Shown here: positions 1 through 64,000 of the stretch, in pieces
How positions within the stretch are numbered: position 1 is the stretch's first letter
Layout: every line of letters begins with the position of its first letter
Made by a program: the position numbers and the translations under genes
The notes under the pieces: generated by a model
What the model was told of the DNA's origin: nothing
The model's database searches: none
Seen by the model: only the letters and a program-made list of their open reading frames with translations
Assembly: GCA_937931205.1 (NCBI GenBank)
Contig: CALHBF010000013.1
Location: forward strand, 186,001 to 250,000
Direction: 5' to 3'
Source of the DNA: an uncultured Bacteriovoracaceae bacterium
GTDB lineage: Bacteria > Bdellovibrionota > Bacteriovoracia > Bacteriovoracales > Bacteriovoracaceae
DNA: 64,000 nt

Positions 1-1059
1 AGACTAGGGAATTCTGGAAATCCGTTGCCGGAAGGTGCGCGCCTGGAAACTCAGCCAGGAGCGGGCTTTGATACTCTTGCTCAAGATGCTTCAGCAGTCT
101 TGAAGGAAGTAAAAGAGATTGCGGCCAGTGTGAAAGATGCTCTTCGTGATGAGAACGGTAATAATATGATGAAATCTATTATTGCTAACATTAATGATAT
201 GGCGGAAAGTCTTAAGCGTATGTCGACTGGTAATGAAGATAAGATCAATCAGATCATTGCCGATATTGAGCAGCTCTCTGGGCAACTTGCTTATGAAACA
301 GATCGTAATCAGAAAGACTCCTTTGCTAATGACTTAACGAAAGTCGGTCCAATCCTTGATAAAGTGGACTCTGCGATGGGTGATTTAAAAATCATTATGG
401 CAGATATGAGAGAAGGTAAGGGAACTGTTGGTAAGCTTCTTCGTGATGAAGCCGTTGTCGACCAGGTTTCACAAACTCTTTCCAGTGTGAACAGACTTGT
501 TAACCGTATTAATAACATTGAAGCGGATATCGCAATTGCCACTGGTGCTAACACTAGACTTGGATCTGATACTCGCTTTGATATTGATATCTTCCCGGCC
601 CCTGAGAGATTTTTCAGGCTTGGTGTTGTGACAAATGATTTTGGTCCACAAATTGAGCGTGAGACAAGTACTTACACTAGTCAAAACGGCGGTCCTGAGA
701 TGGAGCGAACTGAGAGAAAAATTAGAAAAGATGCTTTCAAATTCAACCTTCAAATCGGTCGTCGTATTCAAAGATTTGGTTTAAGAGCAGGTCTTATCGA
801 GTCTACCGGAGGTGTGGGGCTTGATTACTTCTTCCCTGATTGGGGGATTAGAACGGGGACTGAAATTTTTGATTACCAAAAAGATGCAGGTCCTAACGTA
901 AGACTATTCGGAGAAGTTAAGATTTGGAACGTAATGTTTGCAAGAGTTGCCGGAGAAGATTTACTTTCGAAAACTGGCAAACAAAGTGCTACACTTTCAG
1001 TAGGTTTAAGATTTAACGATCAAGATTTAGCAGCTTTAATTGGATTATTAGCAAGGTAA
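1..1059 (+). CDS. MlaD-like MCE-domain lipid transport protein, C-terminal part (5' partial)
   Basis: The frame is open from base 1, so the window starts inside this gene and the TTG at 25 is not its true start. The first residues (PLPEGARLETQPG) look like the end of an MCE/MlaD domain, which carries phospholipids across the periplasm. A long alpha-helical stretch follows (about residues 20-165), as in the helical tail of MlaD relatives. The last 150 residues are rich in short alternating strands (FRLGVVTNDFGP, GLDYFF, RLFGEVKIW), suggesting a beta domain. The next gene starts 3 bases after the stop. The family call is reasonable but rests on a fragment; the signal anchor and most of the MCE domain lie upstream. 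Confidence 0.7.
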   Translation, partial: RLGNSGNPLPEGARLETQPGAGFDTLAQDASAVLKEVKEIAASVKDALRDENGNNMMKSIIANINDMAESLKRMSTGNEDKINQIIADIEQLSGQLAYETDRNQKDSFANDLTKVGPILDKVDSAMGDLKIIMADMREGKGTVGKLLRDEAVVDQVSQTLSSVNRLVNRINNIEADIAIATGANTRLGSDTRFDIDIFPAPERFFRLGVVTNDFGPQIERETSTYTSQNGGPEMERTERKIRKDAFKFNLQIGRRIQRFGLRAGLIESTGGVGLDYFFPDWGIRTGTEIFDYQKDAGPNVRLFGEVKIWNVMFARVAGEDLLSKTGKQSATLSVGLRFNDQDLAALIGLLAR

Positions 1060-1062
1060 TTG

Positions 1063-2814
1063 ATGGAGAAGAACTGGCTGATCCGTACAAAGTCGAATCA
1101 TATTTTGGGCCCCGTCTCGAAAGAGAAGGTGCTTGAGCTATTTAAAAATGGCTCACTCAAGGCCAATGATGAGATCTGTACTGGAAATGGTTTTTGGTTT
1201 TTCATCAGAGAAGAGGACATGGTCGAGCGCTATCTTATTGGTAATGCCAGACAGCCTTTTAATCCATTAAGCGAAGCTAAGAACGTTCTTACTCAGAAAT
1301 CAGAGCCTCATTTTCAAGAATCTACAGACATCACGCTTATTGGAAGCATCAATTTAGATGAAATTCAAGATGATCTAGGGGATAACCCAGAATTACCTCA
1401 GAAAGAATCTCTGGAACAAAGTGTTCCTAAAAGATCTTCTCCTGTAGAAGATCAAAAAAAAAACCAACCTAAGCTCAGAGTTGCCAAGCAAGTCCAAAAA
1501 AAAGTAGCGACTCCTAAGAAAAAGCACACTTACTTAAGAGTACTTTTCCTATTCTTCTTTCTGGCGCTCCTTTCTCTGACTTATTATCGAAAAAAGATTA
1601 TTCAGTACTTTTTTGACGGCGAGATGACTCGTGTTAGCCTTTTTCAAAATGCTTATGCTCAGACAGAAGTTCTGGAGTTAAAAAAAAAAGGTTTTTTTGA
1701 CGACATCATCTCCTTAGAAGGAATCAGTTTCAGTCCGGAAGCTGGGCTAAATGGTTTCAATGTCGTTTCTCAAATTGAAATTCAAAGTTTTAAATGTGAT
1801 GACCTTAAAAATGATGCCTTCAGGCTGGCATTATTGTTATTTCCGACAGATCGCTTTACTGAGAAATTTTTAATTAAGATGAGAGAGTGCATCGTTAAAA
1901 ATTCCAGCGACACACTTCTTACTGAGTGGTTAAAATCAATTGATCATAAAGTCGTACTTACTCGTGCCGAACAGAAAAGAAAAAATCTTCTCATTGATGT
2001 CCTTAATTCTCCTTACAATTTAATTACTGATCTCAATTTAAAAACAAAGCTGACTACTATCCTGATCAAGATGCCTGAAGATACCTTAGGAGAAGTCTTA
2101 CTGAAGTCTTGGCTTTATTTGATGGCCGGTAACATTACTCGTTCGGACAATCTACTAAAGGACTTCATCAACACTTCTCCTTATGAGAACTGGAAAAAGA
2201 CGAGTGTAAAGAGATCCTTTTATCATTCTCTGAGTAATGAATTTATCGATGCTATTTTAGAGAAATTAGCAAAGCATCCCTCAGATCGGTTGATCTTCAG
2301 ACTTTTCTGCGAATATATCCGTCAGTTTTATCAAGATGAAACGCTGGTTTATCGAATTAACAAACTATCGGATAAAATGAGTCGAAGTGAGGTCAGTTTG
2401 GAGTATGTGAAACGGATGGCCCCTGCATTAGTTAATCATCTTCGATTGAAATCAATGCCAGATTCTAAACGGATGCAGTTTTTAAAAGATCCTAAAAATA
2501 TTTCTTTGGATGAGCAGGCCCTGTGGGATTGGCCTTTTTTCACTATTGATCCGATCGTTACAGATGCTTTTTATCCTGTCATTTCTGAATGGGAGAAGAA
2601 AGATCAGTTGTGGTTCATCTATCTTTTAAACTCGGAAAAGTTAGTCGATCTATGGTCTAAGAATTCTGGGAAAAGCTTTATACATGGTAGACGTCAGTAT
2701 CTAAGATCACAACTTAGTGACAAACAATTTATGTTATCTCTTTTTCAGCTGATCAAGCTCGGTGATATTGATTCATCACTGGTCGAACTTGTAGGAACTC
2801 ACTTGCGTGAGTAA
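1063..2814 (+). CDS. GYF_2-domain membrane protein of unknown function
   Basis: The N-terminal 60 residues (WLIRTKSNHILGPVSKEKV, then GFWFFIREED) fit the GYF_2/DUF4339 pattern of a GP turn and a late tryptophan, a domain used for protein-protein contact. A charged Lys/Glu-rich linker follows to about residue 155, then one membrane helix (about 158-176) and a 400-residue mostly helical C-terminal part with no recognised motif. ATG at 1063 is preferred over the TTG just before it because AAGG lies 6 bases upstream. The gene follows the MlaD-like gene without a gap and overlaps the methyltransferase gene by 8 bases, so all three are probably co-transcribed. Function unknown. Confidence 0.7.
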   Translation: MEKNWLIRTKSNHILGPVSKEKVLELFKNGSLKANDEICTGNGFWFFIREEDMVERYLIGNARQPFNPLSEAKNVLTQKSEPHFQESTDITLIGSINLDEIQDDLGDNPELPQKESLEQSVPKRSSPVEDQKKNQPKLRVAKQVQKKVATPKKKHTYLRVLFLFFFLALLSLTYYRKKIIQYFFDGEMTRVSLFQNAYAQTEVLELKKKGFFDDIISLEGISFSPEAGLNGFNVVSQIEIQSFKCDDLKNDAFRLALLLFPTDRFTEKFLIKMRECIVKNSSDTLLTEWLKSIDHKVVLTRAEQKRKNLLIDVLNSPYNLITDLNLKTKLTTILIKMPEDTLGEVLLKSWLYLMAGNITRSDNLLKDFINTSPYENWKKTSVKRSFYHSLSNEFIDAILEKLAKHPSDRLIFRLFCEYIRQFYQDETLVYRINKLSDKMSRSEVSLEYVKRMAPALVNHLRLKSMPDSKRMQFLKDPKNISLDEQALWDWPFFTIDPIVTDAFYPVISEWEKKDQLWFIYLLNSEKLVDLWSKNSGKSFIHGRRQYLRSQLSDKQFMLSLFQLIKLGDIDSSLVELVGTHLRE

Positions 2815-3388
2815 CGAAGATTATTTACAGCCAGATTTTTATCGATTTAATGAAGACTCTTTAAAGCTAGTGAACTTTGTCACGACAAGGGTAAAGCAGA
2901 CAGGAAGAGTGATTGATATCGGAAGCGGTTGTGGAGTGATTGGCATTGAGTTAGCACAAAAAATTACGATTGATGAAATCCACTTCTTAGAATTACAGCC
3001 TATCTTTAAAGACTATTTAGAAATGAACATCGCTCTATTTATTCCGAAGTCTAAGAGCGAAGTTATTATTTCAAGCTTGGGAGTTTTTAAGAGTGATGTG
3101 AAGTACGACTTAATTGTCAGTAATCCTCCTTATTATCTGCCCGGGGCAGGACAGTTAGGTCCTAATCCTCACCGTAATCTTTGTCGCTCTTTTTTAGAAG
3201 AGGGGTGGATGGCGCTTCTGCAATTTATCTCAGACCATCTTTCTCCTTTAGGATTTGCCGCTGTCGTCATTAAAAATGATCGTGAAATCCTCAAACATGT
3301 TGAAGCATTTGCAAAACAGTTTCCATTAAAATGGGAGAGAACTGATGACGGAGAGATTTGTTTTCTTCAGTTCTCTTTCGCCGACTGA
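2807..3388 (+). CDS. TrmN6-like N6-adenine methyltransferase
   Basis: SAM-dependent methyltransferase of about 193 residues. Motif I reads DIGSGCGVIG (residues 37-46) and the adenine-N6/glutamine-N5 signature NPPY is at 106-109. The N-terminus (QPDFYRFNEDSLKLVNF) resembles the start of TrmN6 (YfiC), which methylates A37 of tRNA-Val, but the protein is shorter than usual. The start is GTG at 2807, inside the end of the preceding gene, suggesting translational coupling. The substrate could be another RNA or a protein glutamine, so the tRNA assignment is an inference. The 3' end overlaps the convergent DciA-like gene by 22 bases. Confidence 0.7.
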   Translation: MSNEDYLQPDFYRFNEDSLKLVNFVTTRVKQTGRVIDIGSGCGVIGIELAQKITIDEIHFLELQPIFKDYLEMNIALFIPKSKSEVIISSLGVFKSDVKYDLIVSNPPYYLPGAGQLGPNPHRNLCRSFLEEGWMALLQFISDHLSPLGFAAVVIKNDREILKHVEAFAKQFPLKWERTDDGEICFLQFSFAD

Positions 3389-3891
3389 ATATAAATATTG
3401 ATCATCATCTTTTTAAGCTCTGGGTCTTCGATATGCTCAAAAAGCTTACTGGCCTTGGCCGAAAGTAATCGGAACTGAGGAGATTGTGGGTGAAGAGTAT
3501 TCTGTTCTTTCTTCAATTCCTGACTTTTTTCAATGATGCTCTTCTGAGCAAAGAATTGAGGCATTGTCTGAAATTGGATGTTGGTAATTACATTACGCAG
3601 ATGAGGAAATTCCTTAAAAATGGCCTCTTTAATCGGCTCAACATGATAGGAGAGTTCGTGAGAGTAGCTTGGGTGAATGGTTGCCACAATTAACGAAGAG
3701 AATTTAATTTTTAAGGGGGAGGTTACCTTGGCCAGTTTATCTCCTACCAGACGAGGCCATGTTTCCAATAACGAGAGGAAATCAAAAGTTTGATAAAAGG
3801 CATAGGCATCTTCCTTACGTTTTGAATCGGTGGAAGATATCCTTTCTAAGTCATTGTAATTAAAGCCATAAAGGCTAAGTTTTTTTAACAT
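3367..3891 (-). CDS. DUF721/DciA-like protein
   Basis: 174-residue protein with the DUF721 pattern in its middle: a W..LVG..LA segment (ETWPRLVGDKLAKVTSPLKI), a central strand (LIVATIHPSYSHELSYH) and FPHLRNVITNIQF. DUF721 includes DciA, the ancestral loader of the replicative helicase DnaB, but many members have unknown roles. No membrane segment or signal peptide is visible. The gene is monocistronic, convergent with the methyltransferase gene and divergent from lptE. A replication role is inferred from family only; holA, another replication gene, is two genes away. Confidence 0.6.
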   Translation of the reverse strand: MLKKLSLYGFNYNDLERISSTDSKRKEDAYAFYQTFDFLSLLETWPRLVGDKLAKVTSPLKIKFSSLIVATIHPSYSHELSYHVEPIKEAIFKEFPHLRNVITNIQFQTMPQFFAQKSIIEKSQELKKEQNTLHPQSPQFRLLSAKASKLFEHIEDPELKKMMINIYIQSAKEN

Positions 3892-3943
3892 CTTTTTTAT
3901 GAGTATCCTAGCTCAACTAACTTGTCCATGATATAGCTTAAGT

Positions 3944-4585
3944 ATGCGTTATTTGCTGTTATTACTCCTTTTAAGCTGTAGTGGTTATCGCTATGGTCAC
4001 CCGAACAACCCATTGTCTCAGTATGGGATCAATTCTTTATCAGTACCGATGTTTTATAATTATTCTAATCTTCCGGCCGTCGGTCCTGAATTTACTCGCG
4101 AAACTTATTTGAGACTGATGAGTTTCTCAGGTCTAAAATTGGCCAGCGGCTATTCTAAGAAGTCAGATGCCATTTTAATTGGAATGATTCACTCGCCTGA
4201 AAAGTTAGTTGAAACACAAAGAGCGAGTAGTATTCGAGTTGCTAAAACGAAGACCCCAAATGCTATCGGAGATAAGAGGCTTAACTTTTATGTTCCCGGG
4301 AATACTCAAGTTCAGTTGTATTTGCAAATTGTACTCATCAAAAAGCCAACAGAAGAGGAGCTTGCTCTCATTCAATCTGAACTTTCTTCGCAAATTCCTA
4401 TAAGTTCTAGAGTGGTACTTAATGAGATTGTTCCTGTGACTGATTCATATGTTCGAGAACTAATGGATGATGAGGGTGTACAGGTCATTGCTACTCAAAA
4501 CAGTGGTGTTCAAAGAAAGATCATTAACCGTATGGCCCAAAATGCTGCTGAGACAGTTAGGGATTTAATTTTATATGCTTTCTAA
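3944..4585 (+). CDS. lptE: LptE-like LPS-assembly lipoprotein
   Basis: Starts with a lipoprotein signal peptide (MRYLLLLLLLSC, lipobox LLSC) followed by GYRYG, the usual start of mature LptE. The body (INSLSVPMFYNYSNLP, EFTRETYLRL) fits the LptE/RlpB fold that plugs the LPS-export barrel LptD in the outer membrane. At 213 residues it is slightly longer than the E. coli protein. The stop overlaps the next gene, a HolA-like protein, by 11 bases. The lptE-holA order is conserved in many proteobacteria and supports both calls. Confidence 0.75.
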   Translation: MRYLLLLLLLSCSGYRYGHPNNPLSQYGINSLSVPMFYNYSNLPAVGPEFTRETYLRLMSFSGLKLASGYSKKSDAILIGMIHSPEKLVETQRASSIRVAKTKTPNAIGDKRLNFYVPGNTQVQLYLQIVLIKKPTEEELALIQSELSSQIPISSRVVLNEIVPVTDSYVRELMDDEGVQVIATQNSGVQRKIINRMAQNAAETVRDLILYAF

Positions 4586-5516
4586 ATGGCAGATTTGGGA
4601 TTTCTTTTCTTCTGTAAAAAATGACTATCTGGAAGGAGCTTCAGGAGTCATTGTTTTTAATACATTTGATTTTCAATCTCTCAAAGTTATTAAAGATTAT
4701 CTTTTAAAGAGCTTATCCAATCCGGTTCATCATAAGCTGGCCTCTGAGGTCACAATTGAATGGATTGAGAATGAATTTTTAACTTTAAGCTTTTTCAGCA
4801 ATTCGGATTCCTTCTTTATTCATCAGGCCCAAGACCTAAATGCTGAGATCTTAGAGAAGCTGGGAAGTCTAGAGTTAGAGAACAGGTTTATTCTTCTTAA
4901 CTTTGAATCTGAAAATGCTTCATTCAAGAAAATTTTAAAAGAAAAGAAGCTAAAAGTTCTTCAAATTGAAGCCCCGAGATTCTGGGAGAATAACAAACTT
5001 TTAGATTTTACTGCTTCTTTTGTCCGATTACCGTTGAGCTTTGAAGCCAAAAATTGGGTTTTGAACTCTCTCGAAAATACTTTTCAGCAGTTTTATAACT
5101 CTTGTTGTCTCTTAAAACTTAATTATCCTCAACTACCAGAAGTAGGGTTAAAAGAAGTTAAAGAGGTCCTTGAGGTAGAAAGACTGGATTCTTTCCATCT
5201 GGCCAATATCTTCTGTAAGAAAAATTTCATGCTTTTTTTCGGTGAACTTATCAAGCTTGAAGGTGATTTTGATAAAATGAGGGGATTCTTTCTTTTCATG
5301 CAATCCCACCTCATTAAAGTCGCTGATACCCGTTTTTTAGACGGTAAGGACAGGCTTTCTCAGTATGATAAGGGTATTATTCAAGTCGCAAAATTCTGGA
5401 AGCACGATGAGCTAATTGGGTGGATCTCCTTTTTTAATGACCTGGAGATTATGGCCAAAAGGAAAGATAGCTCGCTTTGGAATAAGTTAAAGTTCTCTTA
5501 TCTAACTTCTGTTTAA
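4575..5516 (+). CDS. holA: HolA-like DNA polymerase III delta subunit
   Basis: 313-residue protein without signal peptide. It has the size and predicted mixed-then-helical make-up of the clamp-loader delta subunit. Features such as LPLSFEAKNWVLNSLENTF and the C-terminal helices (FFLFMQSHLIKVADTRFL) are compatible with domains II and III of HolA, but sequence identity to well-known HolA proteins is clearly low. The strongest support is its position overlapping lptE, the conserved partner order. It has no Walker A motif, as expected for delta. Moderate confidence. Confidence 0.55.
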   Translation: MLSKWQIWDFFSSVKNDYLEGASGVIVFNTFDFQSLKVIKDYLLKSLSNPVHHKLASEVTIEWIENEFLTLSFFSNSDSFFIHQAQDLNAEILEKLGSLELENRFILLNFESENASFKKILKEKKLKVLQIEAPRFWENNKLLDFTASFVRLPLSFEAKNWVLNSLENTFQQFYNSCCLLKLNYPQLPEVGLKEVKEVLEVERLDSFHLANIFCKKNFMLFFGELIKLEGDFDKMRGFFLFMQSHLIKVADTRFLDGKDRLSQYDKGIIQVAKFWKHDELIGWISFFNDLEIMAKRKDSSLWNKLKFSYLTSV

Positions 5517-5549
5517 CAAACTAGGTATAAATTTCAAGCTTTATTAAAA

Positions 5550-5570
5550 TTAGGTTAAGGATTAACCTAA
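5550..5570. repeat. Perfect 9-bp inverted repeat upstream of the outer-membrane barrel gene
   Basis: TTAGGTTAA (5550-5558) and TTAACCTAA (5562-5570) are perfect inverted copies separated by GGA. The element is about 30 bases after holA and 90 bases before the preferred start of the next gene. A run of six T follows a few bases later, so it could be a weak A+T-rich terminator for lptE-holA or a regulator binding site. Confidence 0.4.
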
Positions 5571-5661
5571 GATGAAAATTTTTTCAGATTGTTCTATTCT
5601 TATGGAGTTTGTTTTGTTAGAACTTAATTCCAGCAATGAACGATTTACCTTTGGGCGGATA

Positions 5662-6543
5662 ATGAAATTGACTGGACTTGTGGCTCTTTTACTTCTTTTG
5701 ACTTCTACACTTTGGGCCTCCTCAGATCTGGCCCTCATTCAATCAAGCAGACCAACACAACAAGATGATTTCAATCTCTGGGATTGGAGAAAGAATCTTC
5801 GAATTGGTTACTTTGGCGCTTACACTGTTACCAACCTAAAAAAATGGGATGATAATCAGTATAATGCTGACGGAACGAAGTCTTCACTGCCTGTGAGTCT
5901 CCTGAACGAATTTAACATCAGCTACAGTATCACTCCTAAAATCGCGCTTTACTCTAAGCCGGAATTTTATGTGGTAACTGGAGATAGAAACGACTTAAGA
6001 GAGTCAGACGACAGAAACGTCATTACTAAAGGTGACGTCTTAATGGGTCTGCAGATTCGTGCCTATCGAAGCCAGACATTAAACTACTCAATCCGTATCA
6101 CTCACGGACACCCATTCTCAACATACTCAAAGAATAGTGGGATTGATTCAGAAACTGATTTTCAGAACTTCATTATTTGGTTTCCTAACCGCTCTTGGAC
6201 TATTCTTTTATGGAATACTTACCGTTACTACTTCTATGAAGGTGAGAGAAATACTGAGCGCTACCGTATCAACAACCGCTGGATTACGACATATAACTTC
6301 ACTGATACCTGGGGTCTTCAATTTAACTGGGAGTATGCTCTTCAGCATCGTGCTCCTAAAGAAGGGCCAAGACAAAGAAAGTGGAACCACTTCTCAGTTT
6401 ATACGAACTCTCTTTCAGCAGGGATTTCCTATCGAATCAATAACTACTTAACGATCATTCCAAATATTGAGGCCCAGGATATGGAAAATATCAGATGGGA
6501 ATCAATGCAGTTTGGGTTCACATTCTTAGGTAGAATTTTTTAA
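5662..6543 (+). CDS. Putative outer-membrane beta-barrel protein
   Basis: ATG at 5662 is chosen because it starts a clean signal peptide (MKLTGLVALLLLL, cleavage near LWA-SSDL); an in-frame ATG 90 bases upstream would add an unlikely hydrophilic extension. The mature part (about 270 residues) is a succession of amphipathic strands rich in aromatic residues (WTILLWNTYRYYFY, YRINNRWITTYNF, WGLQFNWEYAL) and ends in Phe (FGFTFLGRIF), the classic C-terminal signal for outer-membrane insertion. No specific substrate or family is recognised. The stop shares four bases with the convergent secreted-protein gene. Confidence 0.65.
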   Translation: MKLTGLVALLLLLTSTLWASSDLALIQSSRPTQQDDFNLWDWRKNLRIGYFGAYTVTNLKKWDDNQYNADGTKSSLPVSLLNEFNISYSITPKIALYSKPEFYVVTGDRNDLRESDDRNVITKGDVLMGLQIRAYRSQTLNYSIRITHGHPFSTYSKNSGIDSETDFQNFIIWFPNRSWTILLWNTYRYYFYEGERNTERYRINNRWITTYNFTDTWGLQFNWEYALQHRAPKEGPRQRKWNHFSVYTNSLSAGISYRINNYLTIIPNIEAQDMENIRWESMQFGFTFLGRIF

Positions 6544-6923
6544 GGGCAGTTTTGATTTTTTGCCCACTCTCGCAGAGTTGCTGATTTCGAATTCACCGGA
6601 TTAAAAGCAATATTTCCTTCATAGTTCCAGTAGGCCCAATGGTCTACTGGCGAATGAACTTCCTTATATTGAGTTCCGTCACAAACAATCTCATTACCTC
6701 GCTCATCACCGACAATTGTCTTTTTATGAAAGCCCTGGATTTCTTCCGTTTTCCCTTTAAGGTTGGTGCATTCATAGAGACAGCTAAAATGAGCAGATGT
6801 TCCATACCAAGAGTGTGAGTTCTTTTGATATTCCTTGGTAGATTCTTTGGTAATACATGAGCAGCTTGCGGCAGAAGCTTGATAGGAGAGCATGAATAGA
6901 AACAAAACTGAAAAGAGTTTCAT
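6540..6923 (-). CDS. Small secreted cysteine-containing protein, unknown function
   Basis: 127 residues starting with a typical signal peptide (MKLFSVLFLFMLSYQASA, then ASCSC). The mature part has seven cysteines (SCSC, HFSCLYEC, EIVCDG and a C-terminal NQNCP), suggesting a disulfide-stabilised periplasmic or secreted domain. No family is recognised. The gene stands alone and ends within the shared sequence TTAA with the stop of the convergent barrel gene. Confidence 0.55.
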   Translation of the reverse strand: MKLFSVLFLFMLSYQASAASCSCITKESTKEYQKNSHSWYGTSAHFSCLYECTNLKGKTEEIQGFHKKTIVGDERGNEIVCDGTQYKEVHSPVDHWAYWNYEGNIAFNPVNSKSATLREWAKNQNCP

Positions 6924-6971
6924 GCAAGATCATTATAACAGAAAATAGGAGAGAACTTATCTGAAGATGAG

Positions 6972-7007
6972 AAAAACTTTTGAGTGTCTAGAAACTAGAC
7001 ACTCAAA
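6972..7007 (-). terminator. Intrinsic terminator of the bolA-grxD operon
   Basis: A 13-bp perfect stem (6979-6991 with 6995-7007, loop AAA) lies 10 bases after the methyltransferase stop. Read on the minus strand it is followed within three bases by TTTTT, a standard Rho-independent terminator. Confidence 0.8.
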
Positions 7008-7016
7008 GCTTAAGAC

Positions 7017-7844
7017 TTAATAGTAAACCTGGGCACGGGCCTGCATAAACGAGTACATAAAGACGGCATTGGGATCGTTTGCCACGCGATCGAGCTCTTC
7101 TTTGGCCTTGATAACCACTTCTTGATCCACATATTTTTCAGCAACCAGCTGACCTGCGGCCGAAAGAAGAAGATCTGTCCAAAAATGAATGGCACGTTTT
7201 CTAAGGGCCGGACGTCGATTATCAAAGTGCCAGGTTTTTACTTCTGTTTTAACTTGGTGATAACCCACTTGAGTGAGCAGGTTTCCTAACTTTGCACCAA
7301 TGAATGGATCGCCTGCCTTATCGTACTGGTAGTCGTTGAAGGCCATCCAGTACTTCCAAACGTTCGGAGAATAAGGATCTAAGAAGAATGAAGAGTTCAT
7401 TACTTCTGTTACTACAATTTCCGAACCAGGACGAAGGACACGCCTTACTTCGCTCAACACTTGAGCAGGGTTAGGAACATGTTCAAGAATCCAACAAAGG
7501 TAAGCACCATCAAAAGTGTGAGAATCAAATTTAAGGTCATCAGCACTCATTTGATGTAGATCAAATCGACCTTCTGATCCAGGACAGCTCTTTAAAAAAT
7601 CTCCGGCCGCTTCAAGTTGCTTGGGATTAAGATCAACACCAGTCACTTTTACTTTAGGAAAGCGTCTCAAGAGAATTTCTGTCTGGGCGCCAACGCCACA
7701 GCCTACTTCTATAATGTTTTTAGCGCTTGAGAAATCGATGTTTTGAAAAATAGTATATTCAGCGAACTCTGCTTGGTGGCGAAGACGCGCCTGCTCAGTT
7801 TCTGAAAAACCATGAAGGTAGGGGAAGTCGCTTGTCTTACTCAT
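7017..7844 (-). CDS. Class I SAM-dependent methyltransferase
   Basis: Contains motif I (EVGCGVGAQTEILLRRF), the acidic motif following it (VTGVDLNPKQLEAA), a post-II motif (FDGAYLCWILEHVPNP) and LRPGSEIVVTEV. This is the layout of small-molecule methyltransferases of the UbiE/COQ5 type. ATG at 7844 is chosen over the upstream one at 7892 because CAAGGAG sits just before it and the longer form would run into the flavoprotein gene. Last gene of a five-gene minus-strand operon with a terminator directly after it. The substrate is unknown; association with a heme-type oxidase and Fe-S proteins could hint at a cofactor or quinone, but this is inference. Confidence 0.7.
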   Translation of the reverse strand: MSKTSDFPYLHGFSETEQARLRHQAEFAEYTIFQNIDFSSAKNIIEVGCGVGAQTEILLRRFPKVKVTGVDLNPKQLEAAGDFLKSCPGSEGRFDLHQMSADDLKFDSHTFDGAYLCWILEHVPNPAQVLSEVRRVLRPGSEIVVTEVMNSSFFLDPYSPNVWKYWMAFNDYQYDKAGDPFIGAKLGNLLTQVGYHQVKTEVKTWHFDNRRPALRKRAIHFWTDLLLSAAGQLVAEKYVDQEVVIKAKEELDRVANDPNAVFMYSFMQARAQVYY

Positions 7845-7845
7845 T

Positions 7846-9096
7846 CTAGACTCCTTGAAATTTATTATTTTGGGCAAAGTTTTTTGCCGCACTAATCATC
7901 TCTCTTAAAGAAATACCAGCAACATAATTTCCGAAAAGACCTATTTTATTTGTCTGAGTCAACTCGTGCAGTCGATTAATGGCGAGGCTACGATTGACAT
8001 TATAAAGGGGAATCGCACGATCCCAATAATTATTTTGAATAAACTCGATATCATCTTGAGTCATATCATCTTGTAGATGCTGAATTTCCTTAAGAATTTC
8101 CTCTGGGGTAAGTTTCTCATGAGAAATAAAGGTATAGGCATAAACATTGGGATTATTGATCGGAAAGATCGCCTTATTATTCAATATACCGCTTGAGAGA
8201 AATTTGTTTCCACGAGGGATTAAAACTCCGAAGCACTGATGAAGATCACGAATTTGTCTTTTTAGGAAAACAGTAACTGAACTCAGGTGTTGATAAGTCA
8301 CCAGTTTTAATTCACTAGCAATTGCTGGCGCATAATTGGCGACCATAACGGAAGCAGTTTGAGCATCAGTACAAATGAAAGTATTTTTCTTAGGATAAAA
8401 CTCTTCATGACTAGAGAGTCTGATATCGTCTTTATGAAGTTCATAAAGACGATCAACAAGAACACTCATTCCACCTTCAAAGCTTGCTGAGCCTTTAATT
8501 TCTGGTTGAGGCTGGGCCTTCTTATGACGAATCAGCGTTTTAAAGAAATCCCAATAGCTTTTAAACTGAATTGTATTTTGCACTTCAGGAAAAATACTCT
8601 TGAAGTGAAGATTCTCAGCCCCGGTTGCATAAACTCCACCTAAAACAGTACTAAGGTAGTCGTGAACAATCCTTTGACCTAACAGCGGCTTGAAGAAATC
8701 GGCGACGCTTAAGCCTTCAGTAATGCGCGGAGGTTTGCTTAAGAGACGAGGAAGGACTCTTAAAAGCAAACTCAGTTTGAAAGGTGAGCTGATTTTATTA
8801 TCTAAAAATAGTTTTCTTTTTAATTTCGGTGCAGCGGAAATGATTTCGAGTTTGAGGTCTTTGAGAAGTTCAAGACCATCGTAGTTTAAGAAGATGGCAT
8901 TGGCTCCTGTTTCAGAGGGGCCAAATGGTGTTTTAAGAGTTTGGATTTTTCCACCGGCCCGATTTTCTTTTTCATAGATTGTTACTTTCCATCCTGCTTT
9001 TTTTAAGTAGTGACAGAGGACCAATCCCGAAAATCCCGCTCCCCAGATATAAACTGTTCTTTCTCTTTGGTCGAGTGAGCCGATGATATTTTTCAT
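7846..9096 (-). CDS. hemY: Protoporphyrinogen oxidase-like FAD flavoprotein
   Basis: The N-terminal dinucleotide-binding motif (VYIWGAGFSGLVLCHYLKKAG, then YEKENRAGGKIQT) binds FAD. Further segments match the HemY-type protoporphyrinogen oxidase/amine oxidase family: GGVYATGAENLHFKSIFPE, SFEGGMSVLVDRL, FLKR...FGVLIPRG, YWDRAIPLYN and a C-terminal FGNYVAGISLREMI. ATG at 9096 puts the FAD motif at the usual distance; a start at 9132 is possible but overlaps grxD. HemY oxidises protoporphyrinogen or coproporphyrinogen in heme synthesis. At about 416 residues it is a little short, and related amine oxidases cannot be excluded. Directly follows grxD and touches the methyltransferase gene. Confidence 0.65.
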   Translation of the reverse strand: MKNIIGSLDQRERTVYIWGAGFSGLVLCHYLKKAGWKVTIYEKENRAGGKIQTLKTPFGPSETGANAIFLNYDGLELLKDLKLEIISAAPKLKRKLFLDNKISSPFKLSLLLRVLPRLLSKPPRITEGLSVADFFKPLLGQRIVHDYLSTVLGGVYATGAENLHFKSIFPEVQNTIQFKSYWDFFKTLIRHKKAQPQPEIKGSASFEGGMSVLVDRLYELHKDDIRLSSHEEFYPKKNTFICTDAQTASVMVANYAPAIASELKLVTYQHLSSVTVFLKRQIRDLHQCFGVLIPRGNKFLSSGILNNKAIFPINNPNVYAYTFISHEKLTPEEILKEIQHLQDDMTQDDIEFIQNNYWDRAIPLYNVNRSLAINRLHELTQTNKIGLFGNYVAGISLREMISAAKNFAQNNKFQGV

Positions 9097-9097
9097 A

Positions 9098-9463
9098 TTA
9101 GTTGTTAGATAGGTATTCCTGAAGTTCTCCATTCTGGAACATCTCAGTTACAATATCATTTCCACCAATAAGCTTGCCGTTTACGTATACTTGCGGGTAA
9201 GTCGGCCAGTTAGAATACTCTTTAAGACCTTGTCTGATTTCTTCATCGTTTAGGATATTAAATGTTTTGAAAGCAACACCAAGGTGCTTGAAGATTGCTG
9301 TTGTGTTGGCAGAGAAACCACACATAGGCATATCAGCATTTCCTTTCATGAAAATAACAACTTTTCCTGAACTAAGAAGATTCTGGATCTGCTGGGCAAT
9401 AGGAAGTTCTTTGTTTGCTACTTGGATTTCTTCGTAACTGTTATTTAAAATGTTGAATGACAT
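9098..9463 (-). CDS. grxD: Monothiol glutaredoxin, Grx4 type
   Basis: Carries the CGFS active site (residues 48-51) preceded by MKG (glutathione-binding lysine) and followed by WPTYPQVYVNGKLIGG with the cis-proline and GG motifs. Monothiol CGFS glutaredoxins carry [2Fe-2S] clusters and work with BolA proteins in iron sensing and Fe-S delivery. Here bolA is the gene directly upstream, 5 bases away, which is a strong functional pairing. Length 121 residues, with an N-terminal extension of about 20 residues compared with the shortest family members. Confidence 0.93.
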   Translation of the reverse strand: MSFNILNNSYEEIQVANKELPIAQQIQNLLSSGKVVIFMKGNADMPMCGFSANTTAIFKHLGVAFKTFNILNDEEIRQGLKEYSNWPTYPQVYVNGKLIGGNDIVTEMFQNGELQEYLSNN

Positions 9464-9468
9464 ATGAT

Positions 9469-9723
9469 TTATCCTTGTTGTGATTGCTCATATTTTTGAT
9501 GAGTCATAGTTTGTAATTTTACTGCGTGAATGCGCGCTTTTAATTCTTCTTTAAGAATATCCATCAGCATTTGATGCTGCTCAATTAAAAGCTTTCCTTT
9601 AAAAGCATCACTGACAACAGTGATAGCAAGATGGTCACGAGTACCAGTCATATCTTCGACAAAGACTTTTGCGTCACCAAGCTTCGCCGTAATTAGTTCT
9701 TCGACAAATGTAAATTCACTCAT
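9469..9723 (-). CDS. bolA: BolA/IbaG family protein
   Basis: 84 residues with the compact BolA fold. DHLAITVVSDAFKGKLLIEQHQ carries the conserved FKG and His, and the C-terminal IHAVKLQTMT matches the HAL-x-T strand. BolA proteins form [2Fe-2S]-bridged heterodimers with CGFS glutaredoxins, and grxD is the next gene. The start overlaps the upstream membrane-protein gene by ATGA, indicating tight coupling. Confidence 0.9.
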   Translation of the reverse strand: MSEFTFVEELITAKLGDAKVFVEDMTGTRDHLAITVVSDAFKGKLLIEQHQMLMDILKEELKARIHAVKLQTMTHQKYEQSQQG

Positions 9724-10115
9724 AGAGTCTCCTTAGGAGCAACTGCCCAAAAACTTGTGATGAAAGTGAGAATTCTTAAAAAGAGAGTCGTCCATCCCAA
9801 CATTTTGTGACGAGGACGAATACTATTGTCTCCATTAAGAAGCTTTCGGCCAGTATAGACCATAAAAGCATAGAAGATCACAGTGCTTACGGCAAATGAG
9901 ACGTGGATATTAAGAAGCATGGTATTCTTAACAGCCTCGGAAGCCTTTAAGATGGCCGATCGAGATAATTCGATCTGAAGAATTAAAATCACATCCCAAA
10001 TCATAGCAAAGCTCATGATTTTAATGTGTCTCTTTCTTTGGCGACGAAAATAGATCCCCACCAACATAAGTACCACAATAGCAAGGGATTGAATTTGCAT
10101 TGCCATAGTTTCCAT
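9720..10115 (-). CDS. Small polytopic membrane protein, DUF420-like
   Basis: 131 residues with four hydrophobic segments (about 5-23, 33-50, 66-88, 104-122) and short charged loops (FRRQRKRHIK, RPRHKMLGW). The presence of His and Arg at loop/helix borders (HIKIM, LLNIHVSF, RPRHKML) is reminiscent of DUF420/YozB-like proteins, some of which are linked to respiratory assembly. The match is only by pattern. It is the first gene of the operon with bolA, grxD and a heme-type oxidase, which fits a role around redox cofactors. Function unknown. Confidence 0.5.
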   Translation of the reverse strand: METMAMQIQSLAIVVLMLVGIYFRRQRKRHIKIMSFAMIWDVILILQIELSRSAILKASEAVKNTMLLNIHVSFAVSTVIFYAFMVYTGRKLLNGDNSIRPRHKMLGWTTLFLRILTFITSFWAVAPKETL

Positions 10116-10224
10116 AAACGAATTTCTCCTAAAACTGATGAAATGAAACTTAGCATAATTGACGAAATTCTGCCTATTAAATTATGGTAAGCATTCAACA
10201 TGTCACTTCGCATAAAGGCGCCTC

Positions 10225-13089
10225 ATGAGTTTAGGTCTTTGGTCAGTTATTGATATCGAAACTACGGGAATCAATCCCGCCACAGATGAAATTATTGATT
10301 TGGGATTTTTGCAGTTTGAAGGAACAAAACTGGTGCGAAAATTCTCGAGCCTTTCTCGCCCTGAGAATCCTGTATCTCCTTATATTTCCAAGCTTACTGG
10401 GATTACCAATGATCTTTTAAAGCTGGCCCCTCTTTGGGATAAAGTGGAAATTGATTTAGTGAGTTTGGAATCTCACGCGCTGATTGCCCATAATTCTCGT
10501 TTTGAAGAATCTTACCTCAAAAGATATTTTGATAAATTACCGACTCACTTTCCTCGAGAAAGCTTTCAAGACTCGATGTTTTATCTGGCACTCTTGCAGC
10601 CAGAGGCAGAGGCACTGAATCTTGAATACTTCATCACCAAACTGGGAATTGCGGAAAAAGAAGAACACCGCGGTTTAAGTGACTCTGTTGATCTCTTAAA
10701 GGTGATGCTGACTTTAACCAAACTCACTTATGCTGAGACTGAAAAAAGAATGAAACTCAAAGAAATTATGATGAGTTTTTCTGCAGAAGATTTTTGGTTT
10801 CGGAACTTTTTCCTTCTCTCTCAAGACGAACTTCATGACATTGCTTACCAGATTGATTTTGATCTGGATGGTGTGATTAAAAATTATTTGGATAAGAGAA
10901 GAGAACTGGCGACAGCAGCTCCTAAAGGCGGAGGTTTTTCGCTTGATTTTAGCGGTGCCAATATTCAAAAAATTCTTCGTGATGAAGGACGAATTCAAAA
11001 AGTTCTTCCTTACTATCGTTATCGAGGGGCTCAAGAAGCCCTGTCTTTGCGAGTAGGGCAGTCTTTTAAAAATAAAATCCACTCTCTTATTCAGGCCCCG
11101 ACAGGAACGGGTAAGACGATGGGCTATCTCCTCCCAAGTCTGCTATTTGCTCTGAAAGAGAATGAAACTTGTTTAGTCGCCACCGGAACTAAAACACTAC
11201 AAGATCAGGCCCTCGCCAAAGATATTCCTCAAATGAAAAACCTTTTAGGTCTGGGAGATGAAACAAAAGTAGTGCGACTGGTAGGAAGTAATAACCATCT
11301 TTGTGAACTTATTTTTCGTGAAAATGATGATAACAACTTAAGCCTTTTGGATAGTTTTGAAGTGACTTTCACCAAAGCTTATTTTGAGATGCTCTTCTTC
11401 TATAATCAGCATCATGCTTATCAGGATAAACTGACTCGTGAACAGATTCCATATATCTTAAAAAAAATCATCCCTGAGATTGCTGATAAAGAAGGTGAGC
11501 TGGCAGTAGATTACCGAGCTTGTGTGGGCAGCAGTTGTCCAATGCTCGATCAGTGCTCTTATATGCAGGGACTTCGTGAGGCCAAAGAATCAAAACTGAT
11601 TATTGGTAACCATGCTTTGATGCTCAACTGGCCGAGAAGCATTAACAAACCTCAATACATCGTGGTGGACGAGGCCCATCGCTTAGAGAGCGAGGCTACT
11701 AAGGCTTATGCCATTGAGATTGGAAATGTTAATCTTGAAAACTTTGGTAAATTCATGACTCAAGGGATGGGGGCACTCAACTATCTTCTGCAAAGTGATG
11801 AGAATGATCCTCATTCAAGTGATAAAATGGATCAGAATAGAGAGAGAACTCATTCGGCCTTAAAGATTTTAGGTGATCATATTGATCCTCTTCAAAATCT
11901 GATTGAAGCCTTTTTTAAGAAATTACCGAGCTACACTCCAGTGTATTCGAATGAACTTCCTTTTCCTAAAAAGGAAGAGTTAAAAGACTCGTTATCTACA
12001 ACTATTTATCACTCTTTAGAGAGTATCTTTTTTGTTTTCTCAGATTTATATACGCTTTTTCTGCCTTACATGAGCCGTTGGGATCATAAGGATTTTAAAA
12101 ATAATTCTAAAAAACTTCAGGCCTGGGCCGTTTTTGAATCAAGCTTCGGGAATTTAGAGAAACTCACTAACGGATTAAAGCATTGCTTGGAAACACCAAG
12201 TGAATGGTCAACGATCATGAAGTACTCAGAAGCTGATGGATACGTTATTGAATCAAGTCCGATTGATGTGGGTAAGATGATTTATGAAGAACTTCTTACT
12301 CCTAGCTCATCAGTTGTTTTCACATCGGCCACTCTAGGGAACGCGACTGGAGACAGTGGAATTCAGAACATCGAGTGGATGACTGGTTACACTTACTTAT
12401 CCCATGAAAAACGCTTCAAGCAGGGACTTTTTCTGGATGCCGTTTATGATTATAAGAATAAATCCAAAGTGTATTTAAGTTCTGATACGAGGAAGATTTC
12501 TGATCCTCTTTTTGTTCCTGATCTCTTGGATAAGATTAAACCGATTATTGAGGATCTTGGTGGCAGAACTCTTCTTTTATTTTCTAGTCGCGCGCGTTTT
12601 GAGCGAGCGGTTGAAATCATTTTAAAAGATTTTGAAGGAAAAATTCCTATTTTTGTTCAGGGTCTTGGAAAAAATGTGATTGAGGAATTTAAGAAAGAAG
12701 AGAGTGCTATCCTGATCGGAATGGAGAGCTTCGGAGAAGGTATTGATATTCCCGGCGAGAAACTGCAATTTATTGTTGTTGATAAGATTCCTGATGTTCG
12801 CCAAGATCTAGTGATTCAAAAACGTCGTGACTTCTTCGAGCAGAAGTTTGGTAATGAGTTTCATGACTATTTTCTTGCTCATAGAACACGCTCCCTCCAT
12901 CAAAAGTTCGGGCGTCTTTTAAGAAGTGAAAATGATCATGGAGTGATTCTGGTTGTAGATAATCGAATTAAAACTTGGAAGGGCGGGACATTACGTGCTT
13001 TCCAAAAATTAATGGAGCCTTACGAGATTAATAATCTTCCTATCAATGAAGCTTGTGGAAAGATTAGGGATTATTTTAGCCCTAATTGA
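10225..13089 (+). CDS. dinG: DinG-type Fe-S helicase fused to a DnaQ-like exonuclease
   Basis: 954 residues. Residues 1-165 form a DEDD-family 3'-5' exonuclease: VIDIETTG (D10, E12), HNSRFEES near 89 and HRGLSDS near 148-154. The helicase part has Walker A APTGTGKT (291-298), DEAH at 482-485, and four cysteines placed like the XPD/DinG [4Fe-4S] site (C360, C433, C438, C444). The C-terminal half has helicase motifs V/VI (GMESFGEGIDIPG, QKFGRLLRSENDHG). DinG resolves R-loops and forked DNA; the exonuclease fusion is known in Firmicutes DinG. The second exonuclease motif reads HNSRFEE, with Glu where Asp is normal, so nuclease activity may be altered. Overlaps the convergent gene by 8 bases. Confidence 0.9.
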   Translation: MSLGLWSVIDIETTGINPATDEIIDLGFLQFEGTKLVRKFSSLSRPENPVSPYISKLTGITNDLLKLAPLWDKVEIDLVSLESHALIAHNSRFEESYLKRYFDKLPTHFPRESFQDSMFYLALLQPEAEALNLEYFITKLGIAEKEEHRGLSDSVDLLKVMLTLTKLTYAETEKRMKLKEIMMSFSAEDFWFRNFFLLSQDELHDIAYQIDFDLDGVIKNYLDKRRELATAAPKGGGFSLDFSGANIQKILRDEGRIQKVLPYYRYRGAQEALSLRVGQSFKNKIHSLIQAPTGTGKTMGYLLPSLLFALKENETCLVATGTKTLQDQALAKDIPQMKNLLGLGDETKVVRLVGSNNHLCELIFRENDDNNLSLLDSFEVTFTKAYFEMLFFYNQHHAYQDKLTREQIPYILKKIIPEIADKEGELAVDYRACVGSSCPMLDQCSYMQGLREAKESKLIIGNHALMLNWPRSINKPQYIVVDEAHRLESEATKAYAIEIGNVNLENFGKFMTQGMGALNYLLQSDENDPHSSDKMDQNRERTHSALKILGDHIDPLQNLIEAFFKKLPSYTPVYSNELPFPKKEELKDSLSTTIYHSLESIFFVFSDLYTLFLPYMSRWDHKDFKNNSKKLQAWAVFESSFGNLEKLTNGLKHCLETPSEWSTIMKYSEADGYVIESSPIDVGKMIYEELLTPSSSVVFTSATLGNATGDSGIQNIEWMTGYTYLSHEKRFKQGLFLDAVYDYKNKSKVYLSSDTRKISDPLFVPDLLDKIKPIIEDLGGRTLLLFSSRARFERAVEIILKDFEGKIPIFVQGLGKNVIEEFKKEESAILIGMESFGEGIDIPGEKLQFIVVDKIPDVRQDLVIQKRRDFFEQKFGNEFHDYFLAHRTRSLHQKFGRLLRSENDHGVILVVDNRIKTWKGGTLRAFQKLMEPYEINNLPINEACGKIRDYFSPN

Positions 13090-13789
13090 CCCTTTTAAGC
13101 TCTTTGATTTCAATTTTGAGTCCCTTATGAAGAAGTTTGTAAGGGATAGCAAAATGCTTACTTAACAGCAGCTCCACTTGCTCACCAGATTTGGAAATAG
13201 TGGATGAGTCCTGCGGGTACAGCAGCAGGCTTTGGGCCTGAAGGGATTGGCCATTTAACTCTAAATCGATACTCTCTCTGATATTCAATTCTGCATAAAT
13301 CATATTTTCTACGGGACGAGCCTTGAAGCTGTCCCATGAATCATGTCCAGAAACTAAAATAATAGGAGTCCTGTCAGTTGCATCAATTTTCTTTGATAAA
13401 GTAAAAGCGGCGGTAGTGCAGACGGCCGGTGAAGAAAGGTAGTGCTTGGGAGAATGATGCCTGGAAATTTTGAAGGAATCTTTATCCGCGATGTATTCAT
13501 AATGCAGTAGTTGCTCATGTGGAGCAATTTCAAATCTCTCAATGGAATGGCGATCACCCAACGATCTTTCGATCTTCATAGAAATAGGGGTGAGGTTGCT
13601 GGAAAGTTCATAAAAAACTTTAATTTTTAAAAATTCACCTGTTTCAATACGAGAAAGGATCTCTGCATCAAAAAAGAGCGTTTGGGCTTCCAGCTTTCGA
13701 TAAAGCTTGAAATTTTCTGTTGAGTAAAGTTTTTCTGTTTGGAAATAGTTGTAACTACCTTCCACTACAATTTCAGCATTCATCGTCAT
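13082..13789 (-). CDS. Protein of unknown function, beta-rich
   Basis: 235 residues, no signal peptide or membrane helix. The sequence alternates short strands with charged turns (AEIVVEGSYNYFQ, ISMKIERSLGD, HLLHYEYIADKD-like segments, PIILVSGHDSW), suggesting a cytoplasmic beta-sandwich or barrel. No family is recognised. Single gene between dinG (convergent, 8-bp overlap) and the divergent nqr operon. A second in-frame ATG two codons on (MN) is an equally possible start. Confidence 0.5.
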   Translation of the reverse strand: MTMNAEIVVEGSYNYFQTEKLYSTENFKLYRKLEAQTLFFDAEILSRIETGEFLKIKVFYELSSNLTPISMKIERSLGDRHSIERFEIAPHEQLLHYEYIADKDSFKISRHHSPKHYLSSPAVCTTAAFTLSKKIDATDRTPIILVSGHDSWDSFKARPVENMIYAELNIRESIDLELNGQSLQAQSLLLYPQDSSTISKSGEQVELLLSKHFAIPYKLLHKGLKIEIKELKRVN

Positions 13790-13886
13790 AATAATTATTT
13801 TAGCGCACTGTTTAAATAAAAGCCAAATAGGAATATTTAGGCAGATAAACTATTGACCTCGGAATGCTAAATCTTGCCGTAATAAT

Positions 13887-13915
13887 TTGAGTTTATACAA
13901 GGAGTTTGCTAAATT
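13887..13915 (+). promoter_or_regulatory. Weak candidate sigma-70 promoter for nqrABCDEF
   Basis: TTGAGT (13887-13892), 17-base spacer, TAAATT (13910-13915). Four of six matches in each box. It lies about 80 bases before nqrA in the 200-base divergent intergenic region. A TTGACC at 13853 has no good -10 at the right distance. Confidence 0.25.
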
Positions 13916-13993
13916 AGCTCAAATTCTATGAGATTCTATATTCACTAATCAGTTTGATTATGCGTTGCCATATTTTAAAAGGGAAGAAAGTCC

Positions 13994-15331
13994 ATGATTA
14001 AAATTAGTAAAGGTTTAGATCTGCCCATTACTGGGGCCCCTGTACAAAAAATCTTCTCAGGACCTGCGATCAAAACTGTTGCTGTAACAGGACAAGATTA
14101 CGTTGGAATGAAACCAACACTACTTGTTCAAGTTGGCGACAAAGTTAAGAAAGGTCAGGCCCTCTTTGAAGACAAAAAAACTCCTGGTGTTATCTTCACT
14201 GCTCCTGCTGCAGGAACTGTGAAAGAAATCAACAGAGGGGAGAAAAGAGCGTTCATCTCTGTTGTAATCAACGTTGAAGGTGATGAACAAGTTTCTTTTG
14301 AAAATTACAAATCAAAAGGAACAAATGTTTCAGCTGAAGAAGCAAAATGCCTTCTTGTTGAATCTGGTCTCTGGTCTGCTCTAAGAACTCGTCCGTTCTC
14401 TAGAACTCCAGCATTAGATGCAAAACCAGCTGCTCTTTTCATTAACGTAATGGACACAAATCCACTAACAGCTAGTCCCGAGTTGATTGTTTCTGGGAAT
14501 CTTGCTGAATTTAAAGCTGGTGTTGCTGTTCTTTCAAAACTAGCTCCTAAAACATACGTAGTTACTCACAGAAATTCTTGTGTTGATGTTAAAGATCTAA
14601 ATGTTAAGCACGAAGTTTTTGCCGGCCCACATCCTGCTGGTAACGTTGGAACTCACATTCACTTCCTAGAGCCAGTTTCTCTTAATAAGTCGGTGTGGCA
14701 TATCGGATACCAGGACGTAATTGCTGTTGGTAAATTATTTACTTCTGGAAAGTTAGACTCTTCAAGAGTTATTGCTATCGGAGGTCCAGCTGCTCGTAAT
14801 CCTCGTCTTGTAACAACAATGAAAGGTGCAAGCATTGCTGAACTTACAAACGGTGAAACTTTAGAGAATTCTAATGTTCGTTTTGTTTCTGGTTCAGTTC
14901 TTGGTGGACGTACAGCTAAAGGTGAGAACGCTTACCTAGGCCCATTCCACAATCAAATTAGCTTACTTAATGAAGGTAACTACAGAGAGTTCATGGGCTG
15001 GCAATCACCAGGTCTTAACAAGTTCTCTGTAAAACCTGTTTTCCTATCGAAACTTTTCCCTGGGAAAAAATTCAACCTTGATACAAATACTAATGGTTCA
15101 CTTCGTTCAATCGTTCCAATCGGTTCATTTGAAAAAGTTATGCCACTAGATATCCTGCCAACTCAGCTTCTTCGCTACCTTATGGTTAAGCACACTGACT
15201 ACGCTGCAAGCCTTGGAGCTTTAGAACTAGATGAAGAAGATCTAGCTCTATGTACATTCGTAGATCCTTGTAAGAATGAGTATGGTCCGGTCTTAAGAGA
15301 AAACCTAAATATCATTGAGAAGGAAGGCTAA
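13994..15331 (+). CDS. nqrA: Na+-translocating NADH:quinone reductase subunit A
   Basis: 445 residues, matching the usual NqrA length (about 446). The start [16 protein letters not shown] and the segment [18 protein letters not shown] are typical of NqrA. NqrA is the peripheral cytoplasmic subunit near the quinone site of the Na+-NQR, which oxidises NADH, reduces quinone and pumps Na+. First gene of the operon; nqrB starts 2 bases after the stop. The C-terminus has two cysteines in [14 protein letters not shown], seen in family members. Confidence 0.95.
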
Positions 15332-15333
15332 TA

Positions 15334-16533
15334 ATGAAATTTTTAGAGCACTTTTTGGACGGTCAAAAGCACCTGTTCGAAAAAGGTGGAAAGCTAGAAA
15401 AGTTGTATCCGCTCTACGAAGCATTGGATACTTTCGCGTTTACACCTGATTCTGTAACTAAATCAAATGCGCACGTAAGAGATTCACTAGATCTTAAGAG
15501 AACAATGATCACGGTTGTTGTTGCTATGATCCCTTGTATCTTTATGGCCCTTTACAACACTGGTTTTCAAGCAAATACAGTTCTTGCTAGCGGAGCGTTC
15601 CAGGCAACTGGATGGAGACACGAGCTTTTCACGTCTCTTGGATTTGCTCATGATCCGGCAAATACACTTGCAAACATCGTTTACGGTCTTATGTTCTTCA
15701 TCCCTGTATGGTTGGTATGTAATATCGTTGGTGGTATTTGGGAGCTTCTTTTTGCTTCTGTAAGAAAACACGAAATCAACGAAGGTTTTCTTGTAACAGG
15801 CTGGCTAATTCCTCTTATCCTTCCTCCTACAATTCCTCTTTGGCAGGTCGCTATCGGAACTTCATTCGGAGTTGTGTTTGCAAAAGAAATTTTCGGCGGA
15901 ACTGGTAAAAACATTTTCAACCCTGCTTTGATGGCACGTGCTTTCCTATTCTTCGCTTACCCTGGTCAAATTTCAGGGGACGCTGTATGGGTTGCCGTAG
16001 ATGGCTTCACTGGAGCGACTGCTCTTTCTCAAGTTGCAGCCTCTGGAATTGGCTCACTTCAAATTTCTTGGTGGGACGCTTTCCTAGGTTTCAAAGCTGG
16101 ATCTATGGGTGAGACTTCTGTACTAGGTGCTCTCATCGGTGCAGCGATCTTAATTGGAACAGGAATTGGCTCTTGGAGAATCATGCTAGGTGGATTAATC
16201 GGTATGGCCGCGACATCTTTCATGTTCAATACTATCGGTTCTGAGACAAATGCTATGTTTGCTCTTGCCCCTCATTGGCATCTAGTGCTTGGTTCATTCG
16301 CTTTTGCTATTGTCTTTATGGCAACTGATCCTGTTTCTGCTTCAATGACTAATGTTGGTCGTTGGATTTACGGGATTTTGATTGGGACGCTCGGAGTACT
16401 TATCCGTGTTGTTAACCCAGCATATCCTGAGGGTTGGATGCTTGCGATTCTATTCATGAATGCATTTGCTCCTACTCTTGATTATTTTGTAATGAAATCA
16501 AATATTCAAAGAAGGAAGGCACGTCATGTCTGA
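15334..16533 (+). CDS. nqrB: Na+-NQR subunit B, covalent-FMN membrane subunit
   Basis: 399 residues with about nine to ten membrane helices. The flavinylation motif [11 protein letters not shown] places the FMN-carrying threonine at 229. The riboflavin/quinone-associated membrane core ([33 protein letters not shown]) is intact. FMN is attached by ApbE, encoded at the end of the same cluster. The C-terminal helix region ([17 protein letters not shown]) matches the Rnf D/NqrB family; length and context decide for NqrB. nqrC overlaps the last 8 bases. Confidence 0.95.
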
Positions 16534-17305
16534 GTCAGCTGGTAAAACACTCACGATTGCGGCAGTTTTATGTGCAGTTTGTTCTGTACTCGTTTCTGGT
16601 GCCGTTGTTATTTTAAAACCACGTCAAGAATTTAATGCTGATCTTGATTTTAAGAAAAATATTTTAATGTCTACAGGCCTTTATTCTCCTGGTGCTGACA
16701 TTAATGAAATTTTCAAAAAAGTTGAACCTGCAGTAGTGGATTTGGATTCAGGAGAAATTACTGATATAGATCCTCGCACTTTTGATTCAGCTAAAGCTTC
16801 TAAAGACAGTATTCCTAGCAACATCGATTCTGCTGGAATTAAACAACGTGCTCGTCAGCAAGTTGTCTATTTCGTAAAGAATGAAGGTAAAGTTGAACTT
16901 ATCGTTCTTCACCTTGTGGGGAAGGGATTATGGTCAACGATGAAAGGATTCCTAACTCTAGAAGCTGATGGTAATACCGTTAGAGGATTTCAATACTACG
17001 CTCACGGGGAAACTCCGGGACTAGGTGGAGAAGTTGATAATCCTGCTTGGATTGCCCAGTGGAAAGGGAAGAAAGTCTTCAATGAAAATCTAAAGCCTGC
17101 CATTGATGTTCTTAAATCAAAGGTACCAGAAGGTATTGCTCATGCTGAAAATAAAATTGACGGTATTTCTGGAGCAACACTAACAATGGTTGGGGTTGAA
17201 GGGACATTTAACTTTTGGCTTTCTGATTTTGGTTACGGAAAATTTCTTGAAAAATTCAGAGCACAAAACCCAGTAGCTCAAGCAGAGGTTTCAAATGAAA
17301 ACTAA
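16526..17305 (+). CDS. nqrC: Na+-NQR subunit C, covalent-FMN periplasmic subunit
   Basis: 259 residues. One N-terminal membrane anchor (about 10-30) and an FMN-binding domain with [15 protein letters not shown] and the ApbE target motif SGATLT (S215-T218, flavin on T218). The family-typical length is about 257. NqrC passes electrons between the membrane FeS/NqrDE site and NqrB. Overlaps nqrB by 8 and nqrD by 11 bases, indicating translational coupling. Confidence 0.95.
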
Positions 17306-17912
17306 AGAACTACTCTTAGATCCTATTGTAAAGAATAACCCAATCGCTCTTCAGGTTCTTGGTATCTGTTCAGCTCTTGCAGTAACAAGCCAACTTAAGC
17401 AAGCGGTTATTATGGGAGTTGCCGTTGCTCTAGTAACTGGTCTTTCTTCTATGATGGTTTCACTTATTAGAAATCAAATCCCGAATTCTATTCGTATTAT
17501 TGTTCAGATGACAGTTGCTGCTTCGGCAGTAATCGTAGCGGACCAAATTCTTAAAGCTTTTGTTTATGATGTTTCAAAACAGATGTCTGTTTATATTGGT
17601 CTTATTATTACTAACTGTATTGTAATGGGACGTATGGAAGGATTTGCGATGAAAAATTCGCCAGTTTCTTCTTTCCTGGACGGTGTTGGTAACGGATTAG
17701 GTTACGCTGTTCTACTTATTTTTGTTGGTGTTATTCGTGAACTATTTGGTTCAGGAAAGCTATTCGGTTTCTCTATCCTTCCTCTAACGACTGAGGGCGG
17801 TTGGTATCAATCTAATGGTCTTCTTCTTCTTCCACCAAGTGCCTTCTTCATTATTGGGCTAATTATTTGGGGTTTAAGAACTTGGAAACCAGATCAAGTT
17901 GAAAAAGAATAA
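17295..17912 (+). CDS. nqrD: Na+-NQR subunit D
   Basis: 205-residue six-helix membrane protein. [24 protein letters not shown] and the conserved [15 protein letters not shown] (with the cysteine that helps bind the intramembrane [2Fe-2S] cluster) identify NqrD, homologous to RnfE. Together with NqrE it forms the inverted-topology pair around the intramembrane iron site. Starts within the end of nqrC; nqrE follows after 9 bases. Confidence 0.95.
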
Positions 17913-17921
17913 GAGGGAATT

Positions 17922-18533
17922 ATGTTTGAAGAATATTTAAGCTTATTTGTAAAATCAGTATTTATTGAAAACATGGCCCTCGCTTTCTTCCTTGGAATGT
18001 GTACGTTCTTAGCACTTTCTAAAAAGGTTGATACGGCGATTGGGCTTGGTATTGCTGTTGTTGTTGTTCAGCTAGTAACTGTTCCTGCAAACAACTTGGT
18101 ATTTAACTATCTGCTAAAGCCAGGAGCTCTTGCATGGGCCGGATTGCCTGATACGGACCTTTCTTTTCTAGGTCTTATTTCATACATCGGTATCATTGCA
18201 GCGATCGTTCAAATTCTTGAAATGGTCCTTGATAAGTATGTACCAAGTCTTTATAACGCTCTCGGGATTTTCCTACCACTTATCACTGTGAACTGCGCAA
18301 TTATGGGCGGATCACTTTTCATGGTGGAGAGAGGCTATAACTTTGGGCAGTCAGTTGTTTATGGTGCTGGTTCTGGTTTCGGTTGGGCCCTTGCTCTTGT
18401 TGCTCTAGCGGGTATTCGTGAGAAGATGGCCTACTCTGATGTTCCAGCTGGCCTAAGAGGTCTAGGAATTACGTTCATTACTGTTGGTCTAATGGCCATC
18501 GTGTTTATGGCATTTGCTGGTATTCAACTTTAA
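17922..18533 (+). CDS. nqrE: Na+-NQR subunit E
   Basis: 203-residue six-helix protein. [27 protein letters not shown] and [18 protein letters not shown] contain the two conserved half-membrane cysteines of NqrE (homolog of RnfA). Paired with NqrD to hold the membrane [2Fe-2S] centre. A ribosome-binding site (GAGGGA) precedes the ATG. Same operon, 9 bases between neighbours on each side. Confidence 0.95.
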
Positions 18534-18542
18534 GGGATCAAT

Positions 18543-19769
18543 ATGAGCGAAATTTTATTATCTGTTGGAATGTTTACTACAGTGATACTTCTTCTTGTTA
18601 CAATCATCTTGATTGCAAGATCAAGACTTGTATCTACTGGTAAAGTAAAAATTAATATTAACGGTGAAAAAGATATCGAAATTCCAGGCGGTGGAAAACT
18701 TCTAACAGCTCTTGCTGCTGAGAAGATCTTTCTTTCTTCTGCTTGCGGTGGTGGTGGAACTTGCGGTCAGTGTAAGACTCACGTTCACTCTGGCGGCGGC
18801 GATATTCTTCCAACTGAGCTTTCTCACATTTCTAAAAGAGAAGCTCGCGAAGGTATGCGTCTAGCTTGTCAGGTAACTTGTAAGCAAGATATGAAAATTG
18901 AAGTACCAGAAGAGGTATTTGGAGTTAAGAAGTGGAAGTGTAAAGTTCGTTCAAATGACAACGTTGCTACTTTCATTAAAGAACTTGTTCTTGAATTACC
19001 GACTGGTGAATCAGTTCCATTCCGTGCTGGTGGTTTCATTCAGATCGAGCGTCCTGCTGGACTTTCAATCGATTTCAAAAACTTCGACGTTCAACCTGAG
19101 TACCGTGAAGATTGGGATAAATTCAATCTTTGGAAGTACAAATCAGTTGAACCTGAAGAAACTGTACGTGCTTACTCCATGGCAAACTACCCTAATGAAA
19201 AGGGTATCATCATGCTTAACGTACGTATTGCAACTCCACATCCGAAAGCCCCTGAGACAACACCTCCAGGTAAAATGTCTTCATACATCTTCAATTTAAA
19301 GAAAGGTGATGAAGTAACAATTTCTGGTCCATTTGGAGAGTTCTTTGCTCGTGATACGAAAAAAGAAATGATCTTCGTTGGTGGTGGTGCTGGTATGGCG
19401 CCGATGCGTTCACACATCTTTGATCAATTCAAGCGTCTAAGAACAGATCGTAAAGTTACTTTCTGGTACGGTGCTCGTTCAGTTCGTGAGATGTTCTACG
19501 TTGAAGATTTTGATTCTATTCAATCTGAATTCCCGAACTTCAAATGGCACTGTGCTCTTTCTGAGCCTCAGCCAAACGATAACTGGAAAGGGTATACTGG
19601 GTTCATTCATAATGTTCTATTTGAACAATACCTGAAGAATCACCCAGCTCCTGAAGATTGTGAGTACTACCTATGTGGACCTCCAATCATGAACCAGTCT
19701 GTTATTAACATGCTTCTCTCACTTGGTGTTGAGAGAGAAGATATCATGCTCGATGACTTCGGCGGTTAA
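18543..19769 (+). CDS. nqrF: Na+-NQR subunit F, NADH-oxidising Fe-S flavoprotein
   Basis: 408 residues, identical in length to the Vibrio protein. One N-terminal membrane helix (about 5-27), then a [2Fe-2S] ferredoxin domain with C68, C74, C77 and C109, then an FAD domain ([13 protein letters not shown]) and an NADH-binding domain ([23 protein letters not shown]). It takes electrons from NADH into the complex. The last codons overlap the preferred start of apbE, and a terminator hairpin begins 12 bases after the stop. Confidence 0.95.
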
Positions 19770-20823
19770 TCTCCTACTTAAAACCCTCTGCTCTGTTTGG
19801 AGCAGAGGGTTTTTTCTTTCTCTTCTCTTTCTCATTTCTGCTTGTTCAGAAAAAGCTCCTACTATTCATACGATTCAAGGTGATATCTTCGGTTCTTACT
19901 ACATTGTGAAGTGGGCAGGGGATACTGATCTAAAAGAGCTTCAGTCAAAAATTGATAAACTGTTTAAAGAAATGAATGACGAGTTTTCAAATTATCAAAA
20001 CGACTCAGTCGTAAGTCGTTTTAATAATCTTAAGGCCCATCAAAAAATGAAAGTTTCTCCGCGCTTTATCGAGATGCTGGAGTTTTGCAAAAAACTTCAC
20101 CAGGACAGCCGAGGAGCTTTTGATCCGACTTTAAGACCAGTCATTAAGCTATGGGGATTTGGCGGTGGTGCTAAGAAAGTATCTATTGCCCCAACTAATG
20201 AAGAAATTAAATTAGCACTGACTAAAGTTGGTTTTAGAAATGTTCTTTGGGACAAAGAAAAACTAGAAGTTTGGAAAATTGTTGATGATGTTGGTATTGA
20301 TACCAATGCTTTTGTTCCAGGCTGGGCAGCAGATTTAATCGGTGAAATCCTTCAGCAACAAAAAATTGAAAATTTCATGATCGATATTTCAGGCGAGCTT
20401 TTAGTTAAGGGGCAGAAGTCTCCTGCAAGTGCTTGGGTCATTGGAATTGAAAAACCAGTAAAAGAAAAAGGAGCGGCAATCCAGGTCGCTTTAAAAATAC
20501 GAGATTTGTCGATTGCCACATCAGGAAATTATCGCCAGTTTTTTGAAGAGAATGGTCTGAGAAGATCTCATATTATTGATCCAAGAACAGGTCGTCCGGT
20601 AGAACATCAGATTGCTTCAGCGACAGTTATCGGCAAAACTGCTCTTGAAACAGATGCTTGGGGGACCGCCCTTATGGTTTTAGGTCTTGAAGGAATTCAG
20701 ATTGCAGATCAGCAACAGCTTAAAGTAATGCTACTAGAGGCCATTGCACCTGGTGAGTATCGTGAAGTCTCTAACAAGCTGATGAAAGAGTATGTTAAAG
20801 ATAATCAAGTCTCTCTTGAGTAA
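19753..20823 (+). CDS. apbE: ApbE-type FAD:protein FMN transferase, lipoprotein
   Basis: Transfers FMN onto threonines of NqrB and NqrC. Motifs: [68 protein letters not shown] and [12 protein letters not shown]. The only reasonable start is ATG 19753, inside the end of nqrF, because it gives a complete lipoprotein signal peptide of about 31 residues ([16 protein letters not shown] ... LFLISAC). In-frame starts after the terminator hairpin would delete the lipobox. The hairpin at 19781-19812 is therefore translated. Coupled translation from nqrF probably helps ribosomes enter. The domain itself is complete. Confidence 0.9.
19781..19815 (+). terminator. Perfect intrinsic terminator inside the apbE signal-peptide codons
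   Basis: A 13-bp perfect stem (19781-19793 with 19800-19812, loop TGTTTG) ends in six consecutive T followed by CTTTC. It starts 12 bases after the nqrF stop but lies within codons 10-21 of apbE. It probably lowers apbE transcription relative to nqrA-F, possibly depending on translation. Confidence 0.85.
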
Positions 20824-20833
20824 AGAGTCCCTG

Positions 20834-21283
20834 CTAAAGTGCTAGAGACATACCTGTTTCACAAGCCAGCTTCTGTCCATTTAATAGATGTTGGCGACAG
20901 CTTTTAAGTCCATTGGTTAGACCGCCATTTTTCAGACTTACATAACCATCGATACAATAAGGATAATGTCTCTTATCAACTCCACTGTTAATACAGTTCA
21001 TAGATGCTTCTAGTTCATAAGAGTAACGATATTTATGTAAGAGATTAACTGCTTGGAAAGCACCTTCTTGACAGGCCTCTACATCGCCATCCTTTTTGAA
21101 TTCACTTCCAATACATTTCTTGATGAGTACTTGTGAGTATGAATTTTTCTTCTTCATCATTTCAAATCCCTTAATACAGCTAGCACTGTATCTTAGGGTA
21201 ATGTCTTGGCAGGCAAGCCTAGCATCAGACGCCAGTGATGAAAAAGAAATGAGAAATAGAGTGATAAATATGATTATTTTCAT
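20834..21283 (-). CDS. Small secreted cysteine-rich protein, unknown function
   Basis: 149 residues with a clear signal peptide (MKIIIFITLFLISFSSLAS). The mature part contains nine cysteines at fairly even spacing (LACQD, ASCIKGF, KKCIGSEF, EACQEG, MNCINSG, PYCIDGY, KSCRQHL, LACETG), suggestive of repeated helical pairs tied by disulfides, somewhat like Sel1-type periplasmic proteins but without that consensus. No family recognised. It sits between apbE (convergent, 10-base gap) and nqrM (divergent), so a link to NQR assembly is possible but unproven. Confidence 0.55.
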   Translation of the reverse strand: MKIIIFITLFLISFSSLASDARLACQDITLRYSASCIKGFEMMKKKNSYSQVLIKKCIGSEFKKDGDVEACQEGAFQAVNLLHKYRYSYELEASMNCINSGVDKRHYPYCIDGYVSLKNGGLTNGLKSCRQHLLNGQKLACETGMSLAL

Positions 21284-21490
21284 AAAAGTTCCTTCGCAGA
21301 TAATTGATTCTATCGGATAGCAGGGGTCAGTGGGGTTTCATTGAAAATTTTACGGGTAGTTGTCTAAAAAGGTTACAGTTTAAAGCTGAGGGAAAAGAGT
21401 AAAAACAGGAGGTTATCAGAGAGAGAAATCACTTCATTTTTGTCGATAGTGGTATTATAGTGCGAAGACAAGCTAATGATGGAGTTTCGT

Positions 21491-21694
21491 ATGGAAATTA
21501 TGATTTTTACATTAGGTGCATTCTTAGGGGCCGTTCTTATCATGTCGGTAGGGGTGATCTTTAAAAGAAAACCAATCGCAGGTTCATGCGGTGGGATTGC
21601 CAACCTTATGGGAAGCTGTGACGTCTGTGAGATGAAAGACGATTGCGTCGATAAGAAAAAAGATAGCTGTCACGACGATCACTGTGATGACTAA
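21491..21694 (+). CDS. nqrM: NqrM, Na+-NQR maturation factor
   Basis: 67 residues: one membrane helix (about 3-22), KRKPI, then the signature GSCGGIANLMGSCDVCEMKDDC. This matches NqrM (formerly DUF539), a Cys-rich protein needed for inserting the intramembrane iron centre of Na+-NQR, whose family consensus has SCGGL and a CDC...C cluster. ATG 21491 is chosen because GGAG lies 6 bases before it; upstream in-frame ATGs lack this. It is separated from nqrA-F/apbE by one divergent gene, so it has its own promoter. An extra Cys/His-rich tail (DSCHDDHCDD) goes beyond the usual protein. The stop shares CTAA with the convergent receiver gene. Confidence 0.85.
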   Translation: MEIMIFTLGAFLGAVLIMSVGVIFKRKPIAGSCGGIANLMGSCDVCEMKDDCVDKKKDSCHDDHCDD

Positions 21695-22089
21695 TTAGGA
21701 ATATTCAAAATTTCCTGAACCTGTTCTACTAACTGTTTTTTCGTAAACGGTTTCACCAAAATATTCTTTACACCTAAATTAATCGCTTTCAATACATCTT
21801 CTTGTTTCAGGAATCCTGAGACAAGAATGATTTTTGTTTTTTGAAACTTGAGAGAATTTCTTAATCCTTCGATGTATTCAAGGCCTTGCTTGCCGGGCAT
21901 GATGTGATCAATGATCATCAGATCAAATTGCTGATTAAGGCATTTCTGAGAAGCCTGGAGTGCATTGGGAGCGATGATCACCGAGTTGAAGCGAAAAGAG
22001 GATTGCAGGAAGAATTTGATCAATTCTCCAATCTTTTTTTCATTATCTACGACGAGAACGTTGATATCTTGAATACGTTTATTATTCAT
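21691..22089 (-). CDS. Single-domain response regulator (receiver)
   Basis: 132-residue CheY-like receiver. Acidic pair VVDNE near 14-17, phosphoacceptor D61 (LMIIDHIMPG), switch Ser (IILVSGF) and the conserved Lys (ILVKPF). No output domain, so it signals by protein contact. Its ATG overlaps the hybrid kinase stop by 4 bases; it is the last gene of a five-gene signalling operon and the likely target of that kinase. Confidence 0.85.
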   Translation of the reverse strand: MNNKRIQDINVLVVDNEKKIGELIKFFLQSSFRFNSVIIAPNALQASQKCLNQQFDLMIIDHIMPGKQGLEYIEGLRNSLKFQKTKIILVSGFLKQEDVLKAINLGVKNILVKPFTKKQLVEQVQEILNIPN

Positions 22090-23591
22090 TCAGGTAATCC
22101 TTTAACCGTAGATTGAATAATGTTGAGAATATCGTTCTTGCTGAACGGTTTCAGAATCATTCCAGAAATTTGAAACTGATCTTTGTCAGAAAGATACTTG
22201 TCTGAGTTCTCAGATGAACTCAGATAATAAATAGGACCTTTAAAACCTCTCGCTCTAAGTTCTTTAGAGAACTCGCTCCCGTTCATTTGTGGCATGTTGA
22301 AGTCGGTAATGATCATATCGATATTGGCCTTCTCGACAAGATTAAGAGCTTCAACGGGAGTAGAGGAGCCGATGATATGATGTCCCGTTCCTTCAAGAAA
22401 ATGAGTCAAAAGATTGAGAATTGAGACTTCATCATCAACCACTAGGATTTTCTTTTGCTTTGGATTTACTTCAAGCACGTTAGTTAGGGAGTAACTATAA
22501 AGCTCTACTGCAGGGAGAGTGATGAGGAAGTGACAACCTGTCTGGGATTCAAGAAGTTCAATCGTTCCATGGTGGGATTCAATAATCATCGAGCTAATTG
22601 AAAGACCTAAACCCGTGCCTTTCCCAATGTCCTTAGTTGTATTGAATGGCTTAAAAAGATTTTCATGCTGAGATTTAGCAATTCCTGGCCCATTATCTTT
22701 AAGGTGAATCAGAGTTTGTTGGTTTTTAAATTCAAACCAAATATCCACATGAGGGTCGCTGACTTGTGAATCGGCAAGTGCATCATGTGAGTTCTTTAAG
22801 AGATTTAAAAATACCTGTTCGAGCTTTGATTCGTTGGCCAGAACAATGGCCTTGGAGTCGTCTTTGATATGAACGGCAATGGGATGTTCATTTTCTTGTC
22901 CATTAACCCAGCGTTGAGCATTTCGTATTACATCGCCAAGATTACAGTATTCTTTTTTGTCTTCTTTTTTATGAAGAAAGGAATTCATATCCTTTATAAT
23001 TTGGTTAACTCTCTCAAGAGATTCTTGGATGGTGGCCACGGTAGAGGTGACAAATTCATTCTGTTCACTGGCAGATTCATTAAGAATTTCAGCAAGAACT
23101 TCACAGTGCCCAGAAGCAATAGTCAGAGGATTGCTGATTTCATGAGAAATACTGGCCGTTAGCTCACCCAATGTTGCCAGTTTGTTTGCCATCAGAATCT
23201 GTTCGTGAGTTTTTCGGAGCTCTTCAACTTGCTGGCGATATTTAAGGTGAAGTTTATTTTCCAGCGTCTTATCTTGAAAGATTAAAGCATAGGATGTCTC
23301 TTGATCCAGTTTGATGGGAATAAGTTTTAGAATAACAAATGATTCGCTTTTATCAGCGATGGTAATTTTAATTTCCGGAGAGAGGGTGGCTTCACTGTGA
23401 AGAAGAGAGCTGGTGATCCATTCTTTTAAGTCAAAGCTGTCCGTCTGAAAAACTTCTCCCAGTTCTTTCTTTTGTTTAAAAATCCGTGGGGATATTTTAA
23501 AAAAAATAACGGCCTGATGATTGAAATAATTGATTTCACCATTCGCATCAAGACCGATTGTGGCATCGAATATCTGGTCAAAAAAATCCAT
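22086..23591 (-). CDS. Hybrid histidine kinase: PAS-like, HisKA, HATPase, receiver
   Basis: 501 residues. N-terminal PAS-like sensor (about 1-110, GLDANGEINYFN), coiled linker, HisKA box with H150 (LTASISHEISNPLTI), HATPase with N box (LLKNSHDAL), G1 (DNGPGIA), G2 (GKGTGLGLSI), and a C-terminal receiver (ILVVDDE, ITDFNMPQMNG, ILKPFS). No membrane segment, so it senses a cytoplasmic signal. It starts 1 base after the STAS gene and overlaps the receiver gene by 4 bases. Phosphorelay through its own receiver to the downstream receiver is likely. Confidence 0.88.
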   Translation of the reverse strand: MDFFDQIFDATIGLDANGEINYFNHQAVIFFKISPRIFKQKKELGEVFQTDSFDLKEWITSSLLHSEATLSPEIKITIADKSESFVILKLIPIKLDQETSYALIFQDKTLENKLHLKYRQQVEELRKTHEQILMANKLATLGELTASISHEISNPLTIASGHCEVLAEILNESASEQNEFVTSTVATIQESLERVNQIIKDMNSFLHKKEDKKEYCNLGDVIRNAQRWVNGQENEHPIAVHIKDDSKAIVLANESKLEQVFLNLLKNSHDALADSQVSDPHVDIWFEFKNQQTLIHLKDNGPGIAKSQHENLFKPFNTTKDIGKGTGLGLSISSMIIESHHGTIELLESQTGCHFLITLPAVELYSYSLTNVLEVNPKQKKILVVDDEVSILNLLTHFLEGTGHHIIGSSTPVEALNLVEKANIDMIITDFNMPQMNGSEFSKELRARGFKGPIYYLSSSENSDKYLSDKDQFQISGMILKPFSKNDILNIIQSTVKGLPE

Positions 23592-23592
23592 T

Positions 23593-24054
23593 TTATTTTC
23601 CTAAAAAATTAAAATAACTTGCTTCAATCGCATCAAACTCAGCTTCATTGCCGCAGTAAGGACAGTTCACTTTTGGAGCTTTTTTATCATGAATCTGATC
23701 AGAGCGAAGGTGGATCTTTGATTCTTTATCACAGTTCTCACAGTAATAAGGGGCGTAGAAGCTTAACAGCTTACTGCCTGGCCTGATAAAGCCGTGAACC
23801 ATGTTAATCTGCTCGATAATAATCTGCGGGCAATTCTCGTAGTTGACCTGTTTTGAATCAACCTGATCCAGGAATTTAATCCATTCACGAATACCGCAAG
23901 AATTAATCATTTCTACTTTAGAGAAGTTAAAGTTAATCTTTCCCGCTTGTGCCCCAATAATTTCTGAGAAATCACTGTCTTCATCTATATTTCCGATAAG
24001 CTCAATATTGAGTGTATCTTCTGAAATGTGTTTGTTAAGAGTGAGTCTTTTCAC
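23593..24054 (-). CDS. STAS-like domain protein with zinc ribbon
   Basis: 153 residues. GTG at 24054 is chosen because AGAGGT lies just upstream, giving a 20-base overlap with the HATPase gene; an ATG 72 bases earlier is possible. Residues 1-95 resemble STAS anti-sigma-antagonist domains (INFNFSKVEMINSCGIREWIKFL). The C-terminal part is a zinc ribbon (CENC ... CPYC). In canonical antagonists the loop reads DSSG and the second Ser is phosphorylated; here it reads NSCG, so that position is Cys. Placed between a HATPase and a hybrid kinase, it is probably the switch partner of the HATPase. Confidence 0.65.
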   Translation of the reverse strand: MKRLTLNKHISEDTLNIELIGNIDEDSDFSEIIGAQAGKINFNFSKVEMINSCGIREWIKFLDQVDSKQVNYENCPQIIIEQINMVHGFIRPGSKLLSFYAPYYCENCDKESKIHLRSDQIHDKKAPKVNCPYCGNEAEFDAIEASYFNFLGK

Positions 24055-24928
24055 TTTGTACCTCTTCAAAAAAATGCAGGGATCTGATTCTGCTTTTATA
24101 CTGTTTATATCTTTTTGTTTTATCAATAATACAAATGACTTCCGTTCTAAAGCCCGATTTCAAATTAATGATGAACTGATTAGAGTGAAGGAACGTCAAA
24201 TAAAGACCAAGGCCTGCTCCATCTTTTTTATCAAGAGGGGATTTCTCTTTGAAGCTTCTCATTAAGTTAGAAACAATTATTTGATGAGTCAGTTCTCCGA
24301 AAGAGTCTTGAACAGAAAGGGCAACACCTTTGTCATTACATCCTAAAGTCGTTTGAACTAATTCAGCACCTTTCAGAAAAGCAGGTGATTTACGATCAGC
24401 TGCCTCTATTCCTATCTGGGCCCTTTTTTTATTGGGACCCTTATACAGAGAATTTGACAGCAATTCATTGGCCATGACTTGGAGATAGTCAGTCGGTGAA
24501 GAGAAGTATCCATCAAATTGAAAATGCTTAAGCTCTTGCGTGACTTTATCCTGCATATTAACTGTATCTGAGAAGGATATGACCTTTTCTTGAAAGTCAT
24601 TACCAAGGTAATGTTTCACTCCCCAAATATTACCAGATTCAATTTTTTTGATATTGTTAATGAGTTCATCAAGATAGATCTCAGGATTTTTTCCTACGAG
24701 ATGCCTGATCCCATGTTCACAGATGAGTGCAATATTCTCATCATCTGATAGATCTGAGATGACGAACATATTATGGGAGACATCGATCGATTTATTTTTT
24801 AGTTCATGGGTATCTGTGATGATGACATCTGCATTTTCTATCTGAGTACTTATTGCAAAATGCTTTTGAAGTCCTTGAGTTACTTCCGATAAAGTGGAGC
24901 CGCTTAATTGAAGATAAATTTTAATCAT
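24035..24928 (-). CDS. RsbW-like HATPase with N-terminal receiver-like domain
   Basis: 297 residues. The N-terminal 110 residues have receiver-like alternation (DVIITDTHELKN, MFVISDLSD, HGIRHLVGKNP) but no complete phosphorylation site. The C-terminal half is a GHKL ATPase: N box NELLSNSLYKG, NDKGVALSVQDSFG and G2 box GAGLGLYL. Such domains in SpoIIE-linked operons act as switch kinases/anti-sigma factors. It overlaps the PP2C gene by ATGA and the STAS gene by about 20 bases. Kinase activity is inferred; no sigma-factor gene lies in this operon. Confidence 0.7.
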   Translation of the reverse strand: MIKIYLQLSGSTLSEVTQGLQKHFAISTQIENADVIITDTHELKNKSIDVSHNMFVISDLSDDENIALICEHGIRHLVGKNPEIYLDELINNIKKIESGNIWGVKHYLGNDFQEKVISFSDTVNMQDKVTQELKHFQFDGYFSSPTDYLQVMANELLSNSLYKGPNKKRAQIGIEAADRKSPAFLKGAELVQTTLGCNDKGVALSVQDSFGELTHQIIVSNLMRSFKEKSPLDKKDGAGLGLYLTFLHSNQFIINLKSGFRTEVICIIDKTKRYKQYKSRIRSLHFFEEVQSEKTHS

Positions 24929-26472
24929 AGTTTTACCTTAAAGCTAACAACTGTATAATCATCATCTTGAGCATGACCGGCAGAAAAATCTTTTACAGAA
25001 TCCATGATGGAGTTAACTAACTTCTCGCAATCGGTTTGATAGTTTTCTGTTATGGCCTTGAGAAGCCTTCTTTCTCCCCAACGTTTTCCTTCCTGATTTT
25101 GGGCCTCAATAATGCCATCGGTATAGAGGAGTATTGTATCATGAGGATTCAGTTGAATGCTCTGGGACTCATAAGTGGCATTCTCACGCTCTCCCAATCT
25201 TGGTCCATTGACCCCTTGGAGCGGGGAAATATCGGATTTTTCAAGAGTTTGGGCCTGGGAATTAAATCTCAATGGGGCCGGGTGAGAAGCATTGGCAAAG
25301 GTAAGTTTATTGGTTTTGAGGTCTAAAATAGCAACAAAACAAGTCACTTGAATTTTTTTACCTGCACCCCAGACTGCCTGATTCATAAAACGAAGAATCT
25401 CATGAGGGCTATGAAGCAGTTCTGGTTTTGATTCCAGGATAAAGTTTAAAGAGCTTTTACAACAGTTCATGGTTGCGGTGAGAAGGGCCGCAGGAACTCC
25501 ATGCCCAGTGGCATCGGTCATAAAAAATATTTTATGGGTAGGAGTATGCGATAATCCCCACCAGTCTCCGCCACATTCAGTCGCTGGCGAGTAGTAGGCA
25601 TAGGAATTGATTTTTTGATCATCAAAAATAGCATCAGGGAAAAATGAAGATTGCACCAGCTGAGCAACGGCGACTTCGCTTTCCAAGCGCGCTTTTTCCT
25701 TCATCTCTTCGATATATTCTTCAATTTGCCCTGACATGTTGTTAATAGAAACAGTGAGAGCGCTTACTTCATCGCTTCCGCGGACTATAACTTTTGTTTT
25801 GAAATCTCCTGATGCAATTTTTTTTGTATGATCAAAAAGAATTTCAAGCTGACGGGTTAAAGGACGAACGATAAAAACTGAAAAAATAAGGCAAAGTCCA
25901 AGAAGTAGAATTCCGAAGTAGAGTGATTTTTGAACGAGTTCATCAGTCGCTCCGAAGGCCAGTTCATAGGGAAGAGTAGAGAGAATAATGAAATCGAATT
26001 CGGGACTGTAACTATAGGCCATTAAAAACTTATCATGACCAAGTTGTATCTCTCTGACGGCTTCAAAGACTTTTTTATTAAAGATATTTCCTAAAAGCTG
26101 GGCTTTAACTTCATCAACAGGGGTGAGAAAATCATCCAGCTGATAGTAGGTTTGCTCTTTGTGAACTAACAGCTGAGTTTTAATCAGCTCTTCATCTGTC
26201 CCAAATAAGCTTGAGTGTTTAAGTTTTTCACCCTGAAGAGAGAGAGTATTTTCAACAAATTCTAATGAACCCGTTTTATTGCGAATTAAATTCTCAATAA
26301 TGATTCTTTCTGTATTTGCCTTGGAGAGCAGAGTTTCAAAAATATAAGCAGATTTATCATCTCTAAAAATTTGAATGGCAAAATTTACGAAGATACTTAG
26401 ACTCACGATCAACATAATCGAAAGTAGCATCAAAAGTTTGATCTTAAGCGGATAGCGAATATTAAATTTCAT
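24925..26472 (-). CDS. Membrane sensor with HAMP and SpoIIE/RsbU-type PP2C phosphatase
   Basis: 515 residues: membrane helix 11-35, periplasmic sensor of about 145 residues, membrane helix 183-203, HAMP 203-255, short coiled coil, then a SpoIIE-type phosphatase (280-515) with metal motifs CGGDWWG, FFMTDATGHGVPAALLTA and LLYTDGIIEAQN. It would dephosphorylate the STAS protein in response to an external signal. First gene of the operon. A perfect TATAAT lies 7 bases before the ATG and no Shine-Dalgarno sequence is visible, so the message could be leaderless. Confidence 0.88.
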   Translation of the reverse strand: MKFNIRYPLKIKLLMLLSIMLIVSLSIFVNFAIQIFRDDKSAYIFETLLSKANTERIIIENLIRNKTGSLEFVENTLSLQGEKLKHSSLFGTDEELIKTQLLVHKEQTYYQLDDFLTPVDEVKAQLLGNIFNKKVFEAVREIQLGHDKFLMAYSYSPEFDFIILSTLPYELAFGATDELVQKSLYFGILLLGLCLIFSVFIVRPLTRQLEILFDHTKKIASGDFKTKVIVRGSDEVSALTVSINNMSGQIEEYIEEMKEKARLESEVAVAQLVQSSFFPDAIFDDQKINSYAYYSPATECGGDWWGLSHTPTHKIFFMTDATGHGVPAALLTATMNCCKSSLNFILESKPELLHSPHEILRFMNQAVWGAGKKIQVTCFVAILDLKTNKLTFANASHPAPLRFNSQAQTLEKSDISPLQGVNGPRLGERENATYESQSIQLNPHDTILLYTDGIIEAQNQEGKRWGERRLLKAITENYQTDCEKLVNSIMDSVKDFSAGHAQDDDYTVVSFKVKL

Positions 26473-26478
26473 CCCTAA

Positions 26479-26484
26479 ATTATA
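26479..26484 (-). promoter_or_regulatory. Perfect -10 box of the signalling operon
   Basis: TATAAT on the minus strand, 6-7 bases before the ATG at 26472. The -35 region at 26502-26507 (TTAATT) is weak. If used, transcription would begin at or next to the start codon. Confidence 0.4.
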
Positions 26485-26550
26485 TTACTTAACTAGTGGT
26501 AAATTAAGCCTACCCTTTTTACCTAGCGGTTAAAGACATAAAATATATTC

Positions 26551-29346
26551 ATGTATTCAAGACGTTTAGACATTCTTCTGGGAGTGATAGGGCTATTTTT
26601 AGTAGTTGCCGGCTTTTATCAGTTATATCTTCCCAAAGATAGTTCGGGCGGTGTTGGTATCGGCCTGTTAGAGATGATCGAGAATACTGTCAAAACTCGT
26701 GATGGCAGCCATTTATTTTGGGTTACTCCCGGTCAGGGAAGTGCTGTAAAGGATAATCAGCTTATTTTCACCGCGAGAGGCTCTCGCGCCAGAATTGATA
26801 TGAATGACGGAAATATTATTCAGGTCAATGAAAGTAGTCTTATCAAAGTAAAAAAGACTAACCTCGAGTTTATCGAAGGTGAGGTTTCGGCCAAGCTCGC
26901 AGGTAAAGATCTAGAGATTCACACCAAAGGAAAAACAATTACCTTAAAGTCAGCAGATGCTGAGGTCTCTCTTTATCAGACAGGTGAGAATACGATTATC
27001 GGAGTCAACGCAGGGAATGTAGATATTCTTGATGGGGATAAGACGATTACTGCTAACTCGGAGAAGTTGGTAGAAGTTCAGAATAAAGAACTGGTGCTAA
27101 AGAATAAATTAGCGATTGATCCGATTCCTTTGACCCATAAGATTTTTTATACTCCAAACAACACGGCCGATATTCAGTTTGGAAAATATGAAGGAAAAAT
27201 CTTATTATCAACTGATCCGTCCTTTGAGAAAACTCAATCACTAGACCAGAACCCGGTATCATTGAAGGTAGGAAAGTATTATTGGAGAGCAAAAGCTGAT
27301 AATGCTGAGTCATTAGTTTTTCAATTCGAAATTCAGAATGTAGTTCCTCCAAAAATATTTAGACCTCAGGATGGAGTCGTTTTTCATAAAGAAATTCCAT
27401 TCTCTCTTAATCTTCAATGGGAAGATCAGAAGCTTCCTGAACTGCTTCAACTGAAATTTCAGGATGAAATTTTTGATTTTAAAGTTGATTCAGGTCTTCA
27501 TTCATTGAATGTAGAAAAAGCAGGCCTCTATCAATGGAGAGTAGGAACTCTTATTGAAGAGAAGCAGGAAGCAGTTTGGTCGCAATGGTCAACGTTTGAT
27601 GTGGTTGATTTAGCGTCAGCGGTTCCAGCAAATCTCACTCCTGTTCATTATGAGGTACAAACTTATGAATTGGGTGAGGAGAAGGTCGAGTTTAAATGGA
27701 GTTATCCGCAGGAAGTGATTCTTTCTGTATGGAAAGATGGGAAAGTTATTTTTCAAGAGAAGGCCCGTAATAAATTTGAATGGAAGATTCCTTCAGAGGG
27801 TGAATTTATTGTTAAGGTCAAAGATGCTCTGAATCCTCTCGATGTTTGGAGCAATCCTTCAGCTATTTCTGTTACTGATCTGTCCCAGCAAAAGAATATC
27901 GAAATTCAGAAAATTGAATTAAAACGTCCTGATCAGGAAGTTCATTTTAATTGGCAGGGCAGCGGAGAGGAGTATCTTTTTGAACTTTCTCAAACTCAGA
28001 GCTTTCAGCAAATTATTCTTAGTCGGAAAGTAAAAGATCATCAGACCAAAGTCAGTATTCCTAAAGTAGGGGATTATTACTGGAGAAGCCGAACACTTGT
28101 TAACGGTAAGTGGAAAGTTTCTGAACCTAAGAAGGTCATCATTCAACCGGTGCCTGCACCAGAGAGACCAAAGCCATTACCAGAATTAAAAGTACCCTTG
28201 AGAATTAAAGGGGTTCGTTCAGTCTTTAGTGTTTTCTCAAATGCCTATGCCGAAAGTCGTGGATTTGTGAAAATTAATCTTCCGACCTATGAGGATGCGA
28301 AATCTTATCGATTAGAAATATTTCAAGACCAAGGGATGAATAAAAAAGTTTATCAAAAAATTTCCACCAGTCCTGAATTTGTATGGGAAGAGGCCAGTGC
28401 AGGGACGTTTTACTATCGCTATTCCATTATTGATCACTGGGACAGAGAGAGTGAGCCAAGTGAGGCATCTGTCTTGCAAGTTACGACTGAACATTTAACG
28501 CCGAAGGCCCCAACTCAGATCAATATTCTTGAAAATGCAAAAGAGTTGAAGGTTTCTTGGAAAATAGATCGTTTATCCGCTTTTACTGAAGTGGAGATTG
28601 CTGATAATTCTCAATTCAAGAATTCCTCGATTGTTCGAGTTTCAGAGGATCACTATTCATTTAAGAAAAAAGAGGGAGCGAACTTTGTTCGTTTAAGATC
28701 TCTCAATGATTTTGGAAAGAGCCGTTGGAAAACAAAAGACTATCAGGTCAAAGCAATTAGTTCCGGAGAAGTTAAAAAAACAAATGAGAATAAGATTTTT
28801 TTCATCTATCGTCCTTCACAAGATAAGCTCACTTTTCAGGATGGGCAGAAGGGGGAGATCGACGGAACAAATTTTGCGGCAGTTCAAATGAAATACGAAG
28901 GACAAGGCCGTTTACTTAAAGTTTTGAATGCCGATTTTTCATCAGGAAAAGTTTTTGATAATGAAAGTTATCGTCATTACTCTTTAGAAGGAAGCTTGGT
29001 TTATCTAATAAAGAATGAGAAGTGGAACTGGGGAGCAGGTCCCATGGTTAAGCTTTGGCAGATGCCGCAATATAAGGTGGCGACGAAGGTTCAAAGTGAA
29101 GAAAAGCTTAATACTTCTCTCGGTCTGCATGGCAGAGTTATGAGACAATTTGGCAATGATCATGAATTGGGAATTGATCAGTATGTCTATGCTCTTGATG
29201 TGAGTGGTTTTATGAGTGAGTTAACTTATCGACAGCATTTAAAATCATTGAGTCTCATTTCGGGATTGGGATTTGAAAGCATTAAAGTCCAAGATCAAAA
29301 ACGTAATTCCATTATTTTGAAGTTAGGAATTGGAATTTCTTTCTAA
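26551..29346 (+). CDS. FecR-domain envelope protein with Fn3-like repeats
   Basis: 931 residues. Uncleaved or long signal anchor (about 8-26), then a FecR-like beta domain (about 60-170: LIFTARGSRARIDMNDGNIIQVNESSLIKV, LEFIEGEVSAKL, GVNAGNVDIL). The middle contains at least four repeated blocks ending in aromatic strands (YYWRAKADNA, YQWRVGTL, YYWRSRTLVNGKW, FYYRYSIIDHWDRESEPSEA), the pattern of Fn3/Ig-like repeats. The last 200 residues are strand-rich (SLVYLIKNEKWNWGAGPMVKLW) and may form a membrane-associated beta domain. Similar FecR proteins occur in delta-proteobacteria and Leptospira. Overlaps the convergent gene by 35 bases. Role unknown, probably structural or adhesive. Confidence 0.65.
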   Translation: MYSRRLDILLGVIGLFLVVAGFYQLYLPKDSSGGVGIGLLEMIENTVKTRDGSHLFWVTPGQGSAVKDNQLIFTARGSRARIDMNDGNIIQVNESSLIKVKKTNLEFIEGEVSAKLAGKDLEIHTKGKTITLKSADAEVSLYQTGENTIIGVNAGNVDILDGDKTITANSEKLVEVQNKELVLKNKLAIDPIPLTHKIFYTPNNTADIQFGKYEGKILLSTDPSFEKTQSLDQNPVSLKVGKYYWRAKADNAESLVFQFEIQNVVPPKIFRPQDGVVFHKEIPFSLNLQWEDQKLPELLQLKFQDEIFDFKVDSGLHSLNVEKAGLYQWRVGTLIEEKQEAVWSQWSTFDVVDLASAVPANLTPVHYEVQTYELGEEKVEFKWSYPQEVILSVWKDGKVIFQEKARNKFEWKIPSEGEFIVKVKDALNPLDVWSNPSAISVTDLSQQKNIEIQKIELKRPDQEVHFNWQGSGEEYLFELSQTQSFQQIILSRKVKDHQTKVSIPKVGDYYWRSRTLVNGKWKVSEPKKVIIQPVPAPERPKPLPELKVPLRIKGVRSVFSVFSNAYAESRGFVKINLPTYEDAKSYRLEIFQDQGMNKKVYQKISTSPEFVWEEASAGTFYYRYSIIDHWDRESEPSEASVLQVTTEHLTPKAPTQINILENAKELKVSWKIDRLSAFTEVEIADNSQFKNSSIVRVSEDHYSFKKKEGANFVRLRSLNDFGKSRWKTKDYQVKAISSGEVKKTNENKIFFIYRPSQDKLTFQDGQKGEIDGTNFAAVQMKYEGQGRLLKVLNADFSSGKVFDNESYRHYSLEGSLVYLIKNEKWNWGAGPMVKLWQMPQYKVATKVQSEEKLNTSLGLHGRVMRQFGNDHELGIDQYVYALDVSGFMSELTYRQHLKSLSLISGLGFESIKVQDQKRNSIILKLGIGISF

Positions 29347-30319
29347 AATTAATAAGCATTAAAGCAAACATCGGGATGAGTACTTGCAGAAGGAAGTTCT
29401 CATTTTCTTTTTTATTTTCAGCAACGATACCACAGCTGATATTAGAGCGGAGATCCGCACCTTTATTAGGAGCTTTGAAACCGATAATATCTTTATCCCC
29501 TTCGGGAGTTTTGAGTCGAATGAGTCCCGCTGAACCTGCTCCGGCCATTGCTTTGTCGGTCGATGAGCCTCCGCTGCCTCCAATGACAGAGAGTGTTCCC
29601 TGAATATCGAGAATATTACCTTGGAGAATAATCACGCCGCCTGAGCCACCAGCTGCACCGCCGTTTTTGTTGTTTGAATTTGCACCCTGAGCGCCGTTAG
29701 CGTAAATTGCCCCCGTTACTGTCAGTGTAATTTTCCCTTGTGATTGAATGTAGATAGCACCGCCTCCACCGCCACCTGTTGGAATTGGTAGTTCTGTTCC
29801 GCCACCGGCACCTCCGCCAAATCCTCCGCGCAAATTTGATTCGATATTTGTCAGATCAAAGGCATCTCCGCCGTTAACTGAGGGTTGGGTAGATGAGGTG
29901 CAAGGAGTTCCCTTTTTTCCAACGGTATAAAAACCGCCGCCACTTGCTCCATCTCCACAACCGGCACTTGCATCAAAGCCTCCTTTAAGTCCGCCATGGG
30001 GAGCATCTGGAGCGTCTGTTCCTTCTAGAAAGAAAACACCGCCGCCTGCACTTGCTCCTGGACCGCCAGCTCCACCAATTCCGTCTGCAGACAGAAGGCT
30101 ACCTTTAGCACCAGAAAGTTTTATAGCAGCTTTGATGAGTACATCATTTTGAACATTGATGATGATGGGATTTGTGATGCTACTGAGGTCCACATCTTGA
30201 GTGATCGAAAGGCTATCACAGTTAAGTGGGTAGCTGGCCGTGAGCAACGTTTGTCCATCACAGGTTTGTGATAAAACCTCAGCCGATAAAAAGAGTAGGG
30301 GAAGAAAGAAAAACCTCAT
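29312..30319 (-). CDS. Glycine-rich surface protein with C-terminal membrane tail
   Basis: 335 residues: signal peptide (MRFFFLPLLFLSAEVLS), short N-terminal domain with TCDGQTL and NCDSL, then about 200 residues very rich in Gly/Ala/Ser (GGAGGPGASAGGG, GGGGGGAIYIQ, GGSGGSS) interspersed with strands typical of right-handed beta-solenoids. The C-terminus has SCGIVAENKKENEN, a hydrophobic helix (LLQVLIPMFALMLIN) and FRKKF, which is the tripartite layout of a protein-sorting tail. Only 40 bases separate it from the collagen-like gene upstream, so the two are probably co-transcribed. Function unknown; extracellular matrix or adhesion is inference. Confidence 0.6.
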   Translation of the reverse strand: MRFFFLPLLFLSAEVLSQTCDGQTLLTASYPLNCDSLSITQDVDLSSITNPIIINVQNDVLIKAAIKLSGAKGSLLSADGIGGAGGPGASAGGGVFFLEGTDAPDAPHGGLKGGFDASAGCGDGASGGGFYTVGKKGTPCTSSTQPSVNGGDAFDLTNIESNLRGGFGGGAGGGTELPIPTGGGGGGAIYIQSQGKITLTVTGAIYANGAQGANSNNKNGGAAGGSGGVIILQGNILDIQGTLSVIGGSGGSSTDKAMAGAGSAGLIRLKTPEGDKDIIGFKAPNKGADLRSNISCGIVAENKKENENFLLQVLIPMFALMLINFRKKFQFLTSK

Positions 30320-30359
30320 AGGACAAGTGTAAACCTCATCCTATGAGCTGATCAAATGA

Positions 30360-31958
30360 TTATTCTTTTTTAATGATTTTCATCTGAGTGTAGATTTCAA
30401 TTGTTCCAAAACTCACCGGAAGACCAAAACCTAGATTAGGTTTGGCACTTCCACAACGATGTTGAATTGAGAAAGTTGAGTTCTGATTGACAGTAATTTC
30501 ACCCTGAATAGTAGAGTGGTTTGTTATCCCATAACTTGGATGAGCGGCCATCGATGTTCCGAAGAGCACATCTGAGCCATTATTTTCTAAAACGAGTTTT
30601 GCTTGGTGATAGCCCACCATATATCCTGGAACTTGTACTTCGATAAAATATTTTCCCGGAGTCAGCGTAAAGCGTGAATCAGCGAGTGAAATAAAATCAG
30701 TGTCCCCACCAAGTCTATTTAAATCTCTTTGCTGCCATCCAGTTGCATTACAAGATCCTCCAGTTGTACCAGATGGTTTTTCGTCACGAAGATAAGCAAT
30801 CTTGCTAAGACCTGCTTCTCCTTTTTCACCCTTTTCTCCTTTATCACCTTTCGGTCCAGCCGCTCCCGCTTCCCCAGGAAGACCTTGTAGACCCATTGGC
30901 CCTGTTTCTCCCTGTGGACCAGTTGCTCCTGGTAAACCTGGTAATCCCATCGGACCTGCATCTCCTCTAGGTCCTTGAGCACCTGTTGCTCCTATTTCTC
31001 CACGAGGACCCTGTGGACCTTGAGGTCCAGTTGGACCTGCTTCACCCTTTATTCCTTGTGGTCCCTGCGGTCCAGTTGCACCAACTTCTCCTCTGGCACC
31101 CTGTGGGCCTATAAGTCCTTGCGGACCTTGTGGGCCAATTGGTCCAATCGCTCCGATATCACCTTTGAGTCCTTGCGGACCAATAGCTCCGGCATCACCT
31201 TTCGGACCTTGTGCTCCAGCAACACCAGCTTCGCCTTTATCGCCTTTAGGCCCTTGAGGTCCTGCTGCTCCTGCTTCACCTTTTGGGCCTGCAATTCCGG
31301 CAGTCCCAGCTTCACCTTTATCACCCTTCGGACCTTGAGGTCCCATTGGCCCCATTTCTCCTTGAGGACCCATTGGTCCTTCTACAGTTTCTCCTGAACC
31401 TGATCCAGGATTTTGTGGAAGATTTTCTGGAACCCAAGCTTCACCGTTGAACATCAGTACTTGTCCAGGTTCTGCTTGTAGATAAGGTAGAACTAATCCG
31501 TATTCAGATTGGTTTTTTTCTAAAACTTTGATTACTGCTCGAATGGTGGCCTTTGCACTTTGGGAAGAGTGAAGAGTAAGTTTGATGCTTGAATTGACAT
31601 GAATCTCTTCTCCAGCACGTGTTCCATCTGAACAATCGGACAATTTAAAAACAGTCGCCGTTAATTTAACAGAGCTATAAGTACATCTGATGGAGTCATC
31701 AATCAGAAGTTCAGCAGAGTTTGATCCTAAAAAAATATTACCTTGAGTAAGTGTAATGAGTGCCGGTACTTCGATCACACCATTGAAGCTCAACTGTTTA
31801 GGAGTAAGTACTTTTTGCGGTTTCATTTGAACTGAAGCTTCAAGGCTGAGGTGAGTTGATTTCCCAGACTTTTCTAATTTCTTAAAAAGCTCTTTGAAAA
31901 TATTGGCTTCTGCATGAGTTAAGGTCAGTAGCAATCCAGTGCCGATTAAAAACTTCAT
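30360..31958 (-). CDS. Secreted collagen-like protein with C1q/TNF-like head
   Basis: 532 residues. Signal peptide ([18 protein letters not shown]), a beta-rich N-terminal domain to about 180 ending with [11 protein letters not shown] (a motif that often precedes collagen stretches in phage and bacterial fibres), then from about 194 to 385 about 64 uninterrupted Gly-X-Y triplets ([18 protein letters not shown]). The last 147 residues ([52 protein letters not shown]) resemble the jelly-roll trimerisation heads of C1q/TNF type. Likely a trimeric surface fibre. Prolines in position X and charged GDK/GEK triplets favour a stable triple helix. Confidence 0.85.
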
Positions 31959-32193
31959 GAAATCTCCTAAAGTCTTTTTGTCGGTTATTCTACTGGCAAA
32001 TGAAGTCCAAAAAACATGAATCCTTTAATTGCAAGGAGTTGGATCAAGATGAAAATTGAGAAAAGTTAAGAGAGGAAGCTGTTTGAGCCAAGCTTTTAGG
32101 GCAGCTTGCTATCTTCGGGTTTTTTCTTGTCGATTACGCAAGAGAGTGTAATGATTTTAATTGGTTGGGAATATAATTAGTGCAAAGATTATT

Positions 32194-32283
32194 TGGTGCC
32201 CAGGACGAGACTCGAACTCGTACGGCCGGTTTAGGGTCCGAGGGATTTTAAATCCCTTGTGTCTACCATTCCACCACCCGGGC
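32194..32283 (-). tRNA. tRNA-Leu (anticodon UAA)
   Basis: On the minus strand the 5' acceptor GCCCGGG pairs with CCTGGGC (one G-T pair). The discriminator is A and CCA is encoded (complement of 32194-32196). The anticodon arm is AGGGA-TTTAAAA-TCCCT with anticodon TAA. A long variable arm (class II tRNA) is followed by a T-arm with GTTCGAGTC. All parts fit tRNA-Leu reading UUA/UUG. Confidence 0.95.
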
Positions 32284-32301
32284 ATAAGAAAAGTAGAGAT
32301 G

Positions 32302-32330
32302 ATGATGTTATGTTCATGAGATTCTGTCAA
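32302..32330 (-). promoter_or_regulatory. Promoter of tRNA-Leu, inside the divergent lipoprotein gene
   Basis: TTGACA (complement of 32325-32330), 17-base spacer, CATCAT (complement of 32302-32307). Transcription would begin about 12 bases before the tRNA. The -35 lies in the first codons of the plus-strand lipoprotein gene. Confidence 0.55.
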
Positions 32331-33767
32331 TTGAAAACCCTCATATTAGTGGGACTACTGTTAAATAGTTGCTCTCTCCGTAAGAAAACGGAAGTGGAAG
32401 CAGGGGCTACTCCTGAGGCTAAATGGTTTTCAGCGAATCAAGAGCATGCACTTGAAGATAAGAGTGGAGCTAAAAAACATTTATTTTTTGACCCAGCTTC
32501 AACTATCAATTGGTCAGAGGGAACTATCAAGTTTGTTGCTCTCACTCCTGCCGATTCTAAGCTCAGCTATATGCTGGATCTCGCTTCAGGCCAACCTCTA
32601 GCAAAGCATGAATACTGTGAACAAAAAGATATCTTTGGGGACTATGGTGGAAAGGTAAACAGACCTCCTTATGTTCAAGGTTTTATTCCTAAAGTTCTTG
32701 ATCAGATGGGAGAGCCACAGAAGATTATTTATTTTTCACAGAATAAAAAACTAAATGCTTTTGAGCAGTATGAGGCGCAGATTGTTGCTGGGTATGTTGA
32801 AAGCTTTTGTCCAGTGATGGATTGTCCAGAAGGACAGTGGATTTCTCGCCTGGTGCTTGTAGGTGTAGACCCAGCTGAAAGTGATCTTTATGATTTTAAG
32901 ATATCTAAGATTCAAGAGCTGCTTCAGTGGCCGAAAGTTAAGGCCCATCTCGAAAATGCTGAGGGAAAAAACTTTATCGGCAATAACTCTTATCCGCGCT
33001 GGAAGGCAGGAGAATTGATTACTTTCAATGAGAGTAAAAAATATTTTAGAAAGAGGGCCAAGTTTTTTAAAGGCGAGGAACTTTTAAGCATTCGTAAGAG
33101 CTGTCATCTTCTCTATGATAAGTTATGGAAAGATGTGGGCGAGATGAGGATAGAGGACTCTGCTGCTCAGACTGCAGATGAGATGACCAGAAAACTTGAA
33201 GTCATTAACCTACTAAAGGCGAATGGAAATCCTATCGGTTTCAACAGGAGATTTGAAAAGTTCAGTCAGGAACACTACAAAGATATGCTGACGTGTTCAA
33301 AATTTGTTTATACCGGAAATGTTAACTATGATCAGGATAAATTCTGGTTTTTAAGTTTTATAAAAGCGTTTTACCTCTTAAATCAACAGGGCTACTATTA
33401 TGACTGTTCACATAACAGTTGGAGAAGGAATCTTCTCGATGCGAAAGGTAACTATCTCTACTCGGTAAACGATACCTTGAGAGAGTGTAGTAACGAGCAG
33501 ATTGATCTGGCCATGAACTATATGACAAACTTCATACGTTCAGAAAAAGAGAAAACTTCCCAATTTTTAAGATTTATTGACTATGACAACCAAGGAATTG
33601 GCAGTCATGAGAAAATTTATAACTGGGTGATGTTTCCGCATACACGACTTTCTTGTACTAGCAAAAAGAACGAAGAATTTTTAAAGAAAGTGGATGTCTT
33701 TGTTGACGATATTAAGTGGAAAAAAAGATCAGTCGGCAAAGATAAAGATGAAAGAGTGATTTATTAA
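32310..33767 (+). CDS. Lipoprotein of unknown function, first gene of the NuoCD-like operon
   Basis: 485 residues with a lipoprotein signal (MRFCQLKTLILVGLLLNSC, lipobox LLNSC). ATG 32310 (or 32316) is chosen; an upstream in-frame ATG would start inside the tRNA gene. The mature protein is rich in aromatic and charged residues and has more than ten cysteines (KHEYCEQ, ESFCPVMDCPEG, RKSCHLLY, LTCSKF, YYDCSHNSW, RECSNEQ, RLSCTSK) but no CxxCH heme site. No family is recognised. The stop is immediately followed by the ATG of the next gene, so it is part of the operon with the complex-I-like proteins. A redox-linked envelope role is speculation from context. Confidence 0.65.
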   Translation: MFMRFCQLKTLILVGLLLNSCSLRKKTEVEAGATPEAKWFSANQEHALEDKSGAKKHLFFDPASTINWSEGTIKFVALTPADSKLSYMLDLASGQPLAKHEYCEQKDIFGDYGGKVNRPPYVQGFIPKVLDQMGEPQKIIYFSQNKKLNAFEQYEAQIVAGYVESFCPVMDCPEGQWISRLVLVGVDPAESDLYDFKISKIQELLQWPKVKAHLENAEGKNFIGNNSYPRWKAGELITFNESKKYFRKRAKFFKGEELLSIRKSCHLLYDKLWKDVGEMRIEDSAAQTADEMTRKLEVINLLKANGNPIGFNRRFEKFSQEHYKDMLTCSKFVYTGNVNYDQDKFWFLSFIKAFYLLNQQGYYYDCSHNSWRRNLLDAKGNYLYSVNDTLRECSNEQIDLAMNYMTNFIRSEKEKTSQFLRFIDYDNQGIGSHEKIYNWVMFPHTRLSCTSKKNEEFLKKVDVFVDDIKWKKRSVGKDKDERVIY

Positions 33768-34148
33768 ATGAAAGAATTAAAAATATTTGTTGTGGCCAAT
33801 CCTGCAACTCAAAATGAATGGGCCGTTCTGAGAAGTACCAAGTATCAGAACGCGATGGATTTCAGTTGGAGTTTCACCTCAGACCTTGAGGACGCGAATA
33901 TTTTTATTTGGGATGGTCTTTCAAATAAAGTTTCTCGTAAATCATTTGAAAAGTTGGAAAAGAAAATCGCAACAGAAGGTCATCTCTTGCTATGGGTAAG
34001 ACCAATCGACTTCTTTGAAAGTTTCAAAACAACTTCAGGCCTTGATCTTGATCAAATTCGTTATGTCGAAGTTTTCCAGACTGGATTAAATCCCCAACGA
34101 ATGATTTCATCTCTTACAGAATGTAAAAAGAAGCTTATCGATGTTTGA
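33768..34148 (+). CDS. Small protein in the place of NuoB, without Fe-S cysteines
   Basis: 126 residues, alpha/beta type. The segment DLEDANIFIWDGLSNKVSRKSFEKLEKKIATEGHLLLWVRP recalls, by pattern only, the NuoB/PSST core where an Asp-rich helix and a strand are followed by a small-residue turn and a long helix. The NuoB cysteines for cluster N2 are absent; only one Cys occurs, near the end. It has no gap to the lipoprotein gene and overlaps the NuoCD-like gene by 8 bases. The homology is a guess guided by position; it may be an unrelated partner protein. Confidence 0.55.
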   Translation: MKELKIFVVANPATQNEWAVLRSTKYQNAMDFSWSFTSDLEDANIFIWDGLSNKVSRKSFEKLEKKIATEGHLLLWVRPIDFFESFKTTSGLDLDQIRYVEVFQTGLNPQRMISSLTECKKKLIDV

Positions 34149-35748
34149 TTTAAATTCCTTTCAAAAAGAAAATCAGCGTTTATCTATTGTTAAAGATAAG
34201 TATTATTCTTGGTTGGATGAGCACCATATCACTTGCCGTCCACAAGAAGTTATTTCTTGGGTAAGAGTTTTAAAAGAAGACTTAAACTATCTTTATTTTA
34301 TTGATGCTTATGTTTTGAATGCTCCGAATGGCGGTCAGTTTGATTACGAATTAAATTTCATCGTAGCAAACTTAGAATCGCACCAAAGATTAAATCTTCA
34401 TATTTTGTTCAATCAATCGGAAGTTGTTCCAGATATCACTCCTTATTATCCGGCTTCTCGTTTTTCTTTACGTGAGCAGGCAGAACTTTTCCAGATAAAC
34501 TTCCAAGTAAAACCTGAACCAATCTTTTTCTCTCAAGAGACGGATGGTCTTTTCAGAGATGGAGGAAGTATTCAAAAAAATCCTTTGGATTTTAAAGAAC
34601 CAGTTCTTCCTTTCAATCCCAATAAGTCTGAGGCTCCATATCCTCAGGAGAGCTGGCGATGGAAACACTGTGATCTTTTTTCAAAAGATACTCTCGGAAA
34701 ATTTGAGGCTTTCTATTGTTTTGATCCCTTTAAGTTGGTGGATCTCAAACTTAATTTAGGGAATTTTTTTAGAGGGGTAGAGTCACTTCTTACTCAAAAA
34801 AATCATTCTCATATCCCATATCTTCTTGAAGATCTTAATCATATGGCCTCACCTTTTTATTCTGGTGCGTGGGCCATGAATTTAGAAGAAGTTCTCAAGT
34901 TGCAGATTACCGAAAGGGCCCAAGGATTACGAATTGTTGTTTGGGAGTTATCTCGAATTGCAGAACATCTTTTTGTTATTTATGAAATGTGTTCACTTCT
35001 TAAACTAGTGCATGCCCAAGCATTCTTAGATGCTTATGAAAGATTGTGTGAATTGATGGAGCAACTGACTGGTAATCGTTCAGGAAAAGGAATGATTAAA
35101 ATCGGTGGACTTCATCGTGATCTACCTTCTGGATGGATAGTTGAATTTATCGAATTTAATAAACTGCTTCTTAAAAATCTGAGTGTTTATCATAAAGACC
35201 TTTTAGGAGATGGAACTTTCAGGACCTTGTTGAATCACGCCAAAGTGAATTCTCATGCTGTTCTTGAAGGCGGAGTGAGCGGTCCTGCTCTAAGAGCTGC
35301 TGGTATCAACTTTGATTTAAGAAAATCAAGACCACTTTATTTTTATCCAGAAATTGATTTTGATGTCCCAGTAGGAGTTCATGGAACTTCTTATGACAGA
35401 TATCTTATTCGTTTCGAGGAAATTATTCAGAGTTCTCGAATCATCACTCAGGTGCTGGACAATTTACCTTTAGGGGTAGTCGATCTTAATCTTAATGAGC
35501 ATGAAATTAGAGAGCAGCTAAAATCAGTCGGGGAGCACACTCATTATAGCGCTCTTGAATCTCCTAACGGGGAAGTAGGGATTAGCTACGTGCAAGGAAC
35601 CGATGCACTGATCAAGAGAATTAAAATTAAATCTCCAAGTCAGGCCTTAACTCAAAGTCTAAAAGAATTTTTGAAAGGCGCTGATGAAAACTCAGTACCT
35701 GTTGCTCTTTCGAGTTTAGGTATTAGAGAAAAAGAGATGGAGCGATAA
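34141..35748 (+). CDS. Fused NuoC-NuoD-like protein (complex I 30/49 kDa-like)
   Basis: 535 residues. N-terminal NuoC-like part (about 40-125): YLYFIDAYVLNAPN, DYELNFIVANL and VVPDITPYYPASRFSLREQAELFQINF, which follows the NuoC signature of VPS-x-T, A-x-W and ERE-x-x-D-x-FGI. The NuoD-like part includes LGNFFRGVESLL, ERAQGLRIVVWELSRIAEHLF, GGLHRDLPSGW, GVSGPALRAAGINFDLRKSRP, DFDVPVGVHGTSYDRYLIR and SRIITQVLDNLPLG, which are very close to NuoD. The HP-x-x-HG loop that lines the quinone site in NuoD is missing, and there are no hydrogenase-type CxxC pairs. The fusion is known in some complexes I. No membrane-arm genes are nearby, and the window also encodes complete Na+-NQR. Confidence 0.8.
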   Translation: MFDLNSFQKENQRLSIVKDKYYSWLDEHHITCRPQEVISWVRVLKEDLNYLYFIDAYVLNAPNGGQFDYELNFIVANLESHQRLNLHILFNQSEVVPDITPYYPASRFSLREQAELFQINFQVKPEPIFFSQETDGLFRDGGSIQKNPLDFKEPVLPFNPNKSEAPYPQESWRWKHCDLFSKDTLGKFEAFYCFDPFKLVDLKLNLGNFFRGVESLLTQKNHSHIPYLLEDLNHMASPFYSGAWAMNLEEVLKLQITERAQGLRIVVWELSRIAEHLFVIYEMCSLLKLVHAQAFLDAYERLCELMEQLTGNRSGKGMIKIGGLHRDLPSGWIVEFIEFNKLLLKNLSVYHKDLLGDGTFRTLLNHAKVNSHAVLEGGVSGPALRAAGINFDLRKSRPLYFYPEIDFDVPVGVHGTSYDRYLIRFEEIIQSSRIITQVLDNLPLGVVDLNLNEHEIREQLKSVGEHTHYSALESPNGEVGISYVQGTDALIKRIKIKSPSQALTQSLKEFLKGADENSVPVALSSLGIREKEMER

Positions 35749-36104
35749 TGATTTTAAATAGAGAGTCTTATTTAAGAGCATCCTTTTTCCGCAGATACTG
35801 GCTAAGACGTCAAGCGGCCAAGCTTCGTCTTCAGTCACCTTTTTATCAAGCAGGAATGTTTCAATTAAGTGAAAAAACAACGCTGGTACCAGAGTTTACC
35901 GCTTCTGCGAAAGATCTGGCCGAGTTCGCTGATGCTAAAAAACTAGAAAGAATTTGTCCTACTTCCGCTCTTACAGTAACTACTCAGAAGATTGAGATCA
36001 AAGAAAAGAATTGTATCGGCTGTATGGAATGTGTGAAAGCTAGCCCTGAAAATTTTTTTCGAATTAAGGATGAAAAATTTCCTGACGTTCCTGATACCAA
36101 TTAA
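35748..36104 (+). CDS. Ferredoxin-like protein with one [4Fe-4S] site
   Basis: 118 residues. Basic N-terminal region (RRYWLRRQAAKLR), then ERICPTSALTV and KNCIGCMECVKASPENF. Four cysteines (CP plus CxxCxxC) can hold a single [4Fe-4S] cluster; the second cluster of NuoI/HyfH-type proteins is missing. The ATG overlaps the last base of the NuoCD-like stop. It would pass electrons to or from the NuoCD-like protein. The end overlaps the convergent aat gene by 41 bases. Confidence 0.75.
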   Translation: MILNRESYLRASFFRRYWLRRQAAKLRLQSPFYQAGMFQLSEKTTLVPEFTASAKDLAEFADAKKLERICPTSALTVTTQKIEIKEKNCIGCMECVKASPENFFRIKDEKFPDVPDTN

Positions 36105-36732
36105 GATTTTTGATCTTCTCGATAAAATATTCTCTGGGAATATATTTACCGCCAAAAAGCTCCACCACACTGGTGATCATCTGAGTATCAAGGAATGGAA
36201 TGCCTTTTGATTTAAGAAGTAGGCAAAGAGAATAAAGAGCAAATTTCGAAGCGCCATCCTCTTTCATAAACATCGATTCTCCAGAAACAAACTGCCCCAT
36301 TGAGACTCCATAAAGTCCGCCCACTAATTCTTTTTTTTCATTCCAAACTTCAACCGAATAGGCGAGTTTGTGATGGAAAAGGTCAATATAGGCCGCTTCC
36401 AATTCTTCCAGAATCCACGTGGTTCTCTGACCTTTTCTTTTTATCTTACTGCAATTATGAATGACCGATTCAAAGTCAGTGTTAAACGTTACGGTGAAGG
36501 GACAAGTTTTTAAAAACTTTTTAAAAGAACGTGGCAGATGAAAGTCTGAGAGTTCAATGATGCCTCTTGGGTCCGGGGAGAACCAGACATGAGGGTATTT
36601 TTTTGAGATGGGCCAGGGGAAGATTCCTTGGGAATAAGCACTCATGAGCATATCAACTTTGAAATCTCCTCCGACAGCTACAATGCCATCAGGATCGGCG
36701 CTATCTACCGGAGGAAAATTGATTTCTCTCAT
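36064..36732 (-). CDS. aat: Leucyl/phenylalanyl-tRNA-protein transferase
   Basis: 222 residues. FPPVDSADPDGIVAVGGD, AYSQGIFPWP, WFSPDPRGIIEL, the GGLYGVSMGQFVSGESMF block and LDTQMITSVVELFGGKYIPREYF are diagnostic of Aat. The enzyme adds Leu or Phe from aminoacyl-tRNA to N-terminal Lys/Arg of proteins, marking them for ClpS/ClpAP. It overlaps the upstream ureohydrolase gene by 4 bases, so it is in an operon with it and with the dehydrogenase. Normal length. Confidence 0.95.
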   Translation of the reverse strand: MREINFPPVDSADPDGIVAVGGDFKVDMLMSAYSQGIFPWPISKKYPHVWFSPDPRGIIELSDFHLPRSFKKFLKTCPFTVTFNTDFESVIHNCSKIKRKGQRTTWILEELEAAYIDLFHHKLAYSVEVWNEKKELVGGLYGVSMGQFVSGESMFMKEDGASKFALYSLCLLLKSKGIPFLDTQMITSVVELFGGKYIPREYFIEKIKNLNWYQERQEIFHP

Positions 36733-37802
36733 TTTTTGAGAACCTCAATCAATGCACGAGTGATGTCACCTGCAACACCAAGGGCCGCTTTTTGATCTCG
36801 AGGATTAACTCCTTCGGGAAGAACAAAGGGTGCCACTTCCATAATATCGGCTCCCGTGATCCTGTATTCCTTCTTTAAGAGATGAAAAAGTGCAATGCAG
36901 TCACTTGGAATAAGGCCATTCTTTTCAGGAGTCCCCGTAGCGCTGGCATAAAGTTCATCAAGGGCATCAATGTCAAAGCTGATATAGATTTCTTCAACCC
37001 CGAGTTTGGAGAATTGTTTTTTGATTTTTTCAAAAACTTTTACCACACCCATCTTGTTGAATTCATCGGCCCAAATTTGTTCAACACCAAGAGTTGTCTT
37101 CCAGTGTTTCTTATTTTTACCAGATGAGCGAATCCCAAGCTGAACAATATGATCAGTAGTCTTTAAGTATTTTAGAATTTGATTGGTCCATGTTCCAAAA
37201 CAGAAATCAATCCCAAGACGAGTATTAAGAAGATCAGTGTGTGCATCAAAGTGAACAACAGCTGCTTTGGATTTTACTTTTCTTGTTTCCAGCCAAGATT
37301 TAACTAATGGGTAGGAAATAGAGTGGTCTCCACCCAATCCTAAAATATGTGCTTGGGGAAACTTTTTATAGACATCAAAGGTTGTCTTCTCAGTAATAGA
37401 AAGAGGAGAGACTGGAAGTTTGCAGATCTTACCAAACATGGCCTTCTGACATTTTTTGATTGTTTCATCATTGAGATACTTATCATGAAGAAGGTGAGGG
37501 ATAACTCTTACATCTCCCAGATCATGAAATAATTTTTTGTCTTCGATAATTTCCTGACGAAGTAGAAGCGGTCCCCAGTTAGCTCCTCGCTGGATTCCTC
37601 CTCCACAATCAGAGGGAATTCCCAGGAGCATCGGTTTGGAATCATCAATTTTATCGAGACTCTCTTCCCACTTGGCCTTGGCAGCTTCTGTTTTTGACGT
37701 TTTATAGTAAGCACGAAACAGTTTTTCTTTTTTGTCCTGTGCTGTATGAACTGTGAATACTCCATTACCAGGAATGGTGAGGATGTTTTTTAGATCTTTC
37801 AA
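36729..37802 (-). CDS. Ureohydrolase (arginase/agmatinase family)
   Basis: 357 residues with all Mn-binding motifs of the family: GLGGDHSIS, VVHFDAHTD and ISFDIDALD, plus TGTPEKNGL (the family's T-G-T-P-E loop). The N-terminal 70 residues extend beyond the usual agmatinase length. The substrate may be agmatine, arginine, formiminoglutamate or another guanidine compound and cannot be decided here. A second ureohydrolase next to speE (42.2 kb) is the better agmatinase candidate. Overlaps the dehydrogenase gene by 4 bases upstream and aat by 4 bases downstream. Confidence 0.85.
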   Translation of the reverse strand: MKDLKNILTIPGNGVFTVHTAQDKKEKLFRAYYKTSKTEAAKAKWEESLDKIDDSKPMLLGIPSDCGGGIQRGANWGPLLLRQEIIEDKKLFHDLGDVRVIPHLLHDKYLNDETIKKCQKAMFGKICKLPVSPLSITEKTTFDVYKKFPQAHILGLGGDHSISYPLVKSWLETRKVKSKAAVVHFDAHTDLLNTRLGIDFCFGTWTNQILKYLKTTDHIVQLGIRSSGKNKKHWKTTLGVEQIWADEFNKMGVVKVFEKIKKQFSKLGVEEIYISFDIDALDELYASATGTPEKNGLIPSDCIALFHLLKKEYRITGADIMEVAPFVLPEGVNPRDQKAALGVAGDITRALIEVLKK

Positions 37803-38743
37803 ATGATAACTCCCTCTCTGAATTTAGAACTAAGAAGTTCTGAATGGTATTTAAGTTTAAATGTCTCAAGATCAAGGTTCATGAAGTTCTCAAGTACCTT
37901 GTATTCAAAATCAATGAGAGCAGCATCTAGTTCTTGATAAACACCTGCAATATGACTTGATTTGATGACTTGCGGAGTATTGATCCACTCTTCACCGAAT
38001 GGCTCTTTGGCAAATACATCAAGGTAAGCCGACGCATCTGAATGAAGTGCAAGGTAGTTTTTGAGGTCTTGTTCATTAACTAAACCACCTCGGGCCCCGT
38101 TAATGAAAGTTTCAAAAGAGAGATGTGAGAAGAGTTCTTTGTTAAACATCTGGCGGTTCAGGTCATTAAGACCGCAACAAACGATCAAAGCAAGGTATTC
38201 TTTTTTCTCTAGTTCTTTAAAACTCTTATGATGATTCTCGAGATACGGATCAACGATATGAACTTGTACTCCGATGGCCCGCAGAGAAGCGCTGACTTTT
38301 TTCCCAATGTGGCCGTGTCCGAAAATTACAACTTCTTTTTTATGAAGAAGAGTGCGATTCCAATGACGTTTTTTATCCCAACTCTGATGTACAGGACGCT
38401 TGAGAGCTGCTTCCCAGAAAGAGCCAAGAATCCATTCTGCTACTGCATTGGCCCTAATCTCATGGCCCACGACTACTGGGATGTTTGAGATAAGTTGATA
38501 ATCTCGGGCAAGGTTATCATAGCCTGAGTTGGGATGAATAATGAGCTTGGTTTGGGGGAGAAGTTTTTTAAATTGCTCTAATTTTGTATGAGTGTTGGTG
38601 ATTAGGATCAAGGGGGAGTCATCACAACTCTCAGGATTAGTGTACCTAAGTCCTAGAGATTCCAATGCTTCCTTCTCTCTTTGCAGAAAGTTGGGGTCTT
38701 GGTAGCTTGAGAGATTTAATCGAGTGAGCTGAAAGCTTTTCAT
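37799..38743 (-). CDS. D-2-hydroxyacid dehydrogenase family protein
   Basis: 314 residues. The NAD-binding fold is marked by VVIFGHGHIGKKVSASL, with the acidic residue in VHIVDPY for NAD. Catalytic elements are NGARGGLVNEQDL (Arg), DVFAKEPF (Glu) and SSHIAG (His). The substrate-binding half has HPNSGYDNL instead of the usual G-x-G-x-DN, and VVGHEIRANAVAEWILGSFW. Substrate unknown; relatives include PdxB, SerA and GhrB. First gene of the minus-strand operon with the ureohydrolase and aat; map is divergent. Confidence 0.8.
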   Translation of the reverse strand: MKSFQLTRLNLSSYQDPNFLQREKEALESLGLRYTNPESCDDSPLILITNTHTKLEQFKKLLPQTKLIIHPNSGYDNLARDYQLISNIPVVVGHEIRANAVAEWILGSFWEAALKRPVHQSWDKKRHWNRTLLHKKEVVIFGHGHIGKKVSASLRAIGVQVHIVDPYLENHHKSFKELEKKEYLALIVCCGLNDLNRQMFNKELFSHLSFETFINGARGGLVNEQDLKNYLALHSDASAYLDVFAKEPFGEEWINTPQVIKSSHIAGVYQELDAALIDFEYKVLENFMNLDLETFKLKYHSELLSSKFREGVII

Positions 38744-38788
38744 GACTACTAAATTAGCGTATAAGGTATTAAAAGATAAGGAAGAAAA

Positions 38789-39574
38789 ATGATTACTATC
38801 AAATCTGCGCGTGAAATCGAAATCATGAGAGAGTCATGCAAAATTGCTGCAAAAACTCTGCACTTTTTAGGTAAAAATCTAAAAATTGGCATGAGCACGG
38901 AAGATATTGATAAAATGTGTCATACCTATATGACCAATCGTGGGGTAATTCCTGCGACTCTTGGTTATCATGGTTTTCCTAAGTCTCTTTGTACCAGCCG
39001 AAACGAAGTTATTTGTCATGGAATCCCTGATCCCAAAGAATTTATCAAAGATGGTGATATTATCAATCTAGATGTAACTGGAATCTGGAAAGGTTTTCAT
39101 GGAGACACCAACGCAACTTTTCTCATGGGGAATGTTAAACCAGAAGTAAAAAAACTGGTGGATGTTACTCACGAATGTATGATGGCCGGAATCGCTCAGT
39201 GTCGTCCAGGTGGACGTATTGGAGATATCGGTGCGGTTATCGAAGAAATGGCACATGATAATGGTTTCACAGTTGTTCATGAGTATTGTGGACATGGAAT
39301 TGGCAGAAAGTTTCATGAAGATCCTCAGATTGTTCACGTAGGTATTCGTGGAACAGGTGTGGAGATGAGACCTGGCATGACTTTCACTGTAGAGCCGATG
39401 ATCAATCTTGGTAAACGTCATTGCAAGGTTCTAGGTGATGATTGGACGGTTGTTACGAAAGATAAATCTTGGTCTGCTCAATTTGAGCATACAATTCTTA
39501 TTACCGAGACCGGATACGAGATTCTGACACAGTTTTCTCCGGACGAATGGACGGAAGCGGATGACAAACTTTAA
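38789..39574 (+). CDS. map: Methionine aminopeptidase type I
   Basis: 261 residues. The metal ligands appear in order: INLDVTGIWKGFHGDTNATF (two Asp), GHGIGRKFHEDPQIVHVG (His), FTVEPMINLG (Glu) and SAQFEHTILIT (Glu). Removes N-terminal Met from new proteins. AAGGAAG precedes the ATG. The next gene overlaps by 14 bases. Confidence 0.96.
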   Translation: MITIKSAREIEIMRESCKIAAKTLHFLGKNLKIGMSTEDIDKMCHTYMTNRGVIPATLGYHGFPKSLCTSRNEVICHGIPDPKEFIKDGDIINLDVTGIWKGFHGDTNATFLMGNVKPEVKKLVDVTHECMMAGIAQCRPGGRIGDIGAVIEEMAHDNGFTVVHEYCGHGIGRKFHEDPQIVHVGIRGTGVEMRPGMTFTVEPMINLGKRHCKVLGDDWTVVTKDKSWSAQFEHTILITETGYEILTQFSPDEWTEADDKL

Positions 39575-40331
39575 GACACTACCTGCATCTCATTATAGAA
39601 AGACTCTCTTGGCCCCAACAGTCACTGTTGAAGGCTTTGAGTTTAGACTCTCTCTACGCTTTGATAAAAAAGAGAATCTTCTTGAGGCCCGTTATCAAGG
39701 AGCTGAGAATGTTTGGCTTACTTCTCTTTGTTACCTCATTGAGGGGAAGAACTTTTTAGAATTAAAAAAAATTACAACATCTTCTTTGTTTGAAGCTTTT
39801 AAAGATGATCAGGATTTTCTTGAGTGTTTCGAAGATCTTCAATCAAAAGTAATGCATCCTTCATTTGAGCTGCTTCATCTGGCCCTTGATACTTATAAGG
39901 GGAATTTAAGAAGCTATAAAGATCATTCGAAGGTTGTCTGTCGATGTTCTGGAGCAACAGAAGAAGATATTGTTGCTGTTATTCATGAATCAACTTCATT
40001 GAATGAACTTTCACTTAAATCAAAAGCTGGACTCGGTTGCCGCAGTTGTATCAAACAACTTGAGAAATACTTTGCCCGCCAAAAAGCAAGACGCTTTAAA
40101 GAAAAAACCAATGCAACTTGGATTGAAGAAATTCAAAACCATTTAGCACTTTTTCATTTGAGTGGACTTGAAATTAAATCTTTCAGCAATGGGATACTGA
40201 CTCTGCATTTTGGCAGCAAGCTTTCACAGCGAGAAGAAGAAGATCTGACTTTAAAACTTCAAGATCACTTTGAAGCTTTAGATCCTGACTTATCGGTGCT
40301 CTTAGCTTTTTCTTTTGCACAGGCCTTGTAG
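39561..40331 (+). CDS. NifU-like protein keeping only the BFD [2Fe-2S] domain
   Basis: 256 residues. The central motif VVCRCSGATEEDI ... SKAGLGCRSC (C127, C129, C160, C163) is a complete BFD-like [2Fe-2S] domain. The flanking regions have the lengths and strand patterns of the NifU IscU-like N-domain (LLEARYQGAENVWLTSL) and Nfu C-domain (EIKSFSNGILTLHFG), but IscU-type and CxxC cysteines are missing. So the NifU layout is kept while both scaffold sites are lost. It could be an electron or cluster carrier. Overlaps map by 14 bases and the convergent gene by 67 bases. Confidence 0.65.
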   Translation: MTNFKTLPASHYRKTLLAPTVTVEGFEFRLSLRFDKKENLLEARYQGAENVWLTSLCYLIEGKNFLELKKITTSSLFEAFKDDQDFLECFEDLQSKVMHPSFELLHLALDTYKGNLRSYKDHSKVVCRCSGATEEDIVAVIHESTSLNELSLKSKAGLGCRSCIKQLEKYFARQKARRFKEKTNATWIEEIQNHLALFHLSGLEIKSFSNGILTLHFGSKLSQREEEDLTLKLQDHFEALDPDLSVLLAFSFAQAL

Positions 40332-40870
40332 TAAAGAGGGTAGTCTTTTAAGCGATTGAAAATATCGAGCTCTTTTCTGGCAAAGATCTGAGAAATATCG
40401 ACTTCATCTTCCAGATACTTTATCTCGTCCAATAGCTTGGGAAGTTTTGGAATACTATCATTTAAGCAATTAGGTGTCGGTGAGAGCATCTGCACTTGCG
40501 AGACGAAGTTTAAAAAGATTTCTTTTGAGCCAATGATGAAATCATCAATCATTCCTTGAGTGATAGATTTCTGCAGTCCTGCTTGAGTATTGATGAAAAG
40601 GGATTTTCCTTGAATCAAAATCTGTTCAAGCAGTTTTAAGCTTTCATGATCTTTCCCGCTGCAAATTTTTCTCAAATCAACCTGATTAATACGTACACCG
40701 GGAATCTGAATGAGTTCAGAAATGAGTCGTTGGTTGAGGTTAAAAATAGGGCCAGCAACCTTCTGCTCGTGCAAGCGGGCTTCCTCAATGCCTAAACAGC
40801 GTAGAATACTGAAGCTTTCAGCATAAAGGTTCGTTGTTGAGAGCAATAAGAGGGTGTAAATAAACTTCAT
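40265..40870 (-). CDS. Secreted/periplasmic protein of unknown function
   Basis: 201 residues from the ATG at 40870, chosen because it starts a signal peptide (MKFIYTLLLLSTTNLYA); the longer frame upstream runs into tatC. The mature part is mainly helical, has cysteines in ILRCLGIE, RKICSGKD, TPNCLND and YKACAKE, and ends with a Lys/Ser tail. No family recognised. Divergent from tatC; its last 67 bases overlap the NifU-like gene. Confidence 0.55.
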   Translation of the reverse strand: MKFIYTLLLLSTTNLYAESFSILRCLGIEEARLHEQKVAGPIFNLNQRLISELIQIPGVRINQVDLRKICSGKDHESLKLLEQILIQGKSLFINTQAGLQKSITQGMIDDFIIGSKEIFLNFVSQVQMLSPTPNCLNDSIPKLPKLLDEIKYLEDEVDISQIFARKELDIFNRLKDYPLYYKACAKEKAKSTDKSGSKASK

Positions 40871-40943
40871 ATTTCTTGATTCTAATGCTAATTTGAAGAA
40901 AAAATAAGGCAGAAAATACTTCACCAGTTGTGCCCGGGGTCCT

Positions 40944-41690
40944 ATGAAAGAGATGAGTCTCATTGAACATTTAGAAGAGCTACGAGTCAGGATTATTAGA
41001 ATCCTCGTGATTCTGGTTGTGTCTTTCTCCATTTGTTACGCTCTATCCTCTGAGATCTCCGAAATTCTCTTAGTGCCTTTGCGTAAGGCCATTGGAGCTA
41101 GCGGTAAGGTTGTATTTACTGGACTGCTAGATAAGATTTTGGCCGAGCTTCAGATTGCCTTCTGGTCTTGTGTACTATTAGCGTCACCTTTTTGGTTTCG
41201 TGAAGTATGGCTATTCATTAGACCTGGGCTTTATGAAGAAGAGGCCAAGGTTGTTCGCCCTTTTCTATTCGTTGGCTTCTTTCTCTTTTTGGCCGGCGTG
41301 GCCTTTGGTTACTTTGTGATTTTCCCATTCACTTTCTCCACCCTCATGGAATATGGCGTGCAGAATGTGGATGCTATGCTGAGCCTCAAGGACTACCTCT
41401 TGTTGGCCTCTCAGGTACTTGTCTTTTTAGGTATCCTTTTCCAGCTTCCTAATGTGATGCTCATCCTAGGTTTTATGAACCTAGTGACCAAATACTCACT
41501 AAGGTCATGGCGCCGTTATATCGCTGTTATTTTCGCAGTAGCAGCAGCAGTTCTTACTCCACCAGATCCACTTAGCATGATGTGTGTTTGGATTCCTATG
41601 ATGATTCTCTATGAAGTAGGGATTCTAGCAGTGGCGTGGATTGTTCACCCTTATTTAGAAAGAAAACATATGGGTAGTGAAGTCGTCTAA
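40944..41690 (+). CDS. tatC: Twin-arginine translocase subunit TatC
   Basis: 248 residues, six membrane helices. The N-terminal MSLIEHLEELRVRIIRI (signal-binding site) and FWFREVWLFIRPGLYEEE with the functional Phe/Glu region are conserved, as are FGYFVIFPF and AVLTPPDPLSMM. ATG 40953 with GAAAGAG before it is an alternative start. No tatA/tatB genes lie in this window. The stop shares CTAA with the convergent gene. Confidence 0.95.
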   Translation: MKEMSLIEHLEELRVRIIRILVILVVSFSICYALSSEISEILLVPLRKAIGASGKVVFTGLLDKILAELQIAFWSCVLLASPFWFREVWLFIRPGLYEEEAKVVRPFLFVGFFLFLAGVAFGYFVIFPFTFSTLMEYGVQNVDAMLSLKDYLLLASQVLVFLGILFQLPNVMLILGFMNLVTKYSLRSWRRYIAVIFAVAAAVLTPPDPLSMMCVWIPMMILYEVGILAVAWIVHPYLERKHMGSEVV

Positions 41691-42013
41691 GCGACTTCAC
41701 TCTGTTCCTCTTCTTCCTCTTCTTCTTCAAGTTCATTACTACCTTGATAGCTGATATGATCAGAACTAAATGACCAATTATCGAGTTCACCGACAATCAT
41801 AAAACCAGGGAGAATACTCATAAACTCCTGAATCATGCCATCGATTTGTTGAGCACTGAAATCCGAACCATCATAATGATAGAGAGCTCCAGTTAGTCTT
41901 ATTTCTTTACCGCTACATGAGTACTGACAAAATGAGAGATCGACACCATTTCGATTTAAGACTCTGCGTACTTCTTTACTGCTTTCCATACGGGACATTT
42001 TTTTTTGTGTCAT
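41687..42013 (-). CDS. Small protein with poly-Glu tail, unknown function
   Basis: 108 residues. N-terminal half has helix-strand pattern (RRVLNRNGVDLSFCQYSC, EIRLTGALYHYDG, FSAQQIDGMIQEFMSI) reminiscent of small alpha/beta domains such as BON, without a convincing match. C-terminal LEEEEEEEE tail. No signal peptide. Convergent with tatC, sharing four bases at the stops; divergent region of 160 bases toward speB's 3' end. Confidence 0.45.
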   Translation of the reverse strand: MTQKKMSRMESSKEVRRVLNRNGVDLSFCQYSCSGKEIRLTGALYHYDGSDFSAQQIDGMIQEFMSILPGFMIVGELDNWSFSSDHISYQGSNELEEEEEEEEQSEVA

Positions 42014-42136
42014 AGGTTCTCTTCGTTAAGAGTGAAAGTCCTATTGTCCGTGAGAGTGGTAAACTGATAGCGATAAAAAATGGGGAAGTTTGATTATTTA
42101 AAAGATATTGAGGGGTTAGCGCGGAAGAGGCAAGAT

Positions 42137-42161
42137 CCAAAGAGGCTAAATGCCCCTTTGG
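42137..42161 (-). terminator. Terminator-like hairpin after speE-speB
   Basis: Ten-base stem (42137-42146 with 42152-42161, loop of five) lies 15 bases after the speB stop. It is fully paired only in minus-strand RNA (one G-U pair); plus-strand RNA has an A-C mismatch. No T-tract follows, so it may be a 3'-end stabiliser or weak terminator. Confidence 0.4.
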
Positions 42162-42175
42162 AAAAGCCAAAAAGA

Positions 42176-43069
42176 TTAGTTCATTGCCAAGATTACTTCT
42201 CGAACGACCTTAGATGCAAAACAAGAAGAGTTTCCAGTGGCATCAAGCATTGGAGCAAGTTCTACGACATCCGCTCCAACAAAATTCTTGCGATCAAGGA
42301 TCTTTAAGATCTTCATAAAACCGTGGAAATCCTCACCACCGGCCTCAGGGGTTCCTGTTCCAGGGAAGAAACCAGGATCGAAGAAATCAAGATCAAGCGT
42401 CAGATAAATGGGACGATTGTCATCAATGCCTTCTAACCACTCACAACACTCTTTTAGAGATGTTGCTAGCGTCTTATTCTCTTTCATCCAGTTAAACTCT
42501 GTGCGAGGTCCAGAACGAATTCCGTATTGGATCAGGCGATTCTTCGGTGTGAAGTGATCGAGCACACGACGAATGATGGCCGCATGTGAATATTTTTCTT
42601 CAAGATATCCATCACGAAGATCAGTGTGAGCATCAAGATGAAGGACAACAAGATCAGGATAATCATTAAGATACTTAACGATTGGGCCGTAAGAAATCGA
42701 GTGTTCACCACCAAGAGTAACAAACTTGATCTGATCTTTTACAAGGTTGAGGTCTTTGACCATATCCATGAAAAAATCATTCGTGATGTGCCACTTTGAT
42801 GGGTAAATAGGAAGATCTCCCATTGTGATGATATTGTAGTCTTGAGTGTCTTTATCTAAATAAGGAGAGTAGTCCTCAAGTCCATAACTCGCTTCACGAA
42901 TCGCACCTGGAGCAAAACGAGCGCCTGGGCGAAATGAAGTAGTTCCATCAAAACAAAAACCAATAATGTGAGTTGAGTGCGAATAGATTGCTTCCGCATA
43001 CTCTGTGCCGATAAAAGGTTTACCGGGCTCAAGGCCTTCAACTTCTTTAATTAAACGAGGTTCAGTCAC
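42176..43069 (-). CDS. speB: Agmatinase (ureohydrolase)
   Basis: 297 residues from GTG 43069, chosen because AGGAG sits 7 bases upstream and this start lies just after the speE stop; an ATG at 43087 would overlap speE. Mn motifs: LGGEHSIS, VLHLDAHTD and LTLDLDFFDP, plus GTGTPEAGG. Agmatinase releases urea from agmatine to give putrescine. Its position right behind speE makes this the polyamine pathway enzyme. Length is normal. Confidence 0.88.
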   Translation of the reverse strand: MTEPRLIKEVEGLEPGKPFIGTEYAEAIYSHSTHIIGFCFDGTTSFRPGARFAPGAIREASYGLEDYSPYLDKDTQDYNIITMGDLPIYPSKWHITNDFFMDMVKDLNLVKDQIKFVTLGGEHSISYGPIVKYLNDYPDLVVLHLDAHTDLRDGYLEEKYSHAAIIRRVLDHFTPKNRLIQYGIRSGPRTEFNWMKENKTLATSLKECCEWLEGIDDNRPIYLTLDLDFFDPGFFPGTGTPEAGGEDFHGFMKILKILDRKNFVGADVVELAPMLDATGNSSCFASKVVREVILAMN

Positions 43070-43073
43070 GCTA

Positions 43074-43931
43074 TTACTCCTGACCAATCATGGTTTTGTG
43101 GAAATTTGAAATTGAGAATGTGCCTTTGTGCCAATCCATGTTGTACCATTTAAGGTTTCTTTGAATTGATTCCATATTTGCTACTTTCTCTGGATTTAAA
43201 TCAGTTGCTCTGTATTTTTTAGAAGAGAAACCAAATGTCCAATAAACACCAGGGTAGATTAGCATCGGAGCATTGAAAGAGTTAACAACTGGAAATACTT
43301 TTCTCATGTTGTTGTAGATATTTTTAATACCCCATTCATCCAGAAATGGATTCTCTGTCTGGTTCATCATGATTCCGTCTTCAGTCAGAGCATTGTAAAC
43401 GTCACCGTAGAACTCATCAGTAAATAGACCTGAAGCAAAGTCCACTGGGTCAGTTGAATCAACTACGATGATGTCGTATTCACCCTTAGCACGCTTGATG
43501 AAAGCAAAGCCATCTTCTGGTAGGACACGCACACGTGAATCACTTAGACCGCTTGTGCAATCTGGGAAATATTTTTTTGAAACTTCGATTACGCGCTCAT
43601 CGATCTCAACAAGATCAATGCGCTCGATATCTTTGTGTTTAACAAATTCACGAACCACACCACCGTCACCACCACCGATGATCAGGACTTTTTTGCAGTT
43701 GCGGCTTACCATATAAGGGATGTGCGAAACAACTTCGTGATAAACGAATTCATCTTTATCAGAAACCATTGTCTTGCCATCAAGTAGAAGCAGACGTCCA
43801 ACTGACTCTGTTTCTAAAACATCAATCTTTTGGAATTTTGATTGTTCAGAGTGAAGAACTTCTTTCACTTTAAATCCCATAGCAAATTTGTTGTGAAAAG
43901 ATTCTTCGACAAACCAGTTATCTACGTTCAT
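43074..43931 (-). CDS. speE: Spermidine synthase
   Basis: 285 residues. Decarboxylated-SAM and putrescine site motifs: FVYHEVVSHIPY, VLIIGGGDGGVVREFVKH, DLVEIDERVIEVSK, EDGFAFI and DIIVVDSTDPVDFASGLF. Transfers aminopropyl to putrescine. First gene of the speE-speB operon with a good promoter upstream and GGAG before the ATG. Confidence 0.95.
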   Translation of the reverse strand: MNVDNWFVEESFHNKFAMGFKVKEVLHSEQSKFQKIDVLETESVGRLLLLDGKTMVSDKDEFVYHEVVSHIPYMVSRNCKKVLIIGGGDGGVVREFVKHKDIERIDLVEIDERVIEVSKKYFPDCTSGLSDSRVRVLPEDGFAFIKRAKGEYDIIVVDSTDPVDFASGLFTDEFYGDVYNALTEDGIMMNQTENPFLDEWGIKNIYNNMRKVFPVVNSFNAPMLIYPGVYWTFGFSSKKYRATDLNPEKVANMESIQRNLKWYNMDWHKGTFSISNFHKTMIGQE

Positions 43932-44004
43932 GAGCGTCTCCTTAAATTTTTGATCAGGGCTTATTTATCGCAAAATACCCTTTTTAAAAAGCAAAACAGG
44001 GGGG

Positions 44005-44033
44005 AAAATACTTAATTTCTTGCCTTGAGTCAA
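44005..44033 (-). promoter_or_regulatory. Sigma-70 promoter of speE-speB
   Basis: TTGACT (complement of 44028-44033), 17-base spacer, TATTTT (complement of 44005-44010), about 75 bases before the speE ATG. Confidence 0.6.
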
Positions 44034-44106
44034 AGTTTTAACTCCCACTTATGGAGGAAAGTGATTATTATGGGAATTGTTAGCCGTTAAAAAAGGATAC
44101 TTGAGT

Positions 44107-45099
44107 ATGATTCTTGTTACAGGAGCTACCGGATTCATTGGTAGTGTTATCGTCAATCATTTAAATCAGGCCGGAAATCAAGATATATTGATCTGTGACC
44201 ACTTTGGTGACGGAGATAAGTGGAAGAACTTACGTGGATTAAAATTCGCTGAATTTGTTTCAGTTGAAAAACTTTTTGATCATCCTATTTGGAAAAAGGC
44301 CAAAGGACAGGGTCTTAAGGCCATTTATCACATGGGTGCTTGTAGTGATACCACTGAACTCAATATGGATTTCTTATACGAGAATAATACTGTTTTCACC
44401 AATAAGCTTCTCACTCTCGCAACTTCTAAAGATATTCCTATCGTTTACGCTTCAAGTGCTGCCACTTATGGAGCAGGAGATGAGGGATATGTTGATGATC
44501 ATAAACTTATTCCAACATTGAAGCCTTTAAACAAGTATGGCTGGTCTAAGCAGCTCTCTGACGAATGGATTCTCAATCAATCGAGGAAACCCAAAGTATG
44601 GTTTGGCGTTAAGTTCTTTAACGTTTTTGGACCTCAAGAATATCACAAAGGGAAGATGGCCTCAGTGGTTTATCAGGGATTTAATCAAATCACTGATAAG
44701 GGCGAGATCAAGCTATTTAAGAGCCATAAAGATGGCTATCTTGATGGTCAGCAACTTCGTGACTTCGTTTATGTCAAAGATGTTGTTCGTGCGATGATTG
44801 AGCTTATTGAAGCTGGTAAAAAGAAGCCGAGCATTTCCGGGATTTACAACCTAGGAACTGGTAAGGCCCGCAGCTTCTATGATTTAGCTTCCGCGACATT
44901 CTCGGCAATGGATAAAAAACCAAATATTACTTTTATTGATATGCCAGTAGAGCTGCGCAATCAGTATCAGTATTTCACTCAAGCTGATATGAACAAATTA
45001 AAGAAAGCTCTTCCTAAGTTTAAGTTTATGGAACTGGAAGCGGCGGTAGATGATTATGTTCGCAATCATCTTCGCACTGAAAGGTACTTATCTGTATGA
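44107..45099 (+). CDS. hldD: ADP-L-glycero-D-manno-heptose 6-epimerase
   Basis: 330 residues from ATG 44107 (MILVTGATGFIGS), which places the Rossmann motif at the N-terminus as usual. YASSAATYGAG, YGWSK (catalytic Tyr/Lys), NVFGPQEYHKGKMASV and QLRDFVYVKDVV are diagnostic for HldD (RfaD). It makes the heptose of the LPS inner core, so this organism builds a heptose-containing core. The next gene starts within its stop (ATGA). Confidence 0.93.
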   Translation: MILVTGATGFIGSVIVNHLNQAGNQDILICDHFGDGDKWKNLRGLKFAEFVSVEKLFDHPIWKKAKGQGLKAIYHMGACSDTTELNMDFLYENNTVFTNKLLTLATSKDIPIVYASSAATYGAGDEGYVDDHKLIPTLKPLNKYGWSKQLSDEWILNQSRKPKVWFGVKFFNVFGPQEYHKGKMASVVYQGFNQITDKGEIKLFKSHKDGYLDGQQLRDFVYVKDVVRAMIELIEAGKKKPSISGIYNLGTGKARSFYDLASATFSAMDKKPNITFIDMPVELRNQYQYFTQADMNKLKKALPKFKFMELEAAVDDYVRNHLRTERYLSV

Positions 45100-45527
45100 A
45101 CATAAAAATTGATGGCTTTAAACAAGCTCTGGAAATGTTGCAAGGGTTGGATCAAACAACCCAAACCAATCTTTTAGCGGAAATTGCCCGTAAAGATCCT
45201 GAGCTTGCCATCAAGTTAAAGCAGAATCTCATCACTTTTGAAGATTTAAAATTTCTCACCGTAGATATGATGAGATCTCTCTTAAAAGAAATTGATCTTG
45301 AGCTTTTAGGACTTGCATTGAAAACAGCGAGTCCTGAATTGGTAGAATTTGTTTCTAATATGTTTTCAACCAGCATGAGAAGGGACATTGAGGAAGTGCT
45401 TAAAGGTCGTCCTCGTCCTTTGAGTGAAGTGCTGGATGCTCAAGTCAAAATAGTGGAAGCAATGAATCGCCTTAGTCAGCAGGGAATAATCCTCATTGAC
45501 AAAGATAAGTCGTCAAAATGGGTCTAG
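45096..45527 (+). CDS. Stand-alone FliG C-terminal-like domain protein
   Basis: 143 residues. RKDPELAIKLKQNLITFEDLKFL, MRSLLKEIDLELLGLALKTAS and NMFSTSMRRDIEEVLKGRPRPLSEVLDAQ follow the FliG middle/C-domain pattern: FEDL, then the L-x-x-D-x-x-x-L-x-x-AL helix, then NMS-x-R and the P-x-x-x-x-x-V-x-x-AQ helix. FliG forms the rotor ring that MotA pushes, but full FliG has about 330 residues. Only one such domain exists here and no flagellar operon surrounds it. Coupled to hldD by ATGA. It may modulate the motor or have another role. Confidence 0.65.
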   Translation: MNIKIDGFKQALEMLQGLDQTTQTNLLAEIARKDPELAIKLKQNLITFEDLKFLTVDMMRSLLKEIDLELLGLALKTASPELVEFVSNMFSTSMRRDIEEVLKGRPRPLSEVLDAQVKIVEAMNRLSQQGIILIDKDKSSKWV

Positions 45528-45648
45528 ATCAATCTGGCCCCAAGCTTTAGAGCTAGATTGGCACCAAAAGTCATCCAAACTGCCCCCGACCTTCTTGGTC
45601 TATTATAGCCTCACCTTCCTAACTACTTGATAAGACAAATAAAAAAGT

Positions 45649-45669
45649 TGGCATTGAGCTTGCTCAATG
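45649..45669 (+). promoter_or_regulatory. Sigma-54-like promoter overlapping a perfect palindrome
   Basis: TGGCATTGAGCTTGCT (45649-45664) has GG and GC 10 bases apart as in the -24/-12 consensus TGGCAC-N5-TTGCT. The same bases form CATTGAGC-TT-GCTCAATG, a perfect 8-bp inverted repeat (45652-45669). It stands about 155 bases before the zinc-finger gene. Confidence 0.5.
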
Positions 45670-45820
45670 GGAAAGCAACAAGACGAGGCCGGCACCAAGG
45701 ATTGGAGTCAGCTAAGTAAAAGGATTTTTCCTCGTCTGGCCATGGATGGATGATTTTTTCAGGATGAAAGAATCAGAGAACATCAGGAAGATAGAACTTT
45801 TAAACTTTGAGGAGAGAGTT

Positions 45821-46297
45821 ATGGAAAAGCAAACACTAGAACAGTTCAAGAATCTATTCCTAGAAATCTTATCAGAGGAAGAAATTTTTGAAGGTCGTCT
45901 TTCTCCGATTGTTTTAGAAGGAGACGAAGTTGATATCGTGTCTGTAGAAAAAGAAAATCAAATGGATTTTCGCCTGAAAGCAAGAAATGCTATCTACTTG
46001 AAGAAAGTTCGCAAATCTCTTCAAAAAATTGAAGAGGGCAACTTCGGAGAGTGTGAGGATTGCGGCGAAGATATTTCATATAACAGACTTCTTGCTCGTC
46101 CTACAGCTGACCTTTGTATTCACTGCAAAGAAGTTCAGGAAAAGGAAGAGAACCAGATGGTTCATAAGAACAAGAACTCTCTTAAAAATGGTAAAGTCCT
46201 TCCGATCGAGAGACTCGAGAAGGGGTACAAGAAAGATGAGACTGGAACGGTTAACAACTTTTCAGTATCTCATATGAGTTACCAGGATATTGTGTAG
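45821..46297 (+). CDS. TraR/DksA-type C4 zinc-finger regulator
   Basis: 158 residues from ATG 45821, chosen because GAGGAGAG lies just upstream; in-frame ATGs at 45746 and 45764 have weaker sites. Coiled N-terminal part with DEVDIVS (like the acidic DxxDxA tip of DksA that enters the RNA polymerase channel), then the zinc finger C78, C81, C99, C102 (CEDCGEDISYNRLLARPTA). Unlike DksA it has a 50-residue basic C-terminal tail. Acts probably on RNA polymerase. Single gene with its own sigma-54-like promoter and terminator. Confidence 0.8.
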   Translation: MEKQTLEQFKNLFLEILSEEEIFEGRLSPIVLEGDEVDIVSVEKENQMDFRLKARNAIYLKKVRKSLQKIEEGNFGECEDCGEDISYNRLLARPTADLCIHCKEVQEKEENQMVHKNKNSLKNGKVLPIERLEKGYKKDETGTVNNFSVSHMSYQDIV

Positions 46298-46320
46298 TGT
46301 GGGGATCTTTTTTAGTGGTA

Positions 46321-46348
46321 AAGGGGCCGGTATCGGCCCCTTTTTTTT
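46321..46348 (+). terminator. Intrinsic terminator after the zinc-finger gene
   Basis: GGGGCCG (46323-46329) pairs with CGGCCCC (46334-46340), extended by flanking AA/TT, and is followed by eight T (46341-46348). Confidence 0.92.
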
Positions 46349-46356
46349 GCCAAAAT

Positions 46357-46383
46357 GCCAAAAGGTACGGCATACTTTTTGGC
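46357..46383. repeat. Repeated palindromic hairpin, copy 1
   Basis: GCCAAAAGGTA (46357-46367), loop CGGCA, TACTTTTTGGC (46373-46383): an 11-bp stem with one G-U pair. Nearly identical to the element at 49311. It ends one base before the ATG of the HExxH protein gene and would hide its ribosome-binding region. Confidence 0.6.
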
Positions 46384-46384
46384 C

Positions 46385-47044
46385 ATGAGGTACCTTTTCT
46401 TTATTTTGTTGGTGCTTAGTGCAGTGGATGCTCAAGCTCAAATATCAAAGGCTGAATTTAGTCAGGTCATCTCGCTTATTCGTCAAGAGTTCTCTGCTTT
46501 ATCAGTGGCCAATAATCGCAAATTAAAATTCTTCACTAGCTATGAGTCTGATTGGGCACAAGCATTTGCTAGGCGTTGGGAAGACGATGAAATTCATGTC
46601 TATGGCGGTTTTGCCAAAATTCGTGGTGCCACTCAAGATTCATTTGCTTTGATTGTTTGCCATGAATTAGGACACCTTCATGGTGGTTATCCTTATTCAA
46701 ATGTTGACCTATCATTATCTGTGGAAGGAAAATCGGATTATTGGGCGACGAATGTGTGTTTGCCTAAGATGATACCTCAGTTAAAAGCAAGAAGAGCAAC
46801 AGAGACTTCACTGTCCATTTGTTCAGATGAGATTTGTGCAAGAACCCTGGATGCAGCACTCGTTGTTACTCATCACTTTGCTCGTGATGAAAGAGGGGAG
46901 AAGCCAAACCTTCTGAGAAAAGATCCTACTGTTGTTACCGAAATATTAAAAACTCATCCCAGTGCTCAATGTCGTTTAGATACTTTGGTGGCCGGTTTTT
47001 TTAATGAAGCTTATCCGGCCTGCTGGATGGTTGAAATTAAATAA
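46385..47044 (+). CDS. Secreted HExxH putative metallopeptidase
   Basis: 219 residues from ATG 46385, which begins a signal peptide (MRYLFFILLVLSAVDAQA). Zinc motif HELGH (H93, E94, H97) in VCHELGHLHGGYPY, and a possible third ligand E114 in SVEGKSDYWA, the M48-like arrangement. Cysteines at NVCLPKM, SICSDEICAR and AQCRLD may form disulfides in the periplasm. The rest is not recognised. No Shine-Dalgarno is visible because the palindromic hairpin ends right before the start. The 3' end overlaps the exchanger gene by 34 bases. Confidence 0.65.
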   Translation: MRYLFFILLVLSAVDAQAQISKAEFSQVISLIRQEFSALSVANNRKLKFFTSYESDWAQAFARRWEDDEIHVYGGFAKIRGATQDSFALIVCHELGHLHGGYPYSNVDLSLSVEGKSDYWATNVCLPKMIPQLKARRATETSLSICSDEICARTLDAALVVTHHFARDERGEKPNLLRKDPTVVTEILKTHPSAQCRLDTLVAGFFNEAYPACWMVEIK

Positions 47045-47988
47045 CCAATATAAGCAAAGTAAGAGATAAGTAATAAGGCACCTTTAGTTCTGGTAATAAC
47101 CCCATCTTTTTTGAATCCATACCCTAGAAGAAAAAGTGAAAGAGTAAGACCCAATACCACCATAGCATCACGATAAAAGAAGTCTGTTGCAATTTTGGTA
47201 GGATCAATTGTCCCTGAAATCCCTACAACAACCAATGTATTGAGAATGTTTGAGCCAATAACATTTCCTATGGCGATATCAGATTCACCTTTTTTGGCCG
47301 CGATGATAGATGAAGCAAACTCCGGCAGTGATGTCCCAATGGCCACGATAGTGAGTCCAATAATCATATCAGGAACACCAAAAAGTTCAGCGATACCTAC
47401 TGCTCCAAAAACGAGTGCGCGGGAACTAATCACAAGGGCCACTAAACTTGCCACTAGTATGAAGTAAATTCTTCCCATTGATGCTGGAATATCCTCAAGT
47501 TCACTTTCCATTTCTTGGGCAAATGAATCGTTAGCATTATTCTTATTCTGTAAAAAAGTCCAAACCATGATGGCAATAAATATACCAAGCATGATAAAGG
47601 CATCTAGGCGGCTTAGATCTAAATCATAGATGAGAAAAATGGAAACAACGGTAATTAAAGCAAGAAGAGGAAGCTCTTTTTTTATGACTTGAGAGTGAAC
47701 CGTAATAGGTCTGAAAATTGCCGTTGCTCCAAGAATAAGAGCAATATTAGTAATATTTGATCCATAAGCATTCCCGAGAGCAATGCCGGAGTTCCCTTCT
47801 AAAGATGCCAACGCAGAGACGACAAATTCTGGAGCAGAAGTTCCGAACCCCACGATAATCATTCCGATCAAGAGTGGAGACATCCCAAGTTTTTTTGCTA
47901 CCAGAGAAGCAGAATCGACAAACTTGTCCGCACTTTTTACAAGTGCAATGAGACCTAGTACTAAAGCAAGAAGATAAACAGCAATCAC
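47011..47988 (-). CDS. Na+/Ca2+ exchanger family protein (YrbG/CaxA-like)
   Basis: 325 residues, ten to eleven membrane helices. Both alpha repeats are present: GFGTSAPEFVVSALASLEGNSGIALGNAYGSNI near the start and IVAIGTSLPEFASSIIAAKKGESDIAIGNVIGSNI in the second half, each with the ion-binding Glu and Asn. Exchanges Na+ (or H+) for Ca2+ across the inner membrane. The acidic central loop (QEMESELEDIPAS) separates the halves. Probably linked to the sodium cycle maintained by the Na+-NQR (inference). Starts 20 bases after the PiT-like gene ends. Confidence 0.9.
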   Translation of the reverse strand: MIAVYLLALVLGLIALVKSADKFVDSASLVAKKLGMSPLLIGMIIVGFGTSAPEFVVSALASLEGNSGIALGNAYGSNITNIALILGATAIFRPITVHSQVIKKELPLLALITVVSIFLIYDLDLSRLDAFIMLGIFIAIMVWTFLQNKNNANDSFAQEMESELEDIPASMGRIYFILVASLVALVISSRALVFGAVGIAELFGVPDMIIGLTIVAIGTSLPEFASSIIAAKKGESDIAIGNVIGSNILNTLVVVGISGTIDPTKIATDFFYRDAMVVLGLTLSLFLLGYGFKKDGVITRTKGALLLISYFAYIGYLISTIQQAG

Positions 47989-48007
47989 TTTCTAAAACCT
48001 TTAATAA

Positions 48008-49135
48008 TTAAAATTTAATCAAATTGAGAAATTGTTCTCTGACTTGTTCATTAACATTTATGGCAATAAGCACTGAGATAATCAATCCGAAAGTCGCGTA
48101 TCCTAAATCTTTGATTACAATTTTAAATGCTCCTTTCACTGAGCCTTCATGGTTGTACCGATTTAGTGCAATGGCGATTTCTCTACCGCCAAGAAGCCCA
48201 AGGAAAACCCAGGTCGTACTCATCGGGATTTTGCTGGCAAATTGGAAAACTACCAGAATGAATGTGTAAACAAGATCAATGAACGTAGCATTTCTAACAT
48301 CGTTTACAGTGGTTTTTTCTGTGATGATGTTCTGAATACGATCACCCTTCATATAAAAAAGGATACCCAAACCAATAAAGATATAGCCAACAAAGAAAAG
48401 GAATTGAGTAAAGGATAATGCCCTAGGAAGAAAAATCGCAATATTTGCAGCGTCTTGCATGACCCACGACGACCAAAGAGCACCGCTGATGATCCATTGG
48501 GCAATAGTCCATTTTTTTGAATCTGCTTTACTCGCAAGTTTTTTGAAGTAGCTTCGAAATAACGTCCAGATGATCAGAGAAGTGAGAAATGCAATAACAT
48601 ATCCCGAGAGGCTTTTATAAGTTACGGAAAGAATTCCTCCTAGATCAGTACTAAATGTGCTGAGTAGAAGAAATGTTGTGGAAACAGGAATTCTCATACG
48701 TGTGATAATGAGAAGAATAATTGGAGCGGCGATTTGCAGGTAGTGATAAGACTCGGGCGTTTTATTAAATCCTTTGGAGGTTAATCTCTGAAAGCTCACA
48801 TCCCCGTCATAAAGAAAAAAACTGGCTGAAATAGTTGCAACAAAAATTAATCCAATATAAAGCCACAACAGCCACCAAGGTTTATTGGAGTTAGAGGCAA
48901 TGAATGTGCCTATCGTTTGAATACTGTCATTGGAGATTGCTGAGTATCCTGCGAAAACAAAACCTAGCCACATCGCAATTTGTGGGTCATGGGCAAAGAC
49001 AAGAGCAAGGAGTAGGGATAGTGTAATGAACTTGAAAAAGGGCATACCAGCAGATTGATAAGTATCTCTGATATTTTCAAAAGCGGTATTCATCTCATAT
49101 TGAGAATACTTAGCATTATTTTTGCCAGCTTCCAT
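48008..49135 (-). CDS. PiT-like inorganic phosphate transporter homolog
   Basis: 375 residues with about nine to ten membrane helices. FVFAGYSAISNDSIQTIGTFIAS and IPMSTTWVFLGLLGGREIA correspond to the two repeated PiT signatures (normally ANGANDVANA and PVSTTH). The middle RIPVSTTFLLLSTFSTD adds another match. The Asn/Asp in SNDS is kept. PiT carriers move phosphate with Na+ or H+, but this branch is divergent and the substrate could differ. Next gene in the same direction is the Na+/Ca2+ exchanger. Confidence 0.65.
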   Translation of the reverse strand: MEAGKNNAKYSQYEMNTAFENIRDTYQSAGMPFFKFITLSLLLALVFAHDPQIAMWLGFVFAGYSAISNDSIQTIGTFIASNSNKPWWLLWLYIGLIFVATISASFFLYDGDVSFQRLTSKGFNKTPESYHYLQIAAPIILLIITRMRIPVSTTFLLLSTFSTDLGGILSVTYKSLSGYVIAFLTSLIIWTLFRSYFKKLASKADSKKWTIAQWIISGALWSSWVMQDAANIAIFLPRALSFTQFLFFVGYIFIGLGILFYMKGDRIQNIITEKTTVNDVRNATFIDLVYTFILVVFQFASKIPMSTTWVFLGLLGGREIAIALNRYNHEGSVKGAFKIVIKDLGYATFGLIISVLIAINVNEQVREQFLNLIKF

Positions 49136-49310
49136 TGGGTCTCCTCATAGTTTTCACAATGGCGACCCTACCAGAAACCCACTCTCATCCATTTCGGATG
49201 AAACCCTTTTTGCGATGGGCGTATAAAAACATGTGGACTGCTTCACGTCAAGAAAGTGTTCGCGACCTTTTATTTCTTACATTCTAACGTATGATTTTAG
49301 GAGCTTAAAA

Positions 49311-49344
49311 GGCCAAAAGGTACGGCATACCTTTTGGCCTTTTT
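49311..49344. terminator. Repeated palindromic hairpin, copy 2; bidirectional terminator
   Basis: GGCCAAAAGGTA (49311-49322), loop CGGCA, TACCTTTTGGCC (49328-49339): a perfect 12-bp stem. TTTTT follows on the plus strand, and AAAA before it gives TTTT on the minus strand, 15 bases after the htpG stop. It shares 19 bases with the element at 46357. Confidence 0.75.
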
Positions 49345-49358
49345 GGCCTGGAGAAAAA

Positions 49359-51224
49359 TTAGAGGGCGAAATTTGATAGTTCTTGAATGAGTTTTTGCGA
49401 GCGATCAACGAAGTTTTCTTTCTCTTTAGCATCAAGTCCCTGACCACTTAGTGTCGCGAGGTCTTGCACATGATGAGCGATACTTGAAGCAAGTTCTTTA
49501 TTCTGGCCTTTCTCCCAAATCTTCATCGCATTCTGAATAAGTGCATTCTTAGGATTTACCACAAGGGTCTTTTTAATCGGCATAGGGAAACTATTTTGTC
49601 CCATTGAGCGAGTCATTTGTTGAAAACGTTTCATGTTCTCATCAACTTTAAAGTAAGCGGATGAAGAAGAATTTTTTAAGTTTTTAACATCGATCTCAAG
49701 ACTTGCTTCTCTTTCCTTATTCTCACCAATCAGAACTTTCTGGAAGAAATCTTTGATTTTCATGTCGTCAGCTGTTGATGCTCCTTCAGAGAGAAGGTTT
49801 TCGATTTCAGTATCGATGGCCACAAACTTAAATTCTTCCTCACCGATTTTGTGCATTTCAGAGTGCTGCATAAGATGTGGATCGATATAATCATCTGTTT
49901 CAATCGTCTGAATTCCTTCAGAGAGAAGCTGCTTCTTTAAAGATTCATCTGAAGTATATTTTTCAAAGTAGATGTACTTACCTTTAAGTTTTTCTTTGTA
50001 GTTTTCTGGGATAGAGGTCTGATACTCTTCAAGTGTAATAAGTTTTTCTTCCGAGTTCTTGAAAAGAACAAACTTTCTCATGACTTCATCAAACTTATTG
50101 TCCTGAATACAGCCGTACTTCACAAAAAGCGCAATATCATTCCAAACAGTATTGTAGCGCTCACGATCATTGTTAAAGAGTTTCTTCAATGATTCAGAAA
50201 CTTTTTTGATGATATAGTTTGAAATTTTCTTAATGTTTGGATCTCCCTGAAGGGCAGAGCGAGAAACGTTAAGAGGAATATCGACTGAATCAATGGCCCC
50301 TTTTAAGAGACCTAGGAAATCCGGGATAACGTTTTTTACGTTATCAGAGACAAAAACTTGTTTTGAATACAGCTTAATGCCATTTTCTTGAACAGGTTTT
50401 CCTGGATTAAGTTTTGGGAAATAAAGAATCCCTTGGAGAGTGAATGGGTGATCCACGTTCAAATGCAACCAGAATAGCGGTTCTTGATCGTATGGGAAAA
50501 GTTTACGGTAGAATTCTTTGTAGTCCTCATCCTTAAGAGTCGTAGGATCTTTTTTCCAAAGGGGAGTTGTATCGTTGATTTGCTCAACGTTTTCACCCTC
50601 AGTAAAGTTGATCGGATAAGGCATAAAATCACAATAACGAGTTAGTGTTTCTTTTAACTTCCATGCCTCCAAGAACTCTTTCGACTCTTCATTGATGTGA
50701 AGAGTGATGCGAGTTCCAACTTCTGCTTTCGTCGAATCCAAGAATTCATAGTCAGTATCTCCTTCACAAACCCATTTCGCAGGTTTCGCTCCTGGGTGCA
50801 TGGAAAGAGACTCCACTTCAACTTTAGTCGCAACCATGAAAGCTGAATAAAAACCTAAACCAAATTTACCGATGATTTCATCTTTAGTGCTGTTATCACC
50901 CGTTGCTTTCATTTTTTGTACGAATTCTTCAGCTCCTGAGAAAGCAAGTTGAGCGATATACTTCTCAATTTCTTCCTCGGTCATCCCCAGACCATTATCT
51001 TCAATAATTACGGTATTGTTGTTCTTATCGAGCACGACTTTGACCTCAGGATTGGGCATATCGTGACCTTGTCCGCGGTCAAGGGTAGAGCGCTTCGTGA
51101 TGGCATCGCAGGCGTTGGAAACCAGTTCGCGGACGAAAATATCATGCTCGGAATAAAGCCATTTTTTGATGATAGGAAAAATATCGTTAGTTTTTACTGA
51201 AATAACACCTTTACGAGTACTCAT
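49359..51224 (-). CDS. htpG: Chaperone HtpG (bacterial Hsp90)
   Basis: 621 residues, normal length. N-terminal ATP domain: RELVSNACDAI, IEDNGLGMTEEEI, IGKFGLGFYSAF. Middle domain with LPLNVSRSALQGDPNI-type segment (VDIPLNVSRSALQ, catalytic Arg) and C-terminal dimerisation region ending DLATLSGQ. Monocistronic, with a promoter upstream and a hairpin terminator downstream. Confidence 0.97.
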   Translation of the reverse strand: MSTRKGVISVKTNDIFPIIKKWLYSEHDIFVRELVSNACDAITKRSTLDRGQGHDMPNPEVKVVLDKNNNTVIIEDNGLGMTEEEIEKYIAQLAFSGAEEFVQKMKATGDNSTKDEIIGKFGLGFYSAFMVATKVEVESLSMHPGAKPAKWVCEGDTDYEFLDSTKAEVGTRITLHINEESKEFLEAWKLKETLTRYCDFMPYPINFTEGENVEQINDTTPLWKKDPTTLKDEDYKEFYRKLFPYDQEPLFWLHLNVDHPFTLQGILYFPKLNPGKPVQENGIKLYSKQVFVSDNVKNVIPDFLGLLKGAIDSVDIPLNVSRSALQGDPNIKKISNYIIKKVSESLKKLFNNDRERYNTVWNDIALFVKYGCIQDNKFDEVMRKFVLFKNSEEKLITLEEYQTSIPENYKEKLKGKYIYFEKYTSDESLKKQLLSEGIQTIETDDYIDPHLMQHSEMHKIGEEEFKFVAIDTEIENLLSEGASTADDMKIKDFFQKVLIGENKEREASLEIDVKNLKNSSSSAYFKVDENMKRFQQMTRSMGQNSFPMPIKKTLVVNPKNALIQNAMKIWEKGQNKELASSIAHHVQDLATLSGQGLDAKEKENFVDRSQKLIQELSNFAL

Positions 51225-51271
51225 AAATCCTCCAAAACACTGAAAATCTTGTCATTTAAATAGAATCCCCT

Positions 51272-51301
51272 CTAATATGGGGTCATAATCATTAACGTCA
51301 A
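51272..51301 (-). promoter_or_regulatory. Candidate sigma-70 promoter of htpG
   Basis: TTGACG (complement of 51296-51301), 18-base spacer, TATTAG (complement of 51272-51277). About 45 bases before the htpG ATG; no CIRCE element is seen. Confidence 0.45.
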
Positions 51302-51313
51302 GGGTAGGGGCTT

Positions 51314-51835
51314 ATGGCCAACAAAATTTTACCGCTCACTATTTTGACCACGGGCGGAACCATCGAAAAAATTTACGATGAATTTGAAGGCTCACTTCAA
51401 AATAAAGATACCATCGTTAAAAACAAGATTCTTGAGAAGTTAAGACTTCCTTACACTGATATTCATGTTTACGGAATTATGTCTAAGGACTCTTTACTCA
51501 TGGACGACAAAGATCGCGCCATGATTCTTGAGTTTATCAAGGCCCATGCGATGAAGGGATACCCGATTGTCCTTCTTCATGGAACAGATACGATGGAAGT
51601 GACAGCTAAGTTTTGCTTTGAGCATTTTCCTCACATCTCAGTTCCAGTGATTTTCACGGGAGCAATGAAGCCTCTGGGATTTGATGATTCAGATGCTCCT
51701 CAAAATGTGATTGAGGCCATCTTTGCCACACAATTTGTTCAGCCTGGTTATTATGTTACTTTTCACGGAAAGATTTTTAATGTTCCTAATGTTACTAAAA
51801 ATAAAGCGAAACGAACTTTTGAGGAGATTGAATAA
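51314..51835 (+). CDS. Short single-domain asparaginase-like protein
   Basis: 173 residues. Both catalytic Thr motifs of L-asparaginase are present: LTTGGTIEK (T13) and LLHGTDTMEVTA. The protein corresponds only to the N-terminal domain of the usual 330-residue enzyme; short forms like this exist in other proteobacteria as a separate group. Whether it hydrolyses asparagine is uncertain. Its stop touches the ATG of the S1/P1 nuclease gene (TAATG), so the pair is co-transcribed. Confidence 0.8.
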   Translation: MANKILPLTILTTGGTIEKIYDEFEGSLQNKDTIVKNKILEKLRLPYTDIHVYGIMSKDSLLMDDKDRAMILEFIKAHAMKGYPIVLLHGTDTMEVTAKFCFEHFPHISVPVIFTGAMKPLGFDDSDAPQNVIEAIFATQFVQPGYYVTFHGKIFNVPNVTKNKAKRTFEEIE

Positions 51836-52659
51836 TGAAGTTTTTTATTCTCGGCTTAGCTCTTGTATCGACTAATTCTTTTGCCTGGGGTCCTACTGGT
51901 CACCGTGTTGTTGGAGAAGTAGCACAAGGTAAATTAAATCCAGCAACTCTTAAAAAAGTAAAAGAAATCCTCAAAGGGAAAAGTCTTGCTGATGTTTCAA
52001 CTTGGGCCGATGAAATTCGTTCTGAGCCAGATAAGTATAAGGATACTTTCAAGTGGCACTATACTGACTTCCCTGATGGACATAAGCACCATGATGAATC
52101 GAGTTCATCAGGGCTGTTGATGACTTCAATTCAAAACCAAATCAAAATTTTAAAAGATAAAAAAAGTACGGCCGATCAGAAAGAAACTGCAATGAAGTTT
52201 CTTGTTCACCTAGTAGGGGATCTTCATATGCCTCTGCATGTTGGTAACGGTAAAGACAGAGGTGGAAACTGGTGTCATGTTACTTTCCACGGAAAGAAAA
52301 TGAATCTTCACCATCTTTGGGATGAGGCGATGATTGATTTCAATAAATTGAGCTTCACTGAGATGTCTCGTTTTATTCAGGAAGGGCTAGTAGAGAAAGA
52401 TGAGAAGACCCTGACTGGTGGGAAACTAGCTGATTGGGTGGAAGAGTCTAAGAATCTTCGCAATGAGGTTTATCCTCCTGAAGCGAAGTCTTCTAAGAAG
52501 AAAAAAGATCATTTCAATTATTGCAATGATGACGGAGTTAAAAAAGAATTCAGACCGGCCTTGGGATACGAGTATTCCTACAAATTCTATCCGGTTCTTG
52601 AGAAGCAACTCTTGAAGGGTGGCCTTCGTCTGGCCCATATTCTCAATACCGAGCTTTAA
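51835..52659 (+). CDS. Secreted S1/P1-type nuclease
   Basis: 274 residues. Signal peptide MKFFILGLALVSTNSFA leaves Trp as the first mature residue, which binds zinc in this family. Other zinc motifs: GPTGHRVVGEVA, DVSTWADEIR, FKWHYTDFPDG, FLVHLVGDLHMPLHVG and LHHLWDEAMI. S1/P1 nucleases cut single-stranded DNA and RNA. In a predatory bacterium this fits prey nucleic-acid digestion (inference). Normal length. Confidence 0.92.
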   Translation: MKFFILGLALVSTNSFAWGPTGHRVVGEVAQGKLNPATLKKVKEILKGKSLADVSTWADEIRSEPDKYKDTFKWHYTDFPDGHKHHDESSSSGLLMTSIQNQIKILKDKKSTADQKETAMKFLVHLVGDLHMPLHVGNGKDRGGNWCHVTFHGKKMNLHHLWDEAMIDFNKLSFTEMSRFIQEGLVEKDEKTLTGGKLADWVEESKNLRNEVYPPEAKSSKKKKDHFNYCNDDGVKKEFRPALGYEYSYKFYPVLEKQLLKGGLRLAHILNTEL

Positions 52660-52684
52660 TGCCCTCAAAATGAGGCAATTTCTT

Positions 52685-52711
52685 TTACCCCTGCTTTTTC
52701 GGCAGGGGTAA
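52685..52711. repeat. Ten-bp stem-loop after the nuclease gene
   Basis: TTACCCCTGC (52685-52694), loop of seven, GCAGGGGTAA (52702-52711). No T-tract follows on either strand, but its place 25 bases after the nuclease stop suggests a transcript 3' end. Confidence 0.4.
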
Positions 52712-52814
52712 CCTCTTAAAATCACAAAAGACATTTTTTCCGTAGTAGTAACTGACCTTGCTTTGGAGGATAATAATACTCGAGGGTAGAGTTATGCCTT
52801 TATGAGGAAAGAAC

Positions 52815-54779
52815 ATGGATCGGTTCAATTTTTTTAGACAAACAGCTTTTCTGTTAAGCTGTCTTTTCATACTTACATCGTGTCTATCATCAGACATCCC
52901 TCGTGCTACCCAAGTTTATCAGACTAATCCCACAACTGGCGGAACAACCGGCGGAGAAGTCATTCCTCCTACAGAAGAAATTCCGCGTGTGGAATTGCGA
53001 CATCTTATTCAGCCCAATTTGACTGGAACAAATCGATATTCAAATGGAACCGGTCTGAGTGGTGGGGGAAGTTACGTTACAAAACTTTCTATTCCAAAAA
53101 ACTATGCAGGATACATGTACTTAGCGGGAATCAATATCCGAACTCTGACAGAGGGGCATGTTACAGTTCGTTTTCGTTTTGGAATGGACCGTTCACCCAT
53201 TGATATTCCAGCAACAATTACTCAGGCACCAGGGATCACTCCACAGACAAATATTAATGTTTTAGTGATGGACCTTCGTGGAGCTCCCTTCAGATATCTG
53301 ACTCTTCCTTATGATCTTTATGATTACAAAGACTATGAGGTGGATCCCCTTACTCATAAAATTATAGCGGGCCAAGAGATTATTCAAAATAATCTAGATA
53401 CCAATCTTTATTGTCGAGGTCTACGTATTGAGGATGATCCTACTTTTACCGGAGTAGGGGCTTGTGACGGAATTCAGGATCAGCCCGGGCAGCCTGCTGA
53501 GACATGTCTCTATGCCTACGCCAAAGTAGATGATCAATCACTTGTTAAAATTTCTAATGGTGTTCAGACTTCAGTAACTCCAAGTTTCCCTCAAGTTAAA
53601 TCAACGGCCAGCACTGGCTATTATGCTGACAATATTCCTGACCTTGTTTTAAGACCTAGTCTTGATACCATCCCAACAGCAGTTGGTGATGAGCACGCAT
53701 TTAGCTCTTATAAATTCTGGGATGATGGAACAAGTAATATTACGTTTACCAATTTTGGCGGAATTACTTTTCCTGATGGTTACGTCTATAAATATCGTGG
53801 ACCTTTCCGTTTAAGAAATACTCTTAACTGGCAGTTTAATTACGCCGATCTTGATGGCCCAAAGCGCTTGTTTAGAAAATCAGCATGGGTCTCTTATGAT
53901 GCCACTATCAATGGCGCTCTCATTGATGATCCGCAGATGTCGACTAGTTTGAACTACTTTAATCGTCTTTATTTTAACTCGTATAAGTTTCCATTAATGA
54001 CGAAATTAAGTCTTAATGCAGGAGTAGGACATTTAAGTTCTTCCTCTCTCTATGGCCCAAGAGTTGATACTTCATTATCAATTGCTGAAGACACAGGATG
54101 GATGGATGGGGCCAGTGCCCGAGCTCAAGGAATTAATAATTTCGGTGAGCACGTGGGATCTTGTAACGTCACTTCCACTGTTGAGATCCTAGCTCGCGAT
54201 AGTAACAATACTCAGTATGTTGTTGCTTCAAGTATTGATGTTAAACTTCAGCTCGTTCGCCCTGCTGAATTTCAGACGGATACCGGTACTCAAGTTCTTT
54301 ATCAGAACTATAAAAAATGTACGTCTAACTCTACCTGCGCTAGTGGTGAGTGTTGTTTCACAGACAGATGTTGGAGCGACACACTGGTGAGTCAGTGTTT
54401 TGATAACAATGCCACTCAAGGTTCTCTTAACTCAGGGGCCGCTTGTACTTCTGATCTACAGTGTAAGAGCTTGTGTTGTAATTCTGGCCGTTGTGCTGAT
54501 CATAATAGTGCATCGAATGTTTTCTGTAGCAAGCCGAGTGGTACAAGTTGTATCGCTAAGGAATGGTGTCAGAAGGTTCCAATTACTCGCTGTTACATCA
54601 TTCGTACGGGAACAACGACGACAGGACAGGTGACATGTGCTCAGCAATGTTACCAAGTGCAAGAGCATGGTGAATGTATGAATGGATTGTGTGTCGCTCC
54701 GACTCAGCCAACCATTCCAACTTTTGATCCAAATGCTGAAGGCGCTTGTGATGAGGCCATCGCCCCACCAAATTTTTAA
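52815..54779 (+). CDS. Large cysteine-rich lipoprotein, unknown function
   Basis: 654 residues. Lipoprotein signal with LFILTSC (C23); GAGGAA precedes the ATG. A Thr/Gly/Pro linker (QTNPTTGGTTGGEVIPP) is followed by about 450 residues of strand-rich sequence. The last 150 residues contain over 20 cysteines in knottin-like spacing (CTSNSTCASGECCFTDRCW, CTSDLQCKSLCCNSGRC), which resembles Dickkopf/cysteine-rich repeats in other delta-type bacteria. Exposed at the cell surface or periplasmic. No family name recognised. Confidence 0.65.
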   Translation: MDRFNFFRQTAFLLSCLFILTSCLSSDIPRATQVYQTNPTTGGTTGGEVIPPTEEIPRVELRHLIQPNLTGTNRYSNGTGLSGGGSYVTKLSIPKNYAGYMYLAGINIRTLTEGHVTVRFRFGMDRSPIDIPATITQAPGITPQTNINVLVMDLRGAPFRYLTLPYDLYDYKDYEVDPLTHKIIAGQEIIQNNLDTNLYCRGLRIEDDPTFTGVGACDGIQDQPGQPAETCLYAYAKVDDQSLVKISNGVQTSVTPSFPQVKSTASTGYYADNIPDLVLRPSLDTIPTAVGDEHAFSSYKFWDDGTSNITFTNFGGITFPDGYVYKYRGPFRLRNTLNWQFNYADLDGPKRLFRKSAWVSYDATINGALIDDPQMSTSLNYFNRLYFNSYKFPLMTKLSLNAGVGHLSSSSLYGPRVDTSLSIAEDTGWMDGASARAQGINNFGEHVGSCNVTSTVEILARDSNNTQYVVASSIDVKLQLVRPAEFQTDTGTQVLYQNYKKCTSNSTCASGECCFTDRCWSDTLVSQCFDNNATQGSLNSGAACTSDLQCKSLCCNSGRCADHNSASNVFCSKPSGTSCIAKEWCQKVPITRCYIIRTGTTTTGQVTCAQQCYQVQEHGECMNGLCVAPTQPTIPTFDPNAEGACDEAIAPPNF

Positions 54780-54790
54780 TGATTGATCCC

Positions 54791-54820
54791 TAGAGGCTTA
54801 TTAGGCATAATAAGCCTCTA
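54791..54820 (+). promoter_or_regulatory. 13-bp perfect stem-loop in the leader of the epimerase gene
   Basis: TAGAGGCTTATTA (54791-54803), loop GGCA, TAATAAGCCTCTA (54808-54820). It is directly followed by AGAGGA, the ribosome-binding site of the gene at 54834. No T-tract, so it is either a transcript end for the lipoprotein gene or an RNA element. Confidence 0.55.
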
Positions 54821-54833
54821 AGAGGATTAATTT

Positions 54834-55256
54834 ATGTTACCAGAATTGTCAGATTGCATTCTTGATCATATCGCCATCGCAGTTAAATCAATTGATGTTT
54901 CAGAAAAATTTTATAAAGACCTAGGCCTTACTTTTGCTCCTGAGCGAGAAATCGTAGAAGAACAAAAAGTGAAAACGGCCTTCGCCAATATTGATGTGAA
55001 TGCTCATATCGAATTACTCGAACCAACTGACCCAGAATCTACCATCCAAAAATTTATTGATACTAAGGGCGAAGGAATTCACCACATCTGTTTTAAAGTA
55101 AAAGATGTTGTCGCTAAAACAAATGAGCTAACGGCTAAAGGCTATCGTTTTATTTATCCAGCTCCTCGTCTTGGCGCTGGCGGATGTATGGTGAACTTTA
55201 TGCATCCGAAGTCTACTGGTGGCGTACTTATTGAACTCTCACAGAGGCCAGAATAA
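54834..55256 (+). CDS. mce: Methylmalonyl-CoA epimerase (VOC family)
   Basis: 140 residues. LDHIAIAVKSIDVSEKFYKDLGL, HIELLEPTDPES, GEGIHHICFKVKDV and the C-terminal GGVLIELSQ give the metal-binding His/Glu residues of the vicinal-oxygen-chelate fold. The order and spacing match methylmalonyl-CoA epimerase, used in propionyl-CoA breakdown or formation. No mutase gene is in the window. The next gene overlaps by one base (TAATG). Confidence 0.88.
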   Translation: MLPELSDCILDHIAIAVKSIDVSEKFYKDLGLTFAPEREIVEEQKVKTAFANIDVNAHIELLEPTDPESTIQKFIDTKGEGIHHICFKVKDVVAKTNELTAKGYRFIYPAPRLGAGGCMVNFMHPKSTGGVLIELSQRPE

Positions 55257-55981
55257 TGAGTCAGATGCAATTTCAAGCACCGCCTTTAACAAAGACTAAT
55301 AAAATTATTCTTATCTTGAGCGTTGCTTGTTTTATCGCATCAAGTGTGGGGAAGGCCATTGGCGCTTTCTCGCTTCCTAGTATTTTAGGATTGTCAGGGA
55401 GCGGGGTTCTTAGCGGATTTGTTTTTCAATTTATTACTTATCCCTTTGTTGAAACTCAGCTTCTGGGTTTTCTTTTTAATTCACTACTAGTGTGGTTCAT
55501 CGGTTCAGAGATTGAAAAGATGTGGGGTGAGAAGCTCTATCAGCGATTTTTAGGTTTAATTGTTCTGATCTGCGGACTTGTCTATGCCCTGGTAGGAATC
55601 CTGCTTTTTAACGGCACGGCCCTTTATTCAACACCGCTTTTTGGACTTTCGGGCATTAACTTTGCCCTGCTAATTGCTTACGCAACTCTTTATCCCGATC
55701 GTCAGTTGTCCATGATGCTGATTTTCCCGATGAGGGCCAGGACCTTTTGTTTTATCCTGATCGCCATTGAACTCTATTCTGGGATCTTCTCATCTTATTT
55801 ATCTAGTTGGGCCCATTTATTAAGTATGGCCCTGAGTTTTCTCTTTATTCGCTACCAGCACCTTCCGCTTATTCACCAAATGATGAATAAATCTTTTGGC
55901 AGAGAGTCAAAAAAGGCTAAAAAAGGGCATCTACGCATTGTTAAAGACGAGAAGAAGGATCCACCAAGGTATTGGCACTAG
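55256..55981 (+). CDS. Rhomboid-family membrane protein
   Basis: 241 residues with about six membrane helices. LLGFLFNSLLVWFIGSEIEKMWG matches the rhomboid H-x-x-x-N region, keeping the Asn but with Gly for the His. Catalytic Ser in LFGLSGINFALL (GxS) and catalytic His in SSWAHLLSMALS are kept. So a Ser-His protease dyad is possible. Basic cytoplasmic tail (GRESKKAKKGHLR). Substrates unknown. Coupled to mce. Confidence 0.75.
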   Translation: MSQMQFQAPPLTKTNKIILILSVACFIASSVGKAIGAFSLPSILGLSGSGVLSGFVFQFITYPFVETQLLGFLFNSLLVWFIGSEIEKMWGEKLYQRFLGLIVLICGLVYALVGILLFNGTALYSTPLFGLSGINFALLIAYATLYPDRQLSMMLIFPMRARTFCFILIAIELYSGIFSSYLSSWAHLLSMALSFLFIRYQHLPLIHQMMNKSFGRESKKAKKGHLRIVKDEKKDPPRYWH

Positions 55982-56056
55982 GTGTTAACCTGAGAATGCC
56001 ATTGCCAAGGTCCCTAATGCGATGATACAACCTACGAGATTTTAAAGTGAGGAAAT

Positions 56057-56233
56057 ATGAAATTGAGACTTGCCCTTGAAGAGAAACTTTTAGATGTACG
56101 TCTTCGTGACCGTCTTCTAGCTGAAGGTAAAATTACAAAAGAAGAAGTTGAAAAATTCTTAGCTTCAATTCCTGATGAAGAAGCTAATGCTACTACTCTT
56201 GGACAAGACGAAGCAGCTAACAACATTCAGTAA
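56057..56233 (+). CDS. Small protein of 58 residues, unknown function
   Basis: ATG 56057 is preceded by GAGGAAAT, a good ribosome-binding site. The product (MKLRLALEEKLLDVRLRDR ...) is strongly helical and highly charged; the segment GKITKEEVEKFLASIPDEE looks like a helix-turn-helix pair. No cysteines, no membrane segment. Codon use is like the neighbours. It lies alone between the rhomboid and fliL genes and ends one base before the convergent fliL stop. Below the length limits of common gene finders. Function unknown. Confidence 0.65.
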   Translation: MKLRLALEEKLLDVRLRDRLLAEGKITKEEVEKFLASIPDEEANATTLGQDEAANNIQ

Positions 56234-56234
56234 T

Positions 56235-56687
56235 CTACTGAATAACAAATCCAGAAAAGAAAATTTGCTTGATAACAGGTTGACCTAATTTAGCGTTAAC
56301 CTGTTTCTTGATTCTGCTCTCAAATAACATTTTTCCAGTAACTGTTTCGACTTCCTCTGGTGAAAGTTTTGTCGCCAGTTCAATCACTACATCTTTAATC
56401 ATAAACTCATTTTTTGAGATAAGCTTTTTTTGGTCTTCATAGAAAGGAAGAACGTTCATTTCTAAACTCAGAAATCTGAGACGATTGGCATCTGAATCCA
56501 AATTCACAGTAAACTTCTTAATTGGTACTGGAGTAAGTCCCGTATTCTGTCCTAATCCTTCTTTGAGTTTTAATTTTTCTGCAATCTGATCGGTTGGGGC
56601 AGGCTTTATAAAATTGTGCGAATAGAAGACCACACCGGTTCCAGCAAGAGCGATAGCAAGATTGAGGTAAATAAGGATTTTTAACAT
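56235..56687 (-). CDS. fliL: FliL-like flagellar basal-body protein
   Basis: 150 residues with one N-terminal membrane helix (about 4-24) and a periplasmic domain: KKFTVNLDSDANRLRFLSLEMNVL, KDVVIELATKLSPEEVET and a C-terminal KQIFFSGFVIQ, which match FliL (L-N-L-x-R-F-L-x-x-x-x-E-L, then I-R-x-x-V/L and V-x-x-V-x-F-x-x-F-V-x-Q). FliL surrounds the stator and supports torque. No other flagellar genes adjoin. Single gene. Confidence 0.75.
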   Translation of the reverse strand: MLKILIYLNLAIALAGTGVVFYSHNFIKPAPTDQIAEKLKLKEGLGQNTGLTPVPIKKFTVNLDSDANRLRFLSLEMNVLPFYEDQKKLISKNEFMIKDVVIELATKLSPEEVETVTGKMLFESRIKKQVNAKLGQPVIKQIFFSGFVIQ

Positions 56688-56822
56688 AGCTCAATAATAA
56701 CATGAGATGAACTTCTCGCAATTGCTAAAAGATCCTTAGCATTTTACTCACACATTCGTTACTGGCCCCAGGCCGGAAGTGGCCTTAAAATAGAAGAGTT
56801 TTATTTTTTAAAAGGTTATGTA

Positions 56823-58172
56823 ATGAAATATCTTCTGATGCTACCTCTGATGTTTGGTCTTTCTTGTTCCAGTTTGAAAACAAACCAAACAGGGCTTTCA
56901 AGCATTAATCTCTCTGTTAAAGAAGTGAAGCTGGATAACGGTATGACTGCCTTGATTGTTCCAGATCACAAGCTTCCTATTTTCTCTCTTTATATCTTCT
57001 ACAAAGTAGGCGGTAAGAACGAAGTTCCAGGAATCACCGGAGCGAGCCATTTTCTTGAACACATGATGTTTAAGGGAGCTAAAAAATTTGGCAAAAACAC
57101 CATCGACTTTATTATTGAAGGTTCTGGCGGAAGTACCAATGCGTACACTACTGCAGATCAGACTGTGTATTATGAAAATCTTCCCACTCCTCAGTTAGAG
57201 CAGATGCTTGAAATTGAAGCAGATCGTATGGAAAATCTTCTTCTTGATAAAGATGACTTTGAGAAGGAGAGAGCGGTTGTTCTGGAAGAGCGTAAAATGC
57301 GCTATGAAAATTCTCCGCGTGGTCAACTTTACTTAGGGTTAATGAATCATCTCTTTGAAGGAACTCCTTATGGAAGAAGTGTAATTGGAGATATTCCTGA
57401 TCTGAAGTCAGTGACTCGTGAACAGATTTATGACTACTTCAAAAAGTTCTATGCTCCTAACAATGCAGTTATTGTCATTGCCGGTGATGTTGATTCAGCT
57501 GATGCTGCAAAATATGTAAAAAAATATTTTGGTGGGATCAAGTCTTCTCCGGGTGTTTCAGAGGCGCATGCTTCTTTAAAAGAGTCTGATTTCGTACCAG
57601 CTCTCAAAAAAGATAAAGTGGTTAAGCTTAAAGGTGAATCACCAAATCCTATTTTCATGATGGGTTACCCTACTTATAAAGCAGGTGATGTTCGTGGTTA
57701 TCCGTTAGATATTCTTTCAAGCATTATCGGGGCAGGTAAGAGTTCTTCTCTTGTTAATGACTACATCCTGACAAAAAAACCTGTAGCGACCAGTATCTAT
57801 GCTGCTCATCAGTCTCTAGATATGTCAGGTTTTTTCTTTGTGGGCGGTGAGCTTGTTCAAGGTGTAAGTCTTGATAACTTCAAAGAAGATCTCAAGAAAA
57901 AATTGGTAAGTTATTGTGAAACAGAGATTACTGAAAAAAATATTCAAAAAGTAAAAAACAATTATCAAACAGATCTATATGAAAGTTTAGATACCAATGC
58001 AGGAATGGCAAGATTCCTAGGTGATAGGCAGTTAGTATTTGGTGATTGGAAAACTTATAAGGAAGAGCTTGAGCAGTACGAGAAAGTAACTGTGAATGAT
58101 GTTAAACAGGCCTGTCTTGAACTTTCTAAAATACCAAGCGTCTTTATATCAGTTTGGAATCAGCATAAGTGA
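56823..58172 (+). CDS. M16 zinc peptidase, catalytic partner, lipoprotein
   Basis: 449 residues. Lipoprotein-like signal (MKYLLMLPLMFGLSC). Inverted zinc motif HFLEH (GASHFLEHMMFKG) with the distal Glu in ERAVVLEERKMRYEN. The second half has the non-catalytic M16 domain (IIGAGKSSSLVNDYI). Together with the next gene, this is the common two-subunit M16B arrangement (like PqqL/ymxG pairs). Likely digests peptides in the periplasm. Confidence 0.9.
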   Translation: MKYLLMLPLMFGLSCSSLKTNQTGLSSINLSVKEVKLDNGMTALIVPDHKLPIFSLYIFYKVGGKNEVPGITGASHFLEHMMFKGAKKFGKNTIDFIIEGSGGSTNAYTTADQTVYYENLPTPQLEQMLEIEADRMENLLLDKDDFEKERAVVLEERKMRYENSPRGQLYLGLMNHLFEGTPYGRSVIGDIPDLKSVTREQIYDYFKKFYAPNNAVIVIAGDVDSADAAKYVKKYFGGIKSSPGVSEAHASLKESDFVPALKKDKVVKLKGESPNPIFMMGYPTYKAGDVRGYPLDILSSIIGAGKSSSLVNDYILTKKPVATSIYAAHQSLDMSGFFFVGGELVQGVSLDNFKEDLKKKLVSYCETEITEKNIQKVKNNYQTDLYESLDTNAGMARFLGDRQLVFGDWKTYKEELEQYEKVTVNDVKQACLELSKIPSVFISVWNQHK

Positions 58173-58180
58173 GATTTACT

Positions 58181-59536
58181 ATGAAATATAATTTAATTGC
58201 CGCCTCATTAATTTTTTCAACTTCTGTTTTAGCAGAAGATAATTTTCTAAGTTCTGTAAAGACATTCACAATGAATGACTATGAAGTCGTATGGCTTCAA
58301 GATAAAAAGTTTCCGGCCTTCAATGCTTCTATCTATTTTAACGATGGAGCGCTAAGAGATGCTGTTTCTGGTTTGACCCAAGTAACTTTTGATCAGCTTT
58401 CAAGTGGAACGAGTAAAGAAACAGAAAAACAAATTGCCGAGTTCTTTGACTTCTATGGAGCAAGCATCAATCATTCGGTAACTCACGAGTATTCTGTTTT
58501 TAATATTAAAGGTCTGACTAAAGATATTACTCCAGTAGTGGGGAAGGTGTGTGAGCTCTTCAACGATGCTACCTATCCTAAGTTTGAACTAGATTCTTAT
58601 GTAGCAAGAAAGAAGTCTAATCTTAAAAACATGGTAACTTCACATTCTCAACTGGCAGACAGAATTTTTAGAAAACTATCACTGGCAGGAACTCCATTCG
58701 GAACTGATACCGACGGAACTCTGATCAGTTTAGATAAAATTTCAAGTTCAGCTCTGAAAGAGAGACTGACAGGTCTTTCCAAGGCCCGTAAAGTGATCTT
58801 CCTTTCAGGTCCTAGTGAAGCAAAAGAAGTCGTTGATGTGATCTCAAAAAAATGTCAATGGACTCAGGAAACCGAATTAGCTGCTAATAAAGTTAATAAA
58901 CCTCAGGAGCAGTCTGCCATTTATTTAGTACCAGTTCCTGGTGCCAATCAGGCGCAGATTCGCATTGGCCGTTATTTAACGAAACAAGAAGTAGAAGGAA
59001 AGGATGATCAGTTTCAATTCCTATCTGGTTTCTTAGGCGGAGGTTTTACTTCTAAGCTTATTCAAGAACTTCGCGTAAAAAGAGGTCTGACTTATTCGGC
59101 CGGTGCCTACGTATCGATGCAAAGAGATTATGGCAGAGCAGGGGTTGTGACCTTCTCTAAGAGTGAGACGGCCAGTGAAGTGGTTTCACTTGTTCGAAAT
59201 ATTTTATCTGACATGGAAAACCCAGCAAAAATCAGCGAAGAAGAATTTAAGCATCAGCAAAATCACCAGATAGGTGGACATGCTTTTGAGTTTGAAAAGA
59301 ACGCGGCTCTTTTAGCGAGAATGATTAATTATCGTCATCAGAATAAAGACTTTTCTCTCATGCTTGCTTTCCCTGATAAAGTAAAAGCGATGACTCCGCA
59401 GGCACTGTCACATTCAACTTCTGAGGTTTATCCGTGGGAGAGAATGACAGTGGTGATTGTTGGGGATAAATCACTTGTCCAATCTCTCTCTAAGGTGAGA
59501 CCGGTGAAGATTATAGATTACAAAGATTATTTATAA
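58181..59536 (+). CDS. M16 peptidase-like protein, non-catalytic partner
   Basis: 451 residues from ATG 58181, which begins a signal peptide (MKYNLIAASLIFSTSVLA). The HxxEH position is lost (LTQVTFDQLSSGTSK), while the second-domain motif LGGGFTSKLIQELRVKRGLTYSAGAY is conserved; this R/Y pair belongs to the partner subunit that helps bind peptide ends. So it pairs with the preceding catalytic subunit to form the active enzyme. Nearly overlapping start. Confidence 0.88.
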   Translation: MKYNLIAASLIFSTSVLAEDNFLSSVKTFTMNDYEVVWLQDKKFPAFNASIYFNDGALRDAVSGLTQVTFDQLSSGTSKETEKQIAEFFDFYGASINHSVTHEYSVFNIKGLTKDITPVVGKVCELFNDATYPKFELDSYVARKKSNLKNMVTSHSQLADRIFRKLSLAGTPFGTDTDGTLISLDKISSSALKERLTGLSKARKVIFLSGPSEAKEVVDVISKKCQWTQETELAANKVNKPQEQSAIYLVPVPGANQAQIRIGRYLTKQEVEGKDDQFQFLSGFLGGGFTSKLIQELRVKRGLTYSAGAYVSMQRDYGRAGVVTFSKSETASEVVSLVRNILSDMENPAKISEEEFKHQQNHQIGGHAFEFEKNAALLARMINYRHQNKDFSLMLAFPDKVKAMTPQALSHSTSEVYPWERMTVVIVGDKSLVQSLSKVRPVKIIDYKDYL

Positions 59537-59546
59537 GAAAAGAGAT

Positions 59547-59572
59547 CAGACTGCTCCTTAGGGAGCAGTCTG
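59547..59572 (-). terminator. Terminator of the ldt-bactofilin operon with the stop codon in its loop
   Basis: CAGACTGCTCC (59547-59557) pairs with GGAGCAGTCTG (59562-59572), an 11-bp perfect stem. The bactofilin stop (59558-59560) lies in the loop. On the minus strand a T-rich tract (TCTCTTTTCTT) follows. Confidence 0.6.
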
Positions 59573-59911
59573 TGAATTAGCTTCTGTATTGACGATGGCA
59601 CCCGGATAAATGACAAGTTTCTTTGCTTTAATTGAGCCAGATACTTGAGCACTTGAACGAATTGAAACTGAACCTTCTGAATAGATATCACCATCCACTT
59701 CACCAAAAATTTCCAAGTCAAAAGCTTCAATCTTTCCAGTAATCTTAGAATCTCGCTCGAGAATAAGTTTGGCCGAATTGAGCATCTTAACATTGCCTTC
59801 AATGGTGGCAGTGATAATGGTATTTCCTGAAAAAGAAACATTCCCTGAGAGCTTTGATCCAAGACCTAAAACATTATATTGGAATGCTCTGAAATCATTG
59901 CCGTTGATCAT
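59558..59911 (-). CDS. Bactofilin
   Basis: 117 residues built of about six-residue strand repeats: LGLGSKLSGNVSFSGNTIITATIEGNV, AKLILERDSKITGKIEAFDLEIFGEVDGDIYS and VSGSIKAKKLVIYPGA, the right-handed beta-helix of bactofilins (DUF583). Bactofilins polymerise without nucleotides and organise cell-wall enzymes. The gene follows a membrane protein and an L,D-transpeptidase in one operon. It starts within the end of the membrane-protein gene. Confidence 0.92.
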   Translation of the reverse strand: MINGNDFRAFQYNVLGLGSKLSGNVSFSGNTIITATIEGNVKMLNSAKLILERDSKITGKIEAFDLEIFGEVDGDIYSEGSVSIRSSAQVSGSIKAKKLVIYPGAIVNTEANSQTAP

Positions 59912-60651
59912 GACTTCTTCTCCACTTTAAAATCTTGTGTCTCTTTTAAGTAAATAAGATCACCTTCGCGGCTGAAAATATAAATAAGAAACTTAACAGA
60001 ATCGGCCTGGGGAAGGGAGAAGCTAGCGCGAGTAGGTCTTAGTCTTGTTACTGAAAAAGCCTCGCCTTGCGTGTATTTTAACCCCTCAATGAGAGAAGTC
60101 GAAGGGACTTCCGGGTAAGTGATAAACTGATTTTTTGAGACGAGGAATACCAAGATATGACCGGAAATTCTTGTTTCTTGAACAGAGCTGATGATCTGAA
60201 AATCAAGTTGGGCCTGGTTGTTAGTAATTTTAAAATTGAGGTGATCAACATTAACCAGATTTTTAGAAATAAGGTTTTGCATACCATAAGGCTTCTTGAC
60301 ACCGATCAGGCTGATTGATTCTGAAGGTGCAGGAGCTTCTGGAGTAGATGCAAGCTTTTGGGTAAGAGTTTGGTTGGTTGTTTGAAGTTCTTTAACGGCC
60401 CCTTCAAGTTCTAAAATTCGGGCCTGATCTTTATTTATCAGTTCAGGGAATTTGGGCTTGGCCGCATACTTAAATTGTGAACCGAAGGCCCAGACTAAAA
60501 GTGAAATAAAGACAGTGACAACAATGATAGGAGCAGTAAATAAAAAGCTTTTAAGGAAACTTTTTTTTATCGTGAAATATTTTGGAGGAAGAGGTGAATC
60601 GTAAATAACGATTGAGACCTCTTCTCCAGTTGATTGAATTGAATCTTTCAT
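59908..60651 (-). CDS. Single-pass membrane protein, likely link between bactofilin and the wall
   Basis: 247 residues. Cytoplasmic N-terminus of about 30 residues, a membrane helix (about 33-56), a short coiled coil (ARILELEGAVKELQTTNQTLTQKLAS) and a periplasmic beta domain (HLNFKITNNQAQLDFQIISS, SGHILVFLVSKNQ, VKFLIYIFSREGDLIYLKE). No known family. Overlaps bactofilin by ATGA, 2 bases after the transpeptidase gene. The gene order suggests that it connects the bactofilin scaffold to the periplasm. Confidence 0.7.
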   Translation of the reverse strand: MKDSIQSTGEEVSIVIYDSPLPPKYFTIKKSFLKSFLFTAPIIVVTVFISLLVWAFGSQFKYAAKPKFPELINKDQARILELEGAVKELQTTNQTLTQKLASTPEAPAPSESISLIGVKKPYGMQNLISKNLVNVDHLNFKITNNQAQLDFQIISSVQETRISGHILVFLVSKNQFITYPEVPSTSLIEGLKYTQGEAFSVTRLRPTRASFSLPQADSVKFLIYIFSREGDLIYLKETQDFKVEKKS

Positions 60652-60653
60652 AA

Positions 60654-61634
60654 CTATTCTTGGAAAAATCTCATTGAAGGAATAAATGCCAGATGTTCAG
60701 CTGGAATTTGTTTGAAAAGTTCTCCCACAATTTTCCAAGAATAAGAATCATCTTTCTTCAGGTATAGAACCTTTTTACCAATATCGTTAATAACTGCTGA
60801 CTGATATGTCTGTTGTAGAGTTACAACAGCATAATCACTGGTCGTGAGGATTGAGATATGGTCAAACTTAATGATCGGAGTGTCAGCACGTGAGAAGACA
60901 GCCTTCTTGAACTGTTTGTAGTTTCTGAAACTCCCCTTACTGCGATCATAGAATTCTGGTTCAGAGTAGCTATTGATATAAGTATCGAAATCTTTTTCTT
61001 GCCAAGCCTTCGCCCAATTCTGAACAAACTGCGTGACCTCATTCTTGTTCTTTTCCCAAGTCTGCTTATTAAGAAAGTGCAGATCTTGCACAACAATAAT
61101 AGGTGTATGGGCCAGTTCAATGTATTTTGAAACTTCTTTGAGGTCAGCGTTCTGCACAACTACACAACCACGAGAATCAAGTCCTTTGTTGACTCGGTTA
61201 TCGTCATCAGTAGAGTGAAGCCAGATTCCGCCGCCAGTCTTACCTTTGCGAGCATCAATAAAGTTAGGGTAGTCCATCGGGAAAGCGCCACTTCCGTAGA
61301 TCTCAGCATATTTTCCATGTTTATTGAGAAGCTGGGACTGAGAGTAGAAATCTTCTAGTGTATAGATTCCTTCAGGAGTCTTGTGATCCCCTGACTTCTG
61401 CTTGTCACCTTTAAATTTCCCAGTGGCCGCTGAGAATTTCTTAACGAGTGATGGGACACCATTTTGATTTTGGTAAATAAACAGCTGATGAGTTGATTTC
61501 TCTACCAGAATTACGTGGTGAGAGAATTTTTCATCCATCATATAAATATGAGAAGGGTAGAGTTCAGTGGTATCGGCAGCACAGTAGTTGACAATAGTAC
61601 TCAATGCAAGCCCAAGTAATGCTAATTTTTTCAA
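60654..61634 (-). CDS. L,D-transpeptidase (YkuD) with NTF2-like C-terminal domain
   Basis: 326 residues. Signal peptide (MKKLALLGLALSTIVNYCAA). YkuD domain: VEKSTHQLFIYQ, then TPEGIYTLEDFY, IWLHSTDDD and the active site LDSRGCVVVQN. The C-terminal 120 residues (QNWAKAWQEKDFDTYINSYSE, NYKQFKKAVFSR, YSWKIVGELF) form an NTF2-like domain of the Cds6/DUF4440 type, known in L,D-transpeptidases that remodel peptidoglycan. First gene of the operon with the membrane protein and bactofilin, suggesting a localised wall-modifying unit. Confidence 0.9.
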   Translation of the reverse strand: MKKLALLGLALSTIVNYCAADTTELYPSHIYMMDEKFSHHVILVEKSTHQLFIYQNQNGVPSLVKKFSAATGKFKGDKQKSGDHKTPEGIYTLEDFYSQSQLLNKHGKYAEIYGSGAFPMDYPNFIDARKGKTGGGIWLHSTDDDNRVNKGLDSRGCVVVQNADLKEVSKYIELAHTPIIVVQDLHFLNKQTWEKNKNEVTQFVQNWAKAWQEKDFDTYINSYSEPEFYDRSKGSFRNYKQFKKAVFSRADTPIIKFDHISILTTSDYAVVTLQQTYQSAVINDIGKKVLYLKKDDSYSWKIVGELFKQIPAEHLAFIPSMRFFQE

Positions 61635-61790
61635 GTTGCCTCCAGCAGGGTACTTCCGATTGTATTATGAGCGAAATTACTAAGCAATACTCAGTCCTAT
61701 TTTAGGTGTGCAATCTTTGCCTCTTTTTCCCCAAAGAGTAGATGTAAGTTATCATAAAGAGATACTAATACTCAGAAGAGGAAATAGAAA

Positions 61791-63176
61791 ATGAGTCAGG
61801 ATAAGAGCAAAGAGTTTTCTCTAGAGGGTCTTGATGATCCGACACTCGAAGAGAGTGGGGAAAATCCCGATGCATCTTCTTTGGATGATGGATTTGAATT
61901 CGACCTGTCCGAAGACTTAGACGATCTTGATCTAGGAGAAGGCGGGCTAGGCGATGAAGCCGAAGCTGGGGCCAATCTGAATGAGTTTAGCCTTACGAAT
62001 GTTAAGATGTCGCTTCCTTTGGCCGGAGAAAATCCTGGAACGGATCTTGAAGATGCCCAATTAAATGAAATCGATCTAGGGGATGATTCAGATAAGTTTG
62101 AGATGGCCGATTTAAATTTGGATCACTCAGAAGTTAAGTTAAGCGATGATGACTTGGATATGAATATCGGGCTTGAGAACGATTTGGATCTCAATGACCT
62201 CTCGGATGTAAAATTGTTTGATGATATCGAAGAGGACTCTAAAGAGTTAGTTGATCCGCTTCAAGATTATTCTAGCCCTAAACTTCATGTAGGAACAGAA
62301 GACCTGACAGAAGATGTAAAAGCTAAACTCAAAGAAATTGATGCCATTATGGAAGAAGATGCAACAAACGCTTCTTTCAAACTTGGAGAAGTTGGTGCTG
62401 AGCTATTTTCTGCAAATGAGTCTATTGTAGGTGATGTTAATATCGATAAACTTCATCTGGACGATGAGGAGTCTGTTGAGAAACAAGCAAATCCTAAGAA
62501 AAAGAAGAAAAAGGAGCCCGAAGCAGTGGCTTCAGCTTCCATCGAAGAAATCTCTCAGGCCTATACTGGGGAAATGGAGCGAACTCAGGCGACAATTGCT
62601 AATCTGCGTGCTGATCGTGACGAGCTGTTAAAGAAGATCGATCTTCTGGAAGAAGAGAAACTTCTTAGTAGTCGAGGTACCCTGACTCTGCGAGCAGAGC
62701 TAGATGAAAAGAAAATTGAACTTACTATTATTCGTAAAAAACTAAATGAAGAGATCAATGAGTTAAAAGATCGGGTTCGTCTTTTTGAAGAAAAGGTGCT
62801 GATTTTAGAAGAAAAAAATAAGCATCTCATGCAAGAAATTGATAAGGCCGGACAGAAAAACAAAATTGATGTCAAACGTGTTATGCTAAGAGAAAGAGAG
62901 CTTGAGCAGAAGCTGGAACTTCTGAAGGCCGATGCTGAGACTCAGATTAGAAACCGTGATCTCAAGATTCTTGAACTTAAAAGAAGAATCGATGCTATGG
63001 AATTTGATATGGAGTCGATGACTCAGCAAGAGAAGAAAACATTGGAAAGCCGCTTTGAACTTGAAGATAAGCTGGATAAGGCCATTAGAACTTTAAGAAC
63101 TGCAATTTCTAATTTAGAGGAAGAAGGGAGTCGAAACACTACCCTTGATGCATTAAAGAAAAATGTAGAGATGTAA
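61791..63176 (+). CDS. Acidic, coiled-coil protein of unknown function
   Basis: 461 residues. Residues 1-150 are extremely acidic with repeated Asp-Leu-Asp words (DLSEDLDDLDLGEGG, LNEIDLGDDSDKF, DLDMNIGLENDLDLNDLSD). A basic patch KKKKKK lies near 240. From 250 to 450 there is an uninterrupted coiled coil (RADRDELLKKIDLLEEEK, RELEQKLELLKADAE). Such proteins resemble FimV-type or gliding/polarity scaffold proteins but no family can be named. AGAGGA precedes the ATG. The stop overlaps the start of the next gene (TAATG). Confidence 0.65.
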   Translation: MSQDKSKEFSLEGLDDPTLEESGENPDASSLDDGFEFDLSEDLDDLDLGEGGLGDEAEAGANLNEFSLTNVKMSLPLAGENPGTDLEDAQLNEIDLGDDSDKFEMADLNLDHSEVKLSDDDLDMNIGLENDLDLNDLSDVKLFDDIEEDSKELVDPLQDYSSPKLHVGTEDLTEDVKAKLKEIDAIMEEDATNASFKLGEVGAELFSANESIVGDVNIDKLHLDDEESVEKQANPKKKKKKEPEAVASASIEEISQAYTGEMERTQATIANLRADRDELLKKIDLLEEEKLLSSRGTLTLRAELDEKKIELTIIRKKLNEEINELKDRVRLFEEKVLILEEKNKHLMQEIDKAGQKNKIDVKRVMLRERELEQKLELLKADAETQIRNRDLKILELKRRIDAMEFDMESMTQQEKKTLESRFELEDKLDKAIRTLRTAISNLEEEGSRNTTLDALKKNVEM

Positions 63177-64000
63177 TGATTGATAAAAAGTTGAAGATTC
63201 TCACCATTGGACTCTCTGCCGATATGGTAGAGTCCATTAAAAAGAAGTTAAAGCGTTCTCGTATACGCCATCATGTTTCTGTTGTTCAAACTATTGATGA
63301 ATCAGAGATCGGTCCAAAAGATTTTCATGCCGTTTTTTATTATGCCAATCTGCAGCCTCTAAGGGTGTTGGATGGTATCAAAAAAATTAATCAGACCTTC
63401 ACTAAATCGGCCCTTATCTGGCTTACCGCCAAGATTGACGTTAAATCGAGTGTAAATTCTTTTCGTTACGGGGTGTTTGATATTCTGACTTTGCCTCTTG
63501 ATGATAAAGATGTGAATGTGGTTTTCAGCCGTTTGAAGCTTTATGGAGCTTTCCAAGAGGGAGTCATGAGTCCCGAGAGAGCTGTTCTGCAAATGTTCTC
63601 CCATCCGGAGAGTTTTAGTGAAAGAAGCAGTGTCTCCGCTCAATTAATGAGTTACCTCAATATCTTTTTTGAAATAGAAAAGAACATTCAATTCAAAACT
63701 TCTAAGACTGTACTCAATTCTTTGCAGGCAAGATTGAATCTTGATGATCGACAGTTAAAGAAGATTCAAAGATTTATTGTTGATGATTTTGGATTAATTT
63801 TTGGTCTCAAATTTACCAGAGATAAATGTTACTTCCTCCTTAAAGATACTGAAGGAGTAGTGAACTATCTGGTTCTTAAAAATAAGTCCAGCTGGTCAAT
63901 TCAGGAAATTATCAGCGGTTATCTTTCCAATGTGGTGAGAACTTCCTTGGCCATTTTGGCTGAAACTAAGAAGCGTCAAGATATTCTTGAACTGTCTCAA
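63176..64000 (+). CDS. Receiver-like signalling protein (3' partial)
   Basis: Starts at ATG 63176 overlapping the preceding stop (TAATG) and stays open for 275 codons to the window end, so the 3' part is missing. The first 120 residues have receiver alternation (KILTIGLSADMVESIKKKL, FHAVFYYANLQPLRVL, KSALIWLTAKID, FRYGVFDILTLPLDDKDV) but the usual phosphoacceptor Asp is replaced by an YYANLQP loop. The next 130 residues are unrecognised, ending in a helix (RTSLAILAETKKRQDILELSQ) that could lead to a kinase or phosphatase domain. It probably works with the acidic coiled-coil protein. Confidence 0.6.
   Translation, partial: MIDKKLKILTIGLSADMVESIKKKLKRSRIRHHVSVVQTIDESEIGPKDFHAVFYYANLQPLRVLDGIKKINQTFTKSALIWLTAKIDVKSSVNSFRYGVFDILTLPLDDKDVNVVFSRLKLYGAFQEGVMSPERAVLQMFSHPESFSERSSVSAQLMSYLNIFFEIEKNIQFKTSKTVLNSLQARLNLDDRQLKKIQRFIVDDFGLIFGLKFTRDKCYFLLKDTEGVVNYLVLKNKSSWSIQEIISGYLSNVVRTSLAILAETKKRQDILELSQ

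Follow-up and report, generated by a model that had tools for sequence, protein, structure and literature searches.

Probable remains of a second complex I in Bacteriovoracales, proposed to be retained as a non-catalytic complex

Complex I is usually thought to be either retained whole or lost. The locus described here lies in a window that comprises the whole analysed stretch of 64,000 nucleotides of the genome of a Bacteriovoracaceae bacterium, which is related to predatory bacteria, and it contains four ORFs, W1 to W4 (Table 1), of which the last three appear to be homologous to NuoB, NuoCD and NuoI of the complex I Q-module (NDH-1) and stand in the same order. The module differs from NDH-1, as NuoE, NuoF and NuoG are not in its operon, the N2 cysteines and the quinone His loop are lacking, NuoI has only one cluster, and in the genus of the window no membrane arm accompanies the module. 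Group 4 [NiFe] hydrogenases and related complexes (HyfG, HycE) also have a NuoCD-type large subunit, but the module has neither their CxxC metal-site pairs nor membrane subunits. A search of the literature found no description of such a module. Family I soluble inorganic pyrophosphatase (Ppa) shares its core fold with W1, and the FFD, GxIP and GxP segments align, but in W1 the DGDPxD site is replaced, and W1 is a lipoprotein with eight additional conserved Cys and an additional helical region. Complex I-like enzymes of 11 subunits without NuoEFG exist as well, for example in Desulfitobacterium (PMC11238625); like the module, these enzymes have no NADH module, and the genome's other complex I has such a composition, but they keep the membrane subunits that the module lacks.

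Table 1. Features of the locus, with positions in the window.
Feature	Position	Strand	Description
tRNA-Leu (TAA)	32194..32283	-	ARAGORN; divergent, constant upstream neighbour of the locus
TTGACA	32325..32330	-	-35-like box of tRNA-Leu, within W1 signal-peptide codons
W1	32310..33767	+	ORF; predicted lipoprotein, pyrophosphatase fold
Pyrophosphatase-like domain of W1	32475..33068	+	residues about 56-253; hhalign
W2	33768..34148	+	ORF; NuoB homologue by profile comparison
W3	34141..35748	+	ORF; NuoC-NuoD fusion
W4	35748..36104	+	ORF; NuoI homologue
aat	36064..36732	-	presumed leucyl/phenylalanyl-tRNA transferase; downstream boundary of the locus

The four ORFs are as tightly packed as the initial annotation had it, with a 0-base gap between W1 and W2, an 8-base overlap of W2 and W3 and a 1-base overlap of W3 and W4, and no membrane-arm gene follows. 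W2 had been noted as a protein in NuoB position without the cysteines. It has no Pfam or NCBIfam match at E <= 1; in profile comparison it matches NuoB with an E of 5e-10 and a probability of 96.6, and its best six matches among PDB profiles are NuoB/NdhK (E 0.002-0.036), so that on profile evidence W2 is a NuoB homologue, and indeed one with 0/4 of the N2-ligand Cys. Its structure model (pLDDT 79.3) found no fold match at E <0.001, complex I NuoB chains being mixed with response regulators, and in rows 1 and 3 of that search mycobacterial complex I is matched through its chain O, its NuoB being chain B. W3 matches both domain families expected of a NuoC-NuoD fusion, Complex1_49kDa (7.7e-44) and Complex1_30kDa (8.9e-7). 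W3 lacks the quinone loop HPxxHG, as already reported, and the same genome's other NuoD has it. As NuoCD chains (about 1e-32) match better than formate hydrogenlyase subunit 5 (2.8e-13) and no hydrogenase CxxC pairs are visible by eye in W3, just as had been stated, a hydrogenase-like or energy-converting identity was rejected; also in the G015 homologue the HyfG match is weaker than the NuoCD match. The name NADH dehydrogenase is probably wrong for such NuoCD proteins here. Of 26 genomes of the genus that were examined, 24 have a W3 match at E <= 1e-120, the other two having a piece of CD where the contig stops (G007) or none (G018), and because of this distribution and the W1/CD locus at 58 further loci, the module is more than chance.

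W4 matches 4Fe-4S models and is a NuoI homologue in which, in line with the ferredoxin of one [4Fe-4S] site that had been claimed, exactly one of two ligand sets is kept, consisting of the CP of motif I and the CxxCxxC of motif II; in complex I numbering this cluster would be N6b. The four ligands are kept in the window, in L033 and in all 13 genus loci with NuoI read. In L046 and L070, NuoI has no 4Fe-4S motif at all and is zinc-ribbon-like to our reading, while the module is kept, which argues for a structural role. The complete ligand set across the genus would be odd if the redox role were gone, and this counts against the non-redox reading favoured below.

The cysteine-rich lipoprotein of the initial annotation, W1, has a lipobox Cys21 (identified, like the signal peptide, by eye) and eight more Cys, invariant in 31/31 W1 sequences, and is probably exported. 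There was no Pfam or NCBIfam match at E <= 1. By Foldseek, the structure model (pLDDT 86.8) shares its fold with family I inorganic pyrophosphatases, with a probability of 1.00 and a target TM of up to 0.77, a relation that had been missed, and hhalign gave E values of 1.5e-7 (local) and 6.7e-9 (global) against a two-sequence reference alignment of the genome's own enzyme and that of E. coli. The DGDPxD metal site is absent from W1, which has LDQMGEPQKI at the aligned place, and Asp is not conserved there among 19 aligned W1; judged by model and alignment, W1 would be a pseudo-pyrophosphatase. It is in the same operon as the nuo-derived genes but persists also without them, and a direct partnership with their products is therefore possible.

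As to other respiratory genes, six ORFs of the Na+-NQR type lie at about 14000-19770 of the window, and the two tested matched NQR2/RnfD and an NqrF-like domain set, in agreement with the Na+-NQR noted before. A separate complex I of 11 subunits (nuoBCDI and nuoAHJKLMN) is encoded elsewhere in the genome. The initial annotation had considered that a full nuo operon might supply the subunits missing from the module; a complex I set (nuoBCDI and nuoAHJKLMN) does lie elsewhere, but it is complete without the module, which is therefore an extra paralogue and not a set of missing subunits. The single NuoH match of the genome belongs to a single arm on contig 19, where nuoN is followed by a TPR gene. 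No second membrane arm was found in this genome by searches that a strongly degenerate arm would escape, and NuoF (PF10589) had no match in the assembly, which is 86% complete.

The locus states were read at 58 W1 or CD loci besides the window, and at every stage it is the same syntenic locus, orthologous across the family, with a divergent tRNA-Leu and then W1-B-CD-...-I. The fullest stage is W1-B-CD-E-F-G-I; in later stages E, F, G and the quinone His are lost or degenerate, N2 is lost and NuoI is reduced, and the most reduced loci are W1-CD alone or W1 alone. HPxxHG is gone in every locus read in which E, F and G are lost or degenerate (HPELNG of L048 met a loose pattern and is not HPxxHG), and L108, L109 and L090 keep the N6a, N6b and N2 ligands without E, F, G or HPxxHG. 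The order of losses, inferred by reading across lineages, is not strict, since in L092 N2 is lost with an F-like remnant still there, and in the tree losses are repeated in several lineages, including complete losses (L096, L101, L118, L119; L115 looks W1-only but stops at a contig end and was left out). ORFs are intact in nearly all loci read; NuoB of L081 and L113 and NuoI of L082 and L130 were not recovered in the state table under the start-codon rule. The initial annotation missed this graded reduction, of which the module is a late stage.

Outside the genus of the window, the module co-occurs with a second, tandem membrane arm at an unlinked locus, which had also been missed. The arm is intact in full-module genomes (G039, and G055 to the contig end), intermediate in G045, where pump residues are lost (NuoA D79Q/E81Q, NuoK E72H, NuoL K229N/K399W, NuoM E407T), and in many genomes a barely recognisable degenerate A-H-J-K-L-M-N series, with seven intact membrane ORFs at 20-29% identity in G032 and G098; in the genus of the window it is absent. 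In a pooled profile comparison, degenerate H (E 1.9e-7), N (1.1e-4) and J (1.1e-3, probability 20) matched their own positions, there was no match of note for A, K, L and M, and pairwise blastp linked few of the genes. Single-protein searches against canonical profiles gave E < 1e-3 for 9/90 degenerate proteins, eight of them at their own position and one, a G046 protein in the J slot, with NuoN, while any match at E <= 10 was found for 54/90, own position being best in 15 of these; among controls, 8/34 membrane proteins matched at E < 0.05, namely seven real nuo operon genes and a DabB-like protein. Pfam matched a complex I family in 2/10 degenerate proteins tried, and degenerate L and M of G059 found nothing in PDB sequence searches. 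Own-position matches being scarce, most of the proteins were assigned by their order, length and TM count; sequences support A, H, K, M and N only, in a few genomes, J is weak, and L is identified by position and TM count.

In the closest and least saturated pair of the genus (L081/L083), dN/dS is 0.05 for W1, 0.07 for CD and 0.10 for I, and by this measure these three are under purifying selection. The selection on the reduced NuoB is weaker, with 0.19-0.62 in the closest pairs and 0.62 in two pairs with the window, the CD of the same pairs having 0.19-0.40, and 0.3-0.4 with the window (dS saturated throughout); the set including window pairs took in 13/24 loci, with one strand read. The degenerate membrane arm has 0.35-0.62 where finite.

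The best explanation is that W2, W3 and W4 would be what is left of the soluble arm in a second Bacteriovoracales complex I, one that was linked to NADH. Its ancestral locus, as the comparison supports, would have been W1-nuoB-CD-E-F-G-I, with a partner nuoAHJKLMN set at another locus; NuoB would later have lost N2, NuoI its clusters and the module its membrane arm, in several lineages and in varying order, and in the genus of the window the arm would finally have gone. The three proteins may still form one small cytoplasmic complex with a NuoCD fold and one [4Fe-4S] cluster, in which electrons would not flow to quinone and ions would not be pumped. It is rather probable that the paralogous complex I has in this way turned into a complex without redox function, probably a structural one, which is retained to act as a non-catalytic scaffold or regulator. 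What is suggested is a dead enzyme complex retained for another job. In the initial annotation, the cut-down module had been given a different job, either new electron transfer or a non-catalytic assembly; the latter is likeliest, and the former is less favoured, with N2, N6a and the quinone His lost and no 4Fe-4S motif in NuoI of L046 and L070. Somewhat more speculatively, it is quite conceivable that the whole paralogous complex I became a pseudo-enzyme complex, with the reduced B-CD-I and a fast-evolving seven-subunit arm in many genera and the soluble core in the genus of the window, under selection, alongside the dead pyrophosphatase lipoprotein, for a role in the envelope or as a scaffold that is not bioenergetic. 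The complex with seven-subunit arm so conceived would no longer have an NADH entry, a quinone loop or most of its pump residues.

An unlikely alternative is a rewired electron carrier, in which the W4 cluster would trade electrons with an unnamed donor and an unnamed acceptor and NuoCD and NuoB would serve as scaffold. The four cluster ligands kept in the 13 genus loci, L033 and the window would fit this, as would the NuoI dN/dS of 0.10 in one pair, and the ligands retained in L108, L109 and L090 without E, F, G or HPxxHG make an electron-transfer intermediate plausible, but N2 and the quinone site are lost, the operon has no obvious redox partner gene, and L046 and L070 keep the module though their NuoI has no such cluster motif.

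The module could also act as a decoy in the assembly or regulation of the 11-subunit complex I that remains, as it is through NuoB, CD and I that NuoH and NuoA are contacted, and a NuoH match is found in 87/98 genomes searched, including most of those with the module. This is nevertheless improbable, as G034 (96% complete) has the module without a NuoH match or another NuoD match, and the degenerate arm of relatives suggests that the module once had a membrane partner to itself. Simple decay of the operon into pseudogenes after it became obsolete would account for the stepwise and repeatedly complete losses, the fast divergence and the higher dN/dS values of the degenerate arm and, in two window pairs, of the reduced NuoB, but there is little likelihood of it given intact ORFs in nearly all loci, the values of 0.05-0.10 that W1, CD and I show in L081/L083, the exact retention of one cluster-ligand set and the intact membrane ORFs of G032 and G098. 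One locus in living relatives thus displays many steps from a full NADH-linked peripheral arm to two or three subunits that lack the known redox sites, and most of what remains is still under selection. Two questions can therefore be tested, namely what succession of losses a 14-subunit machine can undergo, and whether a complex I scaffold can take up a non-redox job.

Plasmid and phage searches gave distant matches only (<60% identity), the annotated ones among the matches listed being ordinary nuo genes or NADH dehydrogenase subunits. A homologue of aat, a name which we presume from the product's sequence, lies 3' of W1 or the module in most loci printed for comparison. On the other side, tRNA-Leu adjoins W1 in 37/37 related loci scanned, from 35 different genomes as L096 and L114 are the same place and so are L110 and L121. 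The exact TTGACA is present in 31/37 tRNA-Leu/W1 regions and TTGAC in 36/37 (the window is among them, and L096 and L114 again count as two), the background for TTGACA being 76/7400 random 110-nt windows, and the position of this box would explain the conserved CQ of the W1 signal peptide.

The four tightly packed genes of the module have the positions and spacing given in the initial annotation, and its reading of W3 as a NuoC-NuoD fusion (CD) is borne out by matches to family models and to sequences. W2 matched no family model of Pfam or NCBIfam, and neither did W1, but a profile of W2 and nine relatives aligned with a NuoB profile of 16 sequences (14 of them relatives' NuoB at this same locus, the others taken from E. 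coli and a 14-gene operon) over 125 columns, with E 5e-10 and probability 96.6. Among PDB profiles, the top six matches of W2 are NuoB or NdhK, all weak (E 0.002-0.036), and the fold matches of its model (pLDDT 79.3) are NuoB chains mixed with response regulators, none below E 0.001. Judged by sequence, W2 is a NuoB, and, as had been noticed, one without its cysteines, as 0/4 of those for cluster N2 are present. A two-cluster NuoI has two CxxCxxCxxxCP motifs. In W4 and 14 relatives (locus L033 and the 13 of 15 loci of the genus with NuoI read), what remains of these is the final Cys of motif I and the CxxCxxC of motif II; the second ligand set is broken, with stray cysteines left. W4 is a NuoI cut to one cluster, which the retained cysteines of both motifs are predicted to bind together and which, by ligand numbering, is presumably N6b.

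Coordinates of the module genes and of neighbouring or related features
Feature	Location	Coordinates	Strand
W1, lipoprotein	window	32310-33767	+
W2, NuoB homologue	window	33768-34148	+
W3, NuoC-NuoD fusion	window	34141-35748	+
W4, NuoI homologue	window	35748-36104	+
Region with TTGACA box	window	32284-32400	opposite to W1 (box)
FecR-domain and collagen-repeat proteins	window	26551-31958	
Gene between W1 and aat	L118 (G043)	9186-10331	
Gene after W4	L040	11913-12995	
Second NuoB, NuoD-like and NuoI-like genes	L075 (G085)	1651-3733	
NuoL-like protein and DabA	L059 (own genome, contig 1)	8817-12922	
TPR protein after nuoN	L060	3304-6495	

The module locus is one orthologous locus among relatives. 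A divergent tRNA-Leu (TAA) adjoins W1 at every one of the 37 related loci scanned (35 genomes), and the other flank of W1 or the module carries, at most loci inspected, genes that we take to be aat, arginase-like and dehydrogenase-like. Among 58 loci from 58 genomes, seven have the full subunits E, F and G, all with the NuoD loop HPATHG, four NuoB cysteines and two NuoI motifs. Another 46 are reduced, with CD and an incomplete E-F-G set, and degenerate F and/or G persist in three (L068, L069, L092). The four NuoB cysteines are kept at 16 of the 46 and three of them at one; none or one is left at ten, all outside the genus; 15 belong to the genus, where ligand cysteines occur in 0/13 NuoB read and two NuoB were not recovered; and four have CD without NuoB. 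The absence of the quinone loop from W3, also claimed before, extends to all reduced loci (HPxxHG in 0/46): L048 has HPELNG, and in the early reduced loci L123 (HPITKG) and L124 (HPATQG) the second His, presumably the quinone-binding one, is alone lost. NuoI has no 4Fe-4S motif at L034, L046 and L070, and in the last two its sequence reads like a zinc ribbon. CD is absent at 5/58 loci, one of which (L115) is a contig end; at the others (L096, L101, L118, L119) HMMs for B, CD and I gave no match.

A W1 tree of 55 rows groups the window's state in a single clade (16 rows, 100/99). The full E-F-G state (6 rows) takes 2 changes, dead NuoB with two-cluster NuoI 3, and W1 alone 4, its 5 rows wrongly including L115; these counts of origins are rough because the tree has some long branches and is not fully resolved at its deep forks. 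The losses in the module are repeated.

A search of 98 genomes detected W1 in 52, 52/60 within the Bacteriovoracaceae and 0/38 outside. Most of the named relatives found through it (33 loci) carry the label Bacteriovoracaceae, Halobacteriovorax or Bacteriovorax, and some a broader one. Its predicted structure (pLDDT 86.8) has 112 PDB matches in Foldseek at E <= 0.001. The best 50 of these, at probability 1.00 and with E down to 2.7e-8, are inorganic pyrophosphatases, one of them under the title inorganic phosphatase. By sequence there are just two PDB profile matches at E <= 10, both pyrophosphatases (E 0.31 and 2), and hhalign against those of its own genome and E. coli gave E 1.5e-7. The metal site DGDPxD reads MGEPQK in the window and its Asp positions vary across the family; among active-site residues, the one-by-one comparison covers this motif. 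Fold and sequence thus mark W1 as a putative pseudo-pyrophosphatase. The lipobox Cys and eight others are invariant in 31/31 sequences, and W1 is predicted to be exported because it has a signal peptide, recognised by eye, which the Nuo proteins of the module do not have. Across the window and 36 related loci, the codons of a conserved CQ in this signal peptide overlap a TTGACA box of the other strand, exact in 31 of these 37 regions, which is probably the -35 element of the tRNA-Leu promoter, embedded in coding sequence; the candidate -10 boxes are weak and lie at varying distances from the tRNA.

A second membrane arm, nuoAHJKLMN at an unlinked locus, has decayed too. In the full-module genomes G039 and G055 it directly follows the first (in G055 as far as the contig end). 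G045, which has no E, F and G, still has a recognisable one from which several residues that G039 retains are gone (NuoA D79/E81, NuoH E157, NuoK E72, NuoL K229/K399, NuoM E407), and which keeps others such as NuoH E216, NuoM K234 and NuoN K395 (positions in E. coli numbering, letters confirmed by alignment). Twelve genomes (G057, G027, G032, G035, G041, G030, G058, G048, G059, G046, G037, G038) have in its place ORFs, mostly shorter, whose order and TM counts fit A, H, J, K, L, M and N, with K missing among the called ORFs of G046. Where G057, G059 and G027 were aligned, with some uncertainty, most key residues are gone and NuoN K395 aligns in 3/3. The degenerate NuoH of G057 matches NADHdh (3e-28) and the NuoN of G059 Proton_antipo_M (1e-8); 8/10 proteins tried gave no relevant family match. 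Against canonical profiles, 9 of 90 matched at E < 1e-3, 8 of them in the expected slot (one A, two H, one K, one M and three N), and most others had no match there; by sequence J is weak and L unsupported.

The module and the arm move together. After dropping 4 of 33 arm loci (G033 and G009, where the stretch lacks a strong nuoN; G053, cut just past nuoN; G049, a different nuoN copy), 17 genomes outside the genus have both, one the arm only (G038, 66% complete), four neither and none the module only (Fisher p 7e-4); within the genus six have the module without the arm and one neither (p 0.018 with the genus included), and as the genomes are related these are not strict probabilities. The 17 include a partial arm (G029), three cut by contig ends (G050, G052, G055) and one with CD only (G037).

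Homology, loss of catalytic residues and the graded series are plain from these loci, and W1, CD and I are under purifying selection. A complex of the degenerate B, CD and I would still form and may have a structural or regulatory role. The own assembly (3.08 Mb, 86% complete), whose contig 13 holds the window at 186001-250000, encodes a remaining complex I of 11 subunits elsewhere, with nuoB, C, D and I on contig 15 (NuoB and NuoI cysteines intact) and nuoA, H, J, K, L, M and N on contig 19; this other NuoD has HPATHG, and the assembly has one NuoH match and no NuoF match. As a general rule, dependence of the module on the remaining complex I is unlikely, because G034 (96% complete) has the module and neither a NuoH nor another NuoD match. 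Two observations suggest a link between W1 and the module: they share an operon, and W1-CD pairs outlast B and I (L116, L117, L120, and L110 with a NuoI stub). The link is weakened by the survival of W1 alone, without nuo genes, and by B and CD without W1 at at least one locus (L073 of G050).

Among the titles and abstract openings listed from the open-access literature, preprints excluded, on Halobacteriovorax and Bdellovibrionota, on complex I, respiratory chain or NADH dehydrogenase of Bacteriovorax, on the nuo operon of Bdellovibrio, on non-catalytic complex I, on nuoL pseudo-enzymes and on pyrophosphatase lipoproteins of Bdellovibrio, none describes such a module; the word Bdellovibrio is absent from a complex I survey across prokaryotes (PMC12361115).

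Several other genes were also observed. The NuoL-like protein of L059 was rejected as a part of complex I, as its DabA neighbour (PF10070, 8e-159) indicates a DabAB-type inorganic-carbon transporter. The TPR protein of L060 has about 1060 aa, and many related genomes carry a similarly sized ORF after nuoN or the degenerate arm. In relatives within the genus, a further nuoA-N operon lies upstream of the module at L063, L064 and L065 (one contig each) and in G015 (L041 and L040), where it follows ORFs resembling Na+-NQR genes; in the window there is none between Na+-NQR and the module. Upstream of the tRNA, the window encodes a FecR-domain protein (931 aa) and a collagen-repeat protein (532 aa). 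The gene at the module's expected place in L118 is, from a motif, presumably a fatty-acid desaturase. In many genomes of the genus, though not in the window, W4 is followed by a 360-aa gene of unknown family. In a different family of the phylum, the full nuoB-CD-E-F-G-I set of L075 is directly followed by genes for a diverged second NuoB that retains its cysteines, a NuoD-like protein of 343 aa and a NuoI-like protein, possibly an independent second case.
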